A stretch of 64,000 bases of DNA from the NCBI RefSeq assembly GCF_019039255.1, contig NZ_CP077062.1, positions 2,542,001 through 2,606,000 on the forward strand, in the 5' to 3' direction. Shown piece by piece: positions 1 through 64,000 of the stretch. This DNA is from Nocardioides panacis (GTDB lineage: Bacteria; Actinomycetota; Actinomycetes; Propionibacteriales; Nocardioidaceae). The notes below the pieces were generated by a model. It worked only from the letters and a program-made list of their open reading frames with translations. It was not told the origin of the DNA and ran no database searches. The translations under genes were made by a program, and so were the position numbers. Positions within the stretch are counted from its first letter, which is position 1; every line of letters begins with the position of its first letter.

Positions 1-219
1 GAAGTCGGTGACCTGGTCACCGTCGAGCGTGCGCTCGTCGAAGAACAGCTGGTAGCGGAGGCCGGAGCAGCCGCCGGGCTGCACGGCGATGCGGAGCGCG
101 AGGTCGTCACGACCCTCCTGCTCCAGGAGGCTCTTGACCTTGCTCGCGGCCTCGTCGCTGACGTTGATGCCGTCGGCGCGGACCTGGGTCTCGGTGGTGG
201 TGTCGACCTGCTCGGTCAT
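1..219 (-). CDS. erpA: Iron-sulfur cluster insertion protein ErpA/HesB family (partial)
   Basis: A-type Fe-S carrier that passes clusters to apoproteins in the cytoplasm. Only the N-terminal 73 residues lie in the window; the 3' part runs off the left edge. The family hallmark GGCSGLRY, containing the first cluster cysteine, is present; the C-terminal CGC pair expected in the family would lie outside. The ATG at 217-219 is preceded on the minus strand by a purine-rich AGGAGC ribosome site. NadA, the [4Fe-4S] quinolinate synthase, is encoded nearby and is a plausible client, but that link is inference. Confidence 0.9.
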   Translation of the reverse strand, partial: MTEQVDTTTETQVRADGINVSDEAASKVKSLLEQEGRDDLALRIAVQPGGCSGLRYQLFFDERTLDGDQVTDF

Positions 220-311
220 CGGTGTGCTCCTGAACTCTTCGACAGTTCGAACGACTCGTTGATCTGCTTGTTCAATGGTGCCACACGCCCGGGTATTCCC
301 CGCACCGGCGC

Positions 312-1409
312 TCAGCGCGACCAGCTCTTGGCGGTGCGCTCGGCCAGCGCGGCCAGGCTGCCCGCCGGGTCGGCGAAGCTGGCCTCCTCGCCGACCAGGT
401 CGACCATGGAGTACGCCGACTCCACGCCCAGCGCGCGCATCTCCCGGGAGCCGACCAGCACCTGCCCGGCCAGCGCGATGCACGGCTGGAGCGCCTGCGC
501 GGCGATCGTGGCCACGCCGTAGGGCACCTTGCCCGAGCGGGAGGAGAAGTCGAAGGCACCCTCGCCGGTGATCACCAGGTCGGCGCGGCGGGCCCGTTCG
601 GGCAGGCCGACGGCGTCCGCGACGATGTCGAGGCCGGAGGTCCGGGTCGCGCCGAGCAGCAGCAGCCCGAAGCCCAACCCGCCGGCCGCCCCGGCCCCCT
701 TGCCCAGGGCGGTCTTCTTGTCGGTGGCATCGGCCAGCCGCTCGAGCAGGGCGTCGACAGCCTGCAGCCGGTCGTCGGCCACCCCCTTCTGGGGCCCGAA
801 GACGTTGGTGGCGCCGCGCAGGCCGAGCAGCGGGTTGTCCACGTCGGAGGCGGCCACCAGCTCGACGCCCTCGACCATGGCCCGCGCCGCCTCCAGGTCG
901 ACGTCCTGCAGGTCTCCGAGGCCGGTCGCGCCGCGGGTGAGCGCCTCCGCCGGGTCCGAGGTGGCGCCGAGCGCGGCCAGCAGGCCCGCTCCCCCGTCGT
1001 TCGTGCCCGAGCCGCCGAGCCCCACGACCACCCGGGTGGCGCCCTCCTCGCAGGCGGCCCGGACCAGCTCGCCGACGCCGTACGTCGAGGCGTCCTCGGC
1101 GTGCCGGTCCCCGGCCGGCGTCAGGTGCAGCCCGCAGGCCTGCGCGCTCTCGACGTAGGCGGTGCCCTGGTGGATCAGCACCGTGCCGGGCACCGTGTCG
1201 CCGTAGGGCCCGAGCACGTTGACCGCGAGCAGCTCCCCGCCCAGCGAGGCGTGCAGGACGTCGACGAAGCCCGGGCCGCCGTCGGCCATCGGAACGAGCT
1301 CGAGCTCGTCGTGGGGAGCCCGCCGGCGCCACCCCGCGGCGATGGCCTCGGCCGCCTCGACGGCGCTCAGGGTTCCGGCGAACTTGTCAGGTGCGATCAA
1401 CACGCGCAT
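312..1409 (-). CDS. Glycerate kinase
   Basis: Phosphorylates glycerate to phosphoglycerate (GlxK/GarK family). The 365-residue protein starts MRVLIAPDKFAGTLSAVEAA, the usual family N-terminus, so I chose the ATG at 1407-1409; an upstream in-frame ATG ending at 1424 adds only five residues. Visible family segments include PMADGGPGFVDVL near residue 45, VGLGGSGTNDGGAGLLAALG near 130 and the late VITGEGAFDFSSRSGK. Length is normal for the family. It diverges from the GNAT gene at 1441 with only 31 bp between the two starts, a gap that contains the small inverted repeat CCCATC-N6-GATGGG (1413-1430). Confidence 0.93.
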   Translation of the reverse strand: MRVLIAPDKFAGTLSAVEAAEAIAAGWRRRAPHDELELVPMADGGPGFVDVLHASLGGELLAVNVLGPYGDTVPGTVLIHQGTAYVESAQACGLHLTPAGDRHAEDASTYGVGELVRAACEEGATRVVVGLGGSGTNDGGAGLLAALGATSDPAEALTRGATGLGDLQDVDLEAARAMVEGVELVAASDVDNPLLGLRGATNVFGPQKGVADDRLQAVDALLERLADATDKKTALGKGAGAAGGLGFGLLLLGATRTSGLDIVADAVGLPERARRADLVITGEGAFDFSSRSGKVPYGVATIAAQALQPCIALAGQVLVGSREMRALGVESAYSMVDLVGEEASFADPAGSLAALAERTAKSWSR

Positions 1410-1440
1410 GCCCCCATCCAACATGATGGGATGGTCGGCG

Positions 1441-2331
1441 ATGACCGCCGACTACTTCGTGCGCCCGATGACCCCCACCGACGTCCCCGAGGTCGAGCGG
1501 CTCACCGACGCGGCCTTCTTCGACCTCGACGTCCGCACCCACCGCGCCGGCTGGCCCGCGCCGGAGCACCGCTCCGAGGCGCGGGCCGCGGAGTGGCGGG
1601 CCCGGGTGCGGCACCTGGTGCAGCACGACCCGCGCGGCTGCTGGGTGGCCGAGGACGACTCCGGGGTGCTCGGGGCGACGGTCAGCATGCGCCGGGACAC
1701 GACGTGGCTGCTCGCGGCGTACGCCGTGCGGCCGGGGCTGCAGGGACGCGGCGTCGGCCGGCAGCTGCTGGACGCGGCGCTGGCCTACGGCGACGGGTGC
1801 CTGCACGGGATGATCGCCGCCTCCGAGGACCCGCCGGCGGTGCGGAGGTACCGCCTGGCGGGGTTCACGCTGCACCCCACGATGCTGCTCCGCGGCCCGG
1901 TCGCCCGGGCGGACCTGCCGGTCGTGGAGCGGGTCCGGGAGGGGTCGGCCGGTGACGTGCCGCTGATGGACTCGGTCGACCGGCAGGTCCGCGGGGCCGC
2001 GCACGGCGTGGACCACGAGGTGCTGACCCGGGCCTACCGGCTGGTGGTGGTGGACCGGCCGACGGGGTCGGGCTACGCCTACGTCGCGGCCCGGGGCGGG
2101 CCCTACCTGCTGGCCGCGACGAACCGGCGCACCGCCACCGACCTGCTCTGGGAGGCGCTGGCGGCCTCCTCCCCCGACGAGCCGGTCGAGGTCCCGCACG
2201 TGAGCGCGGCCAACGAGTGGGCGCTCGACGTCGGGCTGGCGTGCCGGATGCAGCTGTGGACCAGCGGCTACCTCGCGCTGCGCGGCCTCAAGCCACCGGC
2301 ACCGTACCTGCACAGCGGGCACTTCCTCTGA
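1441..2331 (+). CDS. GNAT family N-acetyltransferase
   Basis: Acetyl-CoA-dependent acyltransferase of unknown substrate, 296 residues. The acetyl-CoA loop is visible as VRPGLQGRGVGRQLLDAAL around residues 97-115. The length is about twice a single GNAT domain and the C-terminal half (from about residue 165) looks like a second, degenerate GNAT-like region without a clear Q/RxxGxG/A loop. Start taken at ATG 1441, giving MTADYFVRPMTPTDVPEVER, the normal beginning of the fold. Divergent from glycerate kinase and 33 bp upstream of nadA, with which it may be co-transcribed. Substrate cannot be inferred. Confidence 0.85.
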   Translation: MTADYFVRPMTPTDVPEVERLTDAAFFDLDVRTHRAGWPAPEHRSEARAAEWRARVRHLVQHDPRGCWVAEDDSGVLGATVSMRRDTTWLLAAYAVRPGLQGRGVGRQLLDAALAYGDGCLHGMIAASEDPPAVRRYRLAGFTLHPTMLLRGPVARADLPVVERVREGSAGDVPLMDSVDRQVRGAAHGVDHEVLTRAYRLVVVDRPTGSGYAYVAARGGPYLLAATNRRTATDLLWEALAASSPDEPVEVPHVSAANEWALDVGLACRMQLWTSGYLALRGLKPPAPYLHSGHFL

Positions 2332-2364
2332 GTCCCGCCAGGTGCGTTGTGAAAAGATGACCGG

Positions 2365-3540
2365 GTGACGACAACCGAGCTGCCCCTGCTGGTCCTGGGC
2401 CGCGGCACCGACAGCCGCTCCGAGCCGGGAGTCGACTGCCCCGGCTCCCTTCCTGCCGCCTCCGACCCCGACCTGGTCGCCCGCGCGCGGGCCGCCAAGG
2501 AGGCGCTCGGCGACCGGGTGTTCGTGCTCGGCCACCACTACCAGCGCGACGAGGTCATCGAGTTCGCCGACGTCACCGGCGACTCCTTCAAGCTGGCCCG
2601 CGACGCCGCCGGCCGACCGGACGCGGAGTACGTCGTGTTCTGCGGCGTGCACTTCATGGCCGAGTCGGCCGACATCCTCACCGGCCCGGACCAGGCGGTG
2701 ATCCTGCCGGACCTCGCGGCCGGCTGCTCGATGGCGGACATGGCCGGCCTCGCGCAGGTCGAGGACGCCTGGGACGCCCTGGAGGACGTGGGCATCGCCT
2801 CGTCCGTCGTACCCGTGACGTACATGAACTCCTCGGCCGACATCAAGGCGTTCTGCGGCAAGCACGGCGGGGCGGTGTGCACGTCCTCCAACGCGCAGGT
2901 GGCGCTGGAGTGGGCGTACGCGCAGAAGAAGGACGCCAAGGTGCTCTTCCTGCCCGACCAGCACCTCGGCCGCAACACCGCGGTGCGCGAGCTCGGGATG
3001 AGCCTCGACGACTGCGTCGTGTGGAACCCGCACAAGCCCAACGGCGGGCTCACGCCCGGCCAGCTGCGGGACGCCCGGATGATCCTGTGGAAGGGGCACT
3101 GCTCCGTGCACGGCCGGTTCACCGCGCAGTGCGTCGACGACGTGCGCGAGCGGGTCCCCGGCGTCCAGGTGCTGGTGCACCCCGAGTGCACCCACGAGGT
3201 GGTCACCAAGGCCGACCTCGTCGGGTCGACGGAGTTCATCATCAAGACCGTCGAGGCCGCTCCCCCGGGCTCGTCGTGGGCGATCGGCACCGAGCTGAAC
3301 CTCGTGCAGCGGCTCGCGAACGCGCACCCGGAGCAGCACATCACGTTCCTGGACAAGACCGTCTGCTACTGCTCGACGATGAACCGCATCGACCTGCCGC
3401 ACTTCGTGTGGGCGATGGAGAACCTCGTCGCCGGCCACGTGGTCAACCGGATCGAGGTCGACCCCGAGACCGAGCGCTGGGCCAAGGTCGCCCTGCAGCG
3501 GATGCTCGACCTGCCCGCGCGCACGGCGGGCAAGGACTGA
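2365..3540 (+). CDS. nadA: Quinolinate synthase NadA
   Basis: Condenses iminoaspartate with dihydroxyacetone phosphate to quinolinate in de novo NAD synthesis, using an oxygen-sensitive [4Fe-4S] cluster. The 391-residue product has GHHYQRDEVIEFADVTGDS near the N-terminus, FCGVHFMAESADIL, the CSVHGRF motif, HPECTHEV, and CYCSTMNRIDLPHF near the C-terminus, supplying conserved cysteines. GTG start at 2365; the AAAGAT-like hexamer just upstream could give a very short or absent leader. nadB and nadC are not in the window, but the terminal enzyme NadE is encoded at 54.4-56.4 kb. It converges with pspAB. Confidence 0.96.
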   Translation: MTTTELPLLVLGRGTDSRSEPGVDCPGSLPAASDPDLVARARAAKEALGDRVFVLGHHYQRDEVIEFADVTGDSFKLARDAAGRPDAEYVVFCGVHFMAESADILTGPDQAVILPDLAAGCSMADMAGLAQVEDAWDALEDVGIASSVVPVTYMNSSADIKAFCGKHGGAVCTSSNAQVALEWAYAQKKDAKVLFLPDQHLGRNTAVRELGMSLDDCVVWNPHKPNGGLTPGQLRDARMILWKGHCSVHGRFTAQCVDDVRERVPGVQVLVHPECTHEVVTKADLVGSTEFIIKTVEAAPPGSSWAIGTELNLVQRLANAHPEQHITFLDKTVCYCSTMNRIDLPHFVWAMENLVAGHVVNRIEVDPETERWAKVALQRMLDLPARTAGKD

Positions 3541-3552
3541 CCCGGCGGCCGC

Positions 3553-4122
3553 TCAGAGGCCGGGGGCGCCCCAGACCGGCATCCACCGGGACAGGTCCTT
3601 CTCGACCGGGAGGTCGTCGGAGACCAGGTCGCGGATCTGGATCTCCAGCAGGTTGTCGCGCTGCTGGGGGCCGGTCGGCGCGAACGGGTAGAACGTGCCC
3701 TGCTTGTAGAGGTAGACCAGGCCCAGCCGGCGCCCGGCGGGGTCGGTGAACCCGACCAGCGAGCAGAGCAGGCTCGGGCCGAACCCCTGCGCCTCGAGCG
3801 AGGTGTTCACGGTGTGCAGGTCGGTGACGAGCGCCGACAGGTCGTCCGGGCTCTGCCGGGCCAGCAGCCAGGTGAAGCCGAAGGAGTCGGTGCTGCGCTC
3901 GACGTCCGGGTCGTCGTCGTTGTCGAGCAGCTCGACGACGTCGTTCTGCGCCTGCGCGAACGCCGCGCCCTCGGCGGCCCGGTAGCAGACCGAGCCGACG
4001 CCGGTCGGCGTGAAGCCGGCCGCCGTCTGCAGCGTCACCGCGGCCGCGGGCAACGAGAACAGCGCGTCCAGGTTGGCCTGCACCGGCTTGCTCCGGCCGC
4101 TCAGCGTGCTCCAGATGCCCAT
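3553..4122 (-). CDS. pspAB: PspA-associated protein PspAB
   Basis: Actinobacterial protein of about 190 residues encoded with PspA/HtpX; its biochemical role is not established. The product (189 aa) begins MGIWSTLSGRSKPVQANLDA and contains the conserved stretches CYRAAEGAAFAQAQNDVVEL and LGLVYLYKQGTFYPFAPTG. No signal peptide or membrane segment. It is the last gene of the four-gene minus-strand unit pspA-pspAA-htpX-pspAB, starting 8 bp after the htpX stop, which implies translational linkage and a role in membrane-stress responses. Confidence 0.88.
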   Translation of the reverse strand: MGIWSTLSGRSKPVQANLDALFSLPAAAVTLQTAAGFTPTGVGSVCYRAAEGAAFAQAQNDVVELLDNDDDPDVERSTDSFGFTWLLARQSPDDLSALVTDLHTVNTSLEAQGFGPSLLCSLVGFTDPAGRRLGLVYLYKQGTFYPFAPTGPQQRDNLLEIQIRDLVSDDLPVEKDLSRWMPVWGAPGL

Positions 4123-4130
4123 CGTGCGCC

Positions 4131-5106
4131 TCAGAGGCCGGCGCCGGGGGCCGGGAAGCCACCGTCCATCGGCTTGCCGAGCTCGGCGGACACCTTCGCG
4201 AGCTGCTCGAGCCGCTGCTCGAGCGACGGGTGCGTGGAGGTGAGGGTCTTGAAGCCCATGCCGCTGATCGCCGGGGTGATGAAGAAGGCGTTCATCGACT
4301 GGACCTCACGCAGGTCCTTGCTCGGGATCGAGGCGACCTCACCGCTGATCTTGGTCAGCGCGCTGGCCAGGGCCGAGGGCTTCTGGGTGAGGTAGGCGCC
4401 CGACCGGTCGGCGCACAGCTCGCGGTAGCGCGAGAGCAGCCGGGTCAGGAAGAAGCTCACGGCGTAGACCACCAGGCTGATCACCAGCGCGATCAGCCAG
4501 AACGGCGGGCCGTTGTTGTTGTTGTTGTTGCCGCCCCGGCGGTCGCCCCCGCCGCCGAAGAGCATGCCGTACTGCGCCCCGCGGGTCAGCATGCCGGCGG
4601 CGATGCCGGCCGACGCGGCCAGCGTCATCACCAGCACGTCGCGGTGCGCGACGTGGGACAGCTCGTGGGCGAGCACGCCCTCCATCTCCTCGGCGGTCAG
4701 CTTGTCGAGGATGCCGGTGGTCACGCAGACCGACGAGTGCTGCGGCGAGCGCCCGGTGGCGAAGGCGTTGGGCATGTCGGTGTAGGCGATCGCCACCCGC
4801 GGCTTGGGCATGTCGGCCAGCGCGCAGAGCCGGTCGATCACCCCGTGCAGCTCGGGGGGCCTCCTCGGGCGTGACGATCCGGGCCCGCATCGCCTTCAGC
4901 GCGATCGAGTCGGAGTTGTACCACTGGAACCAGGCGACCCCGAGGCCGGCGAGACCGATGATCACGGCGAGACCGGCGCCGCCGTACGAGCCGCCGGCGT
5001 ACATCAGCCCGACCACGAGCGCCACGAACAGCGCACCGAGCAGGAACATCACCAGGGTCATCCGCGCGGTGAGGCCGCGGTCGTTGATGAAGCGGGTGCT
5101 GGCCAT
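4131..5106 (-). pseudogene. htpX: Zinc metalloprotease HtpX, reading frame broken by one extra base
   Basis: Membrane-bound M48 zinc protease for quality control of membrane proteins. The N-terminal part (start at 5106) gives MASTRFINDRGLTARMTLVM and two hydrophobic segments in one frame. The rest, with the active site LAHELSHVAHRD, a further hydrophobic pair and a run of six Asn codons near 4510-4527, is in another frame. The frames join at the six-G run 4854-4859: with five G the join reads TPEEAPELHGVIDRLCALAD, exactly the family sequence. The span is 3n+1 bases. Either a true frameshift or, more likely, an assembly error in an intact gene. It sits between pspAA (1-base overlap, TGATG) and pspAB. 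Confidence 0.9.
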
Positions 5107-5384
5107 CAGCCCGGGATCAGCCCGTCGTCGTTGAGCAGCTCCCGCACCTCCTCCAGCGTGGCGTCGGACGGCGGCAGGATCAGGTCGGAGTCCTCGAGCG
5201 ACTCGTCGGGCAGCGGCTCACCGCCCGTGCGGACCGCGTCCAGCAGCGCCGAGAGGGTGTTCGAGAACGAGCTCTGGTCCTCCGCCTCGACGGCCGCCTC
5301 GACGGCCGCGTCCAAGGTGTTCAGCGTCGGCAGCTGCTCGTCCGTGACGGTCCACTGACCCTCTCCGAGGATCCGGACGATCAT
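5106..5384 (-). CDS. pspAA: PspA-associated protein PspAA
   Basis: Small 92-residue cytoplasmic partner protein found with actinobacterial PspA. It begins MIVRILGEGQWTVTDEQLPT, a typical PspAA opening (a short beta-rich domain), followed by an acidic helix and the C-terminal LEEVRELLNDDGLIPG. Start overlaps the pspA stop by 4 bases (ATGA) and its stop overlaps the htpX start by one, so translation is tightly coupled. Probably modulates PspA assembly; this is inferred from family context rather than from the sequence. Confidence 0.87.
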   Translation of the reverse strand: MIVRILGEGQWTVTDEQLPTLNTLDAAVEAAVEAEDQSSFSNTLSALLDAVRTGGEPLPDESLEDSDLILPPSDATLEEVRELLNDDGLIPG

Positions 5385-6172
5385 GACTGGCCCTCTTCCT
5401 TGCGGGGCTCGCTCACCGGGGTGGCCTCGACCTGCGCCGGCGGCGTGGAGTCGGACTGCTCCAGGGCCTGCGGGGCGCTGCCGGCCTTCAGCGCGGCCAG
5501 CTCGCTCTCCACGTCGGACTGCGAGGACATCGCCTCGAGCTCGCGGGAGATGTCGTCGCCGCGGTTGATCGAGCTGGCGTCGTCGAGCGCGCCGGAGGCG
5601 ATCAGCTCGTCGATGGCACCGGCCCGGGCCTGCATCTGCGCGGTCTTGTCCTCCGCGCGCTGCACGGCCATTCCGACGTCGCCCATCTCCTCGGAGATGC
5701 CGGAGAACGCCTCGTTGATGCGGGTCTGCGCCTCGGCGGCGGTGTACTGCGCCTTGATGGTCTCCTTCTGCGTGCGGAAGGACTCGACCTTGGCCTGCAG
5801 CCGTTGGGAGGCGAGCGTGAGCTTCTCCTCCTCGCCCTGCAGCTGCGCCTGCTGGGCCTGCAGGTCGCTCATCTGCGAGGTGAGCGCCGACTTGCGGGTG
5901 AGCGCCTCGCGGGCGAGGTCCTCGCGGCCCATGGACAGCGCCTTCTGGGCCTGCTCGGTGAGCTTGTCGGACTGCTGCTTGAGCTGCGCGCCCTGGAGCT
6001 CGACGCGCTTGCGGCTGGTCGCGACGTCGGCCACGCCGCGACGCACCTTCGTCAGCAGCTCGAGCTGGCGCTTGTAGCTGTAGTCCAGCGTCTCGCGCGG
6101 GTCCTCGGCGCGGTCGAGCGCCTTGTCGGCCTTGGCGCGGAAGATCAGGCTGATGCGCTTCATGAGAGTCAT
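5381..6172 (-). CDS. pspA: PspA/IM30 family envelope-stress protein
   Basis: Peripheral membrane protein of the ESCRT-III-like PspA/Vipp1 family; oligomerises on stressed inner membrane. The 263-residue product is almost wholly alpha-helical and coiled-coil: MKRISLIFRAKADKALDRAE at the N-terminus (amphipathic helix) and heptad-rich segments such as LQAQQAQLQGEEEKLTLASQ. The first ATG (6170-6172) was chosen because AGGGGGGC lies about 8 nt upstream; a second ATG three codons on lacks such a site. First gene of the operon. An ACCCTA (TAGGGT on the minus strand) near 6230 is a candidate -10. Confidence 0.94.
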   Translation of the reverse strand: MTLMKRISLIFRAKADKALDRAEDPRETLDYSYKRQLELLTKVRRGVADVATSRKRVELQGAQLKQQSDKLTEQAQKALSMGREDLAREALTRKSALTSQMSDLQAQQAQLQGEEEKLTLASQRLQAKVESFRTQKETIKAQYTAAEAQTRINEAFSGISEEMGDVGMAVQRAEDKTAQMQARAGAIDELIASGALDDASSINRGDDISRELEAMSSQSDVESELAALKAGSAPQALEQSDSTPPAQVEATPVSEPRKEEGQS

Positions 6173-6362
6173 GGAGGGCAGCCCCCCTTTTCTTTTTCTC
6201 GGTGATGCGGCGAGGTGACGTCGCCACCACCCTACGGGGCAACGGACGGGCGGAGTAGGAGGTTCCCGGTGCTCCCGGCCGGTCGTTCGCGGCTACTGTG
6301 GGACCCACCAGCCAGCTCGGGTCCCGCACCCGGCCCGACGCCAGACCGAGGAAGCCAGAGCG

Positions 6363-6932
6363 TTGTTCCGTCGCAGCAAGACCGCCGAAGCGCCCGCCGC
6401 CACCGAGACCGTCAAGGTCGCCGGAAAGGGCCGGCCCACTCCCAGCCGCAAGGACGCCCAGGCCGCCGCCCGGGCCCGCGCCAAGGGCCCCCAGGACAAG
6501 AAGGCCGCGGCCCGCGCCCAGCGCGAGCGCCGCACCGAGAGCAGCGCCACGATCCGCGAGGGCATGAAGCGCGGCGAGGAGCGCTACCTGCCGGCCCGGG
6601 ACAAGGGCCCGGTCCGCCGGTTCGTCCGCGACTGGATCGACTCCCGGCTGTGCATGGCCGAGATGCTGCTGCCGCTGCTGATCCTGATCATGGTCGGCCA
6701 GGCGTTCTCCCAGAGCCTGGCCAACGGCCTGTGGAGCGCGACGATCCTGCTGGTCGCCCTGGACACCTCGCTGGTGGTCTTCCGGCTCCGCCGCGAGCTG
6801 CGCCGCCGGTTCCCCGACGTGAGCACCAAGGGCGCGGTCGGCTACGGCGTGCTGCGCTCCATCCAGCTCCGCTGGATCCGGCTCCCCAAGCCCCAGGTCA
6901 AGCTCGGCGCCAAGCTCCCCGACCGCTACTGA
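6363..6932 (+). CDS. DUF3043 domain-containing membrane protein
   Basis: Actinobacterial protein of unknown function, 189 residues. The N-terminal 75 residues are highly basic and Ala/Arg/Lys-rich (KDAQAAARARAKGPQDKKAA), followed by RRFVRDWIDSRL, two hydrophobic helices (roughly residues 98-117 and 122-140) and a basic C-terminal tail. This is the DUF3043 layout. TTG start at 6363 preceded by GAGGAAGCC. It diverges from pspA. Topology suggests a two-helix inner-membrane protein with both ends in the cytoplasm. Confidence 0.85.
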   Translation: MFRRSKTAEAPAATETVKVAGKGRPTPSRKDAQAAARARAKGPQDKKAAARAQRERRTESSATIREGMKRGEERYLPARDKGPVRRFVRDWIDSRLCMAEMLLPLLILIMVGQAFSQSLANGLWSATILLVALDTSLVVFRLRRELRRRFPDVSTKGAVGYGVLRSIQLRWIRLPKPQVKLGAKLPDRY

Positions 6933-7103
6933 CCCAAGGCCGACCCGGGCCCCAGTTCACCCCGACCCTGGCCATGGCACAGGTTGAGCCGGGCCGTAGT
7001 TACACCATCGTCCGAGTCCGGCCACCTCGAGTCGCAGGTGACGCCGTACCCCACCCGATAACTCGTCGGGCTCTGCACGAGACCCGGGATGCCCGGCACA
7101 AGA

Positions 7104-7301
7104 GCCGCCTCGGCCCTCACCCACACCCGGGTCGGCCTTCACCACCACCCGGGTCGGCCTTCACCACCACCCGGGTCGGCCTTCACCACCACCCGGGTCG
7201 GCCTTCACCACCACCCGGGTCGGCCCTCGGCACCCCCCGGGTCGGCCCTCACCAACACCCGGGTCGGCCTTCACCAGGACCCGGGTCGGTGGTGGGGGCG
7301 G
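7104..7301. repeat. Tandem array of nine 22-bp CCCGGGTCG-core repeats (array 1)
   Basis: CCCGGG hexamers begin at 7126, 7148, 7170, 7192, 7214, 7236, 7258 and 7280, exactly 22 bp apart; a degenerate copy fills 7104-7125. The typical unit is CCCGGGTCGGCCTTCACC followed by four bases, around the palindromic core ACCCGGGT. The 397-bp gap 6933-7329 holds nothing else apart from the promoter at its right end; isolated CCCGGG sites also occur at 6944 and 7083. Open frames through the array translate to HHPGRPSPP-type repeats and are not credible genes. Related arrays lie near 46.6 and 60.7 kb. Confidence 0.95.
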
Positions 7302-7316
7302 GTTGGGGAGCGGGCA

Positions 7317-7322
7317 TAGGGT
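7317..7322 (+). promoter_or_regulatory. -10 hexamer TAGGGT, leaderless start for aldo/keto reductase
   Basis: TAGGGT lies 7 nt before the ATG at 7330. No ribosome-binding site can fit, so the transcript probably starts at or next to the ATG. Inferred from spacing only. Confidence 0.55.
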
Positions 7323-7329
7323 CGAAGGC

Positions 7330-8340
7330 ATGGAAATCCGCAATCTTGGTTCGAGTGGCCTGAAGATCTCCGCAATCGCCTACGGCAACTGGCTGACCCA
7401 CGGGTCCCAGGTCGAGGAGGACGCCGCGCTCGCGTGCGTCCGGCAGGCGATCGACGAGGGCATCACCACCTTCGACACCGCCGACGTGTACGCCAACACC
7501 AAGGCCGAGACCGTGCTCGGCAAGGCCCTGAAGGACGAGCGCCGCGAGGGCCTGGAGATCTTCACCAAGGTCTACTGGCCGACCGGCCCGGGTGCGCACA
7601 ACGACCACGGGTTGTCCCGCAAGCACATCCTCGAGTCGATCAACGGCTCCCTGAAGCGGCTCGGCACCGACTACGTCGACGTCTACCAGGCGCACCGCTA
7701 CGACTACGAGACCCCGCTCGAGGAGACGATGGAGGCCTTCGCCGACGTCGTGCACTCCGGCAAGGCGCACTACATCGGCGTCTCGGAGTGGCGGGCCGAG
7801 GAGATCCGCGCGGCCCACAAGCTCGCCCGCGAGCTGCGCATCTCGCTGGTCTCGAACCAGCCGCAGTACAACATGCTGTGGCGGGTCATCGAGCCCGAGG
7901 TGGTGCCGACCTGCGAGGAGCTCGGGATCGGGCAGATCGTCTGGTCGCCGATCGCGCAGGGCGCGCTGACCGGCAAGTACAAGCCGGGCGAGGACTACCC
8001 GGCCGGCTCGCGCGCCACCGACGACAAGGGCGGCGCGGACATGATCTCGCGCTGGCTCAACGACGACGTCCTCGGCCGGGTGCAGAAGCTCAAGCCGGTC
8101 GCCGACGAGGCCGGCCTCTCGCTGGCCCAGCTCGCCGTCGCCTGGACGCTGCAGAACAGCAACGTCTCGGCCGCGATCATCGGCGCCTCCCGGCCCGAGC
8201 AGGTCACCGAGAACGTCAAGGCGGCCGGCGTGAAGCTCGACGCCGAGGCCCTCAAGCGGATCGACGAGGTGCTGGACGGCGTCGTGGAGCGCGACCCGGC
8301 CAAGACCAAGTCCCCCGCGAAGCGCGACTTCGGCCGCTGA
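7330..8340 (+). CDS. Aldo/keto reductase (Kv-beta-like family)
   Basis: NADPH-dependent (beta/alpha)8 oxidoreductase, 336 residues. The catalytic tetrad is visible: FDTADVYANTKAETVLGKAL (Asp and Tyr), IFTKVYW (Lys) and VDVYQAHRYD (His). The cofactor region includes IIGASRPEQVTENVKA near the C-terminus. SNQPQYNML and VWSPIAQGALTGKY are typical of the voltage-gated potassium channel beta-subunit-like aldo/keto reductases. The start was placed at ATG 7330, giving MEIRNLGSSGLKISAIAYGN, rather than at an in-frame GTG 27 bp upstream. Substrate unknown. Converges with the small gene at 8357. Confidence 0.93.
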   Translation: MEIRNLGSSGLKISAIAYGNWLTHGSQVEEDAALACVRQAIDEGITTFDTADVYANTKAETVLGKALKDERREGLEIFTKVYWPTGPGAHNDHGLSRKHILESINGSLKRLGTDYVDVYQAHRYDYETPLEETMEAFADVVHSGKAHYIGVSEWRAEEIRAAHKLARELRISLVSNQPQYNMLWRVIEPEVVPTCEELGIGQIVWSPIAQGALTGKYKPGEDYPAGSRATDDKGGADMISRWLNDDVLGRVQKLKPVADEAGLSLAQLAVAWTLQNSNVSAAIIGASRPEQVTENVKAAGVKLDAEALKRIDEVLDGVVERDPAKTKSPAKRDFGR

Positions 8341-8356
8341 CCCGCGGCGCGGGCGC

Positions 8357-8636
8357 TCAGCCCTGCTCGTGCAGGCTCATCGGCCCGTAGACCTCGCGGT
8401 CGCCCTCGAAGAGCGTGACCTGGTCGACGCCGTCGTCGACCAGGTCGCGCCAGACCTCGCCGATCCAGGACTCCGCGTCGCTCTGCGAGGGGAAGCCGGT
8501 CACCCCGGACGCCGTACCCCCCGGCGGCCTTGCTCACCTCGGCCCCGGCGGTGTCCTCGAAGCGCCAGCGCCAGGTCGACCTGGGCGAGGTGTCGCTGCC
8601 GGTGAAGGACGAGGAGGGCTCCAGGGAGTGCGTCAT
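8357..8636 (-). pseudogene. Small conserved hypothetical protein, frame broken by one extra base
   Basis: About 92 residues if repaired. The N-terminal half (start 8636) reads MTHSLEPSSSFTGSDTSPRS then WRWRFEDTAGAEV. The C-terminal half in another frame reads SQSDAESWIGEVWRDLVDDG and ends YGPMSLHEQG. The join is in the six-C run 8517-8522; five C give KAAGGTASGVTGFPSQSDAE. The span is 3n+1 bases. No function recognised; it resembles small actinobacterial cytosolic proteins that carry a DAESWIGE-type motif. Treated as one gene with an indel, probably an assembly error. Confidence 0.72.
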
Positions 8637-8689
8637 GTGACGAGCCTAACCGGCGCGCAGGGCGGGGCTCTTTGACGCCGCCGCGACCC

Positions 8690-8840
8690 GCGTGGGAGCG
8701 TGAGCGCATCTGCCCCGCTTCGGGAAAGCCGGTTCGACTCCGGCGCTGACCCGCAACCGTGAGCCGTGCCGCACGTCGGCGCGACGAGCCGGAGAACCGG
8801 ACGGGTCAGCGGCTCCACTCATCCGTCGAGGTCTACGGGA
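8690..8840 (+). promoter_or_regulatory. Cobalamin (B12) riboswitch
   Basis: Leader of the corrinoid operon. It contains the conserved core CGGGAAAGCCGGTTCGACTC, then CCGGCGCTGACCCGCAACCG (8731-8765 region), which corresponds to the B12-box and the junction common to AdoCbl riboswitches (Rfam family RF00174). A CGACGAGCCGGAGAACCGG segment follows near 8787. It precedes an operon whose products are corrinoid transport and cobamide assembly proteins, as expected. The exact ends are estimates. Confidence 0.85.
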
Positions 8841-8844
8841 CGGA

Positions 8845-8883
8845 GCCGGACCTGCGGGCCCGGTGGCCCGCGTGTGGTCCGGC
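8845..8883 (+). terminator. Expression-platform hairpin of the B12 riboswitch
   Basis: Two nested perfect arms, GCCGGACC/GGTCCGGC (8845-8852 with 8876-8883) and GCGGGCC/GGCCCGC (8854-8860 with 8865-8871), enclose the loop CGGT. It lies between aptamer and the first ATG (8919). It could be a terminator or part of a sequestering switch; there is no T-run. Confidence 0.55.
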
Positions 8884-8918
8884 GAAAGTCTGTGCACCGC
8901 CGCCACGAAAGGCCCCTC

Positions 8919-9653
8919 ATGGCCACTCCCCTCCGCCGGACCCTGGGCGCGCTCGGCGCCCTGGTCCTCGCCCTGCTCGTCGTCGCCGGCACCGCTCGTA
9001 CGGCGGACGCGGCCGACGGCTACAAGTACTGGAACTACTTCCACGTCGAGGGCGGGAAGTACGCCTTCGCCCAGACCGGCCCCGCCGACTTCACGCCCAA
9101 GGACGGCACCGTCGAGGCCTACCGCTACGGCCTGTCCACCGCCGCCGACGGCCTGCCGCCGCGCACCGACGCCACGACCTACACCGTCGAGGACATCTGC
9201 GCCGGCACCGAGGCCGGGTCCGGCGAGAAGCTCGTCGGGGTGCTGCTCGACTACGGCACGGCCGCGGACGCCGACGGCGGCCAGACCCCGCCCGCGCCGC
9301 GGGCCGCGTGCGCCGCGGTGCCGACCGCCGCGAACGGCCAGCAGGTCCTCGACGCCGTCGCCGACCTGCGGCTCGACAAGGGCCTCACCTGCGGCATCGA
9401 CGGCTACCCGGCCTCGGGCTGCTCGGTGACCGTGAAGAACCCGCCGTCCGCGGCCGCCGCCGCGACCGTCGACTTCGCGCTGCCCGAGGCGGCGAGCGCC
9501 ACCGCGAGCCCGGACGCCGCGGGCACCGCGGACCAGGCCGCCTCCGAGACCGACGACGGCGGCGTCCCGTGGACGCTGATCGTGGTGGTCGTGGTCGTCG
9601 TCGCGATCGGCGCCGCGTCGTTCGTGCTGTCCCGGCGCGGCAAGAACCTCTGA
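8919..9653 (+). CDS. SCO2322-like secreted, membrane-anchored protein of the B12 operon
   Basis: 244 residues: signal peptide (MATPLRRTLGALGALVLALL then AGTARTADA), an extracytoplasmic domain beginning DGYKYWNYFHVEGGKYAFAQ, an Ala/Thr-rich linker, a C-terminal transmembrane helix (WTLIVVVVVVVAIGAASFVL) and a basic tail SRRGKNL. ATG at 8919 is chosen because ACGAAAGG precedes it by 6 nt and it yields the signal peptide. First gene after the riboswitch and 10 bp before the ECF T component. The layout matches the actinobacterial SCO2322 family. Function unknown; a surface corrinoid- or cobalt-capturing role is a reasonable guess from context. Confidence 0.82.
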   Translation: MATPLRRTLGALGALVLALLVVAGTARTADAADGYKYWNYFHVEGGKYAFAQTGPADFTPKDGTVEAYRYGLSTAADGLPPRTDATTYTVEDICAGTEAGSGEKLVGVLLDYGTAADADGGQTPPAPRAACAAVPTAANGQQVLDAVADLRLDKGLTCGIDGYPASGCSVTVKNPPSAAAAATVDFALPEAASATASPDAAGTADQAASETDDGGVPWTLIVVVVVVVAIGAASFVLSRRGKNL

Positions 9654-9663
9654 GCCCAGCACC

Positions 9664-10815
9664 GTGCGCGCCGTCGACCGCCTCAGCTACCCCCGGAGCC
9701 TGCATCCGGGGGCCTGGTGGCTGTGGGCGGTCGCGCTCGCGGCGGCGGCCAGCCGCACCCAGAACCCGGTGCCGCTGGCACTGATCCTGGTGGTCACCGG
9801 GTTCGTGGTCGCCGCCCGGCGCAGCAACGCCCCGTGGGCCCGGTCCTACGTCGCGTTCCTCAAGCTGTCGCTGGTGATCATCGTGGTCCGGATCCTGTTC
9901 CAGGCGCTGCTGTCCACCGGCGCCCAGGGCCCCACGGTGCTGTTCACGCTGCCGTCGCTGCCGATGCCCGCGGGCAGCGGGCTCAAGCTCGGCGGCGTGG
10001 TCAGCCTCGAGGCGATCCTGCGGGCGTTCTACGAGGGCCTGCAGCTGGCGACCATCTTGTGCTGCGTGGGCGCCGCCAACGCGCTGGGCAGCGCCCGGCG
10101 GCTGCTGCGCTACGTGCCGGGCGCGCTCTACGAGGTCGGGGTGGCCTGCGTGATCGCGCTGACCTTCGCTCCCCAGCTGGTCACCGACGCCGCCCGGGTC
10201 CGCGCCGCGCACCGGCTCCGCGGCCAGAACGGCACCGGGCTGCGCAGCCTGCGCCGGCTGGCGATGCCGGTCCTCGAGGGCGCCCTGGAGCGGTCGGTGG
10301 ACCTGGCCGCCGCGATGGACTCCCGCGGCTACGGGCGTACGACGGACGAGTCGGCCGCCTCGCGACGGCTCACCGGGCTGCTCGTGTTCGGCGGGCTGCT
10401 CGGCGTCTGCGTCGGCATCTACGGGCTGCTCGACGGCACCGCGTCGGCGTGGCTGGGGATGCCGATGCTGCTGGTCGGCCTGCTCGTCGCGGGCGCCGGG
10501 CTGCACGTGGGCGGGCGGCGCAGCGGGCGGACCCGCTACCGGCCCGACCCGTGGGCACTGCCCGAGTGGCTGGTCTCCGCGTGCGGCGTGGTGGCCGCGA
10601 CGGCCGTCTTCGTCGACGTGCACCTGCACCCCGCGGACTTCTACCTGGCCAGCGTCACGGACCTGCCGCCGGTGCCGATGCTGACCGTGGTCGGCATCCT
10701 GGTCGGCGCGCTGCCGGCGTTCCTGGCCCCGCCGCTGCCGCTGGCCGCGTCACCGCACCGCCCCGCCCCGTCGGCCACCGCCGGGCCCGCCGACCGGATG
10801 GAGGTGGCGGCGTGA
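9664..10815 (+). CDS. ECF transporter T component (CbiQ family)
   Basis: Energy-coupling transmembrane subunit that links two ATPases to a substrate-binding S component. The 383-residue protein has several hydrophobic helices, e.g. FLKLSLVIIVVRILFQALLS, and the coupling-helix motifs MDSRGYG (residues 219-225) and the upstream RAAHRLRGQNG, equivalent to the two Ala-Arg-Gly type signatures of CbiQ/EcfT. GTG start at 9664; the stop overlaps the next start (GTGA). Part of the riboswitch operon, so the cargo is probably cobalamin or a precursor. Confidence 0.9.
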   Translation: MRAVDRLSYPRSLHPGAWWLWAVALAAAASRTQNPVPLALILVVTGFVVAARRSNAPWARSYVAFLKLSLVIIVVRILFQALLSTGAQGPTVLFTLPSLPMPAGSGLKLGGVVSLEAILRAFYEGLQLATILCCVGAANALGSARRLLRYVPGALYEVGVACVIALTFAPQLVTDAARVRAAHRLRGQNGTGLRSLRRLAMPVLEGALERSVDLAAAMDSRGYGRTTDESAASRRLTGLLVFGGLLGVCVGIYGLLDGTASAWLGMPMLLVGLLVAGAGLHVGGRRSGRTRYRPDPWALPEWLVSACGVVAATAVFVDVHLHPADFYLASVTDLPPVPMLTVVGILVGALPAFLAPPLPLAASPHRPAPSATAGPADRMEVAA

Positions 10816-12455
10816 TCGAGCTGCACCAGGTCGGCGTCACGTTCGCCGACGCGGACGAGCCGGTGCTCTCCGGGGTGGACCTCAGCATCCCCGAGGGCGA
10901 GCTGGTCCTCGTGGTCGGCCGGACCGGGTCCGGCAAGACCACCCTGCTGCGCACCCTGAACGGGCTGGTCCCGCACTTCTCCGGCGGCACCCTGCACGGC
11001 CGGGTGGTCGTCGACGGCCGGGACACCCGGCAGCACCGGCCCCGCGACCTCGCCGACGTCGTCGGGTACGTCGGGCAGGACCCGCTCGCCGGCTTCGTCA
11101 CCGACACCGTCGAGGACGAGCTGGCCTACGGCATGGAGTCGCTGGGCCTGGCCCCGGACGTGATGCGCAAGCGGGTCGAGGAGACCCTCGACCTGCTCGG
11201 CCTGGCCGAGGTGCGCAACCGGCCGGTCGCCGACCTGTCCGGCGGCCAGCAGCAGCGGGTCGCGATCGGGTCCGTGCTCACCACCCACCCCCGGGTGCTG
11301 GTGCTCGACGAGCCCACCTCCGCCCTGGACCCGCTGGCCGCCGAGGAGGTGCTGGCGACCCTGCAGCGGCTGGTGCACGACCTGGGGCTGACCGTGGTGC
11401 TCGCCGAGCACCGGCTCGAGCGGGTCGTGCAGTACGCCGACCGGGTGGTGCTGGTGCCCGGCGGACGCGCGCCGGTCGTCTCCGGCACCCCCGAGCAGGT
11501 GCTCCGAGACGCCCCGGTCGCCCCGCCGGTCGTCGAGCTCGGCCGGATCGCCGGCTGGGACCCGCTGCCCCTGTCGGTGCGCGACGCCCGCCGGCTCGCC
11601 GGTCCGCTGCGCGAGCAGCTGGCCGCCGTCGAGGCGCCCGAGCGGACCGGGACGGGCGCCGCCAGCGCCGCCGGGGCGGCCGGGACCGTCGCCACCACCG
11701 AGGACCTGGTCGTGTCCTACGGCCGGGTGCCGGCGCTGCGCGGCGTCACCACCCGGCTCGGCCGCGGCGAGGTGGTCGCGCTGATGGGCCGCAACGGCGC
11801 CGGCAAGTCCACACTGCTCAAGACCCTGGTCGGCATGAAGCGGGCGAGCAGCGGCCGGGTCCTGGTCGACGGCCTCGACCCCGCCGGCCTGCGCCCCTCC
11901 GCGCTGCTGCGGCACGTCGGGATGGTGCCGCAGGTGCCGGCCGACCTGCTCTACGCCGCCTCCGTCGGCCGGGAGTGCGAGCAGGCCGACCAGGACGCCC
12001 GGGTGCCCGCCGGCACCACGCTGGCGCTGTTCCGGCGGCTCTCGCCCGGCGTCCCCGTCGAGCAGCACCCCCGGGACCTGTCCGAGGGCCAGCGGCTCAC
12101 CCTGGCCCTGGCGATCGTGCTCGCCGTACGCCCGCCGCTGCTGCTCCTCGACGAGCCCACCCGCGGCCTGGACTACACCGCGAAGCACCGGCTCGTGGAG
12201 ATCCTGCGGGACCTCGCCGACGAGGGCCACGCGGTGCTGCTGGCCACCCACGACGTCGAGCTGGTCGCCGAGGTGGCCACCCGGGTGCTGGTGATCGCGG
12301 ACGGCGAGCTGGTCGCGGACGGGCCGACCGCGGACGTCGTGGTGTCCTCCCCCGCGTTCGCCCCGCAGGTCGCCAAGGTGCTCGCCCCGCAGCGCTGGCT
12401 GACCCCGACCGAGGTGGCCGTCGCACTGGCCTCGACGGCGCCGGTGACCCCGTGA
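10812..12455 (+). CDS. ECF transporter ATPase with two fused ABC domains
   Basis: 547 residues holding two complete ABC ATPases. Domain 1 (about residues 1-235): Walker A GRTGSGKTTLL, signature LSGGQQQRVAIGS, Walker B VLVLDEPTSALD. Domain 2 (about 295-525): Walker A GRNGAGKSTLL, signature LSEGQRLTLALA (degenerate second Gly), Walker B LLLLDEPTRGLD. This replaces the separate EcfA1/EcfA2 pair. GTG start overlaps the CbiQ stop by 4 bases and the end overlaps the S-component start by 4 bases. Energises corrinoid uptake together with the neighbouring T and S proteins. Confidence 0.93.
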   Translation: MIELHQVGVTFADADEPVLSGVDLSIPEGELVLVVGRTGSGKTTLLRTLNGLVPHFSGGTLHGRVVVDGRDTRQHRPRDLADVVGYVGQDPLAGFVTDTVEDELAYGMESLGLAPDVMRKRVEETLDLLGLAEVRNRPVADLSGGQQQRVAIGSVLTTHPRVLVLDEPTSALDPLAAEEVLATLQRLVHDLGLTVVLAEHRLERVVQYADRVVLVPGGRAPVVSGTPEQVLRDAPVAPPVVELGRIAGWDPLPLSVRDARRLAGPLREQLAAVEAPERTGTGAASAAGAAGTVATTEDLVVSYGRVPALRGVTTRLGRGEVVALMGRNGAGKSTLLKTLVGMKRASSGRVLVDGLDPAGLRPSALLRHVGMVPQVPADLLYAASVGRECEQADQDARVPAGTTLALFRRLSPGVPVEQHPRDLSEGQRLTLALAIVLAVRPPLLLLDEPTRGLDYTAKHRLVEILRDLADEGHAVLLATHDVELVAEVATRVLVIADGELVADGPTADVVVSSPAFAPQVAKVLAPQRWLTPTEVAVALASTAPVTP

Positions 12456-13264
12456 GCGGCCTGCGACGGCACCCCGTCGCCACCCTCGTCCCGGTGCGGC
12501 TGCGCTCCGGCCTGGCGCTGGCCGCCGTGTTCGCGGTGGGCGTGGTGGCGTTCGGCTGGCCGTTCCTGACCCAGCCGGGGTCGGCCCTGGACACCTCGCA
12601 CTCCGGGGACGCGCCGCTGGTGTTCGTGCTGATGCTGCCGCTGCTCGCCGCGGTCGTGCTCGCCGAGCTCACCGCCGGCGGCATGGACGCCAAGGCGGTG
12701 GCGATGCTCGGGATGCTGTCCGCGGTCGGCGGCGCGCTGCGGGCCCTGGGCCCGGGCACCGCCGGCCTGGAGCCCAGCTTCGCGGTGATCATCCTGGGCG
12801 GGCGGGTGTTCGGCAAGGGCTTCGGCTTCGTGCTCGGCGCCATCACGCTGTTCACCGGTGCGCTGCTCACCGGCGGCGTCGGGCCGTGGCTGCCGTTCCA
12901 GATGGTCGCCGCCGGCTGGGTCGGCTTCTTCGCCGGCTGCCTGCCCCCGGGCCGCGGCCGCGTCGAGATCGGCTGGCTGGCGGCGTACGCCGCGGTGGTC
13001 GGCCTGGCCTTCGGGATGGTGATGAACCTGTGGTTCTGGCCGTTCGCGTCCTACGGTCCCGAGACGTCGTTCGTCGCCGGCGACCCGCTGGCCGCGAACC
13101 TGCACCGCTACCTGGTGTTCTACGTGACCACCTCGCTGCCCTGGGACCTCGGCCGGGCGGTGCTGTCCGCGCTGGTGCTGCTGCTGGCCGGGTCGGCGCT
13201 GCTGCGCGCCCTGCGCCGGGCCTCCCGCCGGGCCGCCTTCGACGCCCCGGTGGCCTTCGAGTGA
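12452..13264 (+). CDS. ECF transporter S component, probably corrinoid-specific
   Basis: 270-residue membrane protein with about six hydrophobic segments; it starts from GTG overlapping the ATPase stop. Visible features are the S-component-like KAVAMLGMLSAVGGALRALG, EPSFAVIILGGRVFGKGFGF, TGALLTGGVGPWLPFQMVAA and GMVMNLWFWPFASYG. Specificity is inferred: it is encoded under a B12 riboswitch and followed directly by CobU-type and CobS genes, the arrangement described for CbrT-type systems in Actinobacteria. A cobalt S component (CbiM) is less likely because no CbiM/CbiN motifs are present. Confidence 0.82.
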   Translation: MSGLRRHPVATLVPVRLRSGLALAAVFAVGVVAFGWPFLTQPGSALDTSHSGDAPLVFVLMLPLLAAVVLAELTAGGMDAKAVAMLGMLSAVGGALRALGPGTAGLEPSFAVIILGGRVFGKGFGFVLGAITLFTGALLTGGVGPWLPFQMVAAGWVGFFAGCLPPGRGRVEIGWLAAYAAVVGLAFGMVMNLWFWPFASYGPETSFVAGDPLAANLHRYLVFYVTTSLPWDLGRAVLSALVLLLAGSALLRALRRASRRAAFDAPVAFE

Positions 13265-14598
13265 ACCTCACCGTGCTCGGCACCGGCGCGGCCGACGGCT
13301 GGCCGAACCCGCACTGCCGCTGCGCCTCCTGTACGGCGGCCCGCTCGGCCGGCTCGCTGCGCGGGCAGACGTCGGCGCTGCTGGACGGCACGCTGCTGCT
13401 CGACTGCGGGCCGGAGACGCCGCAGGCCGCGCAGCGCGCCGGGCTCGACCTGACCGGGCTACGGCACGTGCTCCTCACCCACCTGCACCCCGACCACTGC
13501 TCCCCGGCGTTCCTGCTGTTCCGGGGCTGGGTGTCCGACGCGCCGCTCGACGTGCTCGGGCCGCCCGAGGTGGTCGAGCAGGCGCGGATGTGGGTCGCCC
13601 CCGACTCGCCGGTGCGGTTCGTGGCGGTCGCGGCCGGCGACCGGCACCGGCTCGGCGACCACGACGTGCGGGTGCTGCCGGCCGCGCACGGCGCCGACGG
13701 GTCCTGCGTGCTCTACGACGTGCGGGGCCCCGGCGGCCGGCTGCTCTACGCCACCGACACCGGCCCGCTCCCCCGCGCCACCGTCGAGGCGGTGGCCGGC
13801 GCCGCCTTCGACGCGGTGCTGCTGGAGGAGACCTTCGGGGACCACCTCACGCACGGCACCGACCACCTCGACCTGGGCAGCTTCCCCGAGCAGCTCCGCC
13901 GGCTGCGGGCGGTCGGCGCCGTCACCGCGGACACCGACGTGGTCGCCGTACACCTCTCGCACCGCAACCCGGCCGCTCCCGAGCTCGCCCGGCGGCTGGC
14001 GGCCTGGGGCGCCCGGGTGGTCGACGACGGCACCACGCTGGGCGCCCGCCCGCAGCCCGCGCCGGTGGGCCGGACCCTGGTGCTCGGCGGCGCCCGGTCC
14101 GGCAAGTCCGGCACCGCGGAGCGGCTGCTCGCCGCCGAGCCGGCGGTGACCTACGTGGCCACCGCCTACCCCGCCGACCACGACGACGAGTGGGCCGAGC
14201 GGGTCCGGCTGCACCGGGCCGGTCGGCCCGCGCACTGGACGACCCGGGAGACCCTCGACCTGGTCGGTCTGCTGGCGGCCGAGGGCGAGCCGCTGCTCGT
14301 CGACTGCCTGACGCTGTGGCTGACCCGGGTGATGGACCGGCACGACGCCTGGGACGACGCGACCTGGGCGGCAGGCGCCGAGACGGCCGTCACCGCGGAC
14401 GTCGACGCGCTCGTCGAGGCCTGGCGCACCACCGGCCGCCGGGTCGTCGCGGTCAGCAACGAGGTCGGCCAGGGCGTGGTGCCCGACACGGCGTCCGGGC
14501 GACGGTTCCGCGACCAGATGGGCCGGCTCAACGCCCGGGTCGCGGCGGTCACCGAGGACGTGCTGTGGTGCACGGCGGGGCGGGTCGGCCGGCTGTGA
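13261..14598 (+). CDS. PhnP-like metallo-beta-lactamase domain fused to CobU-type adenosylcobinamide kinase/guanylyltransferase
   Basis: 445 residues, GTG start overlapping the S-component stop. Residues 1-260 form an MBL-fold hydrolase resembling PhnP: GTGAADGWPN, a CRCASC cysteine cluster like the structural zinc site of PhnP, the active-site motif THLHPDH, and LLYATDTGPLP. Residues 275-445 are the bifunctional cobinamide kinase/guanylyltransferase: P-loop LGGARSGKSGTAERLL, VTYVATAYP, LLVDCLTLWLTRV, AVSNEVGQGVVPDTASGRRF and FRDQMGRLN. The C-terminal half activates adenosylcobinamide (phosphate) to the GDP form. The role of the MBL half is unknown; it could supply a phosphatase or phosphodiesterase step of nucleotide-loop assembly. 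Confidence 0.9.
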   Translation: MNLTVLGTGAADGWPNPHCRCASCTAARSAGSLRGQTSALLDGTLLLDCGPETPQAAQRAGLDLTGLRHVLLTHLHPDHCSPAFLLFRGWVSDAPLDVLGPPEVVEQARMWVAPDSPVRFVAVAAGDRHRLGDHDVRVLPAAHGADGSCVLYDVRGPGGRLLYATDTGPLPRATVEAVAGAAFDAVLLEETFGDHLTHGTDHLDLGSFPEQLRRLRAVGAVTADTDVVAVHLSHRNPAAPELARRLAAWGARVVDDGTTLGARPQPAPVGRTLVLGGARSGKSGTAERLLAAEPAVTYVATAYPADHDDEWAERVRLHRAGRPAHWTTRETLDLVGLLAAEGEPLLVDCLTLWLTRVMDRHDAWDDATWAAGAETAVTADVDALVEAWRTTGRRVVAVSNEVGQGVVPDTASGRRFRDQMGRLNARVAAVTEDVLWCTAGRVGRL

Positions 14599-15335
14599 AC
14601 CCGCTCCGGCTCTGCCTGGGCACGCTGACCGTGCTGCCGGTGCGGCCCCCGGCGCGCGTCGACCGGGACGTGGCGGGCCGCGCGATGCTGCTCGCCCCGC
14701 TGGCCGGCACGCTGCTCGCGGTGCTCGCCGGCGGGGCGCTGTGGCTGCTGGACCGGGTCGTCTCGCCGCTGCTGGCCGCGACCCTCGCGGTCGGGCTGCT
14801 CGCGCTGCTGACCCGCGGCATGCACCTCGACGGGCTCGCCGACACAGCCGACGGCCTCGGCTCGCGGCGGCCGGCCGCCGGCGCCCTGGAGGTGATGCGG
14901 CGCGGGGACGTCGGCCCGTTCGGGGTGGTGACGCTGGTCGTCTCGCTGCTGGCCCAGGTCGCCGCCCTGGCCGCGGCGCCGGCCGCTCCGGTGGCGCTGG
15001 CCGTGGCCCTGCTGGTGTCCCGCGCGGCGCTGCCCCTGCTGTGCCGGCGCGGCGTCCCGCCGGCCCGGCCCGAGGGCCTCGGCGCCCTGGTCGCGGGCAC
15101 GGTCCCCCCGGTCGCGGCGGCCGCCACCGCCCTGGCCACGGTGCTCCTCGCCGGGGCGGTCGGCTGGTCGACGTACGGTCTCGGCGGGGTGCTGGCCGGG
15201 GTCCTCGCGCTCGCCGCCGGCGCTGCGTACGCCGCGCACTGCGTGCGCCGGTTCGGCGGGATCACCGGTGACGTGCTCGGCGCCTGCGTCGAGGTCACCG
15301 GCACCGCGGCGCTGGTGTTCCTGGGGTTCGTGTGA
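14595..15335 (+). CDS. cobS: Adenosylcobinamide-GDP ribazoletransferase CobS
   Basis: Integral membrane enzyme that joins adenosylcobinamide-GDP and alpha-ribazole (phosphate) in the last step of cobalamin assembly. 246 residues; GTG start overlaps the CobU stop by 4 bases. The family signature RGMHLDGLADTADGLGSRRP and MRRGDVGPFGVV are present, with several hydrophobic helices and a conserved end RRFGGITGDVLGACVEVTG. Last gene of the riboswitch operon. It carries an in-frame six-C run at 15113-15118 that does not disturb its reading frame. Confidence 0.94.
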   Translation: MNPLRLCLGTLTVLPVRPPARVDRDVAGRAMLLAPLAGTLLAVLAGGALWLLDRVVSPLLAATLAVGLLALLTRGMHLDGLADTADGLGSRRPAAGALEVMRRGDVGPFGVVTLVVSLLAQVAALAAAPAAPVALAVALLVSRAALPLLCRRGVPPARPEGLGALVAGTVPPVAAAATALATVLLAGAVGWSTYGLGGVLAGVLALAAGAAYAAHCVRRFGGITGDVLGACVEVTGTAALVFLGFV

Positions 15336-15384
15336 CGGATCGGGTCTGCGCCGCCTAGGCTGCTCGGCGACCTCGGGGGTTCAC

Positions 15385-17211
15385 ATGTTCCGTTCCAGCA
15401 CACGCACCGTCACCGCCGCTGCCGTCGCGGGGGCGCTCCTGCTGCTCGCCGCACCCGCGGAGGCCGCCGACCCGGCGCCGTCCGGGGTGCAGGTGATCGC
15501 GCACCGCGGGGCCGTCGACCGGGCGCCCGAGCACACGCTGGCGGCCTTCGACCAGGCCGTCGCCGACCACGCCGACCGGGTCGGCCTCGACGTGCGGCTG
15601 ACCGCCGACGGGGTGCCGGTGGTGGTCCACGACGCCGACCTGGCGCGCACCACCGACGTCGAGCAGAAGCTGCCCGGCGCCGGCGGCTACCCCGTGGAGG
15701 CCTACACCCTGGCGCAGGTCAAGACCCTCGACGCCGGCAGCTGGTACCCCGGCGGCGGCTACACCGACGCCCGGGTGCTCACCCTCGACGAGGTGCTGAC
15801 CGAGCTGGCCGGCAGCCGGATCGGGCTCACCCTGGAGGTCAAGAACCCGGCGGTGTACGGCGGCGTCGGCGGCATCGGCGCGACCGTCAAGCAGGTGCTC
15901 GACGCGCACCCCGAGTGGTCGGTGGGCCGGGCCGACGGCTCCCCGCGGCTCGTCGTGGAGAGCTTCGACTGGGCGTTCCTGGACGGCCTGCACGCGACGT
16001 ACCCCGACCTGCCGCTGGTGCTGCTCGGCGACACCGTCGGCGCCGTCGACCTCGACGCCCGGCCCTGGGTCCGGGAGATCGACGCCCGCCACGACACGCT
16101 CACCTCCGCCACGGTGCAGAAGGCGCGCGGACTGGGGATCTTCGTAGGCACCTGGACCGCGAACGGCACCGCGGAGCTGCAGCACGCGGTCGACCTCGGC
16201 GCCGCCGGGGTGACCACCGACCAGCCCGACCTGCTCCGCACGCTGCTCGTCGGGCAGGCCCGCACCTGGACCGGCGCCTCGTGGCCGGAGCAGCCGCCCA
16301 CCGTGCGCGCCGACGCGCTCGCCCCCTCCACCGCCCAGGTGGGCGGCCGGGTGCAGGTCAGCGCGCGCGCCGTGACCGCCGCCGACACCCGGGTCCCCTG
16401 GCAGACCGTCACCTTCCAGTCCCGGCTGGGCGGGGTCTGGCGGACCGTCGGGTCCAACGCCACCGACGCGCACGGCTGGGCGCTGCTGTCCCTGCCGGTC
16501 AACGAGACGATGCGGGTCCGGGTCGTCACCGGCGGCGTGGTGTCCGCGGAGCGGGCCGTCACCGCGGTCACCGCCCCTGTGGTCCCGCCGCCCGGTGCGC
16601 CGGGTCCGTCCCTGCACCCGGCCGCCCAGGCCCGTCCCACCACCGCCGGCGCGGACCCCCGCACCAGTGCGGTCAGCAGCGCGGTGTGGCGCGCGATGGC
16701 CGGCCGGTCGTGGCGCAAGGGCTGCCCGGTCGGACGGTCCGGGCTGCGGATGCTGCAGGTCAGCTACTGGGGCTTCGACGGGCACCGGCACCGCGGCACG
16801 CTGGTCGTGGCCCGCGGCTCGGCGGCCCAGCTCGGCCGGGTGTTCCGCCGGCTCTACGCGCAGCGGCTGCCGGTGCGCTCGCTGCGCCGCCTTGAGACGA
16901 TGGGCGGCTGGAGCACCGCGGTGGGCCGGGCCCGCCGCGCGGACGCCGGGTTCGGGTTCGCCTGCCAGCGGGTGCCCGGTGACCGGACCCGGACCGGGTC
17001 GCACGCGCGCGGCACGATGGTCACGCTGAACCCGTGGGAGAACCCCGCGACGGTCTCGCACGGGGTGCCGGACCGCTGGTGGCTCAGCCGCACCAGGAAC
17101 CTGCCCTACGTGCACACCGCGAGCAACCCGGTGGTCCGTGCGTTCGCGGCCGAGGGCTTCGCCTGGAGCGGGAAGTACGGCAAGTACGCCGACTTCCGCG
17201 ACGTGCGCTAG
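15385..17211 (+). CDS. Secreted glycerophosphodiester phosphodiesterase fused to a C-terminal M15-like domain
   Basis: 608 residues. Signal peptide to about residue 27 (ends APAEAADP). GDPD domain about 35-290 with [39 protein letters not shown] and LTLEVKNP, the metal-binding and catalytic His/Glu/Asp set; it would cleave glycerophosphodiesters outside the cell. A beta-rich Ig-like linker follows (about 300-400), then a Pro/Ala-rich hinge, then a domain resembling peptidase M15 (about 455-608; [29 protein letters not shown]). In that domain the zinc-ligand Asp of the SxHxxGxAxD motif is Thr and the final His-containing motif reads DFRDVR, so it is probably not a peptidase. Its stop overlaps the convergent gcvT stop by 4 bases. 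Confidence 0.88.
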
Positions 17212-18341
17212 CGGACGTCGGTCTCCACGAACGGCGGCCGGGTCACCGTGAACACCTCGCGGCGGCCCCGGACGTCCACCGAGACCTCCGCGCCGTCGGT
17301 GACCTGCGCCGCGACCAGCGCCAGCCCGACGCCGGTGCGGCGGGTGGGCGAGAACGTCCCCGAGGTGACCTCGCCGACCGGTACGTCGGCCGCGAGCAGC
17401 ACCCGCATGCCGGGGCGCGGGATGCCGCGGCCGGTGGCGACCAGGCCGCGCAGCAGCCGGGCCGCGCCCTGCTCCTTCTCGGCGAGCAGCACGTCGCGGC
17501 CCCAGAACGCCGGCTTCTTCCAGCCCACGGCCCAGCCGAGACGGGCCTGGTTGGGGGTCACGTCGAGGCTGATGTCCTGGCCGTGCAGCGGGTAGCCCAT
17601 CTCGGTGCGCAGGGTGTCCCGGGCGCCGAGGCCGCAGGCCAGCAGGCCGTGGGGCTCGCCCGCCGCGACCAGCGCGTCCCACAGGGCCGGCGCCGCGTCG
17701 TTCTCGCAGACCAGCTCGTAGCCGCGCTCGCCGGTGTAGCCGGTGCGGCACACCGTCACCGGGGCGCCGTCGTGCTCGGTCTCCACGAACGACATGTACT
17801 CGTGCCCGGTGGGCAGCCCGACGGCCTCCAGGACCTCGTCGCTGCGCGGACCCTGCACGGCGAGCACCGCGTGCGTGGTGTGGTGGTCGACGACCTGCAC
17901 CTCGCCCGGCACCTCGCCCGGCGCCTCGGCCCGCAGCCGGCGCAGCACCTCGGCGGTGTTCGCGGCGTTCGGCACCAGGAACACCCGCTCCGGGCTGAGC
18001 AGGTAGGCGATCAGGTCGTCCACGATGCCGCCGGTCTCCGCGTCGCAGCACAGCGTGTACTGCGCCTTGCCGGGCACGATCTTCGCCAGGTCGTTGCTCA
18101 GCGTCGCGTTGACGAAGTCGGCCGCGCCCGGGCCGTGCACCAGCGCCTTGCCGAGGTGGCTGACGTCGAAGATGCCGACCGCCTCGCGGACCGCGGTGTG
18201 CTCCTTGATGACGCCCGACCCGGCGTACTCCAGCGGCATCGACCAGCCGCCGAACTCGGCGAACTTCGCGCCCAGCGCGACGTGACGGTCGTGGAGGGGC
18301 GACGTGCGCAGCGGGGCGGCGTCGTCGTGAGGGCTGCTCAT
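17208..18341 (-). CDS. gcvT: Glycine cleavage system T protein (aminomethyltransferase)
   Basis: Transfers the methylene group from the lipoyl-bound aminomethyl arm of H protein to tetrahydrofolate, releasing ammonia. 377 residues with [25 protein letters not shown], the folate-binding [38 protein letters not shown] and the C-terminal [11 protein letters not shown]. Length is typical. gcvH and gcvP are not in the window; lipoate synthesis genes lipB and lipA follow 10 kb away. A TAGGTT hexamer 7 nt upstream suggests leaderless transcription. Converges with the GDPD gene, overlapping by 4 bases. Confidence 0.96.
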
Positions 18342-18348
18342 GGCGCCG

Positions 18349-18354
18349 AACCTA
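18349..18354 (-). promoter_or_regulatory. -10 hexamer TAGGTT, leaderless start for gcvT
   Basis: On the minus strand TAGGTT is followed by 7 nt and then the gcvT ATG at 18339-18341. No room for a ribosome site. Confidence 0.55.
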
Positions 18355-18430
18355 CCGCAGGCCGGGGCGCCGGCCGCGCGGGCTAGAGTGCCACGACAGC
18401 CATGCGGGAGACGTCGAAGGAGTCGCTCAG

Positions 18431-19927
18431 GTGACCAGCTACACCCTGCGCAAGGGCGCCGCCGAGAAGACCAAGGCGGACGTCGTCGTGATCGGGGTCG
18501 TCCGCACCCCCAAGGGCCTGCGCGCCGCGCCCGGCGGGGAGGGCGTGGCCTCGGCCTACGGCCGTAAGTTCGCGCCGCTGCTGTCCACGATCGGCTTCAC
18601 CGCCAAGACCGGCGAGGTCGCCAAGGTGCCGACCGGCGGCCGGATCACCTCGCCGATGCTGATCCTCGTCGGGCTCGGCGAGGACGGCGCGGTCGACGCG
18701 ACCGCCGTACGCCGGGCTGCCGGTGCCGCGGTGCGCGCCGTCTCCAACGCCGCGTCGGTCGCCGTGGCGCTGCCCGCGGCCGACGAGCAGCACGTCCGCG
18801 CGGTCGTCGAGGGCACCATGCTCGGCGGCTACGCCTTCACCGCCTACAAGTCCGGCGCGGACCCCCAGGGACCGGCCGACGTCGTCGTGCTCACCGACAC
18901 CGCGCGCACCAAGGGCGCCAAGGCGGCCGTGGAGACCGCACGGATCGTCAGCGAGGCCACCGCCCTGGCCCGCGACTGGGTGAACACCCCGCCCGGCGAC
19001 TTCACCCCCGAGATCTTCGCCGACGCCGTGGTCGCGGAGCACAAGTTCCGCAAGGCCGCCAAGGTCAAGGTCTCCGTGCTCGACGACCAGCAGCTGCGCG
19101 ACGGCGGCTTCGGCGGCGTGGTCGGTGTGGGTCAGGGCTCGGCGAACCCGCCCCGGCTGGTGCAGCTGAGCTACTCGCCGAAGGGCGCCACCCGGCACCT
19201 CGCGCTGGTGGGCAAGGGCATCACCTTCGACTCCGGCGGCCTGAGCATCAAGCCCGGCAGCGCCATGACCACGATGAAGTGCGACATGGCCGGCGCCGCC
19301 GCGGTGGTCGCCGCGACGTTCGCCATCGCCGAGCTCGGGCTCCCGGTGCGGGTGACCACCGTGGTCCCGATGGCGGAGAACATGGTCTCCGGCGCCGCGA
19401 CCCGGCCCGGCGACGTGCTGACGATGTACGGCGGCCGGACCGTCGAGGTGCTGAACACCGACGCCGAGGGCCGGCTGGTGCTGGCCGACGGTCTCGTGCT
19501 GGCGAACGAGTCCAAGCCCGACGTGCTGCTCGACGTGGCCACCCTGACCGGCGCCTGCGAGGTCGCGCTCGGGGACCGGGTCACCGGCATCATGGGCAAC
19601 GACGACGAGCTGGTCCTGCAGACGATCGGCGCGGGCGCGCGGGCCGGGGAGATGCTCTGGCAGCTGCCGATCTCCGCGGAGATGCCGGTCAAGGTGACGA
19701 CCTACAGCAAGGTCGCGGACCTGATGCAGCACAACACCGACACCTTCGGCGGCGCGCTGTACGCCGCCGCGTTCCTGCAGCAGTTCGTCGGCGAGACCCG
19801 GTGGGCGCACCTCGACATCGCCGGCCCCGGCTTCAACAACCGGGCGCCCTACGGTCACGTCGCCAGCGGCGGCACCGGGGCCTCGGTGGCCACCCTGGTC
19901 GAGCTCGCCACCGAGCTCTCCGGCTGA
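18431..19927 (+). CDS. pepA: Leucyl aminopeptidase PepA (M17)
   Basis: Cytosolic hexameric two-metal aminopeptidase that clears N-terminal residues from peptides. 498 residues; N-terminal macrodomain-like region to about 170, catalytic domain after that. Metal and catalytic motifs are [28 protein letters not shown], and the M17 signature [12 protein letters not shown], followed by [14 protein letters not shown] start at 18431, with GAAGGAG about 10 nt upstream and TAGAGT near 18381 as a possible -10. Divergent from gcvT by 89 bp. Confidence 0.95.
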
Positions 19928-19949
19928 GGCACCCGGCGTGGGTCAGCCG
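19921..19949. terminator. Bidirectional stem-loop between pepA and the convergent small gene
   Basis: CGGCTGA (19921-19927) pairs with TCAGCCG (19943-19949) around a 15-nt loop. The two arms carry the stop codons of the two convergent genes. No T-run; weak candidate. Confidence 0.35.
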
Positions 19950-20302
19950 GCGCCGTCCTGCTTCATCCGGCGGTTGTACTCGCGCATCCGGGACGGGTAG
20001 CCCACGACAGCCGCGTCGTAGGACGGGACGCCGTTCTGGTTGGCGAACCGGTGCGCCCACTCGACCGACGGCACCCGGCGACGGGTCCACTCACCGTCGT
20101 GCGCGACCAGCATCATCGTGACCTCGCTGACCGCCGTGCGGGGCTCCACGAACCCCTCGACGCCGCGGCGGGTGGTGGCGAACTCGCGCAGGTGCGCCTC
20201 GTCCGCGGCGTCGGACGCCCGCACGGTCGTGCCCACGCCCGATCGACCGGGACGCCGCATCTGGGTGCCACCGCGTCGGCGCAGCCGTTCCTTCCAGCCC
20301 AT
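19943..20302 (-). CDS. Conserved hypothetical protein, basic, 119 residues
   Basis: Not recognised by function. It starts MGWKERLRRRGGTQMRRPGR, is rich in Arg, and has a conserved-looking centre VSEVTMMLVAHDGEWTRRRV followed by VEWAHRFANQNGVPSYDAAV and a C-terminal YPSRMREYNRRMK. No signal peptide, membrane segment or cofactor motif. Start placed at ATG 20300-20302; a longer frame reaches 20395 but its extra residues look like non-coding translation. It lies between pepA and lpdA on the opposite strand. Confidence 0.7.
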   Translation of the reverse strand: MGWKERLRRRGGTQMRRPGRSGVGTTVRASDAADEAHLREFATTRRGVEGFVEPRTAVSEVTMMLVAHDGEWTRRRVPSVEWAHRFANQNGVPSYDAAVVGYPSRMREYNRRMKQDGAG

Positions 20303-20492
20303 GGCCCCAGTGTGCCCGGCGCAACTGAGGTTTCGCTGAAACTCGCTCGACGCGGCCCCGTGTGCCGCCGCCGCCGAGGGGCACAGGGCGCGCACGGACC
20401 CGGTGTGGACAGCACGGACATTGGTGCGAAGATGGCTCCCGGACCGGGCGGGGCGATCCCCCGCCGACCGAACGACAGACCGGAGGACACGG

Positions 20493-21888
20493 GTGGCGGA
20501 CAGCGGCGCCGGCAGCTTCAGCTTCGACGTGGTGATCCTCGGGGCCGGTAGCGGAGGCTACGCCTGCGCCCTGCGCGCCGCGGAGCTCGGCCTGACCGTG
20601 GCCCTCGTCGAGAAGGGCAAGCTCGGCGGCACCTGCCTGCACGTCGGCTGCATCCCCACCAAGGCCCTGCTGCACGCGGCGGAGGTCGCCGACTCCGCCC
20701 GCGAGTCCGAGCAGTTCGGCGTGAACGCCACGTTCGAGGGCATCGACATGGGCGGCGTCAACAAGTACAAGGACGGCGTCGTCTCCCGGCTCTTCAAGGG
20801 CCTGGCCGGCCTGGTCAAGGGCCGCGGCGTGACCGTCGTCGAGGGTGAGGGCCGCCTCGTCGGCGAGCGCACCGTCGAGGTCAACGGCGCCCGGTACGTC
20901 GGCGGCGCGGTCGTGCTGGCCTCCGGCTCCTACTCCCGCACGCTGCCCGGCCTCGAGGTCGACGGCAGCCGGGTGATGACCTCCGAGCACGCGCTGGCCC
21001 TCGACCACGTCCCCAGCTCGGTGATCGTGCTCGGCGGCGGCGTCATCGGCTGCGAGTTCGCCAGCGTCTGGCGCTCCTTCGGCGCGGACGTCACGATCGT
21101 CGAGGCGCTGCCCCGGCTGGTCGCAGCCGAGGACGAGGCCGTCTCCAAGGTCCTCGAGCGCGCGTTCAAGAAGCGCGGGATCACGGTCAACGCCGGCACC
21201 CCGTTCGAGTCCGTCGAGCACACCGCGGACGGCGTGCGGGTCACCGTCTCGGGCGGGGCGACCATCGACGCCGAGCTGCTGCTGGTGGCCGTCGGTCGTG
21301 GACCGTCCACCTCCGGCCTCGGGTACGACGAGCAGGGCGTGGTCATGGACCGCGGCTTCGTGCTCACCGACGAGCGGCTGCGCACCAACCTGGAGGGCGT
21401 CTACGCCGTCGGCGACATCGTCCCGGGCCTGCAGCTCGCGCACCGCGGCTTCCAGCAGGGCATCTTCGTCGCCGAGCAGATCGCCGGTCTCGAGCCGGCC
21501 CCGATCGACGAGACCGCGATCCCCCCGGGTCACCTACAGCGACCCCGAGATCGCCTCCGTGGGCCTGGACGAGGCGACCGCCCGGTCGACGTACGGGGAC
21601 GACGCGGTCGAGACGCTGACCTACGACCTCGGCGGCAACGGCAAGAGCCAGATCCTCAAGACCCAGGGCTTCGTCAAGCTCGTGCGTCGGGTGGACGGAC
21701 CCGTGGTCGGCGTCCACATGATCGGGGCCCGCGTCGGCGAGCTCGTCGGCGAGGCCCAGCTGATCTACGGCTGGGAGGCGCACCCCGAGGACGTCGCACC
21801 GCTGGTGCACGCCCACCCCACCCAGAACGAGGCTCTCGGCGAGGCGCACCTCGCGCTGGCCGGCAAGCCCCTGCACGCGCACTCGTAG
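20493..21888 (+). pseudogene. lpdA: Dihydrolipoyl dehydrogenase (E3), frame broken by one extra base
   Basis: FAD enzyme that reoxidises lipoyl groups of 2-oxoacid dehydrogenases and the glycine cleavage system. GTG at 20493 has GGAGGA 5 nt upstream. FAD motif VVILGAGSGGYACALRAAEL, the redox disulfide GGTCLHVGCIPTKALLH, the NAD motif VIVLGGGVIGCEFASVW and GVYAVGDI are in the first frame. The dimerisation domain (TYSDPEIASVGLDEA, then [17 protein letters not shown] with the catalytic His-Glu pair) is in the next frame. The switch is in the six-C run 21521-21526; five C give DETAIPRVTYSDPE. The span is 3n+1. Loss of E3 would be severe, so assembly error is likely. It is 55 bp upstream of sucB. 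Confidence 0.93.
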
Positions 21889-21943
21889 ACTCACGCCCAG
21901 ACTTCACCCGCGCAGCCGCCCAACCCTAGGAGCGAAGGAACGC

Positions 21944-23833
21944 ATGGCGACCTCAGTCACCCTCCCCGCACTCGGCGAGTCCGTCACCGAAGGGACCGTC
22001 ACCCGCTGGCTCAAGCAGCCGGGTGACCAGGTCGCCGTCGACGAGCCGCTGCTGGAGGTGTCGACCGACAAGGTCGACACCGAGATCCCCTCCCCCGTGG
22101 CGGGCACGCTCCTCGAGATCAAGGCCGCGGAGGACGAGACCGTCGAGGTCGGCGCCGAGCTCTGCACGATCGGCGGCGAGGACGAGTCCTCCGGCTCCTC
22201 CGACGGCGGTGGCCAGGAGGCCGCGCCGTCCGACGAGCAGCAGGACGCGCAGTCCGCCCAGGAGGCCCCGGCCGCCGGGTCCGACCCCGACGAGGGTGCG
22301 GACCGCAAGACCGAGACCGAGACCGCCCCGCCGGCCGCGCAGACCGACGACGCTCCCCCGGCCCAGGAGACCGCGCCGAACAGCGCGAACACCGCGCCCG
22401 AGCAGCAGGCCTCGCAGTCCGGTACGTCGGGTGGTGAGGGCTCCGGCACGTCCGTGACGCTGCCCGCCCTGGGCGAGTCCGTCACCGAGGGCACCGTCAC
22501 CCGCTGGCTCAAGCAGGTCGGTGACGACGTCGCCGTCGACGAGCCGCTGCTCGAGGTGTCCACCGACAAGGTCGACACCGAGATCCCCTCCCCGGTCGCC
22601 GGCAAGCTGCTGGAGATCAAGGTCGCGGAGGACGAGACCGTCGAGGTCGGCGCCGAGCTGGCCGTGATCGGGTCGGGCGACGCCGCCCCGTCCGGTGGCG
22701 GCGAGCAGTCCGCGCCGCCCGCCGAGGAGAAGCAGGCCGAGCCGGAGCCCGAGCCGGAGCCCGAGCCGGAGCCCGAGCCGGAGCCCGAGCCCGCGAAGCA
22801 GCCGGAGCCCGCCCAGCAGGCCGCGCCGGCCGCCGAGCAGGCACCGGCACCGACCAAGCAGGCCGAGCCGACCGGCACCTCGGCCCCGTCCGCGGACGCC
22901 GAGGGTCCCTACGTCACCCCGCTGGTCCGCAAGATGGCCGCCGACCAGGGCGTGGACCTGTCCACCCTGACCGGCAGCGGCGTCGGGGGCCGGATCCGCA
23001 AGCAGGACGTGCTCGACGCGGCCGCCAAGGCCAAGGAGGCCGCGGCCAAGCCGGCCGAGGCCGCCCCGAGCGCTCCCGCGGCGTCGGCCCCGAAGGCGCC
23101 GGCGGCAGGCGCACCGAGCCCGCTGCGCGGCAAGACCGAGCCGATGACGCGGCTGCGCAAGGTGATCGCCAAGCGGATGGTCGAGTCGTTGCAGGTCTCG
23201 GCCCAGCTGACCACGGTCGTCGAGGTCGACGTCACGAACATCGCCCGGCTCCGCGACGCGGTGAAGGCGGAGTTCGCCGAGCGCGAGGGCGTGAAGCTGT
23301 CCTTCCTGCCGTTCTTCGCGAAGGCGGCGGTGGACTGCCTCAAGGAGTACCCGTCGCTGAACTCCTCGATCGACAGCGAGAAGGGCGAGGTCACCTACTA
23401 CGACCACGAGAACCTCTCGGTCGCGGTGGACACCGAGAAGGGCCTGCTCACCCCGGTCATCAAGGACGCCGGCGACCTGTCGATCGCGGGCCTGGCCCGC
23501 AAGATCGCCGACGTCGCCGACCGGACCCGCAACAACAAGATCGGCCCGGACGAGCTCGCCGGTGGCACCTTCACGCTGACCAACACCGGCAGCCGGGGCG
23601 CGCTGTTCGACACCCCGATCATCAACCAGCCCCAGGTCGCCATCCTGGGCACCGGTGCGGTGGTCAAGCGGGCCGTGGTCATCGACGACGCGAACCTCGG
23701 CGAGACCATCGCCGTGCGCCGCATGGTCTACCTCGCGCTGACCTACGACCACCGGATCGTGGACGGCGCCGATGCCGCCCGCTTCCTCACGGCGGTCAAG
23801 CAGCGCCTCGAGTCCGGCACCTTCGAGGTCTGA
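21944..23833 (+). CDS. sucB: 2-oxoglutarate dehydrogenase E2, dihydrolipoamide succinyltransferase
   Basis: Core acyltransferase of a 2-oxoacid dehydrogenase complex. 629 residues: two lipoyl domains (about 2-78 and 168-243), each with lipoyl Lys in [10 protein letters not shown]; a long flexible linker including an EP dipeptide run encoded at 22740-22793; peripheral subunit-binding domain ([20 protein letters not shown], about 325-360); Ala/Pro linker; and the catalytic domain with [16 protein letters not shown] (active-site HxxxDG) at the end. ATG follows GCGAAGGAACGC. It forms an operon with lpdA; a TAGACT hexamer overlaps the lpdA stop and may be an internal promoter. Sequence alone does not separate pyruvate from 2-oxoglutarate use; sucB is the usual actinobacterial assignment at this locus. 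Confidence 0.93.
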
Positions 23834-23845
23834 CCCGCTCCTCCC

Positions 23846-23908
23846 GATAGTCCGTGACGAACTTGTCGTCGTACCGCCCTGGTCACGACAAGTTCGTCAC
23901 GGACTATC
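23846..23908. repeat. 24-bp perfect inverted repeat, large stem-loop
   Basis: The arm 23846-23869 (begins GATAGTCCGTGACG) is perfectly complementary to 23885-23908 (ends CGTCACGGACTATC) around a 15-nt loop. It lies 13 bp after sucB and 38 bp before the -10 of the next gene. It has no T-run. It could terminate sucB, act as a REP-like element, or be a protein site. It is relatively AT-rich for this genome. Confidence 0.9.
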
Positions 23909-23945
23909 TGCGTCGTGGGGCGGGCAGGGGTGTGGACGGGTCCCG

Positions 23946-23951
23946 TAGGTT
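23946..23951 (+). promoter_or_regulatory. -10 hexamer TAGGTT, leaderless start for the TIGR01777 gene
   Basis: TAGGTT is followed by 6 nt and the ATG at 23958. Confidence 0.55.
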
Positions 23952-23957
23952 CGGGGC

Positions 23958-24849
23958 ATGAAGCTCGTTCTCGCCGGCGTCTCCGGCTTCCTCGGCACCG
24001 CCTGGCGCGACCACCTCGCCCGGGAGGGCCACGAGGTCGTCCGGCTGGTCCGCGGCGAGGCCCTCTCGGCCAGCGAGTCCTCCTGGGACCCGTACGCCGG
24101 CAAGGTCGACCGCGCGGTCATCGAGGACGCCGACGTGGTCTCCACCCTGTCCGGCGCCCCGCTCGCGCACTGGCCGTGGACGGAGTCCTACAAGCGCACC
24201 TTCACCGCCAGCCGGGTCGCCACCACCCGCACGCTGGCCGAGGCCGTCGCCGCCTCGGACCGCAAGCCGGCGTTCGTCGCGCAGAACGGCATCGCCGGGT
24301 ACGGCGACCGCGGCGACGCCCCGCTGACCGAGGAGTCGGCGTTCGACGCCGACACGTTCATGGGCCGGGTCACCCGCGCCTGGCAGGACGCGGCGTCCCC
24401 GGCGTCCGAGGCCGGCGCCCGGGTCGCGGTGATGCGGACCGGGATCATCCTCGACAAGCGCGGCGGCGCCCTGGAAGCCGTTGCTGCTGCTGTTCAAGGC
24501 GGGGCTCGGCGGCCCGGTCGGCCCCGGCACGCAGTACTTCTCCACGATCTCGATGCCGGACTGGGTGCGGGCCGCCACCCATCTCGCCACCCACGAGGGC
24601 TCGTCCGGGGTCTACAACGTGTCCGGCCCGGGCGCGACCACCAACGCGGAGTTCGGCAAGGAGCTCGGCCGGATGCTGCACCGGCCCTCGCTGCTGCGGG
24701 CGCCGGCCGCACCGATCCGCGCGGTCGTCGGCGACGTGTCCTCCGAGCTGCTGAACTCGACCCGCGTGGAGCCGGCCCGGCTGCTCGCCGAGGGCTTCGT
24801 GTTCGAGCACCCCACGCTGAACGCACGGCTGGCGGCCGCGCTCACCTGA
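23958..24849 (+). pseudogene. TIGR01777 family NAD-dependent epimerase (SDR), frame broken by one extra base
   Basis: Atypical extended SDR of unknown substrate (SDR39U1-like). Frame 1 carries the N-terminal nucleotide fold MKLVLAGVSGFLGTAWRDHL, LSGAPLAHWPWTESYK, the ATTRTLAEAV region and VAVMRTGIILDKRGGAL. Frame 2 resumes with LLLLFKAGLGGPVGPGTQYF and continues through FSTISMPDWVRAATHL, GVYNVSGPGATTNAEFGKEL to the C-terminus. The join is CTGGAAGCCG at 24471-24480: deleting one G gives ALKPLLLLFKAG. The span is 3n+1. Unlike the other broken genes this indel is not in a long homopolymer. The last 8 bp overlap the convergent gene at 24842. Confidence 0.85.
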
Positions 24850-25468
24850 GCGGCTCCCCACCTGACCGACCGAGCGCCGGGCCGCGCCGCCAGAGTCGCC
24901 GGGTCAGCGGGGTTCGGACCGCCGTTTCGCGCCGGGTGGGCGGGGTGCGGACGGGCAGGACGGACACCACCCGCCAGGCCCCGTCGGCTCCGCGCCGCAA
25001 CGTCACGGTGCGCGCGTCCGGCCGGTCCCGGGGCAGCGCGACCCGCCGGCCGGCGCCGACCGCGACCGCCCCGTCCAGCCGGTCGGTGACCTCCAGGCGC
25101 AGCCGCCGGGGACGCTCGTCGAGCACCCGCAGCGCGAGCACCTGGGTCCGCATGCCCTCGACGACCAGCCCGCGTCGCCGGTAGCCGGTCAGCACGTGCA
25201 GGTCGGAGCGTGCGGCGGCCGAGCGGGCGACGTACAGCCGGCGCAGCTGCCGGACCGAGCCGGCGGCGTACGCGGCGGCGCGCTGCTCGTCCCACGCGCG
25301 CAGCACGTCGGCGGCCGGGACGTCCACCGCGCCGACGTCCGCGCCGACGTCCGGCTCCGGGCTGGCCGCCCGCGTCTCCGCGGGCCGCTCCCCTGCCCGC
25401 AGCACCAGTCCGGTGCCGAGCAGGGCCAGCAGCAGCACGAGCACGAGCACGAGCCGGGACCGGGTCAC
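24842..25468 (-). CDS. Hypothetical membrane-anchored or secreted protein
   Basis: 208 residues, not recognised. An N-terminal hydrophobic segment (SRLVLVLVLLLALLGTGLVL) acts as signal or anchor, with no lipobox cysteine. The mature part contains DVLRAWDEQRAAAYAAGSVR and LRRLYVARSAAARSDLHVLT, then a beta-rich SnoaL/NTF2-like region (VEGMRTQVLALRVLDERPRR), and a very basic tail. The pattern resembles small extracytoplasmic NTF2-like proteins of Actinobacteria, which is tentative. GTG start at 25468. Its 3' end overlaps the epimerase gene by 8 bp. Confidence 0.72.
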   Translation of the reverse strand: MTRSRLVLVLVLLLALLGTGLVLRAGERPAETRAASPEPDVGADVGAVDVPAADVLRAWDEQRAAAYAAGSVRQLRRLYVARSAAARSDLHVLTGYRRRGLVVEGMRTQVLALRVLDERPRRLRLEVTDRLDGAVAVGAGRRVALPRDRPDARTVTLRRGADGAWRVVSVLPVRTPPTRRETAVRTPLTRRLWRRGPALGRSGGEPLR

Positions 25469-25534
25469 CGGACCAGCGTGGACCAGCTCGCCGAACGGCG
25501 TCGGCGCTCGTCCACAGGCCGCGACCGGGACGCC

Positions 25535-27871
25535 TCAGGCCCGGTGCCGCGGCTCCGCCTGGTCCGTCGGGTCGACCGGCTCGGCACCGACCGGTTCCGG
25601 GCCGACCGGTTCCGGGTCGACCGGTTCCGGGCCGACCGGTTCCACGTCGACCGGTTGCGGGCCGACCCGTTCCGGGCCGACCGCGTCCGCCCCGACCTGC
25701 ACCCCGTCCGGGCTGCCGACGTGCAGCATCTCCGCGGTCGCCCGGTCCGCGTGGTCCGGCGTGTGCCACAGCCGGGAGGGCCACCAGATCCGCGGGCCGA
25801 GGTCGTACGCGAGGGCGGGGACCAGCAGGGTCCGCACGACCAGGGTGTCCAGCAGCACGCCGAACGCGACGATGAACGCGATCTGCGCCAGGAACAGGAT
25901 CGGCACCACGCCCAGCGCCGCGAAGGTGGCCGCCAGCACGACACCGGCCGAGGTGATCACCCCGCCGGTGACCGACAGCCCCTTCAGCACGCCCGGATGG
26001 GTCCCCTGCCTGACGGACTCCTCCCGCACCCGCGTCATCAGGAAGATCGAGTAGTCGATGCCGAGCGCCACCAGGAACACGAAACCGATCAGCGAGATCG
26101 ACGGGTCGGTCGCCGGGAAGTCGAAGACGTGGTTGAACATCACCGCGCTGATGCCGATGGTCGCGCCGAACGACAGCACGTTGGCCAGCACCAGCAGCAG
26201 CGGCGCGGCGAGCGAGCGGAGCAGCAGGGCGAGGACGATGAAGATGACGACCAGGATCGCCGGGATCACCCGGGCCCGGTCGGCGTCGGTGGTGTCGCGG
26301 GCGTCGAGCTGGATCGCGGTGTTCCCGCCGACGAGCACCTCGGGGCTGACCCGGTCGAGGTCGGTCCGCAGGGCACGCACCGTGTCGGCGGCCGCCGCGG
26401 ACTCCGCGGAGCCCTTCAGCGTGGCGAGCACCACCACGTCGCCGTCGACCACCTTGGGAGCCGGCGGCGTCGAGCCGGTGGCCGGGCCCGACGGCAGGTA
26501 GCTCACCCCGTCGGAGACGATCCCGTCCTCGGCCCGCACGGCCGCGATCACCTTCTCCACGTCGTCCTGCGGCGTGATGACCACGACCGGGCTGGACTGG
26601 TCGCTCGGGAAGTGCCGGTCGAGGATGTCCTGGGCCTTGACCGAGTCGACCCGGGTCAGGAACGTGTCGGTCTGCGGCACCGGGTCCTCGTCGAGGGTCG
26701 GCACGAACGCCGCGCACGCGGCCAGCCCGAGGAAGGTCACCACCCAGACCGTGCGGGCCCGCCGGCCGACGAGCCGGGCCACCCCGCCCCACAGGCCGCG
26801 CGCGTCCTTGTGCTCCGAGCCGTACATCGGGCGGAACGGCCAGTAGGCCCAGCGGCCCAGGAGCAGCAGCGCCGCCGGCAGCAGGGTGAGCGCGGAGAGC
26901 ATCGCGCCCGCGATGCCGATCGCGCCGACCGGACCGAGCCCGCGCAGGCTGGAGAGGTCGGAGAGCAGCAGGCACAGCAGCCCCAGGATCACGGTGACGC
27001 CGGAGGCGACGATCGGCTCGAACGCGCGACGGTAGGCCCGCCGCATCGCGAGGTACACCGACTCCTCGTCGCGCAGCTCCTCGCGGAACCGCGAGACCAG
27101 CAGCAACGAGTAGTCGGTGGCGGCGCCGAGCGCGAGGATGAACAAGATCCCCTGGCTCTGGCCGTTGAGGTCGAGCACGTCGTTCCTGGCCAGCGCGTAG
27201 ATCGCCGCCGAGGCGAGGCCGAGGGCGAGCAGCGCCGAGATGATCACCACCAGCGGCAGGATGATCGTGCGGTAGACCACCACCAGGATCACCAGGATCA
27301 CCAGCAGCGCGACGACCAGCAGGATGCCGTCGATGGCCCCGAACGCGGTGATGAAGTCGCCGAGGATGCCGCCCTGTCCGCCGACCAGCGCGGTCAGCCC
27401 GGCGGGCGGGTCGTCCACCACGTCGCGGATCGCGGCGACGGCCGTCTGGATCTCCTCGCCGTCCGAGGACGCGACCGGCACGACGATCTGCGCGGCGGTG
27501 CCGTCCGCGGAGTACGACGGGGCGGCGACCGCTGCCGCGTCGACGTGCGCGACGTCCTTGAGGTTGGCGCCGTACCCGGCGATCGCCCGCTTGTCGGCGG
27601 CGGTCAGCCCGCCCGGCCGCTCGAAGACGACCGTCGTGGGCAGCGACTCCTGCCCGGTGAACGTCAGGAACTCGTTGAGCACCCGGGTGGACTCGGTGCT
27701 CTTCGGCAGGAAGGAGGCGTTGTCGTTCTTCTGCACCTCCGCGAGCCGGCCGGCGAACGACCCCAGCGGTCCACCCACGAACAGCCACAGCAGGACCACG
27801 ACGACGGGCAGCACCCAGCGCTTGGACCGGCCGGGACCGTCGGTGCGGACGGGCGTGCTGGCGTGCGCCAT
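25535..27871 (-). CDS. MMPL/RND family transporter
   Basis: 778-residue inner-membrane exporter of the MmpL/SSD type, driven by proton motive force; cargo (lipids or small molecules) unknown. Two halves are each organised as one helix, a large extracytoplasmic loop, then about five helices. Half 1: [20 protein letters not shown], loop, then [20 protein letters not shown]. The [18 protein letters not shown] motif of half 1 and [20 protein letters not shown] of half 2 carry the conserved Asp-Tyr pairs of helices 4 and 10. The cytoplasmic tail ends in repeated [10 protein letters not shown] pentapeptides encoded by 15-bp repeats. ATG at 27869-27871 was selected over longer upstream frames. Confidence 0.93.
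25573..25687. repeat. 15-bp coding repeat in the MMPL C-terminal tail
   Basis: Imperfect units of CCGACCGGTTCCGGG recur at 15-bp spacing and encode alternating PEPVG and PEPVD pentapeptides at the extreme C-terminus of the MMPL transporter. Seven to eight units are visible, the outermost being diverged. Confidence 0.8.
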
Positions 27872-27976
27872 CGGGTTCTCCCTCGCTGCGGCGCCGGCCC
27901 CCGCGGGCCGGACTCCCTGGTTCCACATCCTTCCGCATCCCTCCGACGCCGTTCCAGGTGCCTCGGGGGGCGGGCG

Positions 27977-27982
27977 TAGTCT
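27977..27982 (+). promoter_or_regulatory. -10 hexamer TAGTCT, leaderless start for lipB
   Basis: TAGTCT, then 7 nt, then the GTG start at 27990. Confidence 0.5.
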
Positions 27983-27989
27983 CGGGCGC

Positions 27990-28706
27990 GTGGACGACCT
28001 GATCTTCGAGACCGTCGGCTTCGGCGAGGACGCCGTGGAGTACGTCGCCGCGTGGGACCTGCAGCGCGAGGTGCACGCCCGGGTGGTAGCCGGCGCGCCG
28101 GGCACCGTGCTGCTGCTCGAGCACCCCGCGGTGTTCACCGCCGGCAAGCGCACCGAGCCGCACGAGCGGCCGGCCGGCGACGACGTGCCGGTCATCGACG
28201 TCGACCGCGGCGGCAAGATCACCTTCCACGGGCCCGGCCAGCTGGTCGGCTACCCGATCGTCCGGCTGCCCGACCACGTGCTCGTCGTGGACTACGTGCG
28301 CCGGGTCGAGGAGGCGCTGATCCTCGCCTGCGCCGAGCTCGGCGTCGCCACCGCCCGGGTCCCGGGCCGCAGCGGCGTCTGGGTCGCCGAGGACGAGCGC
28401 GGCCCGGAGCGCAAGGTCGCCGCACTCGGCATCCGGGTCAGCCGCGGCGTGACCATGCACGGGTTCGCGGTCAACTGCGACGTCGACCTGGGGTGGTACG
28501 ACCGCTTCGTGCCGTGCGGCATCAGCGACGCCGGCGTCACCAGCCTGTCCGCCGAGCTCGGCCGCGAAGTGACGGTCGAGGAGGTCGCGCCGGTGGTCGA
28601 GCGGCACGTCCGCGCGCTGCTCGCCTGGACGCCGTACGACGCCACGCCGGACTACCCGGCCAAGCCCGAACCGGGTCGCGTGCGACTCATCACGCCCGCG
28701 CTCTGA
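27990..28706 (+). CDS. lipB: Octanoyl-[acyl-carrier-protein]-protein N-octanoyltransferase LipB
   Basis: Moves octanoyl from ACP to lipoyl domains, the first step of de novo lipoylation. 238 residues with [44 protein letters not shown], the catalytic Lys in [20 protein letters not shown], and the catalytic Cys in [16 protein letters not shown] start at 27990 preceded by a leaderless-type -10. lipA lies 2.2 kb downstream, separated by an ABC exporter pair. Clients in the window: SucB and, through its partners, GcvT's system. Confidence 0.96.
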
Positions 28707-28773
28707 CCCCTGGGGGCCGCGCCGTCGGCGTGTCCACGGGCGCCGCGCGGCACCCCTGCAGCAGACTCGACGG

Positions 28774-29763
28774 ATGCCAGGCAGCGGAGAGCTCGTCGTC
28801 GAGACGACGGGTCTGCACAAGGAGTTCCGGACCCGTCGCGGTCGTCGCGTCGTGGCCGTGGACCACCTCGACCTCGCCGTCCCCGCCGGCGGTGTGCACG
28901 GCTTCCTCGGGCCGAACGGCTCGGGCAAGACCACCACGATCCGGATGCTGCTCGGGCTCGCGCGCCCCAGCGAGGGCCGGATGCGGCTGTTCGGCGAGCC
29001 GGTCCCCCAGCACCTCCCGGCGGTGATGAGCCGGGTCGGCGCGGTCGTGGAGCAGCCGAAGTTCGTGCCGTCGTTCACCGGCCGGCACAACCTCGCCCTG
29101 CTCGCGCACACGGTCGGGGTGAGCAGCCGCGACGTCGACGCCGCGCTCGCCCAGGTCGGGCTCACCGGCCGGGAGAAGGAGCGCTACAAGGGCTACTCGC
29201 TCGGCATGAAGCAGCGTCTCGCGATCGCGGCGACCCTGTTGAAGTCCCCGGATCTGCTGATCCTCGACGAGCCGACCAACGGGCTCGACCCGGCGGGCAT
29301 CCGCGACATCCGCACGATGATCCGCGAGCTCGGGGAGAGCGGCGTGACCGTGCTGCTCAGCTCGCACATCCTGGCCGAGGTCCAGCAGGTCTGCCACTCG
29401 GTGTCGATCATCGGCAAGGGCCGGCTGCTCGCCTCCGGCGCGGTCGAGGACCTCGTCGGCGAGCAGAGCGTCAAGCAGGTGCGGGTCTCGGTGGCCGACC
29501 CGGCGTCCGCGCAGCGGATCCTGGAGACCGCCCGGTTCCGGGTCACCCGGGACGGCGACCGGCTGCTGGTCGAGGGCGCCGACCGGGCCGAGCACATCAC
29601 CCGGGTCCTGGCCGACCGGCAGATCTACGTCCGTGAGCTGACCCCGGTGCGCGCCGACCTGGAGTCCGTGTTCCTCCGGCTCACCCAGGACACCTCGCTG
29701 CACGCGACCGGGCCGCAGCGGCCGGCGGTCGCGACCGCCCCGACCGACGGAGGTGCCGCATGA
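28774..29763 (+). CDS. ABC transporter ATP-binding protein (ABC-2 exporter)
   Basis: 329-residue single ATPase of the drug/lantibiotic/antibiotic-resistance exporter type. Walker A GPNGSGKTTTIRMLLGL, Q-loop region EQPKFVPSFTGRHNL, signature YSLGMKQRLAIAATLL, Walker B LLILDEPTNGLDPAG, H-loop LLSSHILAEVQQVC, and a C-terminal regulatory extension after about residue 215. Its last 4 bases overlap the permease start (ATGA), so the two form a transporter. A CAGACT hexamer 6 nt before the ATG at 28774 could again be a leaderless-type -10. Cargo unknown. Confidence 0.92.
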   Translation: MPGSGELVVETTGLHKEFRTRRGRRVVAVDHLDLAVPAGGVHGFLGPNGSGKTTTIRMLLGLARPSEGRMRLFGEPVPQHLPAVMSRVGAVVEQPKFVPSFTGRHNLALLAHTVGVSSRDVDAALAQVGLTGREKERYKGYSLGMKQRLAIAATLLKSPDLLILDEPTNGLDPAGIRDIRTMIRELGESGVTVLLSSHILAEVQQVCHSVSIIGKGRLLASGAVEDLVGEQSVKQVRVSVADPASAQRILETARFRVTRDGDRLLVEGADRAEHITRVLADRQIYVRELTPVRADLESVFLRLTQDTSLHATGPQRPAVATAPTDGGAA

Positions 29764-30737
29764 GGCTGCTGCGCGTCGAGCTCTCCCGCTTCTGCTCCCG
29801 CCGGGCGGTGGTGCTGCTGCTGCTGACCGCCGCGCTGCTGACCGCCCTGCTCGCGGGCACCACGCTCTGGAACACCCGACCGGTCAGCGCCACCGAGCTC
29901 GCCGAGGCGCAGGCCCAGGTCCGCGAACAGATGAGCCAGCCGGCCTTCCAGCAGGACCTGCAGACCTGCCGCGACGACCCGGAGGACTTCTTCGGCCCTG
30001 GGTCGGACGCCGCGGACTGCGACGCCAACCTGGTGCCGCAGCCGGAGAACTACCTCAACCGGACCACCCTCGACCTCCGCCAGGAGGCGCGCGGCACCGG
30101 CATCGCGGTGATCGTCCTCGTGTCCGCGCTGATGATCCTGGTCGGCACCACCTACGCCGGGGCCGACTGGGCGACCGGCTCGATGAGCAACCAGCTGCTG
30201 TTCGAGCCGCGGCGGCTGAAGGTCTGGGGCACCAAGGCGCTCACCGCGTTCCTCGTCTGCGGGGTGGTCGCCGGCGTCCTCCTCGGCGCGTTCTGGGTCG
30301 CGCTGTCGCTGACCGCCGACGCGCGCGGCATCGCGACCACCACCCCGGTGCTCGAGCAGATCCGCTGGATGACCGCGCGCGGCGTCGCGCTGGCCGCCCT
30401 CGGCGGGCTCGGCGGCTACGCGCTGACCATGCTGCTGCGGCACACCGTCGGCACCCTCGCGCTGCTCTTCGTGTACGCCGCCGGTGGCGAGGCCCTGCTC
30501 GCGATCCTGCCGCTGGACGGGTCCTCCCGGTTCAGCCCGAGCTACAACGTGTTCGCCTGGATCCGCGACGGCATCCGGGTCTACGACCAGAGCGTCGTGT
30601 GCCGGCCGAGCCAGGCCGCGGCGTGCGACCAGCGGATCACGATCAGCCTGGTCGACGGGGCGTCGTACCTCGCGGTGCTGCTGGTCGTCACGCTGCTGGT
30701 CTCCGCGGTCCTGTTCCGCCGCCGCGACGTGCCCTGA
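29760..30737 (+). CDS. ABC-2 type transporter permease
   Basis: 325-residue membrane partner of the preceding ATPase. First helix RAVVLLLLTAALLTALLAGT, then a large extracytoplasmic loop of about 100 residues containing two Cys (DLQTCRDDPEDF and DAADCDANL), then helices IAVIVLVSALMILVGTTYAG, ALTAFLVCGVVAGVLLGAFW, VALAALGGLGGYALTMLL, LALLFVYAAGGEALLAILPL and the last YLAVLLVVTLLVSAVLF. Starts inside the ATPase stop. The paired loop cysteines may form a disulfide, an inference. Confidence 0.88.
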   Translation: MRLLRVELSRFCSRRAVVLLLLTAALLTALLAGTTLWNTRPVSATELAEAQAQVREQMSQPAFQQDLQTCRDDPEDFFGPGSDAADCDANLVPQPENYLNRTTLDLRQEARGTGIAVIVLVSALMILVGTTYAGADWATGSMSNQLLFEPRRLKVWGTKALTAFLVCGVVAGVLLGAFWVALSLTADARGIATTTPVLEQIRWMTARGVALAALGGLGGYALTMLLRHTVGTLALLFVYAAGGEALLAILPLDGSSRFSPSYNVFAWIRDGIRVYDQSVVCRPSQAAACDQRITISLVDGASYLAVLLVVTLLVSAVLFRRRDVP

Positions 30738-30803
30738 CCCGTAGCTCCCCGCGGGGAACCCGCTCCGGCAGCGGTGACCGGAGGCGACCCCTGGGTCACT
30801 GAT

Positions 30804-30821
30804 ATCCGACCGATGTCGGAT
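30804..30821. promoter_or_regulatory. Inverted repeat ATCCGAC-N4-GTCGGAT upstream of lipA
   Basis: A perfect 7-bp dyad around CGAT lies 10 bp upstream of the candidate -35 (TTGGGG, 30832-30837) of lipA and 66 bp after the permease stop. It could be a repressor site or the ABC operon terminator; there is no T-run. Confidence 0.45.
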
Positions 30822-30855
30822 CTCTGGCGGATTGGGGCGGCCCCCACCTGCGGCG

Positions 30856-30861
30856 TACAGT
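30856..30861 (+). promoter_or_regulatory. -10 hexamer TACAGT, leaderless start for lipA
   Basis: TACAGT lies 7 nt before the GTG at 30869, with TTGGGG 18 nt further upstream as a -35 candidate. Because the earlier in-frame GTG (30860) overlaps the -10, 30869 is the better start. Confidence 0.6.
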
Positions 30862-30868
30862 GAGGCGT

Positions 30869-31855
30869 GTGACCCAAGCCCCCACCCAGCCAGGATCCAG
30901 CACGCCCGGGACCCCCGTCCCGGAAGGTCGCAAGCTGCTCCGCCTCGAGGTGCGCAACGCGCAGACCCCGATCGAGCGCAAGCCGGAGTGGATCAAGACC
31001 CGCGCCACCATGGGCCCGCAGTACCGCGAGCTGCAGAACCTCGTGAAGTCCGAGGGCCTGCACACCGTGTGCCAGGAAGCGGGCTGCCCCAACATCTTCG
31101 AGTGCTGGGAGGACCGCGAGGCGACGTTCCTCATCGGCGGCGACCAGTGCACCCGCCGCTGCGACTTCTGCCAGATCGACACCGGCAAGCCCGAGCCGCT
31201 CGACCGGGACGAGCCCCGCCGGGTCGCCGAGAGCGTGCAGAAGATGCAGCTGCGCTACGCCACCATCACCGGCGTGGCCCGCGACGACCTGCCCGACGGC
31301 GGCGCGTGGCTCTACGCCGAGACCGTCAAGCAGATCCACGCGCTGAACCCGGACACCGGCGTCGAGAACCTGATCCCGGACTTCAACGGCCGGCCCGACC
31401 AGCTCCTCGAGGTCTTCGAGTCCCGTCCCGAGGTGCTCGCGCACAACGTGGAGACGGTGCCGCGGATCTTCAAGAGGATCCGCCCGGCCTTCCGCTACGA
31501 CCGCTCGCTCGACGTGATCACCCAGGCCCGCGCGTTCGGCCTGGTCACCAAGTCCAACCTGATCCTGGGCATGGGCGAGACCCGCGAGGAGATCTCGCAG
31601 GCGCTGCGGGACCTGCACGCGGCCGGCTGCGAGCTGATCACGATCACCCAGTACCTCCGCCCCTCCCCGCGGCACCACCCCGTCGAGCGCTGGGTCAAGC
31701 CGGAGGAGTTCGTCGAGATGAAGGACGAGGCCGACGAGATCGGGTTCGCCGGCGTGATGTCCGGGCCGCTCGTGCGCTCGTCCTACCGCGCCGGCCGGCT
31801 CTACCAGCAGGCGATGGCGGCCCGCGAGGCCGGGTCGGCCAGCCGGTCCGCCTGA
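30869..31855 (+). CDS. lipA: Lipoyl synthase LipA
   Basis: Radical SAM enzyme that inserts two sulfurs into protein-bound octanoyl groups. 328 residues with both iron-sulfur motifs: the auxiliary-cluster cysteines in [12 protein letters not shown] and the radical SAM CX3CX2C as [20 protein letters not shown] is the SAM-binding stretch, and [10 protein letters not shown] at the end supplies the conserved Ser/Arg of the auxiliary cluster. Start at GTG 30869 decided by the promoter position. lipB lies about 2.2 kb upstream; DUF4191 follows by 77 bp, the standard actinobacterial order. Confidence 0.97.
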
Positions 31856-31932
31856 GCCGGCCAGCCCGGCTCTGCGACAATGACGCGTCGGAACCCAGTC
31901 AGCACCGCACAGAACAGCAGAGGCAGCACCTG

Positions 31933-32634
31933 ATGGCCAAGAAGGACGCGGCAGCCCCCGAGAAGGAGGGCCGCCTCAAGCAGATCGCCCTCGTCTACAA
32001 GATGACGAAGAAGACCGACCCGCGGATCGGGCTGATCCTGCTGGGTGTCTTCGTGCTCACCGCGGCGATCGCCTTCGGGGTGTTCACGCTGGTGCCGGGC
32101 GGCTGGATCTTCGACCTGGTCACCGCGGTCCTGTTCGGCCTGCTGGCCGTGCTGATCGTCTTCGGACGGCGCGCCCAGAAGTCGCAGTACGCCCAGATCG
32201 ACGGGCAGCCCGGTGCCGCCGCGGCCGTCCTCGGCCAGCTCAAGCGCGGCTGGAAGGTCGACCCCGGCATCGCCTTCAACCGCCAGCAGGACCTCGTGCA
32301 CCGCGTCGTCGGCCCGCCCGGGATCGTGCTGGTCGGCGAGGGCAACCCCACCCGGCTCAAGTCGCTGCTGGCCACCGAGCGCCGCAAGCACGAGCGGGTC
32401 GCCTCCGAGACGCCCATCTACGAGGTCGTCAGCGGCACCGGCGAGGGCGCCGTACCCGTGCCGAAGCTGTCGCGCCACGTGACCAAGCTCGGCCGCAACA
32501 TCAAGCCGGCCGAGATGACCGACGTGCTCCAGCGGCTGCGGGCGCTGGACGCCAACCGGTCCAACATGCCGATCCCGAAGGGTCCCGTGCCGACCAGCAT
32601 GAAGGGCGCCCGCGGGAACATGCGGGGCCGCTGA
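31933..32634 (+). CDS. DUF4191 domain-containing membrane protein
   Basis: 233-residue actinobacterial protein of unknown function almost always next to lipA. A basic N-terminus (KEGRLKQIALVYKMTKKTDP) is followed by two helices, GLILLGVFVLTAAIAFGVFT and IFDLVTAVLFGLLAVLIVFG, then a cytoplasmic domain with QPGAAAAVLGQLKRGWKVDP and VVGPPGIVLVGEGNPTRLKS. ATG at 31933 follows AGAGGCAGC. Separated from lipA by 77 bp, with a GACAAT hexamer in the gap. Confidence 0.88.
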   Translation: MAKKDAAAPEKEGRLKQIALVYKMTKKTDPRIGLILLGVFVLTAAIAFGVFTLVPGGWIFDLVTAVLFGLLAVLIVFGRRAQKSQYAQIDGQPGAAAAVLGQLKRGWKVDPGIAFNRQQDLVHRVVGPPGIVLVGEGNPTRLKSLLATERRKHERVASETPIYEVVSGTGEGAVPVPKLSRHVTKLGRNIKPAEMTDVLQRLRALDANRSNMPIPKGPVPTSMKGARGNMRGR

Positions 32635-32888
32635 GGTCAGACGGCCGGCAGCGCCGCTGGACAGGTCTGCCCGCACGAGGTCCACGGCCGCGAGGCCACG
32701 GGGACCGTGCACCGGATCGCGGTGCTGTCCCGAGGCGCCCCGAGCTTCGCCGTGACCCGGCCGAGTTTGGAGACGCGCCGAGCAGGAAATACTCCAGAGT
32801 GCACGGAATGCGACATCTCCGAGGGGCCCGCACACCCCGCGCGACGATCCCACCCATCCGCTGCCTCCCCCAGGACGAACCCCCCCAC

Positions 32889-34166
32889 ATGACGGACTTC
32901 ACCCACGCCCGCCCCACAGCAGCAGTCGTCGGCGGCGGCGTGTCCGGGCTCACCGCGGCCTACCTCCTGGCCAAGACCCATCACGTGACGCTCTTCGAGG
33001 CCGACGAGCGGGTCGGCGGGCATGCGCACACCCACGACGTCGACGTCTCCGACGGCCGCTCGGTGCCCGTCGACTCCGGCTTCATCGTGCTCAACGACCG
33101 CACCTACCCGCTGCTGCGACGGCTGTTCGCCGAGCTCGGCGTGGAGACCCGGCCGACCGAGATGAGCATGAGCATCAGCTGCGCCGAGTGCGGGCTGAAC
33201 TACGTCGGGGGCCGCAAGGCGAACGGCATCTTCGCCCAGCGCCGCCGCGTCGCGGACCCCACGTTCTGGCGGATGCTGCTCTCGATCCGGCGGTTCCAGA
33301 AGGCCGCCCTCCGGCTGCTCGACGAGGAGCCGGACAGCATCCTGACCTACGGCGAGTTCCTCGACCGGCACGGCTTCGGCCGGCACTTCGTGACCCACTA
33401 CGCCCTGCCGATCGTGTCCTGCGTGTGGTCGATGGGGCACCGCGAGGCGATGGAGTACCCCGCGGCGTACCTCTTCGCGTTCCTGCACCACCACGGGTTC
33501 CTGGTGCTCGGGGACGCCCCGACCTGGCACACCGTGGTCGGCGGCTCGCGCTCCTACGTCGGCGCGATCACCCAACGGCTCGACGTGGTGCGCAACCGCA
33601 CCCGGGTGACGGCGGTCAGCCGCAAGCCCGACGGCGTCGAGATCGACGACGAGTACGGCGCGCACCACAGCTTCGACAAGGTCGTCATCGCCACCCACGC
33701 CGACGACGCGCTCGCGCTGCTCACCGACGCCGGCGAGGACGAGACCGCCCTGCTCGGGGCGTTCGGCTACTCGACGAACGTCGCCCACCTGCACCGTGAC
33801 GACAGCGTGCTGCCCGCGCTGCAGGGCGGCCGGGCCAGCTGGAACTACCGGCTCGAGGGCTGCGAGACCCTGACGGACCGCAGCAAGGTGTCCTACTGGA
33901 TGAACCGGCTCCAGGGGCACCCCGAGGGCGACCCGCTGATCGTCACGCTGAACCCCGACGAGCACGACGCCCCGCGCGACACGATCGCGACGATGACCTA
34001 CCTGCACCCGACGTACACCTCGGCGTCGGTCGCCGCCCAGAAGCGGCTCCCGGGCCTGAACACCGACCGGCTCGCGTTCGCCGGGGCCTACCAGGGCTGG
34101 GGCTTCCACGAGGACGGCTGCCGCTCCGGCGTCGCGGCCGCCGAGGCCCTGGGAGCCGGCTGGTGA
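32889..34166 (+). CDS. FAD-dependent oxidoreductase of the CFA-synthase cluster
   Basis: 425-residue flavoprotein of the amine-oxidase/desaturase superfamily. FAD-binding AAVVGGGVSGLTAAYLLAKT at residues 10-29, then FEADERVGGHAHTHDVDVSD and VDSGFIVLNDRTYPLLRRLF. The C-terminal FAGAYQGWGFHEDGCRSGVA is the second FAD contact. It overlaps DUF1365 by 4 bases and is two genes upstream of a cyclopropane synthase. The trio FAD oxidoreductase/DUF1365/Cfa is widespread and, in mycobacteria, neighbours ufaA1; a role in modifying unsaturated or methylated phospholipid acyl chains is inferred. The 254-bp gap upstream contains the operon promoter but I could not place it. Confidence 0.88.
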   Translation: MTDFTHARPTAAVVGGGVSGLTAAYLLAKTHHVTLFEADERVGGHAHTHDVDVSDGRSVPVDSGFIVLNDRTYPLLRRLFAELGVETRPTEMSMSISCAECGLNYVGGRKANGIFAQRRRVADPTFWRMLLSIRRFQKAALRLLDEEPDSILTYGEFLDRHGFGRHFVTHYALPIVSCVWSMGHREAMEYPAAYLFAFLHHHGFLVLGDAPTWHTVVGGSRSYVGAITQRLDVVRNRTRVTAVSRKPDGVEIDDEYGAHHSFDKVVIATHADDALALLTDAGEDETALLGAFGYSTNVAHLHRDDSVLPALQGGRASWNYRLEGCETLTDRSKVSYWMNRLQGHPEGDPLIVTLNPDEHDAPRDTIATMTYLHPTYTSASVAAQKRLPGLNTDRLAFAGAYQGWGFHEDGCRSGVAAAEALGAGW

Positions 34167-34918
34167 GCGCTGCGACCACGCCCGCCCGGACACCGTCCTA
34201 CGTGCACGCCCGGGTCAGCCACCGGCGGACCCGCCCGTTCACCTACGAGTTCGGGCACCGCACCAGCATGTGGCTGGTCGACGTGCAGGACGCCGGCGCG
34301 GCGTTCCCGCGCTGGCTGCGGCCGTTCGCGTCGATCCGGTCCGAGGACCACTTCGCCGCCGACGACGCCCGTCCGCTGGCGGTCAAGGTGCGCGGCTACC
34401 TCGACGCGCAGGAGCTCGACTGGTCCGCCGACCGGGTGCTGATGCTCGCCAACGCACGCTCCCTCGGCTACGTCTTCGACCCGCTCACGACGTACTTCTG
34501 CTTCGCCGCGGACGGCCGTCTCGAGGGCGTGCTGGCCGAGGTGCACAACACCTACGGGGAGCGGCACTGCTACCCGCTGCACGTCACCGAACGGGCCGGC
34601 GCGACGGTGGACAAGGAGTTCTACGTCTCGCCGTTCTTCGCCGTCGAGGGCCGCTACGACATCCGCACCCGGCTGACCGGTGACACCGTCGCCGTCGGCA
34701 TCTCGCTGACCCAGGGCGAGGAGACCGTGTTCACCGCGTCGGTGAGCGGCGACCTGCAGCCCGCGACCCGGAGCCGCGTGCTGCGTGCGGTGGCCCGCTA
34801 CCCGATCCCCTCCCAGCGCGTCTCCGCGCTCATCCGCTGGCACGGTGTCCGCCTCTGGCTGCGCCGCCTGCCCGTGGTCCCCCGTCGCCCTCACCAGGCC
34901 CCGAAAGGAATGGCATGA
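34163..34918 (+). CDS. DUF1365 domain-containing protein
   Basis: 251 residues, biochemical role unknown. Family features include YVHARVSHRRTRPFTYEFGH at the N-terminus, RVLMLANARSLGYVFDPLTT, LAEVHNTYGERHCYPL, and KEFYVSPFFAVEGRYDIRTR. No transmembrane segment is evident. GTG start overlaps the oxidoreductase stop and the stop overlaps the Cfa start by 4 bases, so the three products are made together and probably act on the same lipid substrate. Confidence 0.9.
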   Translation: MSAATTPARTPSYVHARVSHRRTRPFTYEFGHRTSMWLVDVQDAGAAFPRWLRPFASIRSEDHFAADDARPLAVKVRGYLDAQELDWSADRVLMLANARSLGYVFDPLTTYFCFAADGRLEGVLAEVHNTYGERHCYPLHVTERAGATVDKEFYVSPFFAVEGRYDIRTRLTGDTVAVGISLTQGEETVFTASVSGDLQPATRSRVLRAVARYPIPSQRVSALIRWHGVRLWLRRLPVVPRRPHQAPKGMA

Positions 34919-36165
34919 GCACCACCATGGACCCCCGGGTCACCGTCTCCTCGGCCCTGTTGCCCGCCCCGCCGTCGTACGGCTTCCGCGGTGTCGTCGC
35001 GCGCACGGTGATCGCGCGCATCCTGCGCGGCGTGCCGGTCACCGCGCGGCTGTCCACCGGTGAGGTGTACGGCGCGCCGCTGGCCGAGCGACGTCCGGTG
35101 CTCGAGGTCACCCGCCCGCAGGCGTTCTTCGCCCGGCTGGGCCAGAGCCCGATGATCGGGATCGGCGAGTCCTACATGGCCCGCGAGTGGAGCGTCGGCG
35201 AGGGCACCGACCTGGCCGACGCGCTCGCGCCGTTCGCCGAGCGGCTCACCGACCTGATCAAGCCGGTGTTCTACAACCTCCGGCACACGGTGCTGCCCCG
35301 CGGCCTGAACCCCGCGAACACCAAGGAGGGCGCCAAGAAGAACATCGAGGCGCACTACGACCTGTCGAACGAGATGTTCCAGCAGTTCCTCGACCCGACG
35401 CTGTCCTACTCCTCGGCGCTCTTCGACACCCTGGAGAACCCGCCGACGCTGGCCGACCTCGAGGCCGCCCAGCTGCGCAAGGTCGACGCGATCCTGGACT
35501 CCGCCGGTGTCACCACCGGCTCCCGGGTCCTGGAGATCGGCACCGGCTGGGGCACGCTGGCCATCCGGGCCGCCGAGCGCGGCGCGACGGTGACCACGGT
35601 GACCCTGTCGGTGGAGCAGGCCGCGCTGGCCCAGGAGCGCGTGGACGCCGCCGGTGTCGCCGAGCGGGTCGAGATCGCGGTGCGGGACTACCGCGACCAG
35701 GCCGGGGAGTTCGACGCCGTGGTGAGCGTGGAGATGATCGAGGCGGTGGGCGAGGAGTTCTGGCCGGAGTACTTCCGCAAGGTCGACTCGCTGCTCGCCC
35801 CGGGCGGCAAGGCGGTCATCCAGGCGATCCTGATCGCCCACGACCGGCTGGTGGCCACCCGGAACACCTACACCTGGATCCACAAGTACATCTTCCCCGG
35901 CGGGATGCTGCCCTCGACCGACGCGATCAGCCAGGTCACCCGCAGGCACACCTCGCTGCACGTCTCGAACATCCGGCCGATGGGGCTGCACTACGCGCAC
36001 ACGCTGCGGCTGTGGCGCGAGCAGTTCGTGCAGAACTGGCAGTCCGTGCAGCAGCTCGGCTTCGACGACCGGTTCTGCCGGATGTGGGAGTTCTACCTCG
36101 CCTACTGCGAGGCCGGCTTCCGCACCGGCTACCTCGACGTGGCGCAGATCCGCATCGAGCGCTGA
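34915..36165 (+). CDS. Cyclopropane-fatty-acyl-phospholipid synthase family methyltransferase
   Basis: SAM-dependent enzyme acting on double bonds of phospholipid acyl chains. 416 residues: N-terminal region (1-125), then NIEAHYDLSNEMFQQFLDPT and LSYSSALF typical of Cfa, SAM motif I RVLEIGTGWGTLAIRAAERG, VTLSVEQAALAQERV, the catalytic-site region VSVEMIEAVGEEFWPEYF, and the C-terminal FYLAYCEAGFRTGYLDVAQI. It could make cyclopropane, 10-methyl or related branched chains; the coupled FAD oxidoreductase favours a methyl-branch or further oxidised product, which is inference. Last gene of the trio. Confidence 0.93.
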   Translation: MSTTMDPRVTVSSALLPAPPSYGFRGVVARTVIARILRGVPVTARLSTGEVYGAPLAERRPVLEVTRPQAFFARLGQSPMIGIGESYMAREWSVGEGTDLADALAPFAERLTDLIKPVFYNLRHTVLPRGLNPANTKEGAKKNIEAHYDLSNEMFQQFLDPTLSYSSALFDTLENPPTLADLEAAQLRKVDAILDSAGVTTGSRVLEIGTGWGTLAIRAAERGATVTTVTLSVEQAALAQERVDAAGVAERVEIAVRDYRDQAGEFDAVVSVEMIEAVGEEFWPEYFRKVDSLLAPGGKAVIQAILIAHDRLVATRNTYTWIHKYIFPGGMLPSTDAISQVTRRHTSLHVSNIRPMGLHYAHTLRLWREQFVQNWQSVQQLGFDDRFCRMWEFYLAYCEAGFRTGYLDVAQIRIER

Positions 36166-36190
36166 CCCACCCGGGGCCGGCGCGCGGCTG

Positions 36191-36622
36191 TCAGCGCCGG
36201 ACGGTCACCGTCCCGGCGACCAGGTCGTGCAGGCCGCGCCGGTCCCGGTTGTAGATCACCGGCGGCACCACCAGGCAGATCAGCAGGGTCCGGAGCAGGG
36301 CGACCAGCAGGTTGACCGGGCGACGGTCCAGGCGGACGACGGCGACCCGCAGCAGCAGCTGCCCGAACGACCCGCCCACCAGCGGGGTCAGCACGGTGCC
36401 CTCGACGAGGAACACCAGCAGCGGCATCCACGCCTCCCAGCCGTGGGAGGACAGCACACCCGGCCCCACGATCGCGCCCGCGACCAGGATCGAGGCGAAC
36501 CAGTCCACGCACAGCGCGAGGATCCGCCGCCCCCAGCTCGCGACGCTGCCGCGCCCGGCCTCGGGCAGGCCGAGCCGCTGACCGGCGTACGTCGCGGCCG
36601 CGGGCGTGGGAGGAAGGCTCAC
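36191..36622 (-). CDS. RDD family membrane protein
   Basis: 143-residue integral membrane protein of unknown role, the RDD gene usually beside actinobacterial glnA. Helices are ILALCVDWFASILVAGAIVG, PLLVFLVEGTVLTPLVGGSF and LVALLRTLLICLVVPPVIYN; the conserved Arg and Asp residues of the name are visible in RRILALCVDW and the final YNRDRRGLHDLVAGT. GTG start at 36622 behind a leaderless-type -10. Divergent from glnA1. Confidence 0.88.
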   Translation of the reverse strand: MSLPPTPAAATYAGQRLGLPEAGRGSVASWGRRILALCVDWFASILVAGAIVGPGVLSSHGWEAWMPLLVFLVEGTVLTPLVGGSFGQLLLRVAVVRLDRRPVNLLVALLRTLLICLVVPPVIYNRDRRGLHDLVAGTVTVRR

Positions 36623-36628
36623 GCCCTC

Positions 36629-36634
36629 ACGCTA
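36629..36634 (-). promoter_or_regulatory. -10 hexamer TAGCGT, leaderless start for the RDD gene
   Basis: On the minus strand TAGCGT is followed by 6 nt and the GTG at 36620-36622. Confidence 0.5.
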
Positions 36635-36695
36635 TCCGGTGGCCGTCGACCCCTCGTGGGGCGGTCCGTCGAGCCCCGACGGCATCCGGCACTCT

Positions 36696-36733
36696 GTTAC
36701 ATGGCTGAAACAAAGGAGATACTCCCGAGAAAC
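36696..36733 (+). promoter_or_regulatory. Double GlnR operator upstream of glnA1
   Basis: GTTAC-N6-GAAAC (36696-36711) is followed after 6 nt by GATAC-N6-GAAAC (36718-36733). This is the a-site/b-site arrangement known for GlnR boxes (gTnAc-n6-GaAAc, 22-bp spacing) in Streptomyces and other Actinobacteria. It ends 93 bp before the glnA1 ATG, so glnA1 is probably nitrogen-controlled by GlnR. Confidence 0.85.
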
Positions 36734-36826
36734 TGCGCCCCCATAGGTTGCGAGTCAGTGGTGCAGAGCCGCATCGCGATCTGCCTGAGCACCTGAACAC
36801 ATGGCCCCCGCGGCCAAGGAGGACGA

Positions 36827-38251
36827 ATGTTCGCAAACAGCGACGAGATGCTGAAGTACATCGAGGACGAGGGCATCGAGATGGTCGATGTCCGGTTCTG
36901 CGACCTGCCTGGCGTCATGCAGCACTTCACCGTCCCGGTCTCCTCGTTCGACCAGTCGGTCTTCGACGACGGACTGGGCTTCGACGGGTCGTCGATCCGC
37001 GGCTTCCAGGCCATCCACGAGTCGGACATGCAGCTGTTCCCGGACCCGACGACGGCATGGGTCGACCCGTTCCGCAAGGCCAAGACGCTGAACGTGAACT
37101 TCTTCATCCACGACCCGATCACGGGTGAGGCCTACAGCCGGGACCCGCGCAACATCGCGCGCAAGGCGCTGGCCTACCTCAAGAGCACCGGCATCGGCGA
37201 CACGGCGTACTTCGCGCCGGAGGCCGAGTTCTACATCTTCGACTCGGTGAAGTTCGAGACGAAGCAGAACGTCGGCATGTACGAGATCGACTCCGTCGCC
37301 GGCGCCTGGAACACCGGGCGCGACGAGGAGGGCGGCAACAAGGGCTACAAGGTCAAGTACAAGGGCGGCTACTTCCCGGTCGCGCCGACCGACCACTTCG
37401 GCGACATCCGCGACGAGATCGCGATCGAGCTGGAGAAGGCGGGTCTGATCGTCGAGCGCGGCCACCACGAGGTGGGCACCGCCGGCCAGACCGAGATCAA
37501 CTGGCGCTTCGACGAGCTGCTGGCCAGCGCGGACAGCGTCATGAAGTTCAAGTACATCGTCCGCAACGTGGCGCTGCGCAACGGCAAGACCGCGACCTTC
37601 ATGCCGAAGCCGATCTTCGGCGACAACGGCTCGGGCATGCACGTGCACCAGTCGATCTGGAACAACGGCGAGCCGCTGTTCTTCGACGAGACCGGGTACG
37701 CCGGCCTCTCGGACATGGCGCGTTGGTACATCGGCGGCCTGCTCAAGCACGCGCCGTCACTGCTGGCCTTCACGAACCCGACTGTGAACTCCTACCACCG
37801 CCTGGTCCCGGGCTTCGAGGCCCCGGTCAGCCTGGTCTACAGCCAGCGCAACCGCTCGGCCTGCGTGCGGATCCCGATCACCGGGTCGAACCCGAAGGCC
37901 AAGCGCATCGAGTTCCGCTGCCCCGACCCGTCGGCCAACCCCTACCTCGCGTTCGCGGCCCTGCTGCTCGCGGGCGTGGACGGCATCAAGAACAAGATCG
38001 AGCCGCCGGCGCCGATCGACAAGGACATCTACGAGCTGCCGCCGGACGAGAAGGCCGAGGTCGACATGGTGCCCACCTCGCTCAACGCGGTGCTCGACTC
38101 GCTCGAGGCAGACCACGAGTTCCTGCTCGAGGGTGGCGTGTTCACCTCCGACCTGATCGAGACGTGGATCGAGTACAAGCGCGAGATGGAGATCCTGCCG
38201 GTGCAGCTGCGGCCGCACCCGCACGAGTTCGAGCTGTACTACGACCTCTGA
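36827..38251 (+). CDS. glnA: Type I glutamine synthetase GlnA1
   Basis: ATP-dependent amidation of glutamate; dodecameric main ammonium-assimilating enzyme. 474 residues with [29 protein letters not shown], the Glu metal ligands in [34 protein letters not shown] and [20 protein letters not shown]. Tyr402 in [11 protein letters not shown] is the expected adenylylation site, so it should be a GlnE substrate. ATG follows AAGGAGGAC. Upstream double GlnR box and downstream hairpin complete the unit. Confidence 0.97.
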
Positions 38252-38301
38252 GTCGCACCGGACGCGCTGACCTGCGGGGTCTCCGCGTTTCGCGGACCGT
38301 T

Positions 38302-38340
38302 CGCACGAGCCGCCATCGCCTGTCGATGGCGGCTCGTGCG
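38302..38340. terminator. 17-bp stem-loop terminator after glnA1
   Basis: CGCACGAGCCGCCATCG (38302-38318) pairs perfectly with CGATGGCGGCTCGTGCG (38324-38340) around CCTGT. It lies 50 bp after the glnA1 stop and 5 bp before the convergent gene's stop, so it could serve both genes. Confidence 0.85.
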
Positions 38341-38345
38341 CGTCG

Positions 38346-39080
38346 TCAGTCGATCCGCTCCAGGTGCGGCTTGCGCCAGAGGACGACACCCAGCCAGATC
38401 ATCCACACGAGGCTGAGGGCCCACGCCACCAGGATCAGGATCGTGTGCGTGCCGGAGAACCCCTGGGCGCCGACCACCCAGCCCTGCACCAGGTAGGCGG
38501 CCCCCGACCCGGCCATCAGCCACCCGACCGCCGTGGGCACGGGCGTCGCCCGGACCGCCGTGGCGGCGATCCCGAGCAGGACCAGGGCCAGACCCAGCGC
38601 GTAGTCGTGGTAGCTCCGCACGCCCCACTCGAGCCAGCGCACCGCCTCGGCGCTGGCGAAGCGGGCGGGCCTGTCGGTCGCCGAGGCGTGCGCCCACGCG
38701 GCGTCGACCTGCTGGTTGCCGACACCGTCCACCCCCTGCAAGACCGCGTACAGCGCCAGCGCCACCACGGCCAGGACCGCGCCCACCCGGGCAGCGGCGG
38801 CCGCCCCGCCGGCGCGCAGGCCCAGCGCCTGGTGGAAGACGACCAGCCCCGCGACGACGACGACCATCGCCAGGAACTGACCGACGTGCACGCCTTTCCA
38901 GGCGCCGCTCCCGGCATAGGTGGCAAAGATCGCCCGGTGGTCGTTGGCGTGCCCTCCGGCATGGAACTGGGTCACCAGGACGTACGCCAGCTGCCCGACC
39001 AGGAGCAGCGTCGCGGACAGTTGAAGTGCTCCTCGGTCGGTACGGCGGCTCGTGCGCTGGACGCGCTGCTCGACGGACAT
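38346..39080 (-). CDS. Hypothetical multi-pass membrane protein
   Basis: 244 residues, six to seven hydrophobic helices: LSATLLLVGQLAYVLVTQFH, FLAMVVVVAGLVVFHQALGL, ARVGAVLAVVALALYAVLQG, LGLALVLLGIAATAV, and TILILVAWALSLVWMIWLGV near the end. A His-rich loop GGHANDHRAIFATYAGSG follows helix 1. The pattern resembles DUF4386-like proteins, but I cannot confirm the family. ATG at 39080 has GGGAGGGC upstream on the minus strand. It opens the less conserved stretch between glnA1 and glnE. Confidence 0.78.
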   Translation of the reverse strand: MSVEQRVQRTSRRTDRGALQLSATLLLVGQLAYVLVTQFHAGGHANDHRAIFATYAGSGAWKGVHVGQFLAMVVVVAGLVVFHQALGLRAGGAAAAARVGAVLAVVALALYAVLQGVDGVGNQQVDAAWAHASATDRPARFASAEAVRWLEWGVRSYHDYALGLALVLLGIAATAVRATPVPTAVGWLMAGSGAAYLVQGWVVGAQGFSGTHTILILVAWALSLVWMIWLGVVLWRKPHLERID

Positions 39081-39351
39081 CGACGGCCCTCCCGTGGTGG
39101 TGCTGCAGTTGAGGCGCCGCGAGACCCAGCCCTCTGCCCGGCGACGAACGCCACGTGGCTCGGCCTCGGCGGCTCCTCCCAGACGATCCCCTGGCGTCCG
39201 GGCTTGTCAAGGCTGCCCGGCCGCTTCCGGCCGTCGCGAGGACCCGGGGTGCGGCACTCCTCCGCGCTCCCCCTCCCCTGCGCCTGCGGGCGTCTGGATG
39301 ATGTCGGGGGCCCGGCGTAGCGTGAGCCGGATCCGGCCTAGGGAGGGCATC

Positions 39352-39780
39352 ATGGCGAACCTCGTCGTGCACTTCGAGATACACGCGTCCGAGCCGCAGC
39401 GGCTCATCGACTTCTACTCCGAGCTGCTCGGGTGGAAGTTCACGCAGTTCGGCGACATGGCCTACTGGTCCATCGACACCGGCGAGGGTGCCGTCACGAT
39501 GGACGCTCCGGGTCGCGGGATCAACGGGGGCCTCACCCAGCGTCAGGGCCCGGCCCCGCAGCCCGGAGCCCCGGTGAACGGCTCCGACTTCGTCGTCGGC
39601 GTCGACGGCAGCGTCGACGAGCTGTTCGCGAAGGGTCTGGGTCTCGGCGGCACCGAGGCGCTCCCTCTGACGGACATGCCGGGCATCGGTCGCGTGGGCT
39701 ACCTCCTCGACCCCGACGGCAACGTGTTCGGGCTGATCTCGCCGGTGCTCTCCGACGGCACGGACGTGATGACCGGGTGA
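39352..39780 (+). CDS. VOC family (glyoxalase/bleomycin resistance-like) protein
   Basis: 142-residue single-copy vicinal oxygen chelate fold. VVHFEIHASEPQRLIDFYSE at the N-terminus and RVGYLLDPDGNVFGLISP at the end provide the usual betaalphabetabetabeta modules and putative metal residues. Substrate unknown. ATG at 39352 is preceded by GGGAGGGC; TAGCGT at 39318-39323 is a candidate -10. Confidence 0.85.
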   Translation: MANLVVHFEIHASEPQRLIDFYSELLGWKFTQFGDMAYWSIDTGEGAVTMDAPGRGINGGLTQRQGPAPQPGAPVNGSDFVVGVDGSVDELFAKGLGLGGTEALPLTDMPGIGRVGYLLDPDGNVFGLISPVLSDGTDVMTG

Positions 39781-39784
39781 CGTC

Positions 39785-40004
39785 GTGCTCGTCCTCGCGC
39801 TCCTGCTCCTCGCTGCCGCTGCCGCTGCCGGTGCTCACCGGGCTCGGAGCACGCCGGCGTGGCCTGGCGATCCCGCTGGCGGCGCTGACCGGGCTCTGCT
39901 TCCCCGTGACCTGGACGGTGTAATACCTGCGGGACGAGCACCTCTACCGTCGGTGGCCACCGCGGGCCGCGGCGGGGAACCGGGACAGATCACGAGACAG
40001 GTAG
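39785..40004 (+). pseudogene. Remnant of a small membrane protein gene
   Basis: From GTG 39785 the frame gives a hydrophobic start VLVLALLLLAAAAAAGAHRA. The next frame then continues with ARRRGLAIPLAALTGLCFPV and TWTV, meets TAA at 39920-39922, and goes on as YLRDEHLYRRWPPRAAAG to TAG at 40002-40004. Together this resembles the small actinobacterial membrane proteins that carry a PVTW(V)xWYLRDE motif, with one frame change and a stop where a Trp codon would be expected. Decay or sequence error cannot be separated here. Confidence 0.4.
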
Positions 40005-40082
40005 CAGCACCCCACCCAGGCGGCGTCGGGGTCGCCGCAGGACGCTCGCCTGCTCCCTCGTGGCCGCTTATCGTTGTCTTGC

Positions 40083-40676
40083 ATGAGCGTGCGGACGAGC
40101 GCCGCCCTGGTGCGGCTCGCGGGCTGGACGGCGGCGCTGGGGTCGGTCGGCTACTTCCTCAGTGACCTGATCGAGGCCGTGCAGGGCGGCTTCAGCACCG
40201 GACAGCTCTGGCTCACGCTCGCCGCCGAGGCGGTCGTTCCGGTCTTCGTGGTCGGACTCGCACTCGCCCGGTGGCCCCGGCTGGGCCGGCTCGGGCTCGT
40301 CGGCGCAGCGGTGTACGCGTACGCATTCGTCTACTTCACCGGCACGGTGATCTACGCCCTGGTCCACCACACCGCGGACTTCGCGGCGCTCAGCGACGAG
40401 CTCGGCGTCTGGATGACCGTCCACGGCGGGCTGATGCTGCTCGGTGCGCTCGGCCTCGGCTCCGCCGTCCTCCGGTCCGGGGTCTACCCGCGCTGGACCG
40501 GGGTGGCCCTGGTCGTCGGCGTCGCCCTCGTCGCGGTGGGGCTGCCCGGCCCGGCCGGCCTCCTCGCGGCCGGCATCCGGGACCTGGCCTTCGCCGGCAT
40601 GGGGCTGGCGCTGCTCACGAACGACGAGTACGACGTCAGAGCGGGCGGAACCGCAGCGCAGACCACACGCCGTTGA
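40083..40676 (+). CDS. Hypothetical membrane protein
   Basis: 197 residues with about six hydrophobic segments (LVRLAGWTAALGSVGYFLSD, LTLAAEAVVPVFVVGLALAR, LGLVGAAVYAYAFVYFTGTV, VHGGLMLLGALGLGSAVLR, GVALVVGVALVAVGLPGPAG). Not recognised; resembles DUF4386-type small membrane proteins. ATG at 40083, with TATCGT at 40069-40074 as a possible -10. The 3' end overlaps the convergent DUF3052-like gene by 41 bp. Confidence 0.75.
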   Translation: MSVRTSAALVRLAGWTAALGSVGYFLSDLIEAVQGGFSTGQLWLTLAAEAVVPVFVVGLALARWPRLGRLGLVGAAVYAYAFVYFTGTVIYALVHHTADFAALSDELGVWMTVHGGLMLLGALGLGSAVLRSGVYPRWTGVALVVGVALVAVGLPGPAGLLAAGIRDLAFAGMGLALLTNDEYDVRAGGTAAQTTRR

Positions 40677-41004
40677 TCGAGACGGACCGGACCGGCCGGG
40701 CGCCGCGGATCTCCACCAGCCCCGCCAGCACGTCGCGGTTCAGGTCGGTGCCGAGCTGGCGGGCCTTCGGGTAGGCGATCCACGCGAGGCGGTCCTCCCG
40801 GGCGGCGCTGATCGCCGGCCCGGCGACGTCGTCGAGATCGGCGGCCCGGACGAGGAAGCTGACGACCGCACGTGCCTGTGCCGCGTCCGCGGGATCGCTC
40901 ACCACGACGCAGTCGCCCGAGATCTCGAGGTCGACGTCGGCCGGGGCGCCCAGCACGACCACCGTCGACGCGTCCGGGATCTGCATCTTGCGGGCGACCG
41001 TCAC
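40636..41004 (-). CDS. DUF3052-like small protein
   Basis: 122 residues, no membrane segment. The C-terminal half RLAWIAYPKARQLGTDLNRD and INGVWSALRFRPL strongly resembles the DUF3052 pattern (WVAYPK...DLNRD...WSALRF). The N-terminal half includes VVVLGAPADVDLEI and AQARAVVSFLVRAADLDDVA. Function unknown. Overlaps the convergent upstream gene by 41 bp, which is unusual and could mean that one of the two reading ends is wrong. Confidence 0.78.
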   Translation of the reverse strand: MTVARKMQIPDASTVVVLGAPADVDLEISGDCVVVSDPADAAQARAVVSFLVRAADLDDVAGPAISAAREDRLAWIAYPKARQLGTDLNRDVLAGLVEIRGARPVRSVSINGVWSALRFRPL

Positions 41005-41066
41005 GACCGCAGGCTAGTCGTCGGGCGGCGCCCGCCACCCGGCGGGCGGGTCCGCGTGCACCGGTG

Positions 41067-41627
41067 TCAGTAGCCGCCGCCCTGAGGGAGACCCTGGGTG
41101 CCGACGTACCAGACGGCCGAGGTCAGCACGGTCACGACGAGCAGCGTGAACAGCGTGCCGCCGGCGACCGGCACCATCCACCGCGGCGCCGCTGCGGCGT
41201 GCAGCCCCACGACCTTCACCACGAACGCGCCGTACACCAGGCAGCCGGCCAGCGAGTGCAGCAGCACGCGACCGGTGTAGGACTCGAAACCGATCGACCA
41301 CAGGCAGTGGTAGGCCACCGGCAGGCTCACGACGAGGGCGACCAGGCCGAGCGTGCGGTGCACCAGGCCGATGCGCGCGGGCGCCGGGCGACCGAGACGG
41401 CCGTACATCCACAGCGCGGTGACCAGCTGGGCCAGCACGAGCACCCCGGTGACGAGCGCCAGCCAGACCTTCATCTGGATCATGGTGTCGAAGCCGAACA
41501 GCGCGATGGCGCCTCCGGTCGGGGTGTGCACCTTGGCGTAGACGCCGAGCGCCACGGAGAGCAGGGCACCGGCGGTCACCCCCACCAGCACGACGCGGCC
41601 GCCTCGGGCATCAGTGCGCACGTCCAT
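41067..41627 (-). CDS. DUF6529-like membrane protein
   Basis: 186 residues with about five hydrophobic helices: VLVGVTAGALLSVALGVYAK, MKVWLALVTGVLVLAQLVTA, LGLVALVVSLPVAYHCLWSI, RVLLHSLAGCLVYGAFVVKV and LFTLLVVTVLTSAVWYVG. Conserved-looking His residues in LVHRTLGL, AYHCLW, LLHSLAG and GLHAAAA, on consecutive helices, suggest a haem-binding cytochrome b561-like layout; this is inference. ATG at 41627. Confidence 0.75.
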   Translation of the reverse strand: MDVRTDARGGRVVLVGVTAGALLSVALGVYAKVHTPTGGAIALFGFDTMIQMKVWLALVTGVLVLAQLVTALWMYGRLGRPAPARIGLVHRTLGLVALVVSLPVAYHCLWSIGFESYTGRVLLHSLAGCLVYGAFVVKVVGLHAAAAPRWMVPVAGGTLFTLLVVTVLTSAVWYVGTQGLPQGGGY

Positions 41628-41721
41628 ACCCGCGATGCTGCGCGCCCCGGGGTGACCGTGTCGATGGCCCGGACGGGCTCTGCCGGTGCCCCTGGGTGGG
41701 TGCGGCCCCGCGGCTGACCGG

Positions 41722-41988
41722 TCAGGCGCCGCCGGCCTGCGGGGTCGACGGGGTCGACGGGGTCTGGAACGGCAGCGTCTCCTCGGCCGGCATCAGGATC
41801 CACAGGATCGGGTAGACCAGGATCTGGCTGCCGGGGATGACCATGAGCAGCAGCACGAACAGCAGCCGCGCGACCCACGGCGTGACACCGAACCGTCGCC
41901 CGAGGCCCGCGCAGACACCGCCCAGGACCCGTCCGTCCCGCGGCCGGACCAGGCCCTGCTGGGCGAAGCTCTGGTGGATGTCGTTCAT
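41722..41988 (-). CDS. PspC domain-containing protein
   Basis: 88-residue protein with a single PspC domain: LVRPRDGRVLGGVCAGLGRR, RFGVTPWVARLLFVLLLMVI, then the second hydrophobic half ILVYPILWILMPAEE and a Pro/Thr tail. PspC domains sense envelope stress or anchor regulators; here it stands alone, 36 kb from the pspA operon. ATG at 41986-41988, preceded by AAGGGC; a longer frame to 42042 looks non-coding. Confidence 0.88.
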   Translation of the reverse strand: MNDIHQSFAQQGLVRPRDGRVLGGVCAGLGRRFGVTPWVARLLFVLLLMVIPGSQILVYPILWILMPAEETLPFQTPSTPSTPQAGGA

Positions 41989-42205
41989 GGTGGTGCCCTT
42001 CCTTCGAGTCGGTGTCAGGGCGTCTCCCTGGCACTCCACCACTCTGCGCCGAGGTGGGGCCCGCGCACATCAGGTGCAGCCCTGACCCGACCCCGAGGCC
42101 CGGGGACCGCTTCGGTCACACTCCCCTGCGCTGCCGGACATTGCCTCGCCGAGGCACCGGAAATGACGCGACATATGCCGTCCGGACCCGGAGAATCCCC
42201 GGGTG

Positions 42206-43568
42206 ATGTTCGCCGCCCTCCTCCGCCACGCACGGCCCCCGTCACCTCTGGCCGGGCGGCTCTCCGCCCAGTCGCTGCTCTTCGCCCTGGGCGAGGGCAC
42301 CTTCCTGACCGGCTCGGCGGTGTTCTTCACCCAGATCGTCGGGCTGTCCGCCGCCCAGGTCGGCCTCGGCCTGACCTGCGCGGGGATCGCCGCGTTCCTG
42401 GCGGCGCTACCGATGGGCAGGCTGGTCGACCAGTTCGGACCGAAGAAGATGTGGGCCGTCAGCGCGACCGGCCAGGCGGCGATGTTCGCGGTGTGGCCCT
42501 TCATCACCGGCTTCCACGGCTACGTCGCGATGGCGGTCGGCATGGAGGTCATCGGCGCCCTCGGCGGGGCCGCGTTCGGCGCGTACACGATCGACGTACT
42601 GCCGGCCGGTGAGCGGGTGAGGTCCCGGGCGTACATGTACTCCGCGCTCAACCTCGGCTTCACCGTCGGTTCGATGGTCGGGGGGTTCGCGCTGGCGTTC
42701 AGGTCCAACGACGTCCTCCATGCGCTGCCCTGGTTCACGGCCGTGGCCTTCCTGGTCAACGCCGCCGCCATCAGCCGCCTGCCGCGGGCCCCGCACGACG
42801 AGCGCACCCCGGAGGAGCGCCGAGTGAAGGTGGCCGGGCCCGGACCACTGCGCAACCCCGGCTGGCTCCTCACCACCTTCTTCGTCGGCGTGTTCTGGAC
42901 CAACCAGGTGCTGCTCAACGTGGTGATCCCCCCTGTGGCTGGTCGAGGAGACCGACGCCCCGCGGGTGCTGCTCGCCTTCCTGTTCGGCACCAACACGGT
43001 GATGTGCATCTTCCTGCCGATGGTGGCGGCTCGCGGAGTCCATGGCGTGCCGACCGCGCTGAGGGCGGTCCGAGTGTCGTCGACGTTCTTCGTGATCTCC
43101 TGCGTGATCACGCTGGCGACCCACGACACGGTCGGATGGGTCACGATCGCCCTGGTCTGGCTGGGGCACGTCACCGTGACCGGGGCCGAGCTGTACCTCT
43201 CGGCCGCCAGCTGGACGTTCGAGGCCGAGCTGATGGACCCCCGCCAGCGAGGCGCCTACCAGGGGGCCGCCGGTCTCAGCAGCACTCTCGGCAAGGTGTG
43301 GGCGCCGGCGGTGTTCACCTTCCTCGCCATGAACTGGGGTGCCACCGGCTGGTTGCTGATCGCCGGCGTCATCGTGGTGGCCACCATCGGGGTGCACCCC
43401 TCGAGCCGGATGGCGCGAAGGTTCCTCGAGCACCACGTCCCGGCCGACGTGCTGGCCGACGCCCGCGCCTCCAGCGCCGACGCCGAGGACGGCATCGCGG
43501 TCGGGCCGCCCTCGCTCATCGATACCGATGGTCCGGTGCCCGACCCGGCGTCCGGTCCGCTCCGCTGA
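42206..43568 (+). pseudogene. MFS transporter, frame broken by one extra base
   Basis: Major facilitator of about 454 residues if repaired. Frame 1: helices with QSLLFALGEGTFLTGSAVFF, VGLGLTCAGIAAFLAALPMG, the loop 2-3 signature GRLVDQFGPKKMWAVSATG, and SRAYMYSALNLGFTVGSMVG. Frame 2: VLLAFLFGTNTVMCIFLPMV, FFVISCVITLATHDTVGWVT, MDPRQRGAYQGAAGLSSTLG and the last helices. The join is the six-C run 42928-42933; five C give LNVVIPLWLVEETDAPRV. The span from GTG 42203 or ATG 42206 is 3n+1. Substrate unknown. Probably an intact gene with an assembly error. Confidence 0.88.
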
Positions 43569-43644
43569 CTCGGGGACTCCGCGACCACCCCCTCATCCGC
43601 TCGGGGCGATGCAGGTGGCCGGGACCCCGACGAGCATCGCTGCC

Positions 43645-44052
43645 ATGAACAGGACCCGCCGCGCACTCGCCTCCTCCGTCCTCCTCGGCTCGATGACGCT
43701 CGGGCTCAGCGCCTGCGGGCAGGGCAGCCCGGCCGTCTGCGCCGACATGGACCAGCTGCGCCGGTCGGTGGCGAGCCTCAAGGACATCCAGCTGGACCAG
43801 GGCGCCCTGAGCGAGCTGTCCTCCCGGTTGAAGACCATCCAGACCGACGCCCGCCAGCTCCAGGCGGACGCGTCGAAGGAGTTCGCCGACGAGACGGCGG
43901 CGGTCACGAAGGCAGGCGACGCGCTGGGGGTCGGCATCGACCAGGCCATGGCGAACCCGTCGATCGCCACGCTGAGCGCCCTCAAGCCCCAGGTCACCGC
44001 GCTCGGGACGGCGCTGGGCAACCTGTCGGACGCACTGAGCAGCACCTGCTGA
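43645..44052 (+). CDS. Hypothetical lipoprotein
   Basis: 135 residues. Signal peptide MNRTRRALASSVLLGSMTLG and lipobox LSAC with lipidated Cys24. The mature part is a helical Ala/Leu-rich segment (LRRSVASLKDIQLDQGALSE, then LKTIQTDARQLQADASKEFA) ending SSTC; Cys35 and the terminal Cys135 might pair. Not recognised; likely a small extracytoplasmic coiled-coil lipoprotein. Confidence 0.8.
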   Translation: MNRTRRALASSVLLGSMTLGLSACGQGSPAVCADMDQLRRSVASLKDIQLDQGALSELSSRLKTIQTDARQLQADASKEFADETAAVTKAGDALGVGIDQAMANPSIATLSALKPQVTALGTALGNLSDALSSTC

Positions 44053-44055
44053 GGG

Positions 44056-44607
44056 TCACTGCCCGTCGCTGCTGCTCGGTCCCGGTGAGACCTCGTGCTC
44101 CGAGCCGGAGACGAACACCTCGACCGTCACCGGACCGGCCTCCTCGAAGCGGAAGGTCACGGGCACGAAGGTACGGCGGCGCAGCTCGCGCTTGAGGCCG
44201 ACCAGCTCGAGGTGCAGCCCGTCGACGTGCTGCATCGCGACCACACCGGAGGCCGATAGGCGGATGCCGATCCTCTGCGCGGGCGGCTGGTGGCCGGTCC
44301 GCTGGACGACCGAACGGGAGTCGACCGAGGAGACCGCGACCAGGTGGTCGGGGGCCCCGTCGTTGGCCAGGGTCAGGAGCAGTGGGCTGTTGCTGCCCTT
44401 GGCGTGCACCCCGGCGGGGCGTTCGATGTGCACCCCGACCAGGCGGACGTCGCCCACCCGGGCACTCACGCTGTCGCGCCGCACCGGCTCGTCGACCCGC
44501 TTGGCGCGCAGCTCGGCGTGGGTGGGCTTCGACTCGCCGCAGGAGCCGACCACGAGGGCCAGCAGGACCGCGAGGCAGGCCGCCACCAGGCGGGAGCGCA
44601 TCGCCAT
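44056..44607 (-). CDS. Lipoprotein with PCu(A)C-like fold
   Basis: 183 residues with lipobox VVGSC (Cys23). The C-terminal half VVAMQHVDGLHLELVGLKRE and PVTFRFEEAGPVTVEVFV follows the periplasmic copper chaperone PCu(A)C pattern (HxMxxGLK...LTFE.AG.V.V). The Met of the usual HLML is replaced (HLEL), so copper binding is doubtful. ATG 44605-44607 chosen; GTG 44610 and ATG 44601 are alternatives. Its stop is 4 bp from the stop of the convergent lipoprotein gene. Confidence 0.7.
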   Translation of the reverse strand: MAMRSRLVAACLAVLLALVVGSCGESKPTHAELRAKRVDEPVRRDSVSARVGDVRLVGVHIERPAGVHAKGSNSPLLLTLANDGAPDHLVAVSSVDSRSVVQRTGHQPPAQRIGIRLSASGVVAMQHVDGLHLELVGLKRELRRRTFVPVTFRFEEAGPVTVEVFVSGSEHEVSPGPSSSDGQ

Positions 44608-44891
44608 CACCCTTCCTCAGACGTCGACCGGCGCGCGCAGGAGACCCCGCTCGTCGGTCCCGGGGTGGGGCCGAGGTCCGGTGCCGCACGAACAGCCAGC
44701 CTTGACGGCTCCCGGACCCGAGGCATCACCCCCTCGGGACGAGGCCGTCCCGGAGTACCCGTCGAAGTCGTACGGTCTGCGCGGACTGTCCTGAAATCGT
44801 CGCCCCGTCTGACACTTTCGACCTATGGACTCACCGGCGGGGGCGAGCCCACTCTCGTGGAGGAAGTCGGGGCACGGAGGGGGCAATTCAG

Positions 44892-46514
44892 ATGAGTAGA
44901 ACAACGTTCGTGGGTCGTGGGTCCGTCACCAGGCTGGCCGTGGTCGCCCTGGTGGCCGGACTGGTGACGCTGCTGCCCGCCGCTGCGAGGGCCGCGTCGA
45001 CCACGTCGACCTGGCACATGGACGAGACCAGCGGCAGCACGATGGCCGACTCGACGGGAAGCCACCCGGGGAAGATCACCGGGGTCGGTCTCGGCGTGGC
45101 CGGCGACCCGTCGTACCCCGGCACGGCCTACCACTTCAACGGATCCTCCTCGAAGGTGACGGTCCCCAACTCCTCGAGCCTGAACCCGCAGGGCAGCGAC
45201 CTGCACATCGCGCTGAGCCTGCGGACCACGTCGGTGCCGGCCTCGCCCGACTTCGACCTGGCCCGCAAGGGCGCCTTCCCGCAGCAGGAGTTCAAGGTCG
45301 AGCTGCAGCCGAGCGGCCAGGTCTCCTGCGAGATGGTCGGCTCGTCGGGCGGTGTCGTGGTGCTCGGCAAGCCCGACGTGCACGACGGCGCCTGGCACCG
45401 GGTCCAGTGCGACAAGACCTCCTCGTCGGTGCAGATCACCGTCGACGGCACGACCACCACGAGCAAGAAGTCGGTGGGCTCGATCTCCAACCCGGCCGAC
45501 CTGATCATCGGTTCGCACGGGACGTCCGAGTTCTTCCCCGGTGACATCGACGAGGTCAGCTACACGGTGGGCGCGGGGACCTCGGTACCGGGGGCTCCGA
45601 AGGCGTCGTTCACCGCGACCCCGTCCTCCGGGCAGGCGCCGCTGCTGGTCACGTTCCAGGACACCTCGACCGGTGCACCCACCGCGTGGGCGTGGGACTT
45701 CGGCGACGGGGCGACGTCGACCGCGCAGAGCCCGACCCACACGTACGGCGCCCCCGGCAGCTACACGGCCACGCTGACGGCCACCAACGCCGGCGGGACC
45801 ACCTCCGCGACGAAGAGCTTCTCCGTCTCGGCGCCCGCCGCCCCGCCGCCTGACACCCGGGCACCCACCGGCTCCTTCGCGGTCACCCCGTCGGTCGGTT
45901 GGACGCGGTACACCGGGGTCGTCCTCAGCCAGACCGGCCTCGCCGACGACGCCACCGCGGTCGGCGCGATCCGCCGCTCCGTCGACTGGAAGGACGGCCA
46001 CGGTCCCGTCGCCTGGCCGGCGGGCACCACGACGAGCCACGCCTACACTGCCCCCGGCAGCTACGCACCCACGGTGACGCTGACCGACCAGGCCGGGAAC
46101 AGCGCGGTGGTCGCGACCGGGCAGGTCACGATCCGCACCGACGGCACCGCACCCTCCGCCGGGCTCGTCCGGCCGGCGCACCGCTCGTCGGCCGCCGCCT
46201 GGCGGACCCTGACCGGACGGGTCGCCGACGCGGGCACCGGGGTCTCGTTCGTCCACGTGCGGGTCGTCGAGAAGCGCGGGAACGCCTGGTACGCCTACCG
46301 GCCCGCCACGCACTCGTGGGTGAAGGCGCCGAGCAAGGCCGCGGCCCTGCGCAAGAGCCGGGCGGGCGCCGCCGTGCTCTCCGGCTCGGGCCGCTGGACC
46401 TTCACGCTGCCGGGGGTCCGCAGGGGCACCCTGGTGGTGCGGGTGGTCGCAGGTGACCACGTCCGGAACACCTCGCACGTGCTCACCTGGTCCCAGCACC
46501 TCACCCACCCCTGA
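44892..46514 (+). CDS. Secreted LamG and PKD domain protein
   Basis: 540 residues. Signal peptide (VVALVAGLVTLLPAAARA), then a concanavalin-like LamG domain (about 37-232) starting TSTWHMDETSGSTMADSTGS with AYHFNGSSSKVTVPNSSSLN and HDGAWHRVQCDK. A PKD domain follows (about 238-320) with the hallmark WAWDFGDGATSTAQSPTHTY, then a second PKD-like region and an Arg-rich C-terminal domain (WVKAPSKAAALRKSR). Likely an extracellular carbohydrate- or surface-binding protein with no catalytic residues seen. ATG follows GGAGGGGGC. Upstream 284 bp hold no other gene. Confidence 0.85.
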   Translation: MSRTTFVGRGSVTRLAVVALVAGLVTLLPAAARAASTTSTWHMDETSGSTMADSTGSHPGKITGVGLGVAGDPSYPGTAYHFNGSSSKVTVPNSSSLNPQGSDLHIALSLRTTSVPASPDFDLARKGAFPQQEFKVELQPSGQVSCEMVGSSGGVVVLGKPDVHDGAWHRVQCDKTSSSVQITVDGTTTTSKKSVGSISNPADLIIGSHGTSEFFPGDIDEVSYTVGAGTSVPGAPKASFTATPSSGQAPLLVTFQDTSTGAPTAWAWDFGDGATSTAQSPTHTYGAPGSYTATLTATNAGGTTSATKSFSVSAPAAPPPDTRAPTGSFAVTPSVGWTRYTGVVLSQTGLADDATAVGAIRRSVDWKDGHGPVAWPAGTTTSHAYTAPGSYAPTVTLTDQAGNSAVVATGQVTIRTDGTAPSAGLVRPAHRSSAAAWRTLTGRVADAGTGVSFVHVRVVEKRGNAWYAYRPATHSWVKAPSKAAALRKSRAGAAVLSGSGRWTFTLPGVRRGTLVVRVVAGDHVRNTSHVLTWSQHLTHP

Positions 46515-46520
46515 GCCCAC

Positions 46521-46699
46521 CTCGACCCGGGCCTAGGTCGAGGTCGACCCGGGCCTGGGCTCACCCCGACCCGGGGCTGGGCACTCATCCCCTCCCGGGA
46601 GCCCGGGTCGAGGTGAGCTCGGACCCGGGTCGGCATGACAGGAGACCCGGGTCGGGGTGGGGTCGGGCTCGGGTCGGCATGACTTGAGGGCCGGGTGGG
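46521..46699. repeat. 22-bp phased CCCGGG array (array 2)
   Basis: CCCGGG hexamers start at 46526, 46548 and 46570 (22-bp steps). A second phase starts at 46602, 46624 and 46646 and continues as CTCGGG at 46668 and GCCGGG at 46690. An extra CCCGGG at 46594 separates the two phases. Spacer sequences vary more than in array 1. It fills the gap between two convergent genes. Confidence 0.9.
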
Positions 46700-48199
46700 T
46701 CAGGGGCAGTCGACCGGGGCGAGCGTGCGGTGCACGCCGTCGTGCAGGTAGACCGCCTTGCCGCACACGTCGGCGACCCGCCGATAGTGCGTGACCAGGG
46801 CGAGACGGGTGCCGCCGTGGGCGTCGAGGTTCCACGGGTCCAGGTCCCCCCACGCCACCACCCAGGTCGGTGCGACCGGCCCGCGCAGCAGGGCCTGCAG
46901 CTCCGTCAGGCGCGGGTCGAGCGTGCGCATCGGCAGGGTCCACAGGTGCTCGTAGGGCGAGCGCAGGCCGCTGGCCTGTTGCGCGTCGGCCTTGCCGAAC
47001 AGCACGACCGCGGTGTCACCGGAGTGCGCCGAACGGTGCACGAACCCGCCGACGGTCTCGGCCGTGTGCCGGTACGCCGCCCCGGTCAGCGTGACCTCGA
47101 CGGTGGCGGCCACCGCCGAGGCGACGGTGAAGGCGACGGCCGCCCGGACCCGGCCGGAGTCGGCGGCCCAGAGCCCGACGGCCAGCGCGAGCGCCGGGGC
47201 CAGCTGCAGCAGGTAGTGCGGCCAGTAGCTCCCGCCGGCGCTGATGCTCAGGACGTCGAGCGCCAGCGTCGCGCCGACCGCCCACGCGACCGGCGGTCCG
47301 CGGAACCGGCAGCGGACCCCGTCGAGCACCAGCACCACGAGCAGCGGCAGGGCGCCGCTGAGCACCGCCAGCACGGTCATCTCCGCGGCCCGCACCATCG
47401 GGGCGTGCAGGCTCTGGTCGGTGATCACGTCGAGGGCCGTGCCGCGGAACCCGTAGACCGCGTTCCAGGCGGTGCCCAGCCCGACCCCCGACCACGCGAC
47501 GTAGGCGAGGGCCGCTGCCACGACGCCGAGGCCGCCCAGCACCCCGCCGGCCGCGACCCGGGCCACCACCGGGGCCGGCGTCCGGCGCTGCACCAGCGTG
47601 GCCACGAGCAGCACGACCGCGAACACGACGGCGTCGGCGAAGTTCTGCTTCACCATCACCGCGGCCCCGGCCGCGACGCCGGCGAGCACCGCCAGCCCGA
47701 AAGCCCGCCCGCCCGTCCGTCGTACGGCGGCCAGGGTCAGCGCCATCGACACCATCACGAACGGGGCGGCCAGGATCTCCCCGTCGGCCTCCTGGCTCAT
47801 CAGCACCGGGGTCACGGCGAACGCGGCCGCCACGAGGGCCGCCCACCGCGCGCCGCGCTCGCCGACGACCTGGTGGGCCGCCCAGGCGGCCGACACGACG
47901 AGGAGCACCGACAGGAGCGTCGCGACCAACCGCACCGTCAGGGGCCACCCGGTCACCACCGCGAGGCGGTAGAGCGCCAGCAGCAGCGGCGGCCGGTCCA
48001 CGAAGTAGTGCCCGTAGAGGTTCGGGCCGCCGGCGTGCCAGTCCTGGGCGACCAGGAGGTAGCCCGCCTCGTCGGAGAACAGCGGCCCGACCAGGTAGCC
48101 CAGACGCAGCACGACGACCAGCGCGGCGACGCCCAGGACGAACCGCCGGGACGTCGTCCACGCCAGCGGCGCCGGCACGGCAGGGGTCAGGAGGGCCAC
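46700..48199 (-). CDS. Glycosyltransferase family 39-like membrane protein
   Basis: 499-residue polytopic protein with ten or more helices. The first extracytoplasmic loop contains SDEAGYLLVAQDWHAGGPNL, the usual acidic-residue motif of GT39/ArnT-type transferases, followed by YGHYFVDRPPLLLALYRLAV. Such enzymes move sugars from polyprenyl-phosphate donors to lipids or proteins outside the membrane; acceptor unknown. The C-terminal soluble part (about 385-499) is also typical. GTG start at 48199; divergent from the YiaA-like gene. Confidence 0.85.
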   Translation of the reverse strand: MALLTPAVPAPLAWTTSRRFVLGVAALVVVLRLGYLVGPLFSDEAGYLLVAQDWHAGGPNLYGHYFVDRPPLLLALYRLAVVTGWPLTVRLVATLLSVLLVVSAAWAAHQVVGERGARWAALVAAAFAVTPVLMSQEADGEILAAPFVMVSMALTLAAVRRTGGRAFGLAVLAGVAAGAAVMVKQNFADAVVFAVVLLVATLVQRRTPAPVVARVAAGGVLGGLGVVAAALAYVAWSGVGLGTAWNAVYGFRGTALDVITDQSLHAPMVRAAEMTVLAVLSGALPLLVVLVLDGVRCRFRGPPVAWAVGATLALDVLSISAGGSYWPHYLLQLAPALALAVGLWAADSGRVRAAVAFTVASAVAATVEVTLTGAAYRHTAETVGGFVHRSAHSGDTAVVLFGKADAQQASGLRSPYEHLWTLPMRTLDPRLTELQALLRGPVAPTWVVAWGDLDPWNLDAHGGTRLALVTHYRRVADVCGKAVYLHDGVHRTLAPVDCP

Positions 48200-48282
48200 G
48201 TCTCCAGTGAAGGCGCTCGACCTGAAGCCAACATGAACGCCGGCGGTGTCTCGACGGGACGGACCGGACGGAGCGGGAGGAG

Positions 48283-48306
48283 GTACTCAGCCGGCACGCT
48301 GAGTAC
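48283..48306. promoter_or_regulatory. Palindromic operator-like site GTACTCAG-N8-CTGAGTAC
   Basis: A perfect 8-bp dyad with an 8-bp spacer lies between the divergent GT39 and YiaA-like genes, 45 bp before the latter's ATG. Its geometry suits a dimeric regulator; the regulator is unknown. Confidence 0.55.
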
Positions 48307-48350
48307 GCGCACCGATGCGGCCGGAGGCACCGCCACGGGAGCCTGGAGCC

Positions 48351-48638
48351 ATGAGCACACCCCAGACCCTCAAGACCACCAGCGCGTTCTACGCCCAGGC
48401 CGGCATCTCGTTCGCCGTGGCCGTCTGCGCGCTCGGCTTCGGCATCGCCTACCTGCCCGTCGACCCGTGGATGCGGGCGTTCCTGTCGATCGCCGCGCTG
48501 TTCCTGGTCACCTCGACCTTCACGCTCGCCAAGTGCGTCCGGGACGCGCAGGAGACCTCCGGGCTGACCAGCCGGCTCGACCAGGCCCGGATGGACCGGA
48601 TCCTCGCCGAGCACGACCCCTTCCGGGAGCCGGTCTAA
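48351..48638 (+). CDS. YiaA/YiaB family inner membrane protein
   Basis: 95 residues with the two-helix YiaA/YiaB domain: TTSAFYAQAGISFAVAVCAL leading into GFGIAYLPVDPWMRAFLSIA, then LFLVTSTFTLAKCVRDAQE, and a charged C-terminus. Function unknown. ATG at 48351 follows GGGAGCCTGGAGCC. The last 4 bases overlap the convergent glnE stop. Confidence 0.88.
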   Translation: MSTPQTLKTTSAFYAQAGISFAVAVCALGFGIAYLPVDPWMRAFLSIAALFLVTSTFTLAKCVRDAQETSGLTSRLDQARMDRILAEHDPFREPV

Positions 48639-51619
48639 CCCCAGAAGACGCGTTCGACCACCTGGCGGGCACGACGGCTGACCCGCAGGTAGTCGTCGAC
48701 CATCCGGTCGGACTCCCCCGGCGGGTAGCCGCGGATGTGCGCCACCGCGGCCCGCTCCCGGGTGTCGCGGGGCAGCGAGTCGGCGGGCTTGCCACGGACC
48801 TGGGTGGTGGCGTTGCGCAGCCCGCTGGCGGTGCGCCACGCCTCGGAGAGCGCCCGGGCGTCGCTCTCCGTGAGCAGGTCGGCCTCGACGGCAGCCTGCA
48901 GCGCCTCGAGGGTCCGGGTGGTCCGCAGCCCCGCGACCCGTCCGGCGTGCCGCATCTGCAGCAGCTGGACGGTCCACTCGACGTCGGCCAGCCCGCCGCG
49001 GCCGAGCTTGAGGTGGGTGGCCGGGTCGGCCCCGCGCGGCAGCCGCTCGTCGTCGACGCGGGCCTTGATCCGCTGCACCTCGAGCACGTCGTCGGCGCTG
49101 ATCCCCTGCGCGGGGAACCGGAGCGGGTCGATGAGCTCGGTGAACCGGCGGCAGAGGTCGACGTCCCCGACGATCGCGCTGGCCCGGAGCAGCGCCTGCG
49201 CCTCCCAGACCACCGACCAGTTCGCGTAGTAGCGGGCGTAGGACTCCAGGGTGCGGACCAGCGGGCCCTGCTTGCCCTCGGGCCGCAGATCGGCGTCGAC
49301 CCGGAGCGCCGGGTCGGTGCCCGGCAGCGCGAGGAGCCGGCGGAACTCGTTGACGACGTCCCGCGCGACCCGGCCGGCGTCCTCCGCGGCGGCGCCGGGC
49401 ACCGGGTCGTGCACGAACAGCACGTCGGCGTCGCTGCCGTAGCTCAGCTCGAACCCGCCGAGCCGGCCCATCGCGACGACCGCCACCCGGGTGGGCAGCG
49501 GCCCGCGGCGCTCGGCCTCGATGGCCAGGCCGGCCGCGACCAGGGCCGCCTCGAGGGTCGCCGCGGTCACGTCGGTGAGGGCGTAACCGACGTCGGCGAC
49601 GTCGAGGAGGCCGAGCAGGTCGGCGACCGCGATCCGGAACAGCTCGCGACGGCGGATCGCGCGCACCGCGGTCACCGCCTCGACCGGGTCGACGTGCCGG
49701 CGGGCGGCGGAGGTCATCTCCTTCTGGAGAACGGCGCGGGTCAGCGGCCGCAGCGCCTCGTCGCTCGCGAGCATCCGCACCCCCTCGGGTGCCCGCTGGA
49801 GCAGGTCGGTGGCATAGCGGCTCGAGGCGAGCAGGGTGGCCAGCCGCTGGGCCACCTGGCCCTCGTCGCGCAGCGTCTGGAGGTACCAGTGCGACGACCC
49901 CAGCGCCTCGGAGATCTGCCGGAAGCCGAACAGCCCGGCGTCCGGGTTCGGTGCGTCGGCGAACCAGCCGAGCATCGCCGGCAGCAGGGTGCGCTGGATG
50001 TTCGCGGACCGCGACACCCCGCTGGTCAGCGCCTCAAGGTGCCGCAGGGCGGCCTTGGGGTCGGCGTACCCGAGCGCCGCGAGCTGCTGCTGGGCGGAGG
50101 CCGGGGACAACCGCGCCTCGTCGGCCCGGAGCTTGGCCACCGCGCCGAGCAGCGGGCGGTAGAACAGCTTCTCGTGCAGCCGGCGCACCTCGCGGCTGTG
50201 CCGGCGCCACTCCTCGTTGAGCTCCTCGACGGGCTCGCGCATGAAGCCCATCGAGCGGCCCAGGCGGCGCAGCGCGTCGTGGTCCTCGGGCAGCACGTGG
50301 GTCCGGCGCAGCTGCCACAGCTGCATCCGGTGCTCGAGCGTGCGCAGGAACCGGTAGGCGCCGTCGAGGGCGGCGCCGTCCTCCCGTCCGACGTACCCGC
50401 CCTGGGTCAGGTGGGACAGCGCGGACAGCGTGGTGGGCGCCCGCACCGTCTCGTCGGCGCGGCCGTGCACGAGCTGCAGCAGCTGTACGGCGAACTCCAC
50501 GTCGCGCAGGCCGCCCGAGCCGAGCTTGATCTGCCGCTCGGCGTGCGCGGCCGGGATGTGCTCGATGACCCGGCGGCGCATCGCCTGCACCTCGGTGACG
50601 AAGCCGTCGCGCTCCGAGGCCGACCACACCATCGGCGCGACGCGGGCGCAGAACTCCTGGCCCAGGGGGAGGTCGCCGGCCACCGGCCGGGCCTTGAGCA
50701 GCGCCTGGAACTCCCAGGTCTTGGCCCACTTCTGGTAGTAGCCCTCGTGGCTGGCCAGCGTGCGCACCAGCGGGCCGGACTTGCCCTCGGGCCGCAGCGC
50801 CGCGTCCACCGGCCAGATCGTGCCCTCTCCGGTGTGGTCCGAGCAGATCCGCATCAGGTTCGCGGCGAGCTGGGTCGCGGCGCGGATGGCCGCCTGCTCG
50901 TCGTACCCCTCGGCGGCCTCGGCCACGAAGATCACGTCGACGTCGCTGACGTAGTTGAGCTCGTGGCCCCCGCACTTGCCCATCGCGATCACGCCGAGCC
51001 GGGCGCCGTCGGCGGACGACCCGACCCGGGCCCGGGCGATGGCCAGCGCCGCGTCCAGGGTGCCGGCGGCCAGGTCGGAGAGCTCGGCGGCCACGTCGTC
51101 GACGCCCACGCCGTGCGAGAGGTCGCGGGCGGCGAGCCGCAGCAGCAGCCGTCGGTAGGCCACCCGCAGCGCGTCCACGACGACGGCGTCCTCGCCGGTC
51201 GCCACCGGTGCGGCGTCCAGCGGGTCCGCCCCCACGGCCCGCAGCAGGTCGCCACGCACCGCGAAGGCAGCCGGCCGGGTGGAGCCCAGGGCCGGGTCGG
51301 TGAGGTCGTGCCAGTGCTCGGGGTGCCGCAGCAGGTGGTCGCCGAGCGCGGTGGTCGCGCCGAGCACGGCGAGCAGCCGCATGCAGGAGCCCTCGTCGTC
51401 GACGAGCGCGTCGAGCAGCCGCTGCCGGTCCTCGACCCGGTCGGCGAGGTCCGCGAGGTAGGTGACCGCCTGGTCGGGGTCGGCGGTGGTGGCGATCAGG
51501 TGCAGGAGCTGGTCGGACGCGTCGCCGAGCCGGTCCAGGGCCGCCTCGGACTGCTCGACGTCCTGGAACCCGTGCCGGACCAGGCGTCCGGTCGAGGTGG
51601 TGCGCCGCTCGCTCCTCAC
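48635..51619 (-). CDS. glnE: Bifunctional glutamine synthetase adenylyltransferase/deadenylylase GlnE
   Basis: Controls glutamine synthetase by adding or removing AMP on a Tyr in response to nitrogen signals. 994 residues with two nucleotidyltransferase domains, each followed by a helical domain. Domain 1 carries MGKCGGHELNYVSDVDVIFV (a His where Arg is more usual before ELNY) and KLGSGGLRDVEFAVQLLQL. Domain 2 has MGRLGGFELSYGSDADVLFV and KLGRGGLADVEWTVQLLQM. GTG start at 51619 overlaps the upstream amidotransferase stop by 4 bases. Its likely substrate is GlnA1 (Tyr402). Confidence 0.95.
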   Translation of the reverse strand: MRSERRTTSTGRLVRHGFQDVEQSEAALDRLGDASDQLLHLIATTADPDQAVTYLADLADRVEDRQRLLDALVDDEGSCMRLLAVLGATTALGDHLLRHPEHWHDLTDPALGSTRPAAFAVRGDLLRAVGADPLDAAPVATGEDAVVVDALRVAYRRLLLRLAARDLSHGVGVDDVAAELSDLAAGTLDAALAIARARVGSSADGARLGVIAMGKCGGHELNYVSDVDVIFVAEAAEGYDEQAAIRAATQLAANLMRICSDHTGEGTIWPVDAALRPEGKSGPLVRTLASHEGYYQKWAKTWEFQALLKARPVAGDLPLGQEFCARVAPMVWSASERDGFVTEVQAMRRRVIEHIPAAHAERQIKLGSGGLRDVEFAVQLLQLVHGRADETVRAPTTLSALSHLTQGGYVGREDGAALDGAYRFLRTLEHRMQLWQLRRTHVLPEDHDALRRLGRSMGFMREPVEELNEEWRRHSREVRRLHEKLFYRPLLGAVAKLRADEARLSPASAQQQLAALGYADPKAALRHLEALTSGVSRSANIQRTLLPAMLGWFADAPNPDAGLFGFRQISEALGSSHWYLQTLRDEGQVAQRLATLLASSRYATDLLQRAPEGVRMLASDEALRPLTRAVLQKEMTSAARRHVDPVEAVTAVRAIRRRELFRIAVADLLGLLDVADVGYALTDVTAATLEAALVAAGLAIEAERRGPLPTRVAVVAMGRLGGFELSYGSDADVLFVHDPVPGAAAEDAGRVARDVVNEFRRLLALPGTDPALRVDADLRPEGKQGPLVRTLESYARYYANWSVVWEAQALLRASAIVGDVDLCRRFTELIDPLRFPAQGISADDVLEVQRIKARVDDERLPRGADPATHLKLGRGGLADVEWTVQLLQMRHAGRVAGLRTTRTLEALQAAVEADLLTESDARALSEAWRTASGLRNATTQVRGKPADSLPRDTRERAAVAHIRGYPPGESDRMVDDYLRVSRRARQVVERVFWG

Positions 51620-52365
51620 CGGCCGGCTGCGTCCGCGGCGGCGGGGTCGCGGCACACGGCGGCGAAGCCGTCGGCGAGCAGCCGCCAGGTCGCGCGCAGC
51701 CGGTCGCGGGCGGCCGCCACGTCGCGGACGTAGGCGTCCACGTCGACACCGCGCTCCACCGCGTCGTCGCGGTCGTTGTCGGCCCAGGGCCCGATGATCT
51801 CCTCGCCGGCCTCGGGGTGCCACTGGACGCCCCACACCGCGGGCGCGAACCGGGCGGCCTGCAGGTCGCCGCCGGGCGTCCGGGCCAGCGCGACGGCGCC
51901 CCGGGGCAGCCGCGCGACGACGTCGTTGTTCCACTGCACGGCGGGCGTGTCGGCGCGGGCCGCGACCGGGCCGAGCAGCCGGTCGTCGTACGCCGCCTCG
52001 GTCCAGCCCACGTCGAGCACGCCGATCTGCTGCCCGCCCGGCGCCACGTCGACCTCGCCGCCGAGCGCCACGGCCACCAGCTGCAGGCCGAGGCAGATGC
52101 CGAGCACCGGGGTGCCGTCGTCGACCGCCGCCCGGGCCAGGTCCTTCACGTCGGCGAGCCAGGCGTGGTCGGCGTCGTCGTAGGCGCCCATCTCGCCGCC
52201 GAGCACGACCATCCCGGCGTGCCCGGTCAGGTCGGCGGGCAGCGGGTCACCCGCGTAGGGACGGCGTACGTCGATCGTCGACCCGGCCTCGACCAGCCAC
52301 TCCCCGATCCACCCGGGAGGGCACTGGGCCTCGTGCTCGACGACCAACAGGGGCAGGGTGCTCAC
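51616..52365 (-). CDS. Class I glutamine amidotransferase-like protein
   Basis: 249 residues of the GMP synthase-like GATase1 family. Nucleophile Cys in PVLGICLGLQLVAVALGGEV, and the His-Glu pair in WGVQWHPEAGEEI, so the glutaminase triad looks intact. No synthetase domain is attached. In Actinobacteria a gene of this type commonly lies between glnA2 and glnE. It may strip glutamine or gamma-glutamyl compounds (as PuuD does), a guess from context. GTG start at 52365 with a leaderless -10; the stop overlaps glnE by 4 bases. Confidence 0.9.
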   Translation of the reverse strand: MSTLPLLVVEHEAQCPPGWIGEWLVEAGSTIDVRRPYAGDPLPADLTGHAGMVVLGGEMGAYDDADHAWLADVKDLARAAVDDGTPVLGICLGLQLVAVALGGEVDVAPGGQQIGVLDVGWTEAAYDDRLLGPVAARADTPAVQWNNDVVARLPRGAVALARTPGGDLQAARFAPAVWGVQWHPEAGEEIIGPWADNDRDDAVERGVDVDAYVRDVAAARDRLRATWRLLADGFAAVCRDPAAADAAGR

Positions 52366-52371
52366 CGGGCG

Positions 52372-52377
52372 AACCTA
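52372..52377 (-). promoter_or_regulatory. -10 hexamer TAGGTT, leaderless start for the amidotransferase-glnE unit
   Basis: On the minus strand TAGGTT is followed by 6 nt and the GTG at 52363-52365. It lies in the 24-bp gap after glnA2, so the amidotransferase and glnE may have their own promoter. Confidence 0.5.
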
Positions 52378-52389
52378 TCGCCTCGCCGT

Positions 52390-53727
52390 TCAGAGCCGCG
52401 GCAGCATCCGGTCGCGCTCGAAGCTGGACACCTCGATGCGGTACTCGTCCCACTCGGCCCGCTTGTTGCGCAGGAAGAAGTCGAAGACGTGCTCGCCCAG
52501 GGTCTCGGCGAGCAGCTCGGAGCTCTCGGCGACCGCGATCGCCTCGGCGAGGGTCTTCGGCAGCGGGTCGATGCCGAGCGACTTGCGCTCCCGCTCGGTC
52601 AGCGACCACACGTCGTCCTCTGCCTCGCGCGGCAGCTCGTAGCCCTCCTCGATGCCCTTCATGCCGGCGGCGAGGATCACCGCGAACGCGAGGTAGGGGT
52701 TGGCCGCCGAGTCGATCGTGCGCAGCTCCATCCGGGTCGACTGGCCCTTGTTGGGCTTGTACATCGGCACCCGGATCATCGCGGAGCGGTTGTTGTGCCC
52801 CCAGCAGATGTACGACGGCGCCTCGCCGCCCCACATCAGCCGCTTGTAGGAGTTCACCCACTGGTTGGTGACCACCGAGATCTCGGCGGCGTGCGTGAGG
52901 ATGCCGGCGATGAAGGAGCGCCCGGTCTTGGAGAGCTGGTACTCCGCCCCGGCCTCGAAGAACGCGTTGGTGTCGCCCTCGAACAGCGACACGTGCGTGT
53001 GCATGCCGGAGCCGGGGTGCGTGGTGAACGGCTTGGGCATGAAGGTCGCCCAGATGCCCTGGCTGAGCGCCACCTCCCGCACCACGGTGCGGAACGTCAT
53101 GATGTTGTCGGCCGTGGACAGCGCGTCGGCGTAGCGCAGGTCGATCTCCTGCTGGCCCGGGCCGCCCTCGTGGTGGGAGAACTCCACCGAGATACCCATC
53201 GCCTCGAGCATCGTGATCGCCTCGCGGCGGAAGTCCGAGCCCATGCTCTGCGCGGTGTGGTCGAAGTACCCGCTGCGGTCCACCGGCACCGGCTCACCGC
53301 CCGGCGTAGGGGTGTCCTTGAACAGGTAGAACTCGATCTCGGGGTGCGTGTAGAACGTGAAGCCGTTCTCTGCGGCCTTCGACAGGGTGCGCTTCAGCAC
53401 GTACCGCGGGTCGGCGTACGACGGCGAGCCGTCGGGCATCACGATGTCGCAGAACATCCGCGCCGTGCTGGGGCCCTCGCCGCGCCACGGCAGGATCTGG
53501 AAGGTCGAGGGGTCCGGCTTGGCGAGCATGTCCGCCTCGTAGACCCGTGCGAAGCCCTCGATCGCGGAGCCGTCGAAGCCGATGCCCTCGCTGAACGCGC
53601 CCTCGAGCTCGGCCGGTGCGATCGCGACCGACTTGAGGTAGCCGAGCACGTCGGTGAACCAGAGCCGCACGAAGCGCACGTCACGCTCCTCGAGTGCGCG
53701 GAGCACGAACTCCTCCTGCTTGCCCAT
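52390..53727 (-). CDS. glnA2: Glutamine synthetase GlnA2-type
   Basis: Second type I glutamine synthetase-like enzyme, 445 residues. Active-site segments are FDGSAIEGFARVYEADM, THPEIEFYLFKD, EGGPGQQEIDLRYADAL, PGSGMHTHVSLFEGDT and NRSAMIRVPMYKP. The adenylylation Tyr is absent: the equivalent stretch reads EAEDDVWSLTERE (Trp374). GlnE control of this isoenzyme is therefore unlikely. The mycobacterial and streptomycete counterpart is GlnA2; some relatives act as gamma-glutamylpolyamine synthetases, so substrate is uncertain. ATG is preceded by GGGAGGCGTCCCG. Confidence 0.93.
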   Translation of the reverse strand: MGKQEEFVLRALEERDVRFVRLWFTDVLGYLKSVAIAPAELEGAFSEGIGFDGSAIEGFARVYEADMLAKPDPSTFQILPWRGEGPSTARMFCDIVMPDGSPSYADPRYVLKRTLSKAAENGFTFYTHPEIEFYLFKDTPTPGGEPVPVDRSGYFDHTAQSMGSDFRREAITMLEAMGISVEFSHHEGGPGQQEIDLRYADALSTADNIMTFRTVVREVALSQGIWATFMPKPFTTHPGSGMHTHVSLFEGDTNAFFEAGAEYQLSKTGRSFIAGILTHAAEISVVTNQWVNSYKRLMWGGEAPSYICWGHNNRSAMIRVPMYKPNKGQSTRMELRTIDSAANPYLAFAVILAAGMKGIEEGYELPREAEDDVWSLTERERKSLGIDPLPKTLAEAIAVAESSELLAETLGEHVFDFFLRNKRAEWDEYRIEVSSFERDRMLPRL

Positions 53728-53770
53728 CGGGACGCCTCCCTCTCTGTGGTTGCTCGGTGCCGGACCGCGG

Positions 53771-54396
53771 TCAGTGTGACGCGCGCATGTTTCTGCGAGG
53801 TAAACGGGCCCCGACCCGGCCGAGCCGCTCCCGGGCGGCGAGGACCGCGGCCTGCCGGCGGCTGATCGGCTTGAAGCCGTGCCCGATCATCCGGGGCGGG
53901 TCCAGGACGGCCCGCACCCGGACCCGCTCGAAGCCCTCGAAGAACACCTCGCGGACGGCCCGCCGGCTGAACCGGTAGTAGTCGAAGCGGTAGTGCACCC
54001 GGTACGTCGCGGTGGCCGCGCCCTGGTCCTCGGGACGCTTCGCGAACCCCGGGACGCACACCACCAGGAGGCCGCCCGGCTTCAGCACCCGGTGCATCTC
54101 GGCGATCGACAGCCAGAACTTCCGGTCGTGCTCGTGCACCGCGCAGGACATCACCAGGTCGAAGCTGTTGTCCTTGAACATGTGCATGTCGTTGGAGCTG
54201 CCCACGACGTGCCGGATGCCGGTGTCGGTGGGCTGCTCCACCAGGTTGATGCACCACCGCTCGGCGCCCCGGATCTCCCGGGAGCGCAGCAGCGAGTTCG
54301 CCCCGACGTACCCCCCGACCTCCAGGGCACGCTGCGGACGGATCCCGGCGCGTCGCACGATGCGGTGCATGCGGCGCTGGATCAGCGGGTTCGGCA

Positions 54397-54397
<1 letters not shown>
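53771..54397 (-). CDS. SAM-dependent methyltransferase (type 11-like)
   Basis: 208 residues. SAM motif I appears as ALEVGGYVGANSLLRSREI, motif II region NDMHMFKDNSFDLVMSCAVH, then HRVLKPGGLLVVCVPGF. The C-terminal part is basic (RRQAAVLAARERLGRVGARL). Substrate unknown. The ATG at 54397 overlaps the nadE stop by one base (TGATG), so the two are co-translated. Confidence 0.85.
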
Positions 54398-56443
<2,046 letters not shown>

Positions 56444-56583
56444 GGGGGGCGAGTCTGCCAGTGCCGTCCCGTCCGGCGGGCAGTGAGCGACGACACACCC
56501 CCGCCGGCCGGGTCCCGGGACTAGCCTGAGAGGCGGTCCGGGGACTCCGCACGGGAGCCTCGAGAACACGTTCGGAGGACGCC

Positions 56584-57447
56584 ATGAGTGACACCGGGAG
56601 CGAGACGACCGCGCCGTACGGCGCCGGGGCGGCGAAGCCGGCCGCGCCGGCCACCCGTCGGGTGCGCACGCACCACCTGCGCGAGATGAAGGAGCGCGGC
56701 GAGAAGTGGGCGATGCTCACGGCCTACGACATGTACACCGCCGCGACCTTCGACGAGGCCGGCATCCCGGTGCTGCTCGTCGGCGACTCCGCGTCCAACA
56801 ACGTCCTCGGCAATGACACGTCGCTCCCGGTCACCGTCGACGAGCTGATCCCGCTGGCCCGGGCCGTGAGCCGCTCGGTGCACCGCGCCCTGGTCGTCGC
56901 CGACCTGCCGTTCGGGTCCTACCAGGGCTCCGCGGAGCAGGCCTTCCACACCGCGGTCCGGTTCATGAAGGAGGCCGGCGCGCACGCGGTGAAGCTCGAG
57001 GGCGGCGCCGAGATGGCCGCGCAGGTCGAGCTGTGCACCCAGGCTGGCATCCCGGTGATGGCGCACATCGGCTTCACCCCCCAGTCCGAGCACAACCTCG
57101 GCGGCTACCGCGTGCAGGGCCGCGGCGAGACCGGCCGTCGGCTGCTCGCGGACGCGCAGGCGATGGAGGCGGCCGGGGCGTTCGCGGTCGTCATGGAGAT
57201 GGTGCCCGGCGACGTCGCCGCCGAGATCACCAAGACGCTGAGCATCCCCACGATCGGGATCGGCGCCGGTATCGACTGCGACGCGCAGGTCCTCGTCTGG
57301 CAGGACATGGCCGGCCTGCGGACCGGCCGGCTGCCGCGTTTCGTCAAGCAGTACGCCGACCTGCACGGGGTGCTGCTCGGGGCGGCGCAGGCGTACGCCG
57401 CCGACGTGGCCTCCGGCGCCTTCCCGGGGCCCGAGCACACCTTCTGA
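56584..57447 (+). CDS. panB: 3-methyl-2-oxobutanoate hydroxymethyltransferase PanB
   Basis: Makes ketopantoate from 2-ketoisovalerate and methylene-tetrahydrofolate in pantothenate synthesis. 287 residues: [40 protein letters not shown] (metal Asp), [48 protein letters not shown], the catalytic Glu in [14 protein letters not shown], and [22 protein letters not shown] follows GGAGGACGCC. Divergent from nadE. Confidence 0.96.
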
Positions 57448-57456
57448 GCCGCAGCC

Positions 57457-57705
57457 TCAGGCGCCGACGCCGAGAAGCACCAGGAACCACACCACGACCG
57501 CGACGACCGGGAGGGCCACGACGGCCACCGGTCGTCGCGTGAACCACCGGCAGCCGAGCACGAACAGGGCCAGCCAGACCAGCGGCAGCAGCACGCTGCA
57601 GACCAGCCCCGGCACCACGAAGGCGGTGTAGCCGTAGAGGAAGGCCGCCACGGCCAGGCCGCCGATGCCCAGGAACGGGCCGGACTTCTCGAGGTCCTGC
57701 GTCAC
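57457..57705 (-). CDS. Small hypothetical membrane protein
   Basis: 82 residues with three hydrophobic stretches: LGIGGLAVAAFLYGYTAFVV, LVCSVLLPLVWLALFVLGCR and VAVVALPVVAVVVWFLVLLG. Not recognised. It converges with panB (9 bp between stops) and follows the 65-residue gene at 57719 by 13 bp, so the two probably form one unit. Confidence 0.72.
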   Translation of the reverse strand: MTQDLEKSGPFLGIGGLAVAAFLYGYTAFVVPGLVCSVLLPLVWLALFVLGCRWFTRRPVAVVALPVVAVVVWFLVLLGVGA

Positions 57706-57718
57706 GCCTGCGACGGGG

Positions 57719-57916
57719 TCAGTCCTCGGCCGCGGCGTCGTCGTTCCACTTCGGGTCGGTGTCCCAGTCCTCGTTGCGCTCCTCGACCTTGTCGAGCGCG
57801 TGGGACGCCTCGGCCGCGGTGGCGTAGGGACCGAGGCGGTCCTGGTTGCGGCAGCCGTCGCGACCCTCGACCTTGTGGTGGGTGAGGCAGAACCAGAACT
57901 GCTCGTCGTCGCTCAT
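57719..57916 (-). CDS. Small conserved hypothetical protein
   Basis: 65 residues, acidic. MSDDEQFWFCLTHHKVEGRD then GCRNQDRLGPYATAAEASHA and LDKVEERNEDWDTDPKWNDD. The WFCLTHHKVE...RLGPYxTxxEA pattern is a small actinobacterial family I have seen beside map; role unknown. The Cys and paired His near the N-terminus could bind a metal (inference). ATG at 57914-57916; preceded by GAGCGAGCAG. Confidence 0.82.
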   Translation of the reverse strand: MSDDEQFWFCLTHHKVEGRDGCRNQDRLGPYATAAEASHALDKVEERNEDWDTDPKWNDDAAAED

Positions 57917-57987
57917 CTGCTCGCTCCTCGCTGCTCGCCTGACGTCCGGGGCACGATCAGGTCGCCGGTGCCCGCTGCTGTGGAAAC

Positions 57988-57993
57988 TACACT
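57988..57993 (+). promoter_or_regulatory. -10 hexamer TACACT, leaderless start for map
   Basis: TACACT, then 6 nt, then the GTG start at 58000. Confidence 0.55.
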
Positions 57994-57999
57994 CGCCGC

Positions 58000-58851
58000 G
58001 TGAGTGCCGTCGCCCCTGCCGTGGTGTCCCCCCGTCGCGCCGTCCCCGCGAGCATCCCGCGCCCGGAGTACGTCGACCGGCCGGCCCCGGCGCCGTACGA
58101 CGGGCCGGAGGTGAAGGACGCCGGCACCATCGAGCGGATGCGGCACGCCGGCCGGGTCGCCGCGCAGGCGCTGCAGCTGGTCGGCAGCCACGTCGCGCCG
58201 GGGATCACCACCGACGAGCTCGACCGGATCGGCCACGAGTTCCTGGTCGGCCAGGGCGCCTACCCCTCGACGCTCGGCTACCGCGGCTTCCCCAAGTCGC
58301 TGTGCACCAGCGTCAACGAGGTGGTCTGCCACGGCATCCCGGACAGCCGGGTCGTCGAGGACGGCGACATCGTCAACATCGACATCACGGCGTACGTCGA
58401 CGGGGTGCACGGCGACACCAACGCGACGTTCCTCTCCGGCGACGTCGACGAGGAGTCCCGGCTGCTCGTGGAGCGCACCGAGGAGTCGCTGCGCCGGGCG
58501 ATCAAGGCGGTCCGCCCGGGCCGGTACGTCAACGTCCTGGGCCGGGTCATCGAGTCCTACGCGAAGCGGTTCGGCTACGGCGTCGTCCGCGACTTCACCG
58601 GGCACGGCATCGGCACCGCGTTCCACTCCGGGCTGATCGTGCCGCACTACGACGCGGCGCCGATGTACGACATCCTCATCGAGCCGGGCATGACGTTCAC
58701 CATCGAGCCGATGATCAACCTCGGCACCCACGAGTGGGAGATGTGGGACGACGGCTGGACCGTGGTGACCCGGGACGGCTCGCGCTCCGCGCAGTTCGAG
58801 CACACCCTGCTCGTCACCGACGACGGCGCCGAGATCCTCACGCTGCCGTGA
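58000..58851 (+). CDS. map: Type I methionine aminopeptidase
   Basis: Removes initiator methionine from nascent proteins. 283 residues with an N-terminal extension of about 40 residues before the catalytic core. Metal and catalytic residues: [20 protein letters not shown] (His, first Asp), [11 protein letters not shown] (second Asp), [18 protein letters not shown] (His), [11 protein letters not shown] (Glu) and AQFEHTLLV (Glu). GTG start at 58000 behind a leaderless-type -10. Confidence 0.96.
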
Positions 58852-58862
58852 GGGCGCCGGCC

Positions 58863-59276
58863 TCAGACGAGGTCGTCGAGGCGGCCGGACCGCTCCGCGA
58901 TCCGCCGCTCGACCCGCAGCACGCCGGCCTCGTGCTCCACGTCCCCGGACATCACCGCGGCCAGCCGCATGTGCGGCAGCGCGTCGGCGAACTTCGACTG
59001 GCGCTCCAGCACCCGTCCCAGGGCGTAGCGCGCCCACAGGTCGGTCGGGCACTCCTCGACCAGCACCGTCAGCTCGTCCTCGGCGCGGCGCAGCTGGGCG
59101 CTCTGGAAGTACGCCCAGGCCCGCAGCGTGCGCAGGCCGGTCGACTCGGGCTCGGCGTCGATGGCCGGGTCGAGCAGGGCGATCGCGCCCCGCGGGTCGC
59201 GGTCCTCGAGCAGCCGCCACGCCAGGTGGTAGGCGTCGGCGGGGTGGGCCGTGAAGGCCGGTGGGCTGAAGTTCAT
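58863..59276 (-). CDS. Tetratricopeptide-repeat-like protein
   Basis: 137 residues from ATG 59276. Helical repeats: AYHLAWRLLEDRDPRGAIAL, LRTLRAWAYFQSAQLRRAED and WARYALGRVLERQSKFADAL, matching TPR consensus spacing of 34 residues. No signal peptide. The frame stays open to an ATG at 59393, adding a Pro/Gly-rich N-terminus (YGGPPPSYGEPPPW); the shorter start was preferred because GGAGAC precedes it, but the longer one is possible. Converges with map (11 bp between stops). Confidence 0.82.
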   Translation of the reverse strand: MNFSPPAFTAHPADAYHLAWRLLEDRDPRGAIALLDPAIDAEPESTGLRTLRAWAYFQSAQLRRAEDELTVLVEECPTDLWARYALGRVLERQSKFADALPHMRLAAVMSGDVEHEAGVLRVERRIAERSGRLDDLV

Positions 59277-59476
59277 GGTCACGTCTCCAATCACCTGGAC
59301 GAACGCATGGTCCCTCCCCCAGATTCCCGCGCCTCCCCCGGCCCACGGCGGCGGCTCGCCGTACGACGGTGGCGGACCGCCGTACCCGGGCAAAGAAGTC
59401 GGCGTTCGCCCGCGCGGCGCGGCGCCCGGCCCCTAGGGTCAGCCTCCTGTCCACGCACCACCCGGGGGATCCACGC

Positions 59477-60187
59477 ATGCTCGTCCGACGGCACTACGCC
59501 GTACCTGTCCTGGTCCTGGCCCTCCTCGTCGCCGCGAGCGTGCTGCTCGGCCTCGGCGCCGCGCCGGCCGGCGCGGTCACCGACCGGGACTGCGGCGACT
59601 TTGCCACCCAGGCGGCCGCCCAGACCTTCTTCCTCGCGCACAGCCCGGGCAGCGACCCGCACCGCCTCGACGCCGACGGGGACGGCATCGCCTGCGACTC
59701 CAACCCGTGCCCGTGCTCGACCCGCCGGACGTCCCCCGCGGGAGCGGCCGCGGCGGCGGTCCGCGCGACCGTCGTGCAGCACGCCCGGGTGGCGAGCGTC
59801 GCGGACGGGGACACGGTCGACGTCCACCTCGTCGGCGGTGCCTACCGCCGGGTCCGGCTGGTCGGCATCGACACCCCCGAGGTCTACGGCGGCGTCCAGT
59901 GCGGCGGCCCGGAGGCGTCCGCGGCGATGAAGCGGATGCTGCCGGTGAGCACCCGCGTGCGGCTGGTCTCGGACCCTACCCAGGCGAGCGTCGACCGCTA
60001 CGGCCGGCTGCTCCGCTACGTCAGCCGGGTCTCCGACGGCCGGCAGGTGAACCGCGCACAGGTGTACCTCGGCAACGCCCGGGTCTACGTGTACGGCGGG
60101 GTGCCGTTCCAGCGCACCCACGAGTTCCGGGTCGCCCAGGCCGCCGCGAAGGCCGCGCCGCGAGGTCTCTGGCGCACCTGCCGCTGA
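59477..60187 (+). CDS. Secreted thermonuclease (SNase) with Excalibur domain
   Basis: 236 residues. Signal peptide/anchor AVPVLVLALLVAASVLLGLG. An Excalibur calcium-binding segment (residues 34-75) has DRDCGDFATQAAAQTFF and the loop DADGDGIACDSNPC. The SNase fold (about 95-232) has SVADGDTVDVHLV, VRLVGIDTPEVYG with catalytic Arg and Glu, and the second Arg region VDRYGRLLRYV. Extracellular calcium-dependent nuclease. ATG at 59477; TAGGGT near 59436 is a candidate -10 with a leader of about 30 nt. Confidence 0.9.
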   Translation: MLVRRHYAVPVLVLALLVAASVLLGLGAAPAGAVTDRDCGDFATQAAAQTFFLAHSPGSDPHRLDADGDGIACDSNPCPCSTRRTSPAGAAAAAVRATVVQHARVASVADGDTVDVHLVGGAYRRVRLVGIDTPEVYGGVQCGGPEASAAMKRMLPVSTRVRLVSDPTQASVDRYGRLLRYVSRVSDGRQVNRAQVYLGNARVYVYGGVPFQRTHEFRVAQAAAKAAPRGLWRTCR

Positions 60188-60205
60188 GCCGGAGGCAAGG
60201 GCGAG

Positions 60206-60597
60206 GGATGAGCCGGCCTGTAGGCCGGGTTCTGTCTCCGCGCGCCTCGCGGCGCCACGGTCGGCGACCATCCATCTAGGGCTGCCGTTGCCGACAGCCT
60301 CGTGCGGTCTACCCGTGAGCTCGGGCGGGCCGCCCTCGAACGCTCACGCGGGAAGCGAGCTTCCCTTCTTGACCTTGCTCCAGGTGGGGTTTACCGAGCC
60401 GCTCCGGTCGCCCGGAGCGCTGGTGGTCTCTTACACCACCGTTTCACCCTTACCACCGTGCAGGCACGGTGGCGGTCTGTTCTCTGTGGCACTGTCCCGC
60501 GGGTCACCCCGGGTGGGAGTTACCCACCACCTTGCCCTGTGGAGCCCGGACCTTCCTCGACGAGTCTCCTCGCCGCGGCCGCCCGGCCGGCTCATCC
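60206..60597 (-). ncRNA. rnpB: RNase P RNA (class A)
   Basis: Catalytic RNA that matures tRNA 5' ends. On the minus strand it begins GGATGAGCCGGCC (60585-60597) and ends with the complementary strand of 60206-60218, forming a perfect 13-bp P1 stem. The universally conserved block GAGGAAGGTCCGGGCTCC is at 60541-60558 and the 3' ACAGAACCCGGCCTACAGG block is at 60213-60235. Size about 392 nt is normal for Actinobacteria. It lies between the thermonuclease gene and a 22-bp array. Confidence 0.95.
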
Positions 60598-60669
60598 GAG
60601 AGCAGTCTAGGGGGCGCGGGGAGTGGTGCCGACACGCTCGACCCGCCGGAGGTCCGGCTCGACCTGTAC

Positions 60670-60757
60670 CCAGGCCCGGGTCGAGGTTCACTTGGGCCCG
60701 GGTCGAGGTTCACTTGGGCCCGGGTCGAGGTTCACTTGGGCCCGGGTCGGGGTGTGC
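60670..60757. repeat. 22-bp phased CCCGGGTCG array (array 3)
   Basis: CCCGGG starts at 60675, 60697, 60719 and 60741, exactly 22 bp apart. The first three are followed by identical spacers TCGAGGTTCACTTGGG; the fourth runs into the stop codon of the RNB gene. It lies between rnpB and that gene, both on the minus strand, close to the 5' end of rnpB and thus near its promoter. Confidence 0.95.
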
Positions 60758-62189
60758 TCAGAGCTCGAAGCGGACGGTCCTGCTGGCGATGTCGGCCTGG
60801 ACCAGGCGGACCTCGACGTCGGTGCCCAGCGGCAGCGCGGCGGCCGAGGTCACGTGCGCCTCGATCGCGGGCTGCTGCACCACCACGTCGCCCCGCTTCG
60901 GGTCCTCGTCGTCGACCTGCACCACGACCCCCGGGAAGGTCTGCCCGACGTTGGGGTGCAGGACGGCGGCCTCCACCAGGTCGAGCACCGCGCGCTCGTA
61001 CTGGTGTGCCCGGCGGCCCGAGTCCTGCAACGTCCGGGGCAGCGCCTCGAGCCGCTCGAGCACCCACGGGGGGCACCTCGGTCCCGGCGCACAGCGCGAG
61101 GCAGACCTCGCCGGCGTACCGGTCGCCGAGCCGGCGCAGCGGGGCGGTCACGTGGGCGTACTCCGAGGCGAGCGCGGAGTGCTCGGGCTGCTCGGGGGTC
61201 TCGCCGTTGAAGGCCACGTATCCGGACCCGCGCAGCAGCCGGGTGCTGGCCACGATCATCGCGGCGTGGCTGGGCTCCTCGGGGTGCAGGGAGCGGATGA
61301 AGTCGGGGTAGAGCAGCTCGGCGGGCCACTCGATGTGCAGCGCCTTGGCGGTGCGGTGCATCCGCTGCAGGTCGCGCGGGTCCGGCGGCGGCAGCGTGCG
61401 CAGCAGGCCGACCCGGGCGTAGACCATCAGGGACGCGGCGGCCATCCCGGTGAGCAGGGAGATCTGCGCGTTCCACTCCTCGACCGGGAGCATCCGTCGG
61501 AAGGTCAGCGACCACCGCTCGCCGTCGATGTCGATCTCCTGCTCGGGCAGCGGCAGGGACACCCCACCGCGCGCGGCCTCCCGCTTCCGGCGCAGCTCGC
61601 CGACCTCGCCCAGCAGCACGAACAGCTCGTCGGCGGTCCCGGCGTCGAGGTCCTTCTGGATGCCGGCGTAGTCGAGCTTGGCCCGGCTGCGGACCACCGC
61701 GCGGACCACGTCGACGTCGGTGCCCTCGCCGTCGGCGTCCACCTTGATCGTCCAGAGCAGCGCCGGGCGGTCCTGGTCGGGCAGCAGCGAGGCAGCGGCC
61801 TCGGACAGCACCTTGGGGTGCAGCGGGATCTTGGAGTCGGCGGCGTAGAACGTCTCGCCCCGCCGGTTGGCCTCCTCGTCGACCGGGTCGCCCGGGGTCA
61901 CGAAGGCCGCGACGTCGGCGATCGCGTAGTGCACGACGTACCCGGTCCCGTCACGCTCGATGTGCAGCGCCTGGTCGAGGTCCATCGACGTCTCGGGGTC
62001 GATCGTCACGAACGGGATGTCGGTGCGGTCCAGGTCGGGCAGCCGCGGGGAGCTGGCCGCCGCCTGCGCCGCCTGCTCGACCTCGGCCGGGAACTCCGGG
62101 TGCACCCCGAGGTCCTGCTGGATGGCGGTGATCCCGGCGCGCAGCGTGTCGCCGTCTGCGTGCAGGACCCTCACGACTCGTCTCGGCAC
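60758..62189 (-). pseudogene. RNB-domain ribonuclease (RNase II/R-like), frame broken by one extra base
   Basis: 3'-5' exoribonuclease, about 476 residues if repaired, shorter than RNase R because the N-terminal cold-shock domains are missing. RNB active site FVTIDPETSMDLDQALHIER, YAIADVAAFVTPGDPVDEEA, ETFYAADSKIPLHPKVLSE, YVAFNGETPEQPEHSALASE and the region VTAPLRRLGDRYAGEVCLAL are in frame 1. The C-terminal S1-like end (FPGVVVQVDDEDPKRGDVVV) is in frame 2. The join is the six-G run 61068-61073; five G give AGTEVPPWVLERLEALP. The span is 3n+1. The 3' end abuts array 3. Probably an assembly error. Confidence 0.9.
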
Positions 62190-62227
62190 AGCTGGTCACC
62201 CCTCGCACGTGTAGGTGCCGGCCAGCA

Positions 62228-62233
62228 TAAGGT
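62228..62233 (+). promoter_or_regulatory. -10 hexamer TAAGGT, leaderless start for yaaA
   Basis: TAAGGT, then 6 nt, then the GTG start at 62240. Confidence 0.5.
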
Positions 62234-62239
62234 GACGCG

Positions 62240-63022
62240 GTGCTGATCCTGCTGCCCCCGTCGGAGGGGAAGACCTCCCCGCGCCGCGGCAAGCCCCTCG
62301 ACCTGGCCTCACTGTCGTTCCCCGAGCTGGAGCAGCACCGCGCGGAGGTCCTCGACGCCCTCGTCGCCCTGTGTACGACGGACGTGCCGGCCGACGCGGC
62401 CCGGGTGCTCGGGCTCGGCACCACCCAGACCGCCGACGTCGCGGCGAACGCGCGGCTGCCGACGGCCCCGACGGCGCGCGCGGACACGGTCTACAGCGGC
62501 GTGCTCTACGAGGCGCTCGGGCTCGGCTCGCTGACCGGTGCGGCGCGCCGGCGGGCCACGTCCTGGCTCGCGGTGACCTCCGGCCTGTTCGGGCTGCTCC
62601 GCCCGGCGGACCGGGTCCCGGCCTACCGGCTCTCCGGCGACGTGTCGCTGCCCGGTACTGGCACCGTGTCGACGTACTGGAGCCGGCGGCTCGACGAGAG
62701 CGTGCGCGCGGTCGCCGGTCGTGGCCTGGTGGTGGACCTGCGCTCCTCGACGTACGCGTCGTTCTGGCGGCCGGCGCCCGACCTGGCCCGCAAGGTCGTG
62801 ACGCTGCGCGTGCTGCACGAGGTCGATGGCACCCGCAAGGCGGTCTCGCACTTCAACAAGGCGACCAAGGGCCGCCTCGTGCGCGCGCTGCTGGAGGACG
62901 GCACCGCCCCCGCCACCCCGGCCCGGTTCGCCGCGCACCTGCGCGCGCTCGGCTGGACCGTCGAGGAGGGCCCGGCCGGACGGCACGGCACCCAGCTCGA
63001 CGTGGTCGTCAGCGACCTGTGA
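62240..63022 (+). CDS. yaaA: YaaA family peroxide-stress protein
   Basis: 260 residues. Family features: LILLPPSEGKTSPRRGKPLD at the start, then VYSGVLYEALGLGSLT, SGLFGLLRPADRVPAYRLSG and HEVDGTRKAVSHFNKATKGR. YaaA limits free iron and oxidative DNA damage in E. coli and binds DNA; the actinobacterial function is assumed similar. GTG start at 62240 behind a leaderless-type -10; divergent from the RNB gene. The 3' end overlaps the convergent RNase H/phosphatase gene by 14 bp. Confidence 0.9.
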   Translation: MLILLPPSEGKTSPRRGKPLDLASLSFPELEQHRAEVLDALVALCTTDVPADAARVLGLGTTQTADVAANARLPTAPTARADTVYSGVLYEALGLGSLTGAARRRATSWLAVTSGLFGLLRPADRVPAYRLSGDVSLPGTGTVSTYWSRRLDESVRAVAGRGLVVDLRSSTYASFWRPAPDLARKVVTLRVLHEVDGTRKAVSHFNKATKGRLVRALLEDGTAPATPARFAAHLRALGWTVEEGPAGRHGTQLDVVVSDL

Positions 63023-64000
63023 ACGCGGCGTCCGTCGGGCGCGCGTTGAACATCCGCAGCGCGGCGTTGCCGTCGGCGAAGTAGGACAGCACCGTCACCG
63101 ACGCCGGAGCCATCTCCATCCGGTAGACCGACTCCAGCGGGGCGCCCAGCGCGTGCGCGACGAGCACCTTGATCGGCGTGACGTGGCTGACCGCGAGGAC
63201 CGTGCGGCCGCCGTACTCGGCGAGCAGCCGCTCGAGCCCGGCGAGCACCCGCTTCTCCACGACCCGGAACGACTCGCCCCCGCCGGGCGCGTGGTCGAGC
63301 GAGCCCAGCCAGGCGTCCAGGTCGTCGGGGTGCCGCTCGCGGATCTCCGCGAAGGTCATCCCGTCCCAGCTCCCGAACTCCATCTCCGCGAGCCCGGGCT
63401 CCACGACCAGCGGCTTGTCGAGCCGCTCGGCGAGGATCTCGGCGGACTCCCGTGTGCGGCGGACGGGCGAGGCCACGACCGTGTCGATCTCGCCGGCCAG
63501 CGGGGCGAGCCAGTCGCCGGTGGCCCGGACCTGCGCCCGGCCCTCCTCGACGAGGCCGGGGTCGCTGCCGCCGAGACCGCCGGAGAAGCGCTTGTCCAGG
63601 GTGTGCCCGGTGACGCCGTGCCGGACCAGCACCAGGGTGGTGGCGGCACCGCCGGGCGACCAGCCGCGCTGCTCGGTGGCCGACGCGGCCGGTGCCTGCG
63701 CCGGGGCCTGCGCCTCGACGGCGGTTTGCGCGGGCCGGCCGGACGCCTGCGCGTCGAGCGCCGCGTTGAGGATCCGGTCCGCGTGCTTGTTCTGCTCGCG
63801 CGGGATCCAGGTGTACGTCGTCCCGGCCGGCGCCAGCGCACGGGCCCGCTCGGCCAGCGCGCGCATGTCCTGGTGCTTGATCTTCCAGCGTCCCGACATC
63901 TGCTCGACGACCAGCTTGGAGTCCATCCGCACCTCGAGCCGCGCGCCGGGGGTGTGCTCCCGGTAGAGCTCGAGGCCGGCGACCAGGCCGGAGTACTCCG
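63009..64000 (-). CDS. Bifunctional RNase H/acid phosphatase (partial)
   Basis: Fusion of RNase HI with a histidine-phosphatase domain, as in Rv2228c of M. tuberculosis. The 5' end lies beyond the window; about 330 codons are visible. The RNase H part contains the late segment MDSKLVVEQMSGRWKIKHQD and PREQNKHADRILN. An Ala/Gln/Pro linker follows, then the phosphatase with the RHG motif TLVLVRHGVTGHTLDKRFSG, AEMEFGSWDGMTFAEIRERH and AVSHVTPIKVLVAHALG. In relatives the phosphatase half acts like CobC (alpha-ribazole phosphatase), relevant to the cobamide genes at 13-15 kb. Continues past the right edge. Confidence 0.92.
   Translation of the reverse strand, partial: EYSGLVAGLELYREHTPGARLEVRMDSKLVVEQMSGRWKIKHQDMRALAERARALAPAGTTYTWIPREQNKHADRILNAALDAQASGRPAQTAVEAQAPAQAPAASATEQRGWSPGGAATTLVLVRHGVTGHTLDKRFSGGLGGSDPGLVEEGRAQVRATGDWLAPLAGEIDTVVASPVRRTRESAEILAERLDKPLVVEPGLAEMEFGSWDGMTFAEIRERHPDDLDAWLGSLDHAPGGGESFRVVEKRVLAGLERLLAEYGGRTVLAVSHVTPIKVLVAHALGAPLESVYRMEMAPASVTVLSYFADGNAALRMFNARPTDAAFTGR

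Follow-up and report, generated by a model that had tools for sequence, protein, structure and literature searches.

A candidate corrinoid-capture protein with a circularly permuted, transcobalamin-related beta domain at the head of an ECF importer operon in Nocardioides panacis

Results

The lead gene of a B12 operon encodes an anchored outer domain

We analyzed a stretch of 64,000 nucleotides from Nocardioides panacis (NZ_CP077062.1, positions 2,542,001 to 2,606,000), referred to here as the window. An open reading frame with its ATG at 8919 and its stop at 9653 was, as originally predicted, the lead gene of a B12 operon behind a riboswitch: a cobalamin riboswitch core directly precedes this gene, which belongs to the SCO2322 family, and an ECF importer, CobU and CobS are encoded downstream (Table 1). 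The score of the core, obtained in a search of 501 bases, lies below the Rfam gathering score of 31.5, and no RF00174 core upstream of 8919 is among the matches at that threshold.

Table 1. Features of the B12 operon and of its lead gene, in window coordinates
Feature	Position	Strand	Basis
Cobalamin riboswitch core (RF00174)	8726..8795	+	27.7 bits, E 3.1e-5
SCO2322-family protein, 244 aa	8919..9653	+	NF040672 143.7 bits, cut-off 85
Signal peptide, residues ~1-32	8919..9014	+	hydropathy; cleavage site inferred
Beta-grasp second half (S3-S4-S5, residues 34-73), placed first	9018..9137	+	model secondary structure; crossed profile matches to order B
Beta-grasp first half (S1-S2-helix-hairpin, residues 103-172), placed second	9225..9434	+	model; crossed matches to order B
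C-terminal membrane helix, residues ~219-237, then SRRGKNL	9573..9629	+	hydropathy 2.97
EcfT/CbiQ transmembrane component	9664..10815	+	PF02361 E 9.7e-11
Fused double EcfA ATPase	10812..12455	+	PF00005, two stretches, E 2e-56
ECF S component	12452..13264	+	PF12822 E 1.2e-8
Metallo-beta-lactamase fold fused to CobU	13261..14598	+	PF02283 E 3.1e-50, PF12706 E 1.4e-17
CobS, adenosylcobinamide-GDP ribazoletransferase	14595..15335	+	PF02654 E 5e-45

The product has the architecture that had been proposed for it, a signal peptide, an outer domain and a C-terminal helix. Hydropathy, averaged over 19 residues, reached 2.2 near residues 8-26 and 2.97 from residue 219, and stayed at or below 0.95 across residues 34-205, consistent with a signal peptide and a single C-terminal membrane helix. 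The match to NF040672 covers profile positions 2-144 of 144 and places the folded part at about residues 31-173. An external domain of about 170 residues had been predicted; a folded outer domain is indeed present, and the remainder, up to the membrane helix, is a linker rich in Ala, Ser and Thr. An AlphaFold2 model of residues 30-178, built with 69 sequences, had a pLDDT of 92.1 and a pTM of 0.86. No Pfam family exceeded its gathering score in a scan of the protein.

Other features of the window were also recorded. The metallo-beta-lactamase domain ahead of CobU gave PhnP and RNase Z matches, and the pairing of the two domains in one frame recurs in a number of relatives. Behind the B12 genes, 15268-17211 encodes a GDPD phosphodiesterase domain with a weak C-terminal M15 peptidase match below the cut-off. 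A class A RNase P RNA (300.5 bits) lies on the minus strand at 60205-60594.

The genome of the window encodes an aerobic corrin pathway (CobG, CobN, CbiE/T, precorrin-8X methylmutase, CobB, CobQ and CbiB), so corrinoid uptake is not obviously essential. Together with further riboswitches in the same region of the genome, this pathway suggests that the importer probably serves as an additional salvage route, perhaps for cobinamide, whose conversion CobU and CobS could complete.

The SCO2322 family occupies the position before EcfT

NF040672 was found in 125 of the 296 sampled genomes of the class, in 103 of them over the cut-off. From 560 confirmed stretches, the best 80 were taken as a set of named loci, from Nocardioidaceae, Kribbella, Intrasporangiaceae, Streptomyces and others. 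Among these best 80 of 560, EcfT lies directly behind the family gene in 77, the three misses being at or near a contig end; the ATPase was present in 76, the S component in 74, CobU in 41 and CobS in 40. Sixty loci (L032-L091), some on short contigs, had EcfT in 50 cases. When family genes were sorted by the two domain orders described below, EcfT adjoined 139 of the 148 genes in order A and 19 of the 27 in order B, leaving nine of the former (three at contig ends) and eight of the latter without an adjoining EcfT. In a riboswitch survey with RF00174 in 68 genomes, 72 gene places were typed in 67 of them, and at least 51 of the 72 had a riboswitch upstream on the same strand. Of these riboswitches, at least 16 are separated from the domain by no more than about 520 bases, the arrangement also seen in the window; for at least 35 the distance is 1.1-2.1 kb.

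The family has four invariant or nearly invariant cysteines, which, in a secreted domain, more likely form disulfides. These bear on the nature of the substrate. An importer of cobalt ions with a cobalt-binding outer domain would fit an EcfT of the CbiQ family, which is named for cobalt transport, and a genome that makes its own corrinoids. However, CobU and CobS, which follow in the window and in 41 and 40 of the best 80 of 560 loci, respectively, act on cobinamide; the transcobalamin beta domain, to which we relate the outer domain below, binds a corrinoid; and cysteines engaged in disulfides would argue against a metal site. We therefore see only a very slim chance that cobalt ions are the substrate.

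Two loci, L070 and L071, have SCO2322 proteins beside CobU and CobS with no EcfT near, and these proteins are devoid of the last two family cysteines.

The domain occurs in two circularly permuted orders

The first sign of two orders was that several relatives matched the family model as two order-reversed pieces within a single frame. With a profile built for this analysis, we distinguished order A, that of the window (n = 148, its own copy counted), from order B (n = 27). In order B, the half with VVVDFG...IDGxPxxGC leads and the half with YWSYW...EGW comes second; six of the 27 proteins were matched over a single stretch and were placed in B by eye from their sequence. Comparison of the undoubled A profile with the B profile gave two crossed matches, of 98.3% (47 columns) and 98.0% (55 columns). 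When the A profile was written twice, these were replaced by a single match of 99.6% over 104 columns. NF040672 matched all 19 order-B members that were scanned (best E 2.5e-16), and in the one viewed in detail it did so in two stretches, its 42.9 bits falling short of the cut-off of 85; a Pfam scan of 19 order-B members gave nothing better than E 0.06. Local duplications are suggested by four loci (L089, L090, L041 and L051) that each carry a pair of order-B genes, some of them lacking the membrane helix.

The element order of the AlphaFold2 model fits S3-S4-S5 followed by S1-S2-helix-hairpin. Strands 121-124 and 127-131, which follow helix 111-118, form a beta-hairpin insert like that of transcobalamin-type SLBB domains. 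According to the parts of Burroughs et al. (PMC1949818) that deal with this type, its order is S1-S2-H-insert-S3-S4-S5. The chain order of the window protein, S3-S4-S5-S1-S2-H-hairpin, thus differs from that of transcobalamin-type SLBB domains.

Profiles relate the domain to DUF4430 and the transcobalamin beta domain

DUF4430 (PF14478) proteins, which are in order B, are present in 51 of the 296 sampled genomes of the phylum. DUF4430 was not listed for the window protein at E<=1, and none was found in the genome of the window at E<=0.001. The doubled A profile matched DUF4430 at 71.7% over 99 columns, and a profile combining rotated A with B matched it at 89.1% over 90 columns, with a score of 39.5; 100 column shuffles scored at most 20.95, and the reversed profile 9.6. 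DUF4430 in turn matched the printed beta fragment of human transcobalamin-2 at 86.8%, with none of 100 shuffles as high. Directly compared with human transcobalamin, the A plus B profile matched in one half only (7.1%; score 19.7 vs at most 15.3 in shuffles), doubled A reached 3.5%, and order B alone was equaled by three of 100 shuffles. Of the two glycines conserved in transcobalamin-type SLBB domains, one after S2 and one before S3, that of the IDG motif is mostly kept, and the glycine after S2 is missing in many rows of one group of sequences (f20).

Searches with structures and against PDB sequences were less informative. Foldseek of the model found no PDB match at E<=0.001, and VIA-align gave best Z values of only 2.4 and 2.1; a permutant can escape a sequential aligner, but these results lend the kinship no support. 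Neither the A nor the B profile matched 3u7z, a solved DUF4430-like chain, and the first half of the domain alone had no hit among PDB sequences. The DUF4430 profile itself found 3u7z at E 0.03 and transcobalamin-2 only at E 1.0. In PDB sequence searches the A profile and the B profile hit only proteins at chance level, for example GFP-type proteins and folylpolyglutamate synthase, and these were discarded. The BtuG, BtuF and CobT folds that had been suggested for comparison were not borne out: they had no Pfam or NCBIfam support, and Foldseek and VIA-align of the predicted domain gave nothing useful for them. A BtuF-type binding protein and CbiN were rejected, since neither Peripla_BP_2 nor the Pfam domain of CbiN was listed for the window protein at E<=1.

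These comparisons suggest, at profile level, that the window domain is kin to DUF4430 and the transcobalamin beta domain. The two half orders could be real and the likeness still be a convergence of small beta-sheets with some other ligand, since the DUF4430 link lies at 71.7-89.1% and not near 100%, the fold search had no match, 3u7z went unmatched and the direct link to transcobalamin is weak. Against such convergence, none of 100 shuffles scored as high, the match covers 90-99 columns and requires the rotated order, and canonical DUF4430 proteins occur in the same type of operon, together with a toroid. We accordingly regard convergence as very improbable and retain homology.

Many relatives encode a toroid partner that is permuted in step

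We examined the gene preceding the family gene in ten relatives: nine in which the riboswitch lies more than 1.1 kb away, and Streptomyces L190, which is outside the riboswitch search set. All ten products gave weak to moderate Pfam matches to squalene-cyclase/prenyltransferase toroids. The NCBIfam entry SCO2321_fam matched all six that were scanned, one of them over its cut-off. Several toroid proteins have LPxTG-like motifs at their end. The model of a Streptomyces SCO2321 member is an alpha/alpha toroid (pLDDT 92.6, pTM 0.92). Squalene-hopene cyclase led its VIA-align results (Z 24.0, rmsd 2.8, 256 aligned), with transcobalamin not among the best 50 entries; in Foldseek, human transcobalamin (2bb5) ranked 40th, at E 1.5e-4. 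The toroid fold is thus well supported; the structural rankings do not single out the alpha domain of transcobalamin as a special relative.

The A-type toroid profile, when doubled, gave one alignment with the B-type of 302 columns (40% identity, E 1.3e-58); undoubled, it broke into 197 and 106 columns. Off-register matches between toroid repeats scored at most 164.5 vs 446.9 in register. As judged from these alignments, the toroid is circularly permuted too. The orders of beta and toroid agreed in all 85 pairs (A with A in 68, B with B in 17, mixed in none), which are related sequences and hence not independent events. For 80 A and 10 B genes no toroid was found nearby, some of these genes lying where the contig or the fetched sequence stops.

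Nineteen DUF4430 loci were fetched, not counting the mixed locus L217; a toroid was present in 11 and none was seen in eight. In loci where an S component was found, these toroids lie behind it; they are matched best by the B-type profile, the A-type matching only in fragments. The DUF4430 proteins and their toroids thus both side with order B, which is therefore the likely ancestral order, that of the window being likely derived. The mixed locus (L217 in genome G089, 3996-11134) encodes an order-B protein, EcfT, an S component, a B-type toroid and a second protein, recognized by Pfam as DUF4430; two outer SLBB-like proteins thus share one locus.

A single origin of the permuted order was tested with two phylogenetic trees; both were quick, with rows thinned (four long rows omitted for EcfT, near-copies thinned for the toroid). 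That all order-A operons form one clade was rejected by the EcfT tree (AU p 0.008; 52 vs 27 rows) and was not rejected by the toroid tree (AU p 0.34; 39 vs 28 rows). One reading, which we offer as a lead, is that the surface pair moves as a unit between transporter lineages. The order-A rows that have no toroid did not form one clade in the EcfT tree, with eight label changes; toroids were therefore lost, or gained, more than once.

The window belongs to a toroid-less branch

Neither the SCO2321 toroid nor a squalene-cyclase domain was found in the genome of the window at E<=0.001, the best match of the toroid profile being at E 0.07, and Pfam and NCBIfam place no toroid domain in the window protein chain itself. 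Within the first set of order-A proteins, 45 of 47 members with a toroid and six of 21 without one have the second Trp of the YWxxW motif; the window protein has Phe at this position. This Trp could mark a contact with the toroid or the ligand, and kinship alone could also explain its distribution. We tentatively propose, at somewhat less than even odds, that corrinoid importers of actinomycetes have a surface transcobalamin made of two proteins, its toroid and beta-grasp halves both permuted and moving together as a matched pair, even between transporter lineages, and that in the branch of the window, where the toroid has gone, the permuted beta domain supplies the importer by itself, freed of the tryptophan found in nearly all relatives with a toroid.

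A corrinoid capture and hand-off role is the best-supported proposal

The riboswitch, the position before EcfT, the profile-level homology with the beta domain and the toroid partner in many relatives make corrinoid capture and hand-off the best-supported proposal for its function. We propose, with a probability of roughly 0.7, that the window protein is an anchored surface domain, a circularly permuted homologue, at profile level, of the transcobalamin beta domain, that captures corrinoid for the co-encoded ECF importer. In our best reading, this capture and hand-off subunit would be the beta-only form of a split bacterial transcobalamin. By analogy, the beta protein, held by its anchor beside EcfT and the S component, would bind cobalamin or cobinamide on the outer side of the membrane; the toroid, where present as a second anchored protein, would probably close over the ligand as the alpha domain of transcobalamin does; and the captured corrinoid would be handed to the S component. 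In the toroid-less genome of the window, the beta domain would be used alone. Plentiful corrinoid would turn the operon off through the riboswitch. Parts of PMC5599065 report that the isolated human TC-beta domain binds cobalamin and cobinamide, and that human alpha and beta domains made separately assemble in a cobalamin-dependent manner.

A different role would be that of an accessory subunit that binds no ligand and positions or stabilizes EcfT or the S component from outside, the role ascribed to CbiN in cobalt importers. The membrane anchor fits this role, and so do the place of the gene immediately ahead of EcfT, seen in 77 of the best 80 of 560 loci, and the Lactobacillus importer ECF-CbrT, which, according to sections of PMC5997447, works without an outer binding protein, CbrT binding cobalamin and cobinamide with nanomolar affinity. 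However, the window protein has no CbiN match at E<=1, its domain is akin to one that binds B12, and many relatives add a toroid like the other half of the B12 carrier; we consider an accessory role unlikely. For the capture role, the independence of ECF-CbrT suggests that the window protein may be of importance only at low corrinoid supply.

Discussion

The original prediction of a corrinoid capture or hand-off factor fares well as to the role; its description of the factor as not yet described does not stand, since the SCO2322 family had been named and the scavenging of B12 by transcobalamin-like surface proteins of CbiO/CbiQ operons was proposed in parts of Burroughs et al. 2007 (PMC1796856). 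The same parts describe transcobalamin-type SLBB domains, bacterial fusions with toroids and operons with CbiO/CbiQ. The word stem 'permut' is absent from the main text of PMC1796856, and the one circular permutation found in passages of PMC1949818 is that of the E1 UFD domain. Among the open-licence papers listed for these subjects, none dealt, by title and abstract, with the function of SCO2322, with SCO2321 and cobalamin or with a permuted transcobalamin domain. As far as these searches show, three things are new: the circular permutation, the corresponding change in the partner, and the branch that has the beta domain alone.

If our reading is right, the SCO2322 family, matched in 125 of the 296 genomes sampled from the class, gains a testable role. 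The same reading illustrates a way for bacteria to equip an ECF importer, a kind of transporter believed to work without such help, with a capture protein, and it means that actinomycetes possess a counterpart of the animal B12 carrier divided between two proteins. Since either domain order, as well as a form with the beta domain alone, exists in nature, the contributions of the two halves can be compared with no need for engineered variants. A pair of partners that have both changed their chain order, in step in every pair found, is also unusual in protein evolution.

The window protein shares its domain and operon slot with the SCO2322 family (NF040672) without difference, and that entry gives no function. 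Its predicted role resembles the working of BtuF and BtuG, outer corrinoid-binding proteins that supply an importer; unlike BtuF, it has no Peripla_BP_2 match, and the fold of BtuG differs from its own. Similar to ECF-CbrT of Lactobacillus, the importer of the window is of the ECF type and is predicted to carry corrinoids; ECF-CbrT needs no outer binding protein (sections of PMC5997447), whereas the window operon co-encodes one. With DUF4430 (PF14478) and transcobalamin-type SLBB domains, the window family shares a predicted beta-grasp core with a hairpin insert after the helix, secretion, CbiQ-type neighbors and a toroid nearby. It differs from them in its circular permutation, its failure to give a direct Pfam hit and its four invariant or nearly invariant cysteines, and the toroid gene precedes the beta gene in many SCO2322 relatives, whereas it lies behind the S component in the DUF4430 loci examined. 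In transcobalamin and intrinsic factor both domains form one chain; here they are encoded by two genes, both halves are permuted relative to DUF4430 loci, and the genome of the window is toroid-less. The beta domain is common, at profile level, to these carriers and the window protein, and many of its relatives also have the alpha/alpha toroid, encoded just before the beta gene.
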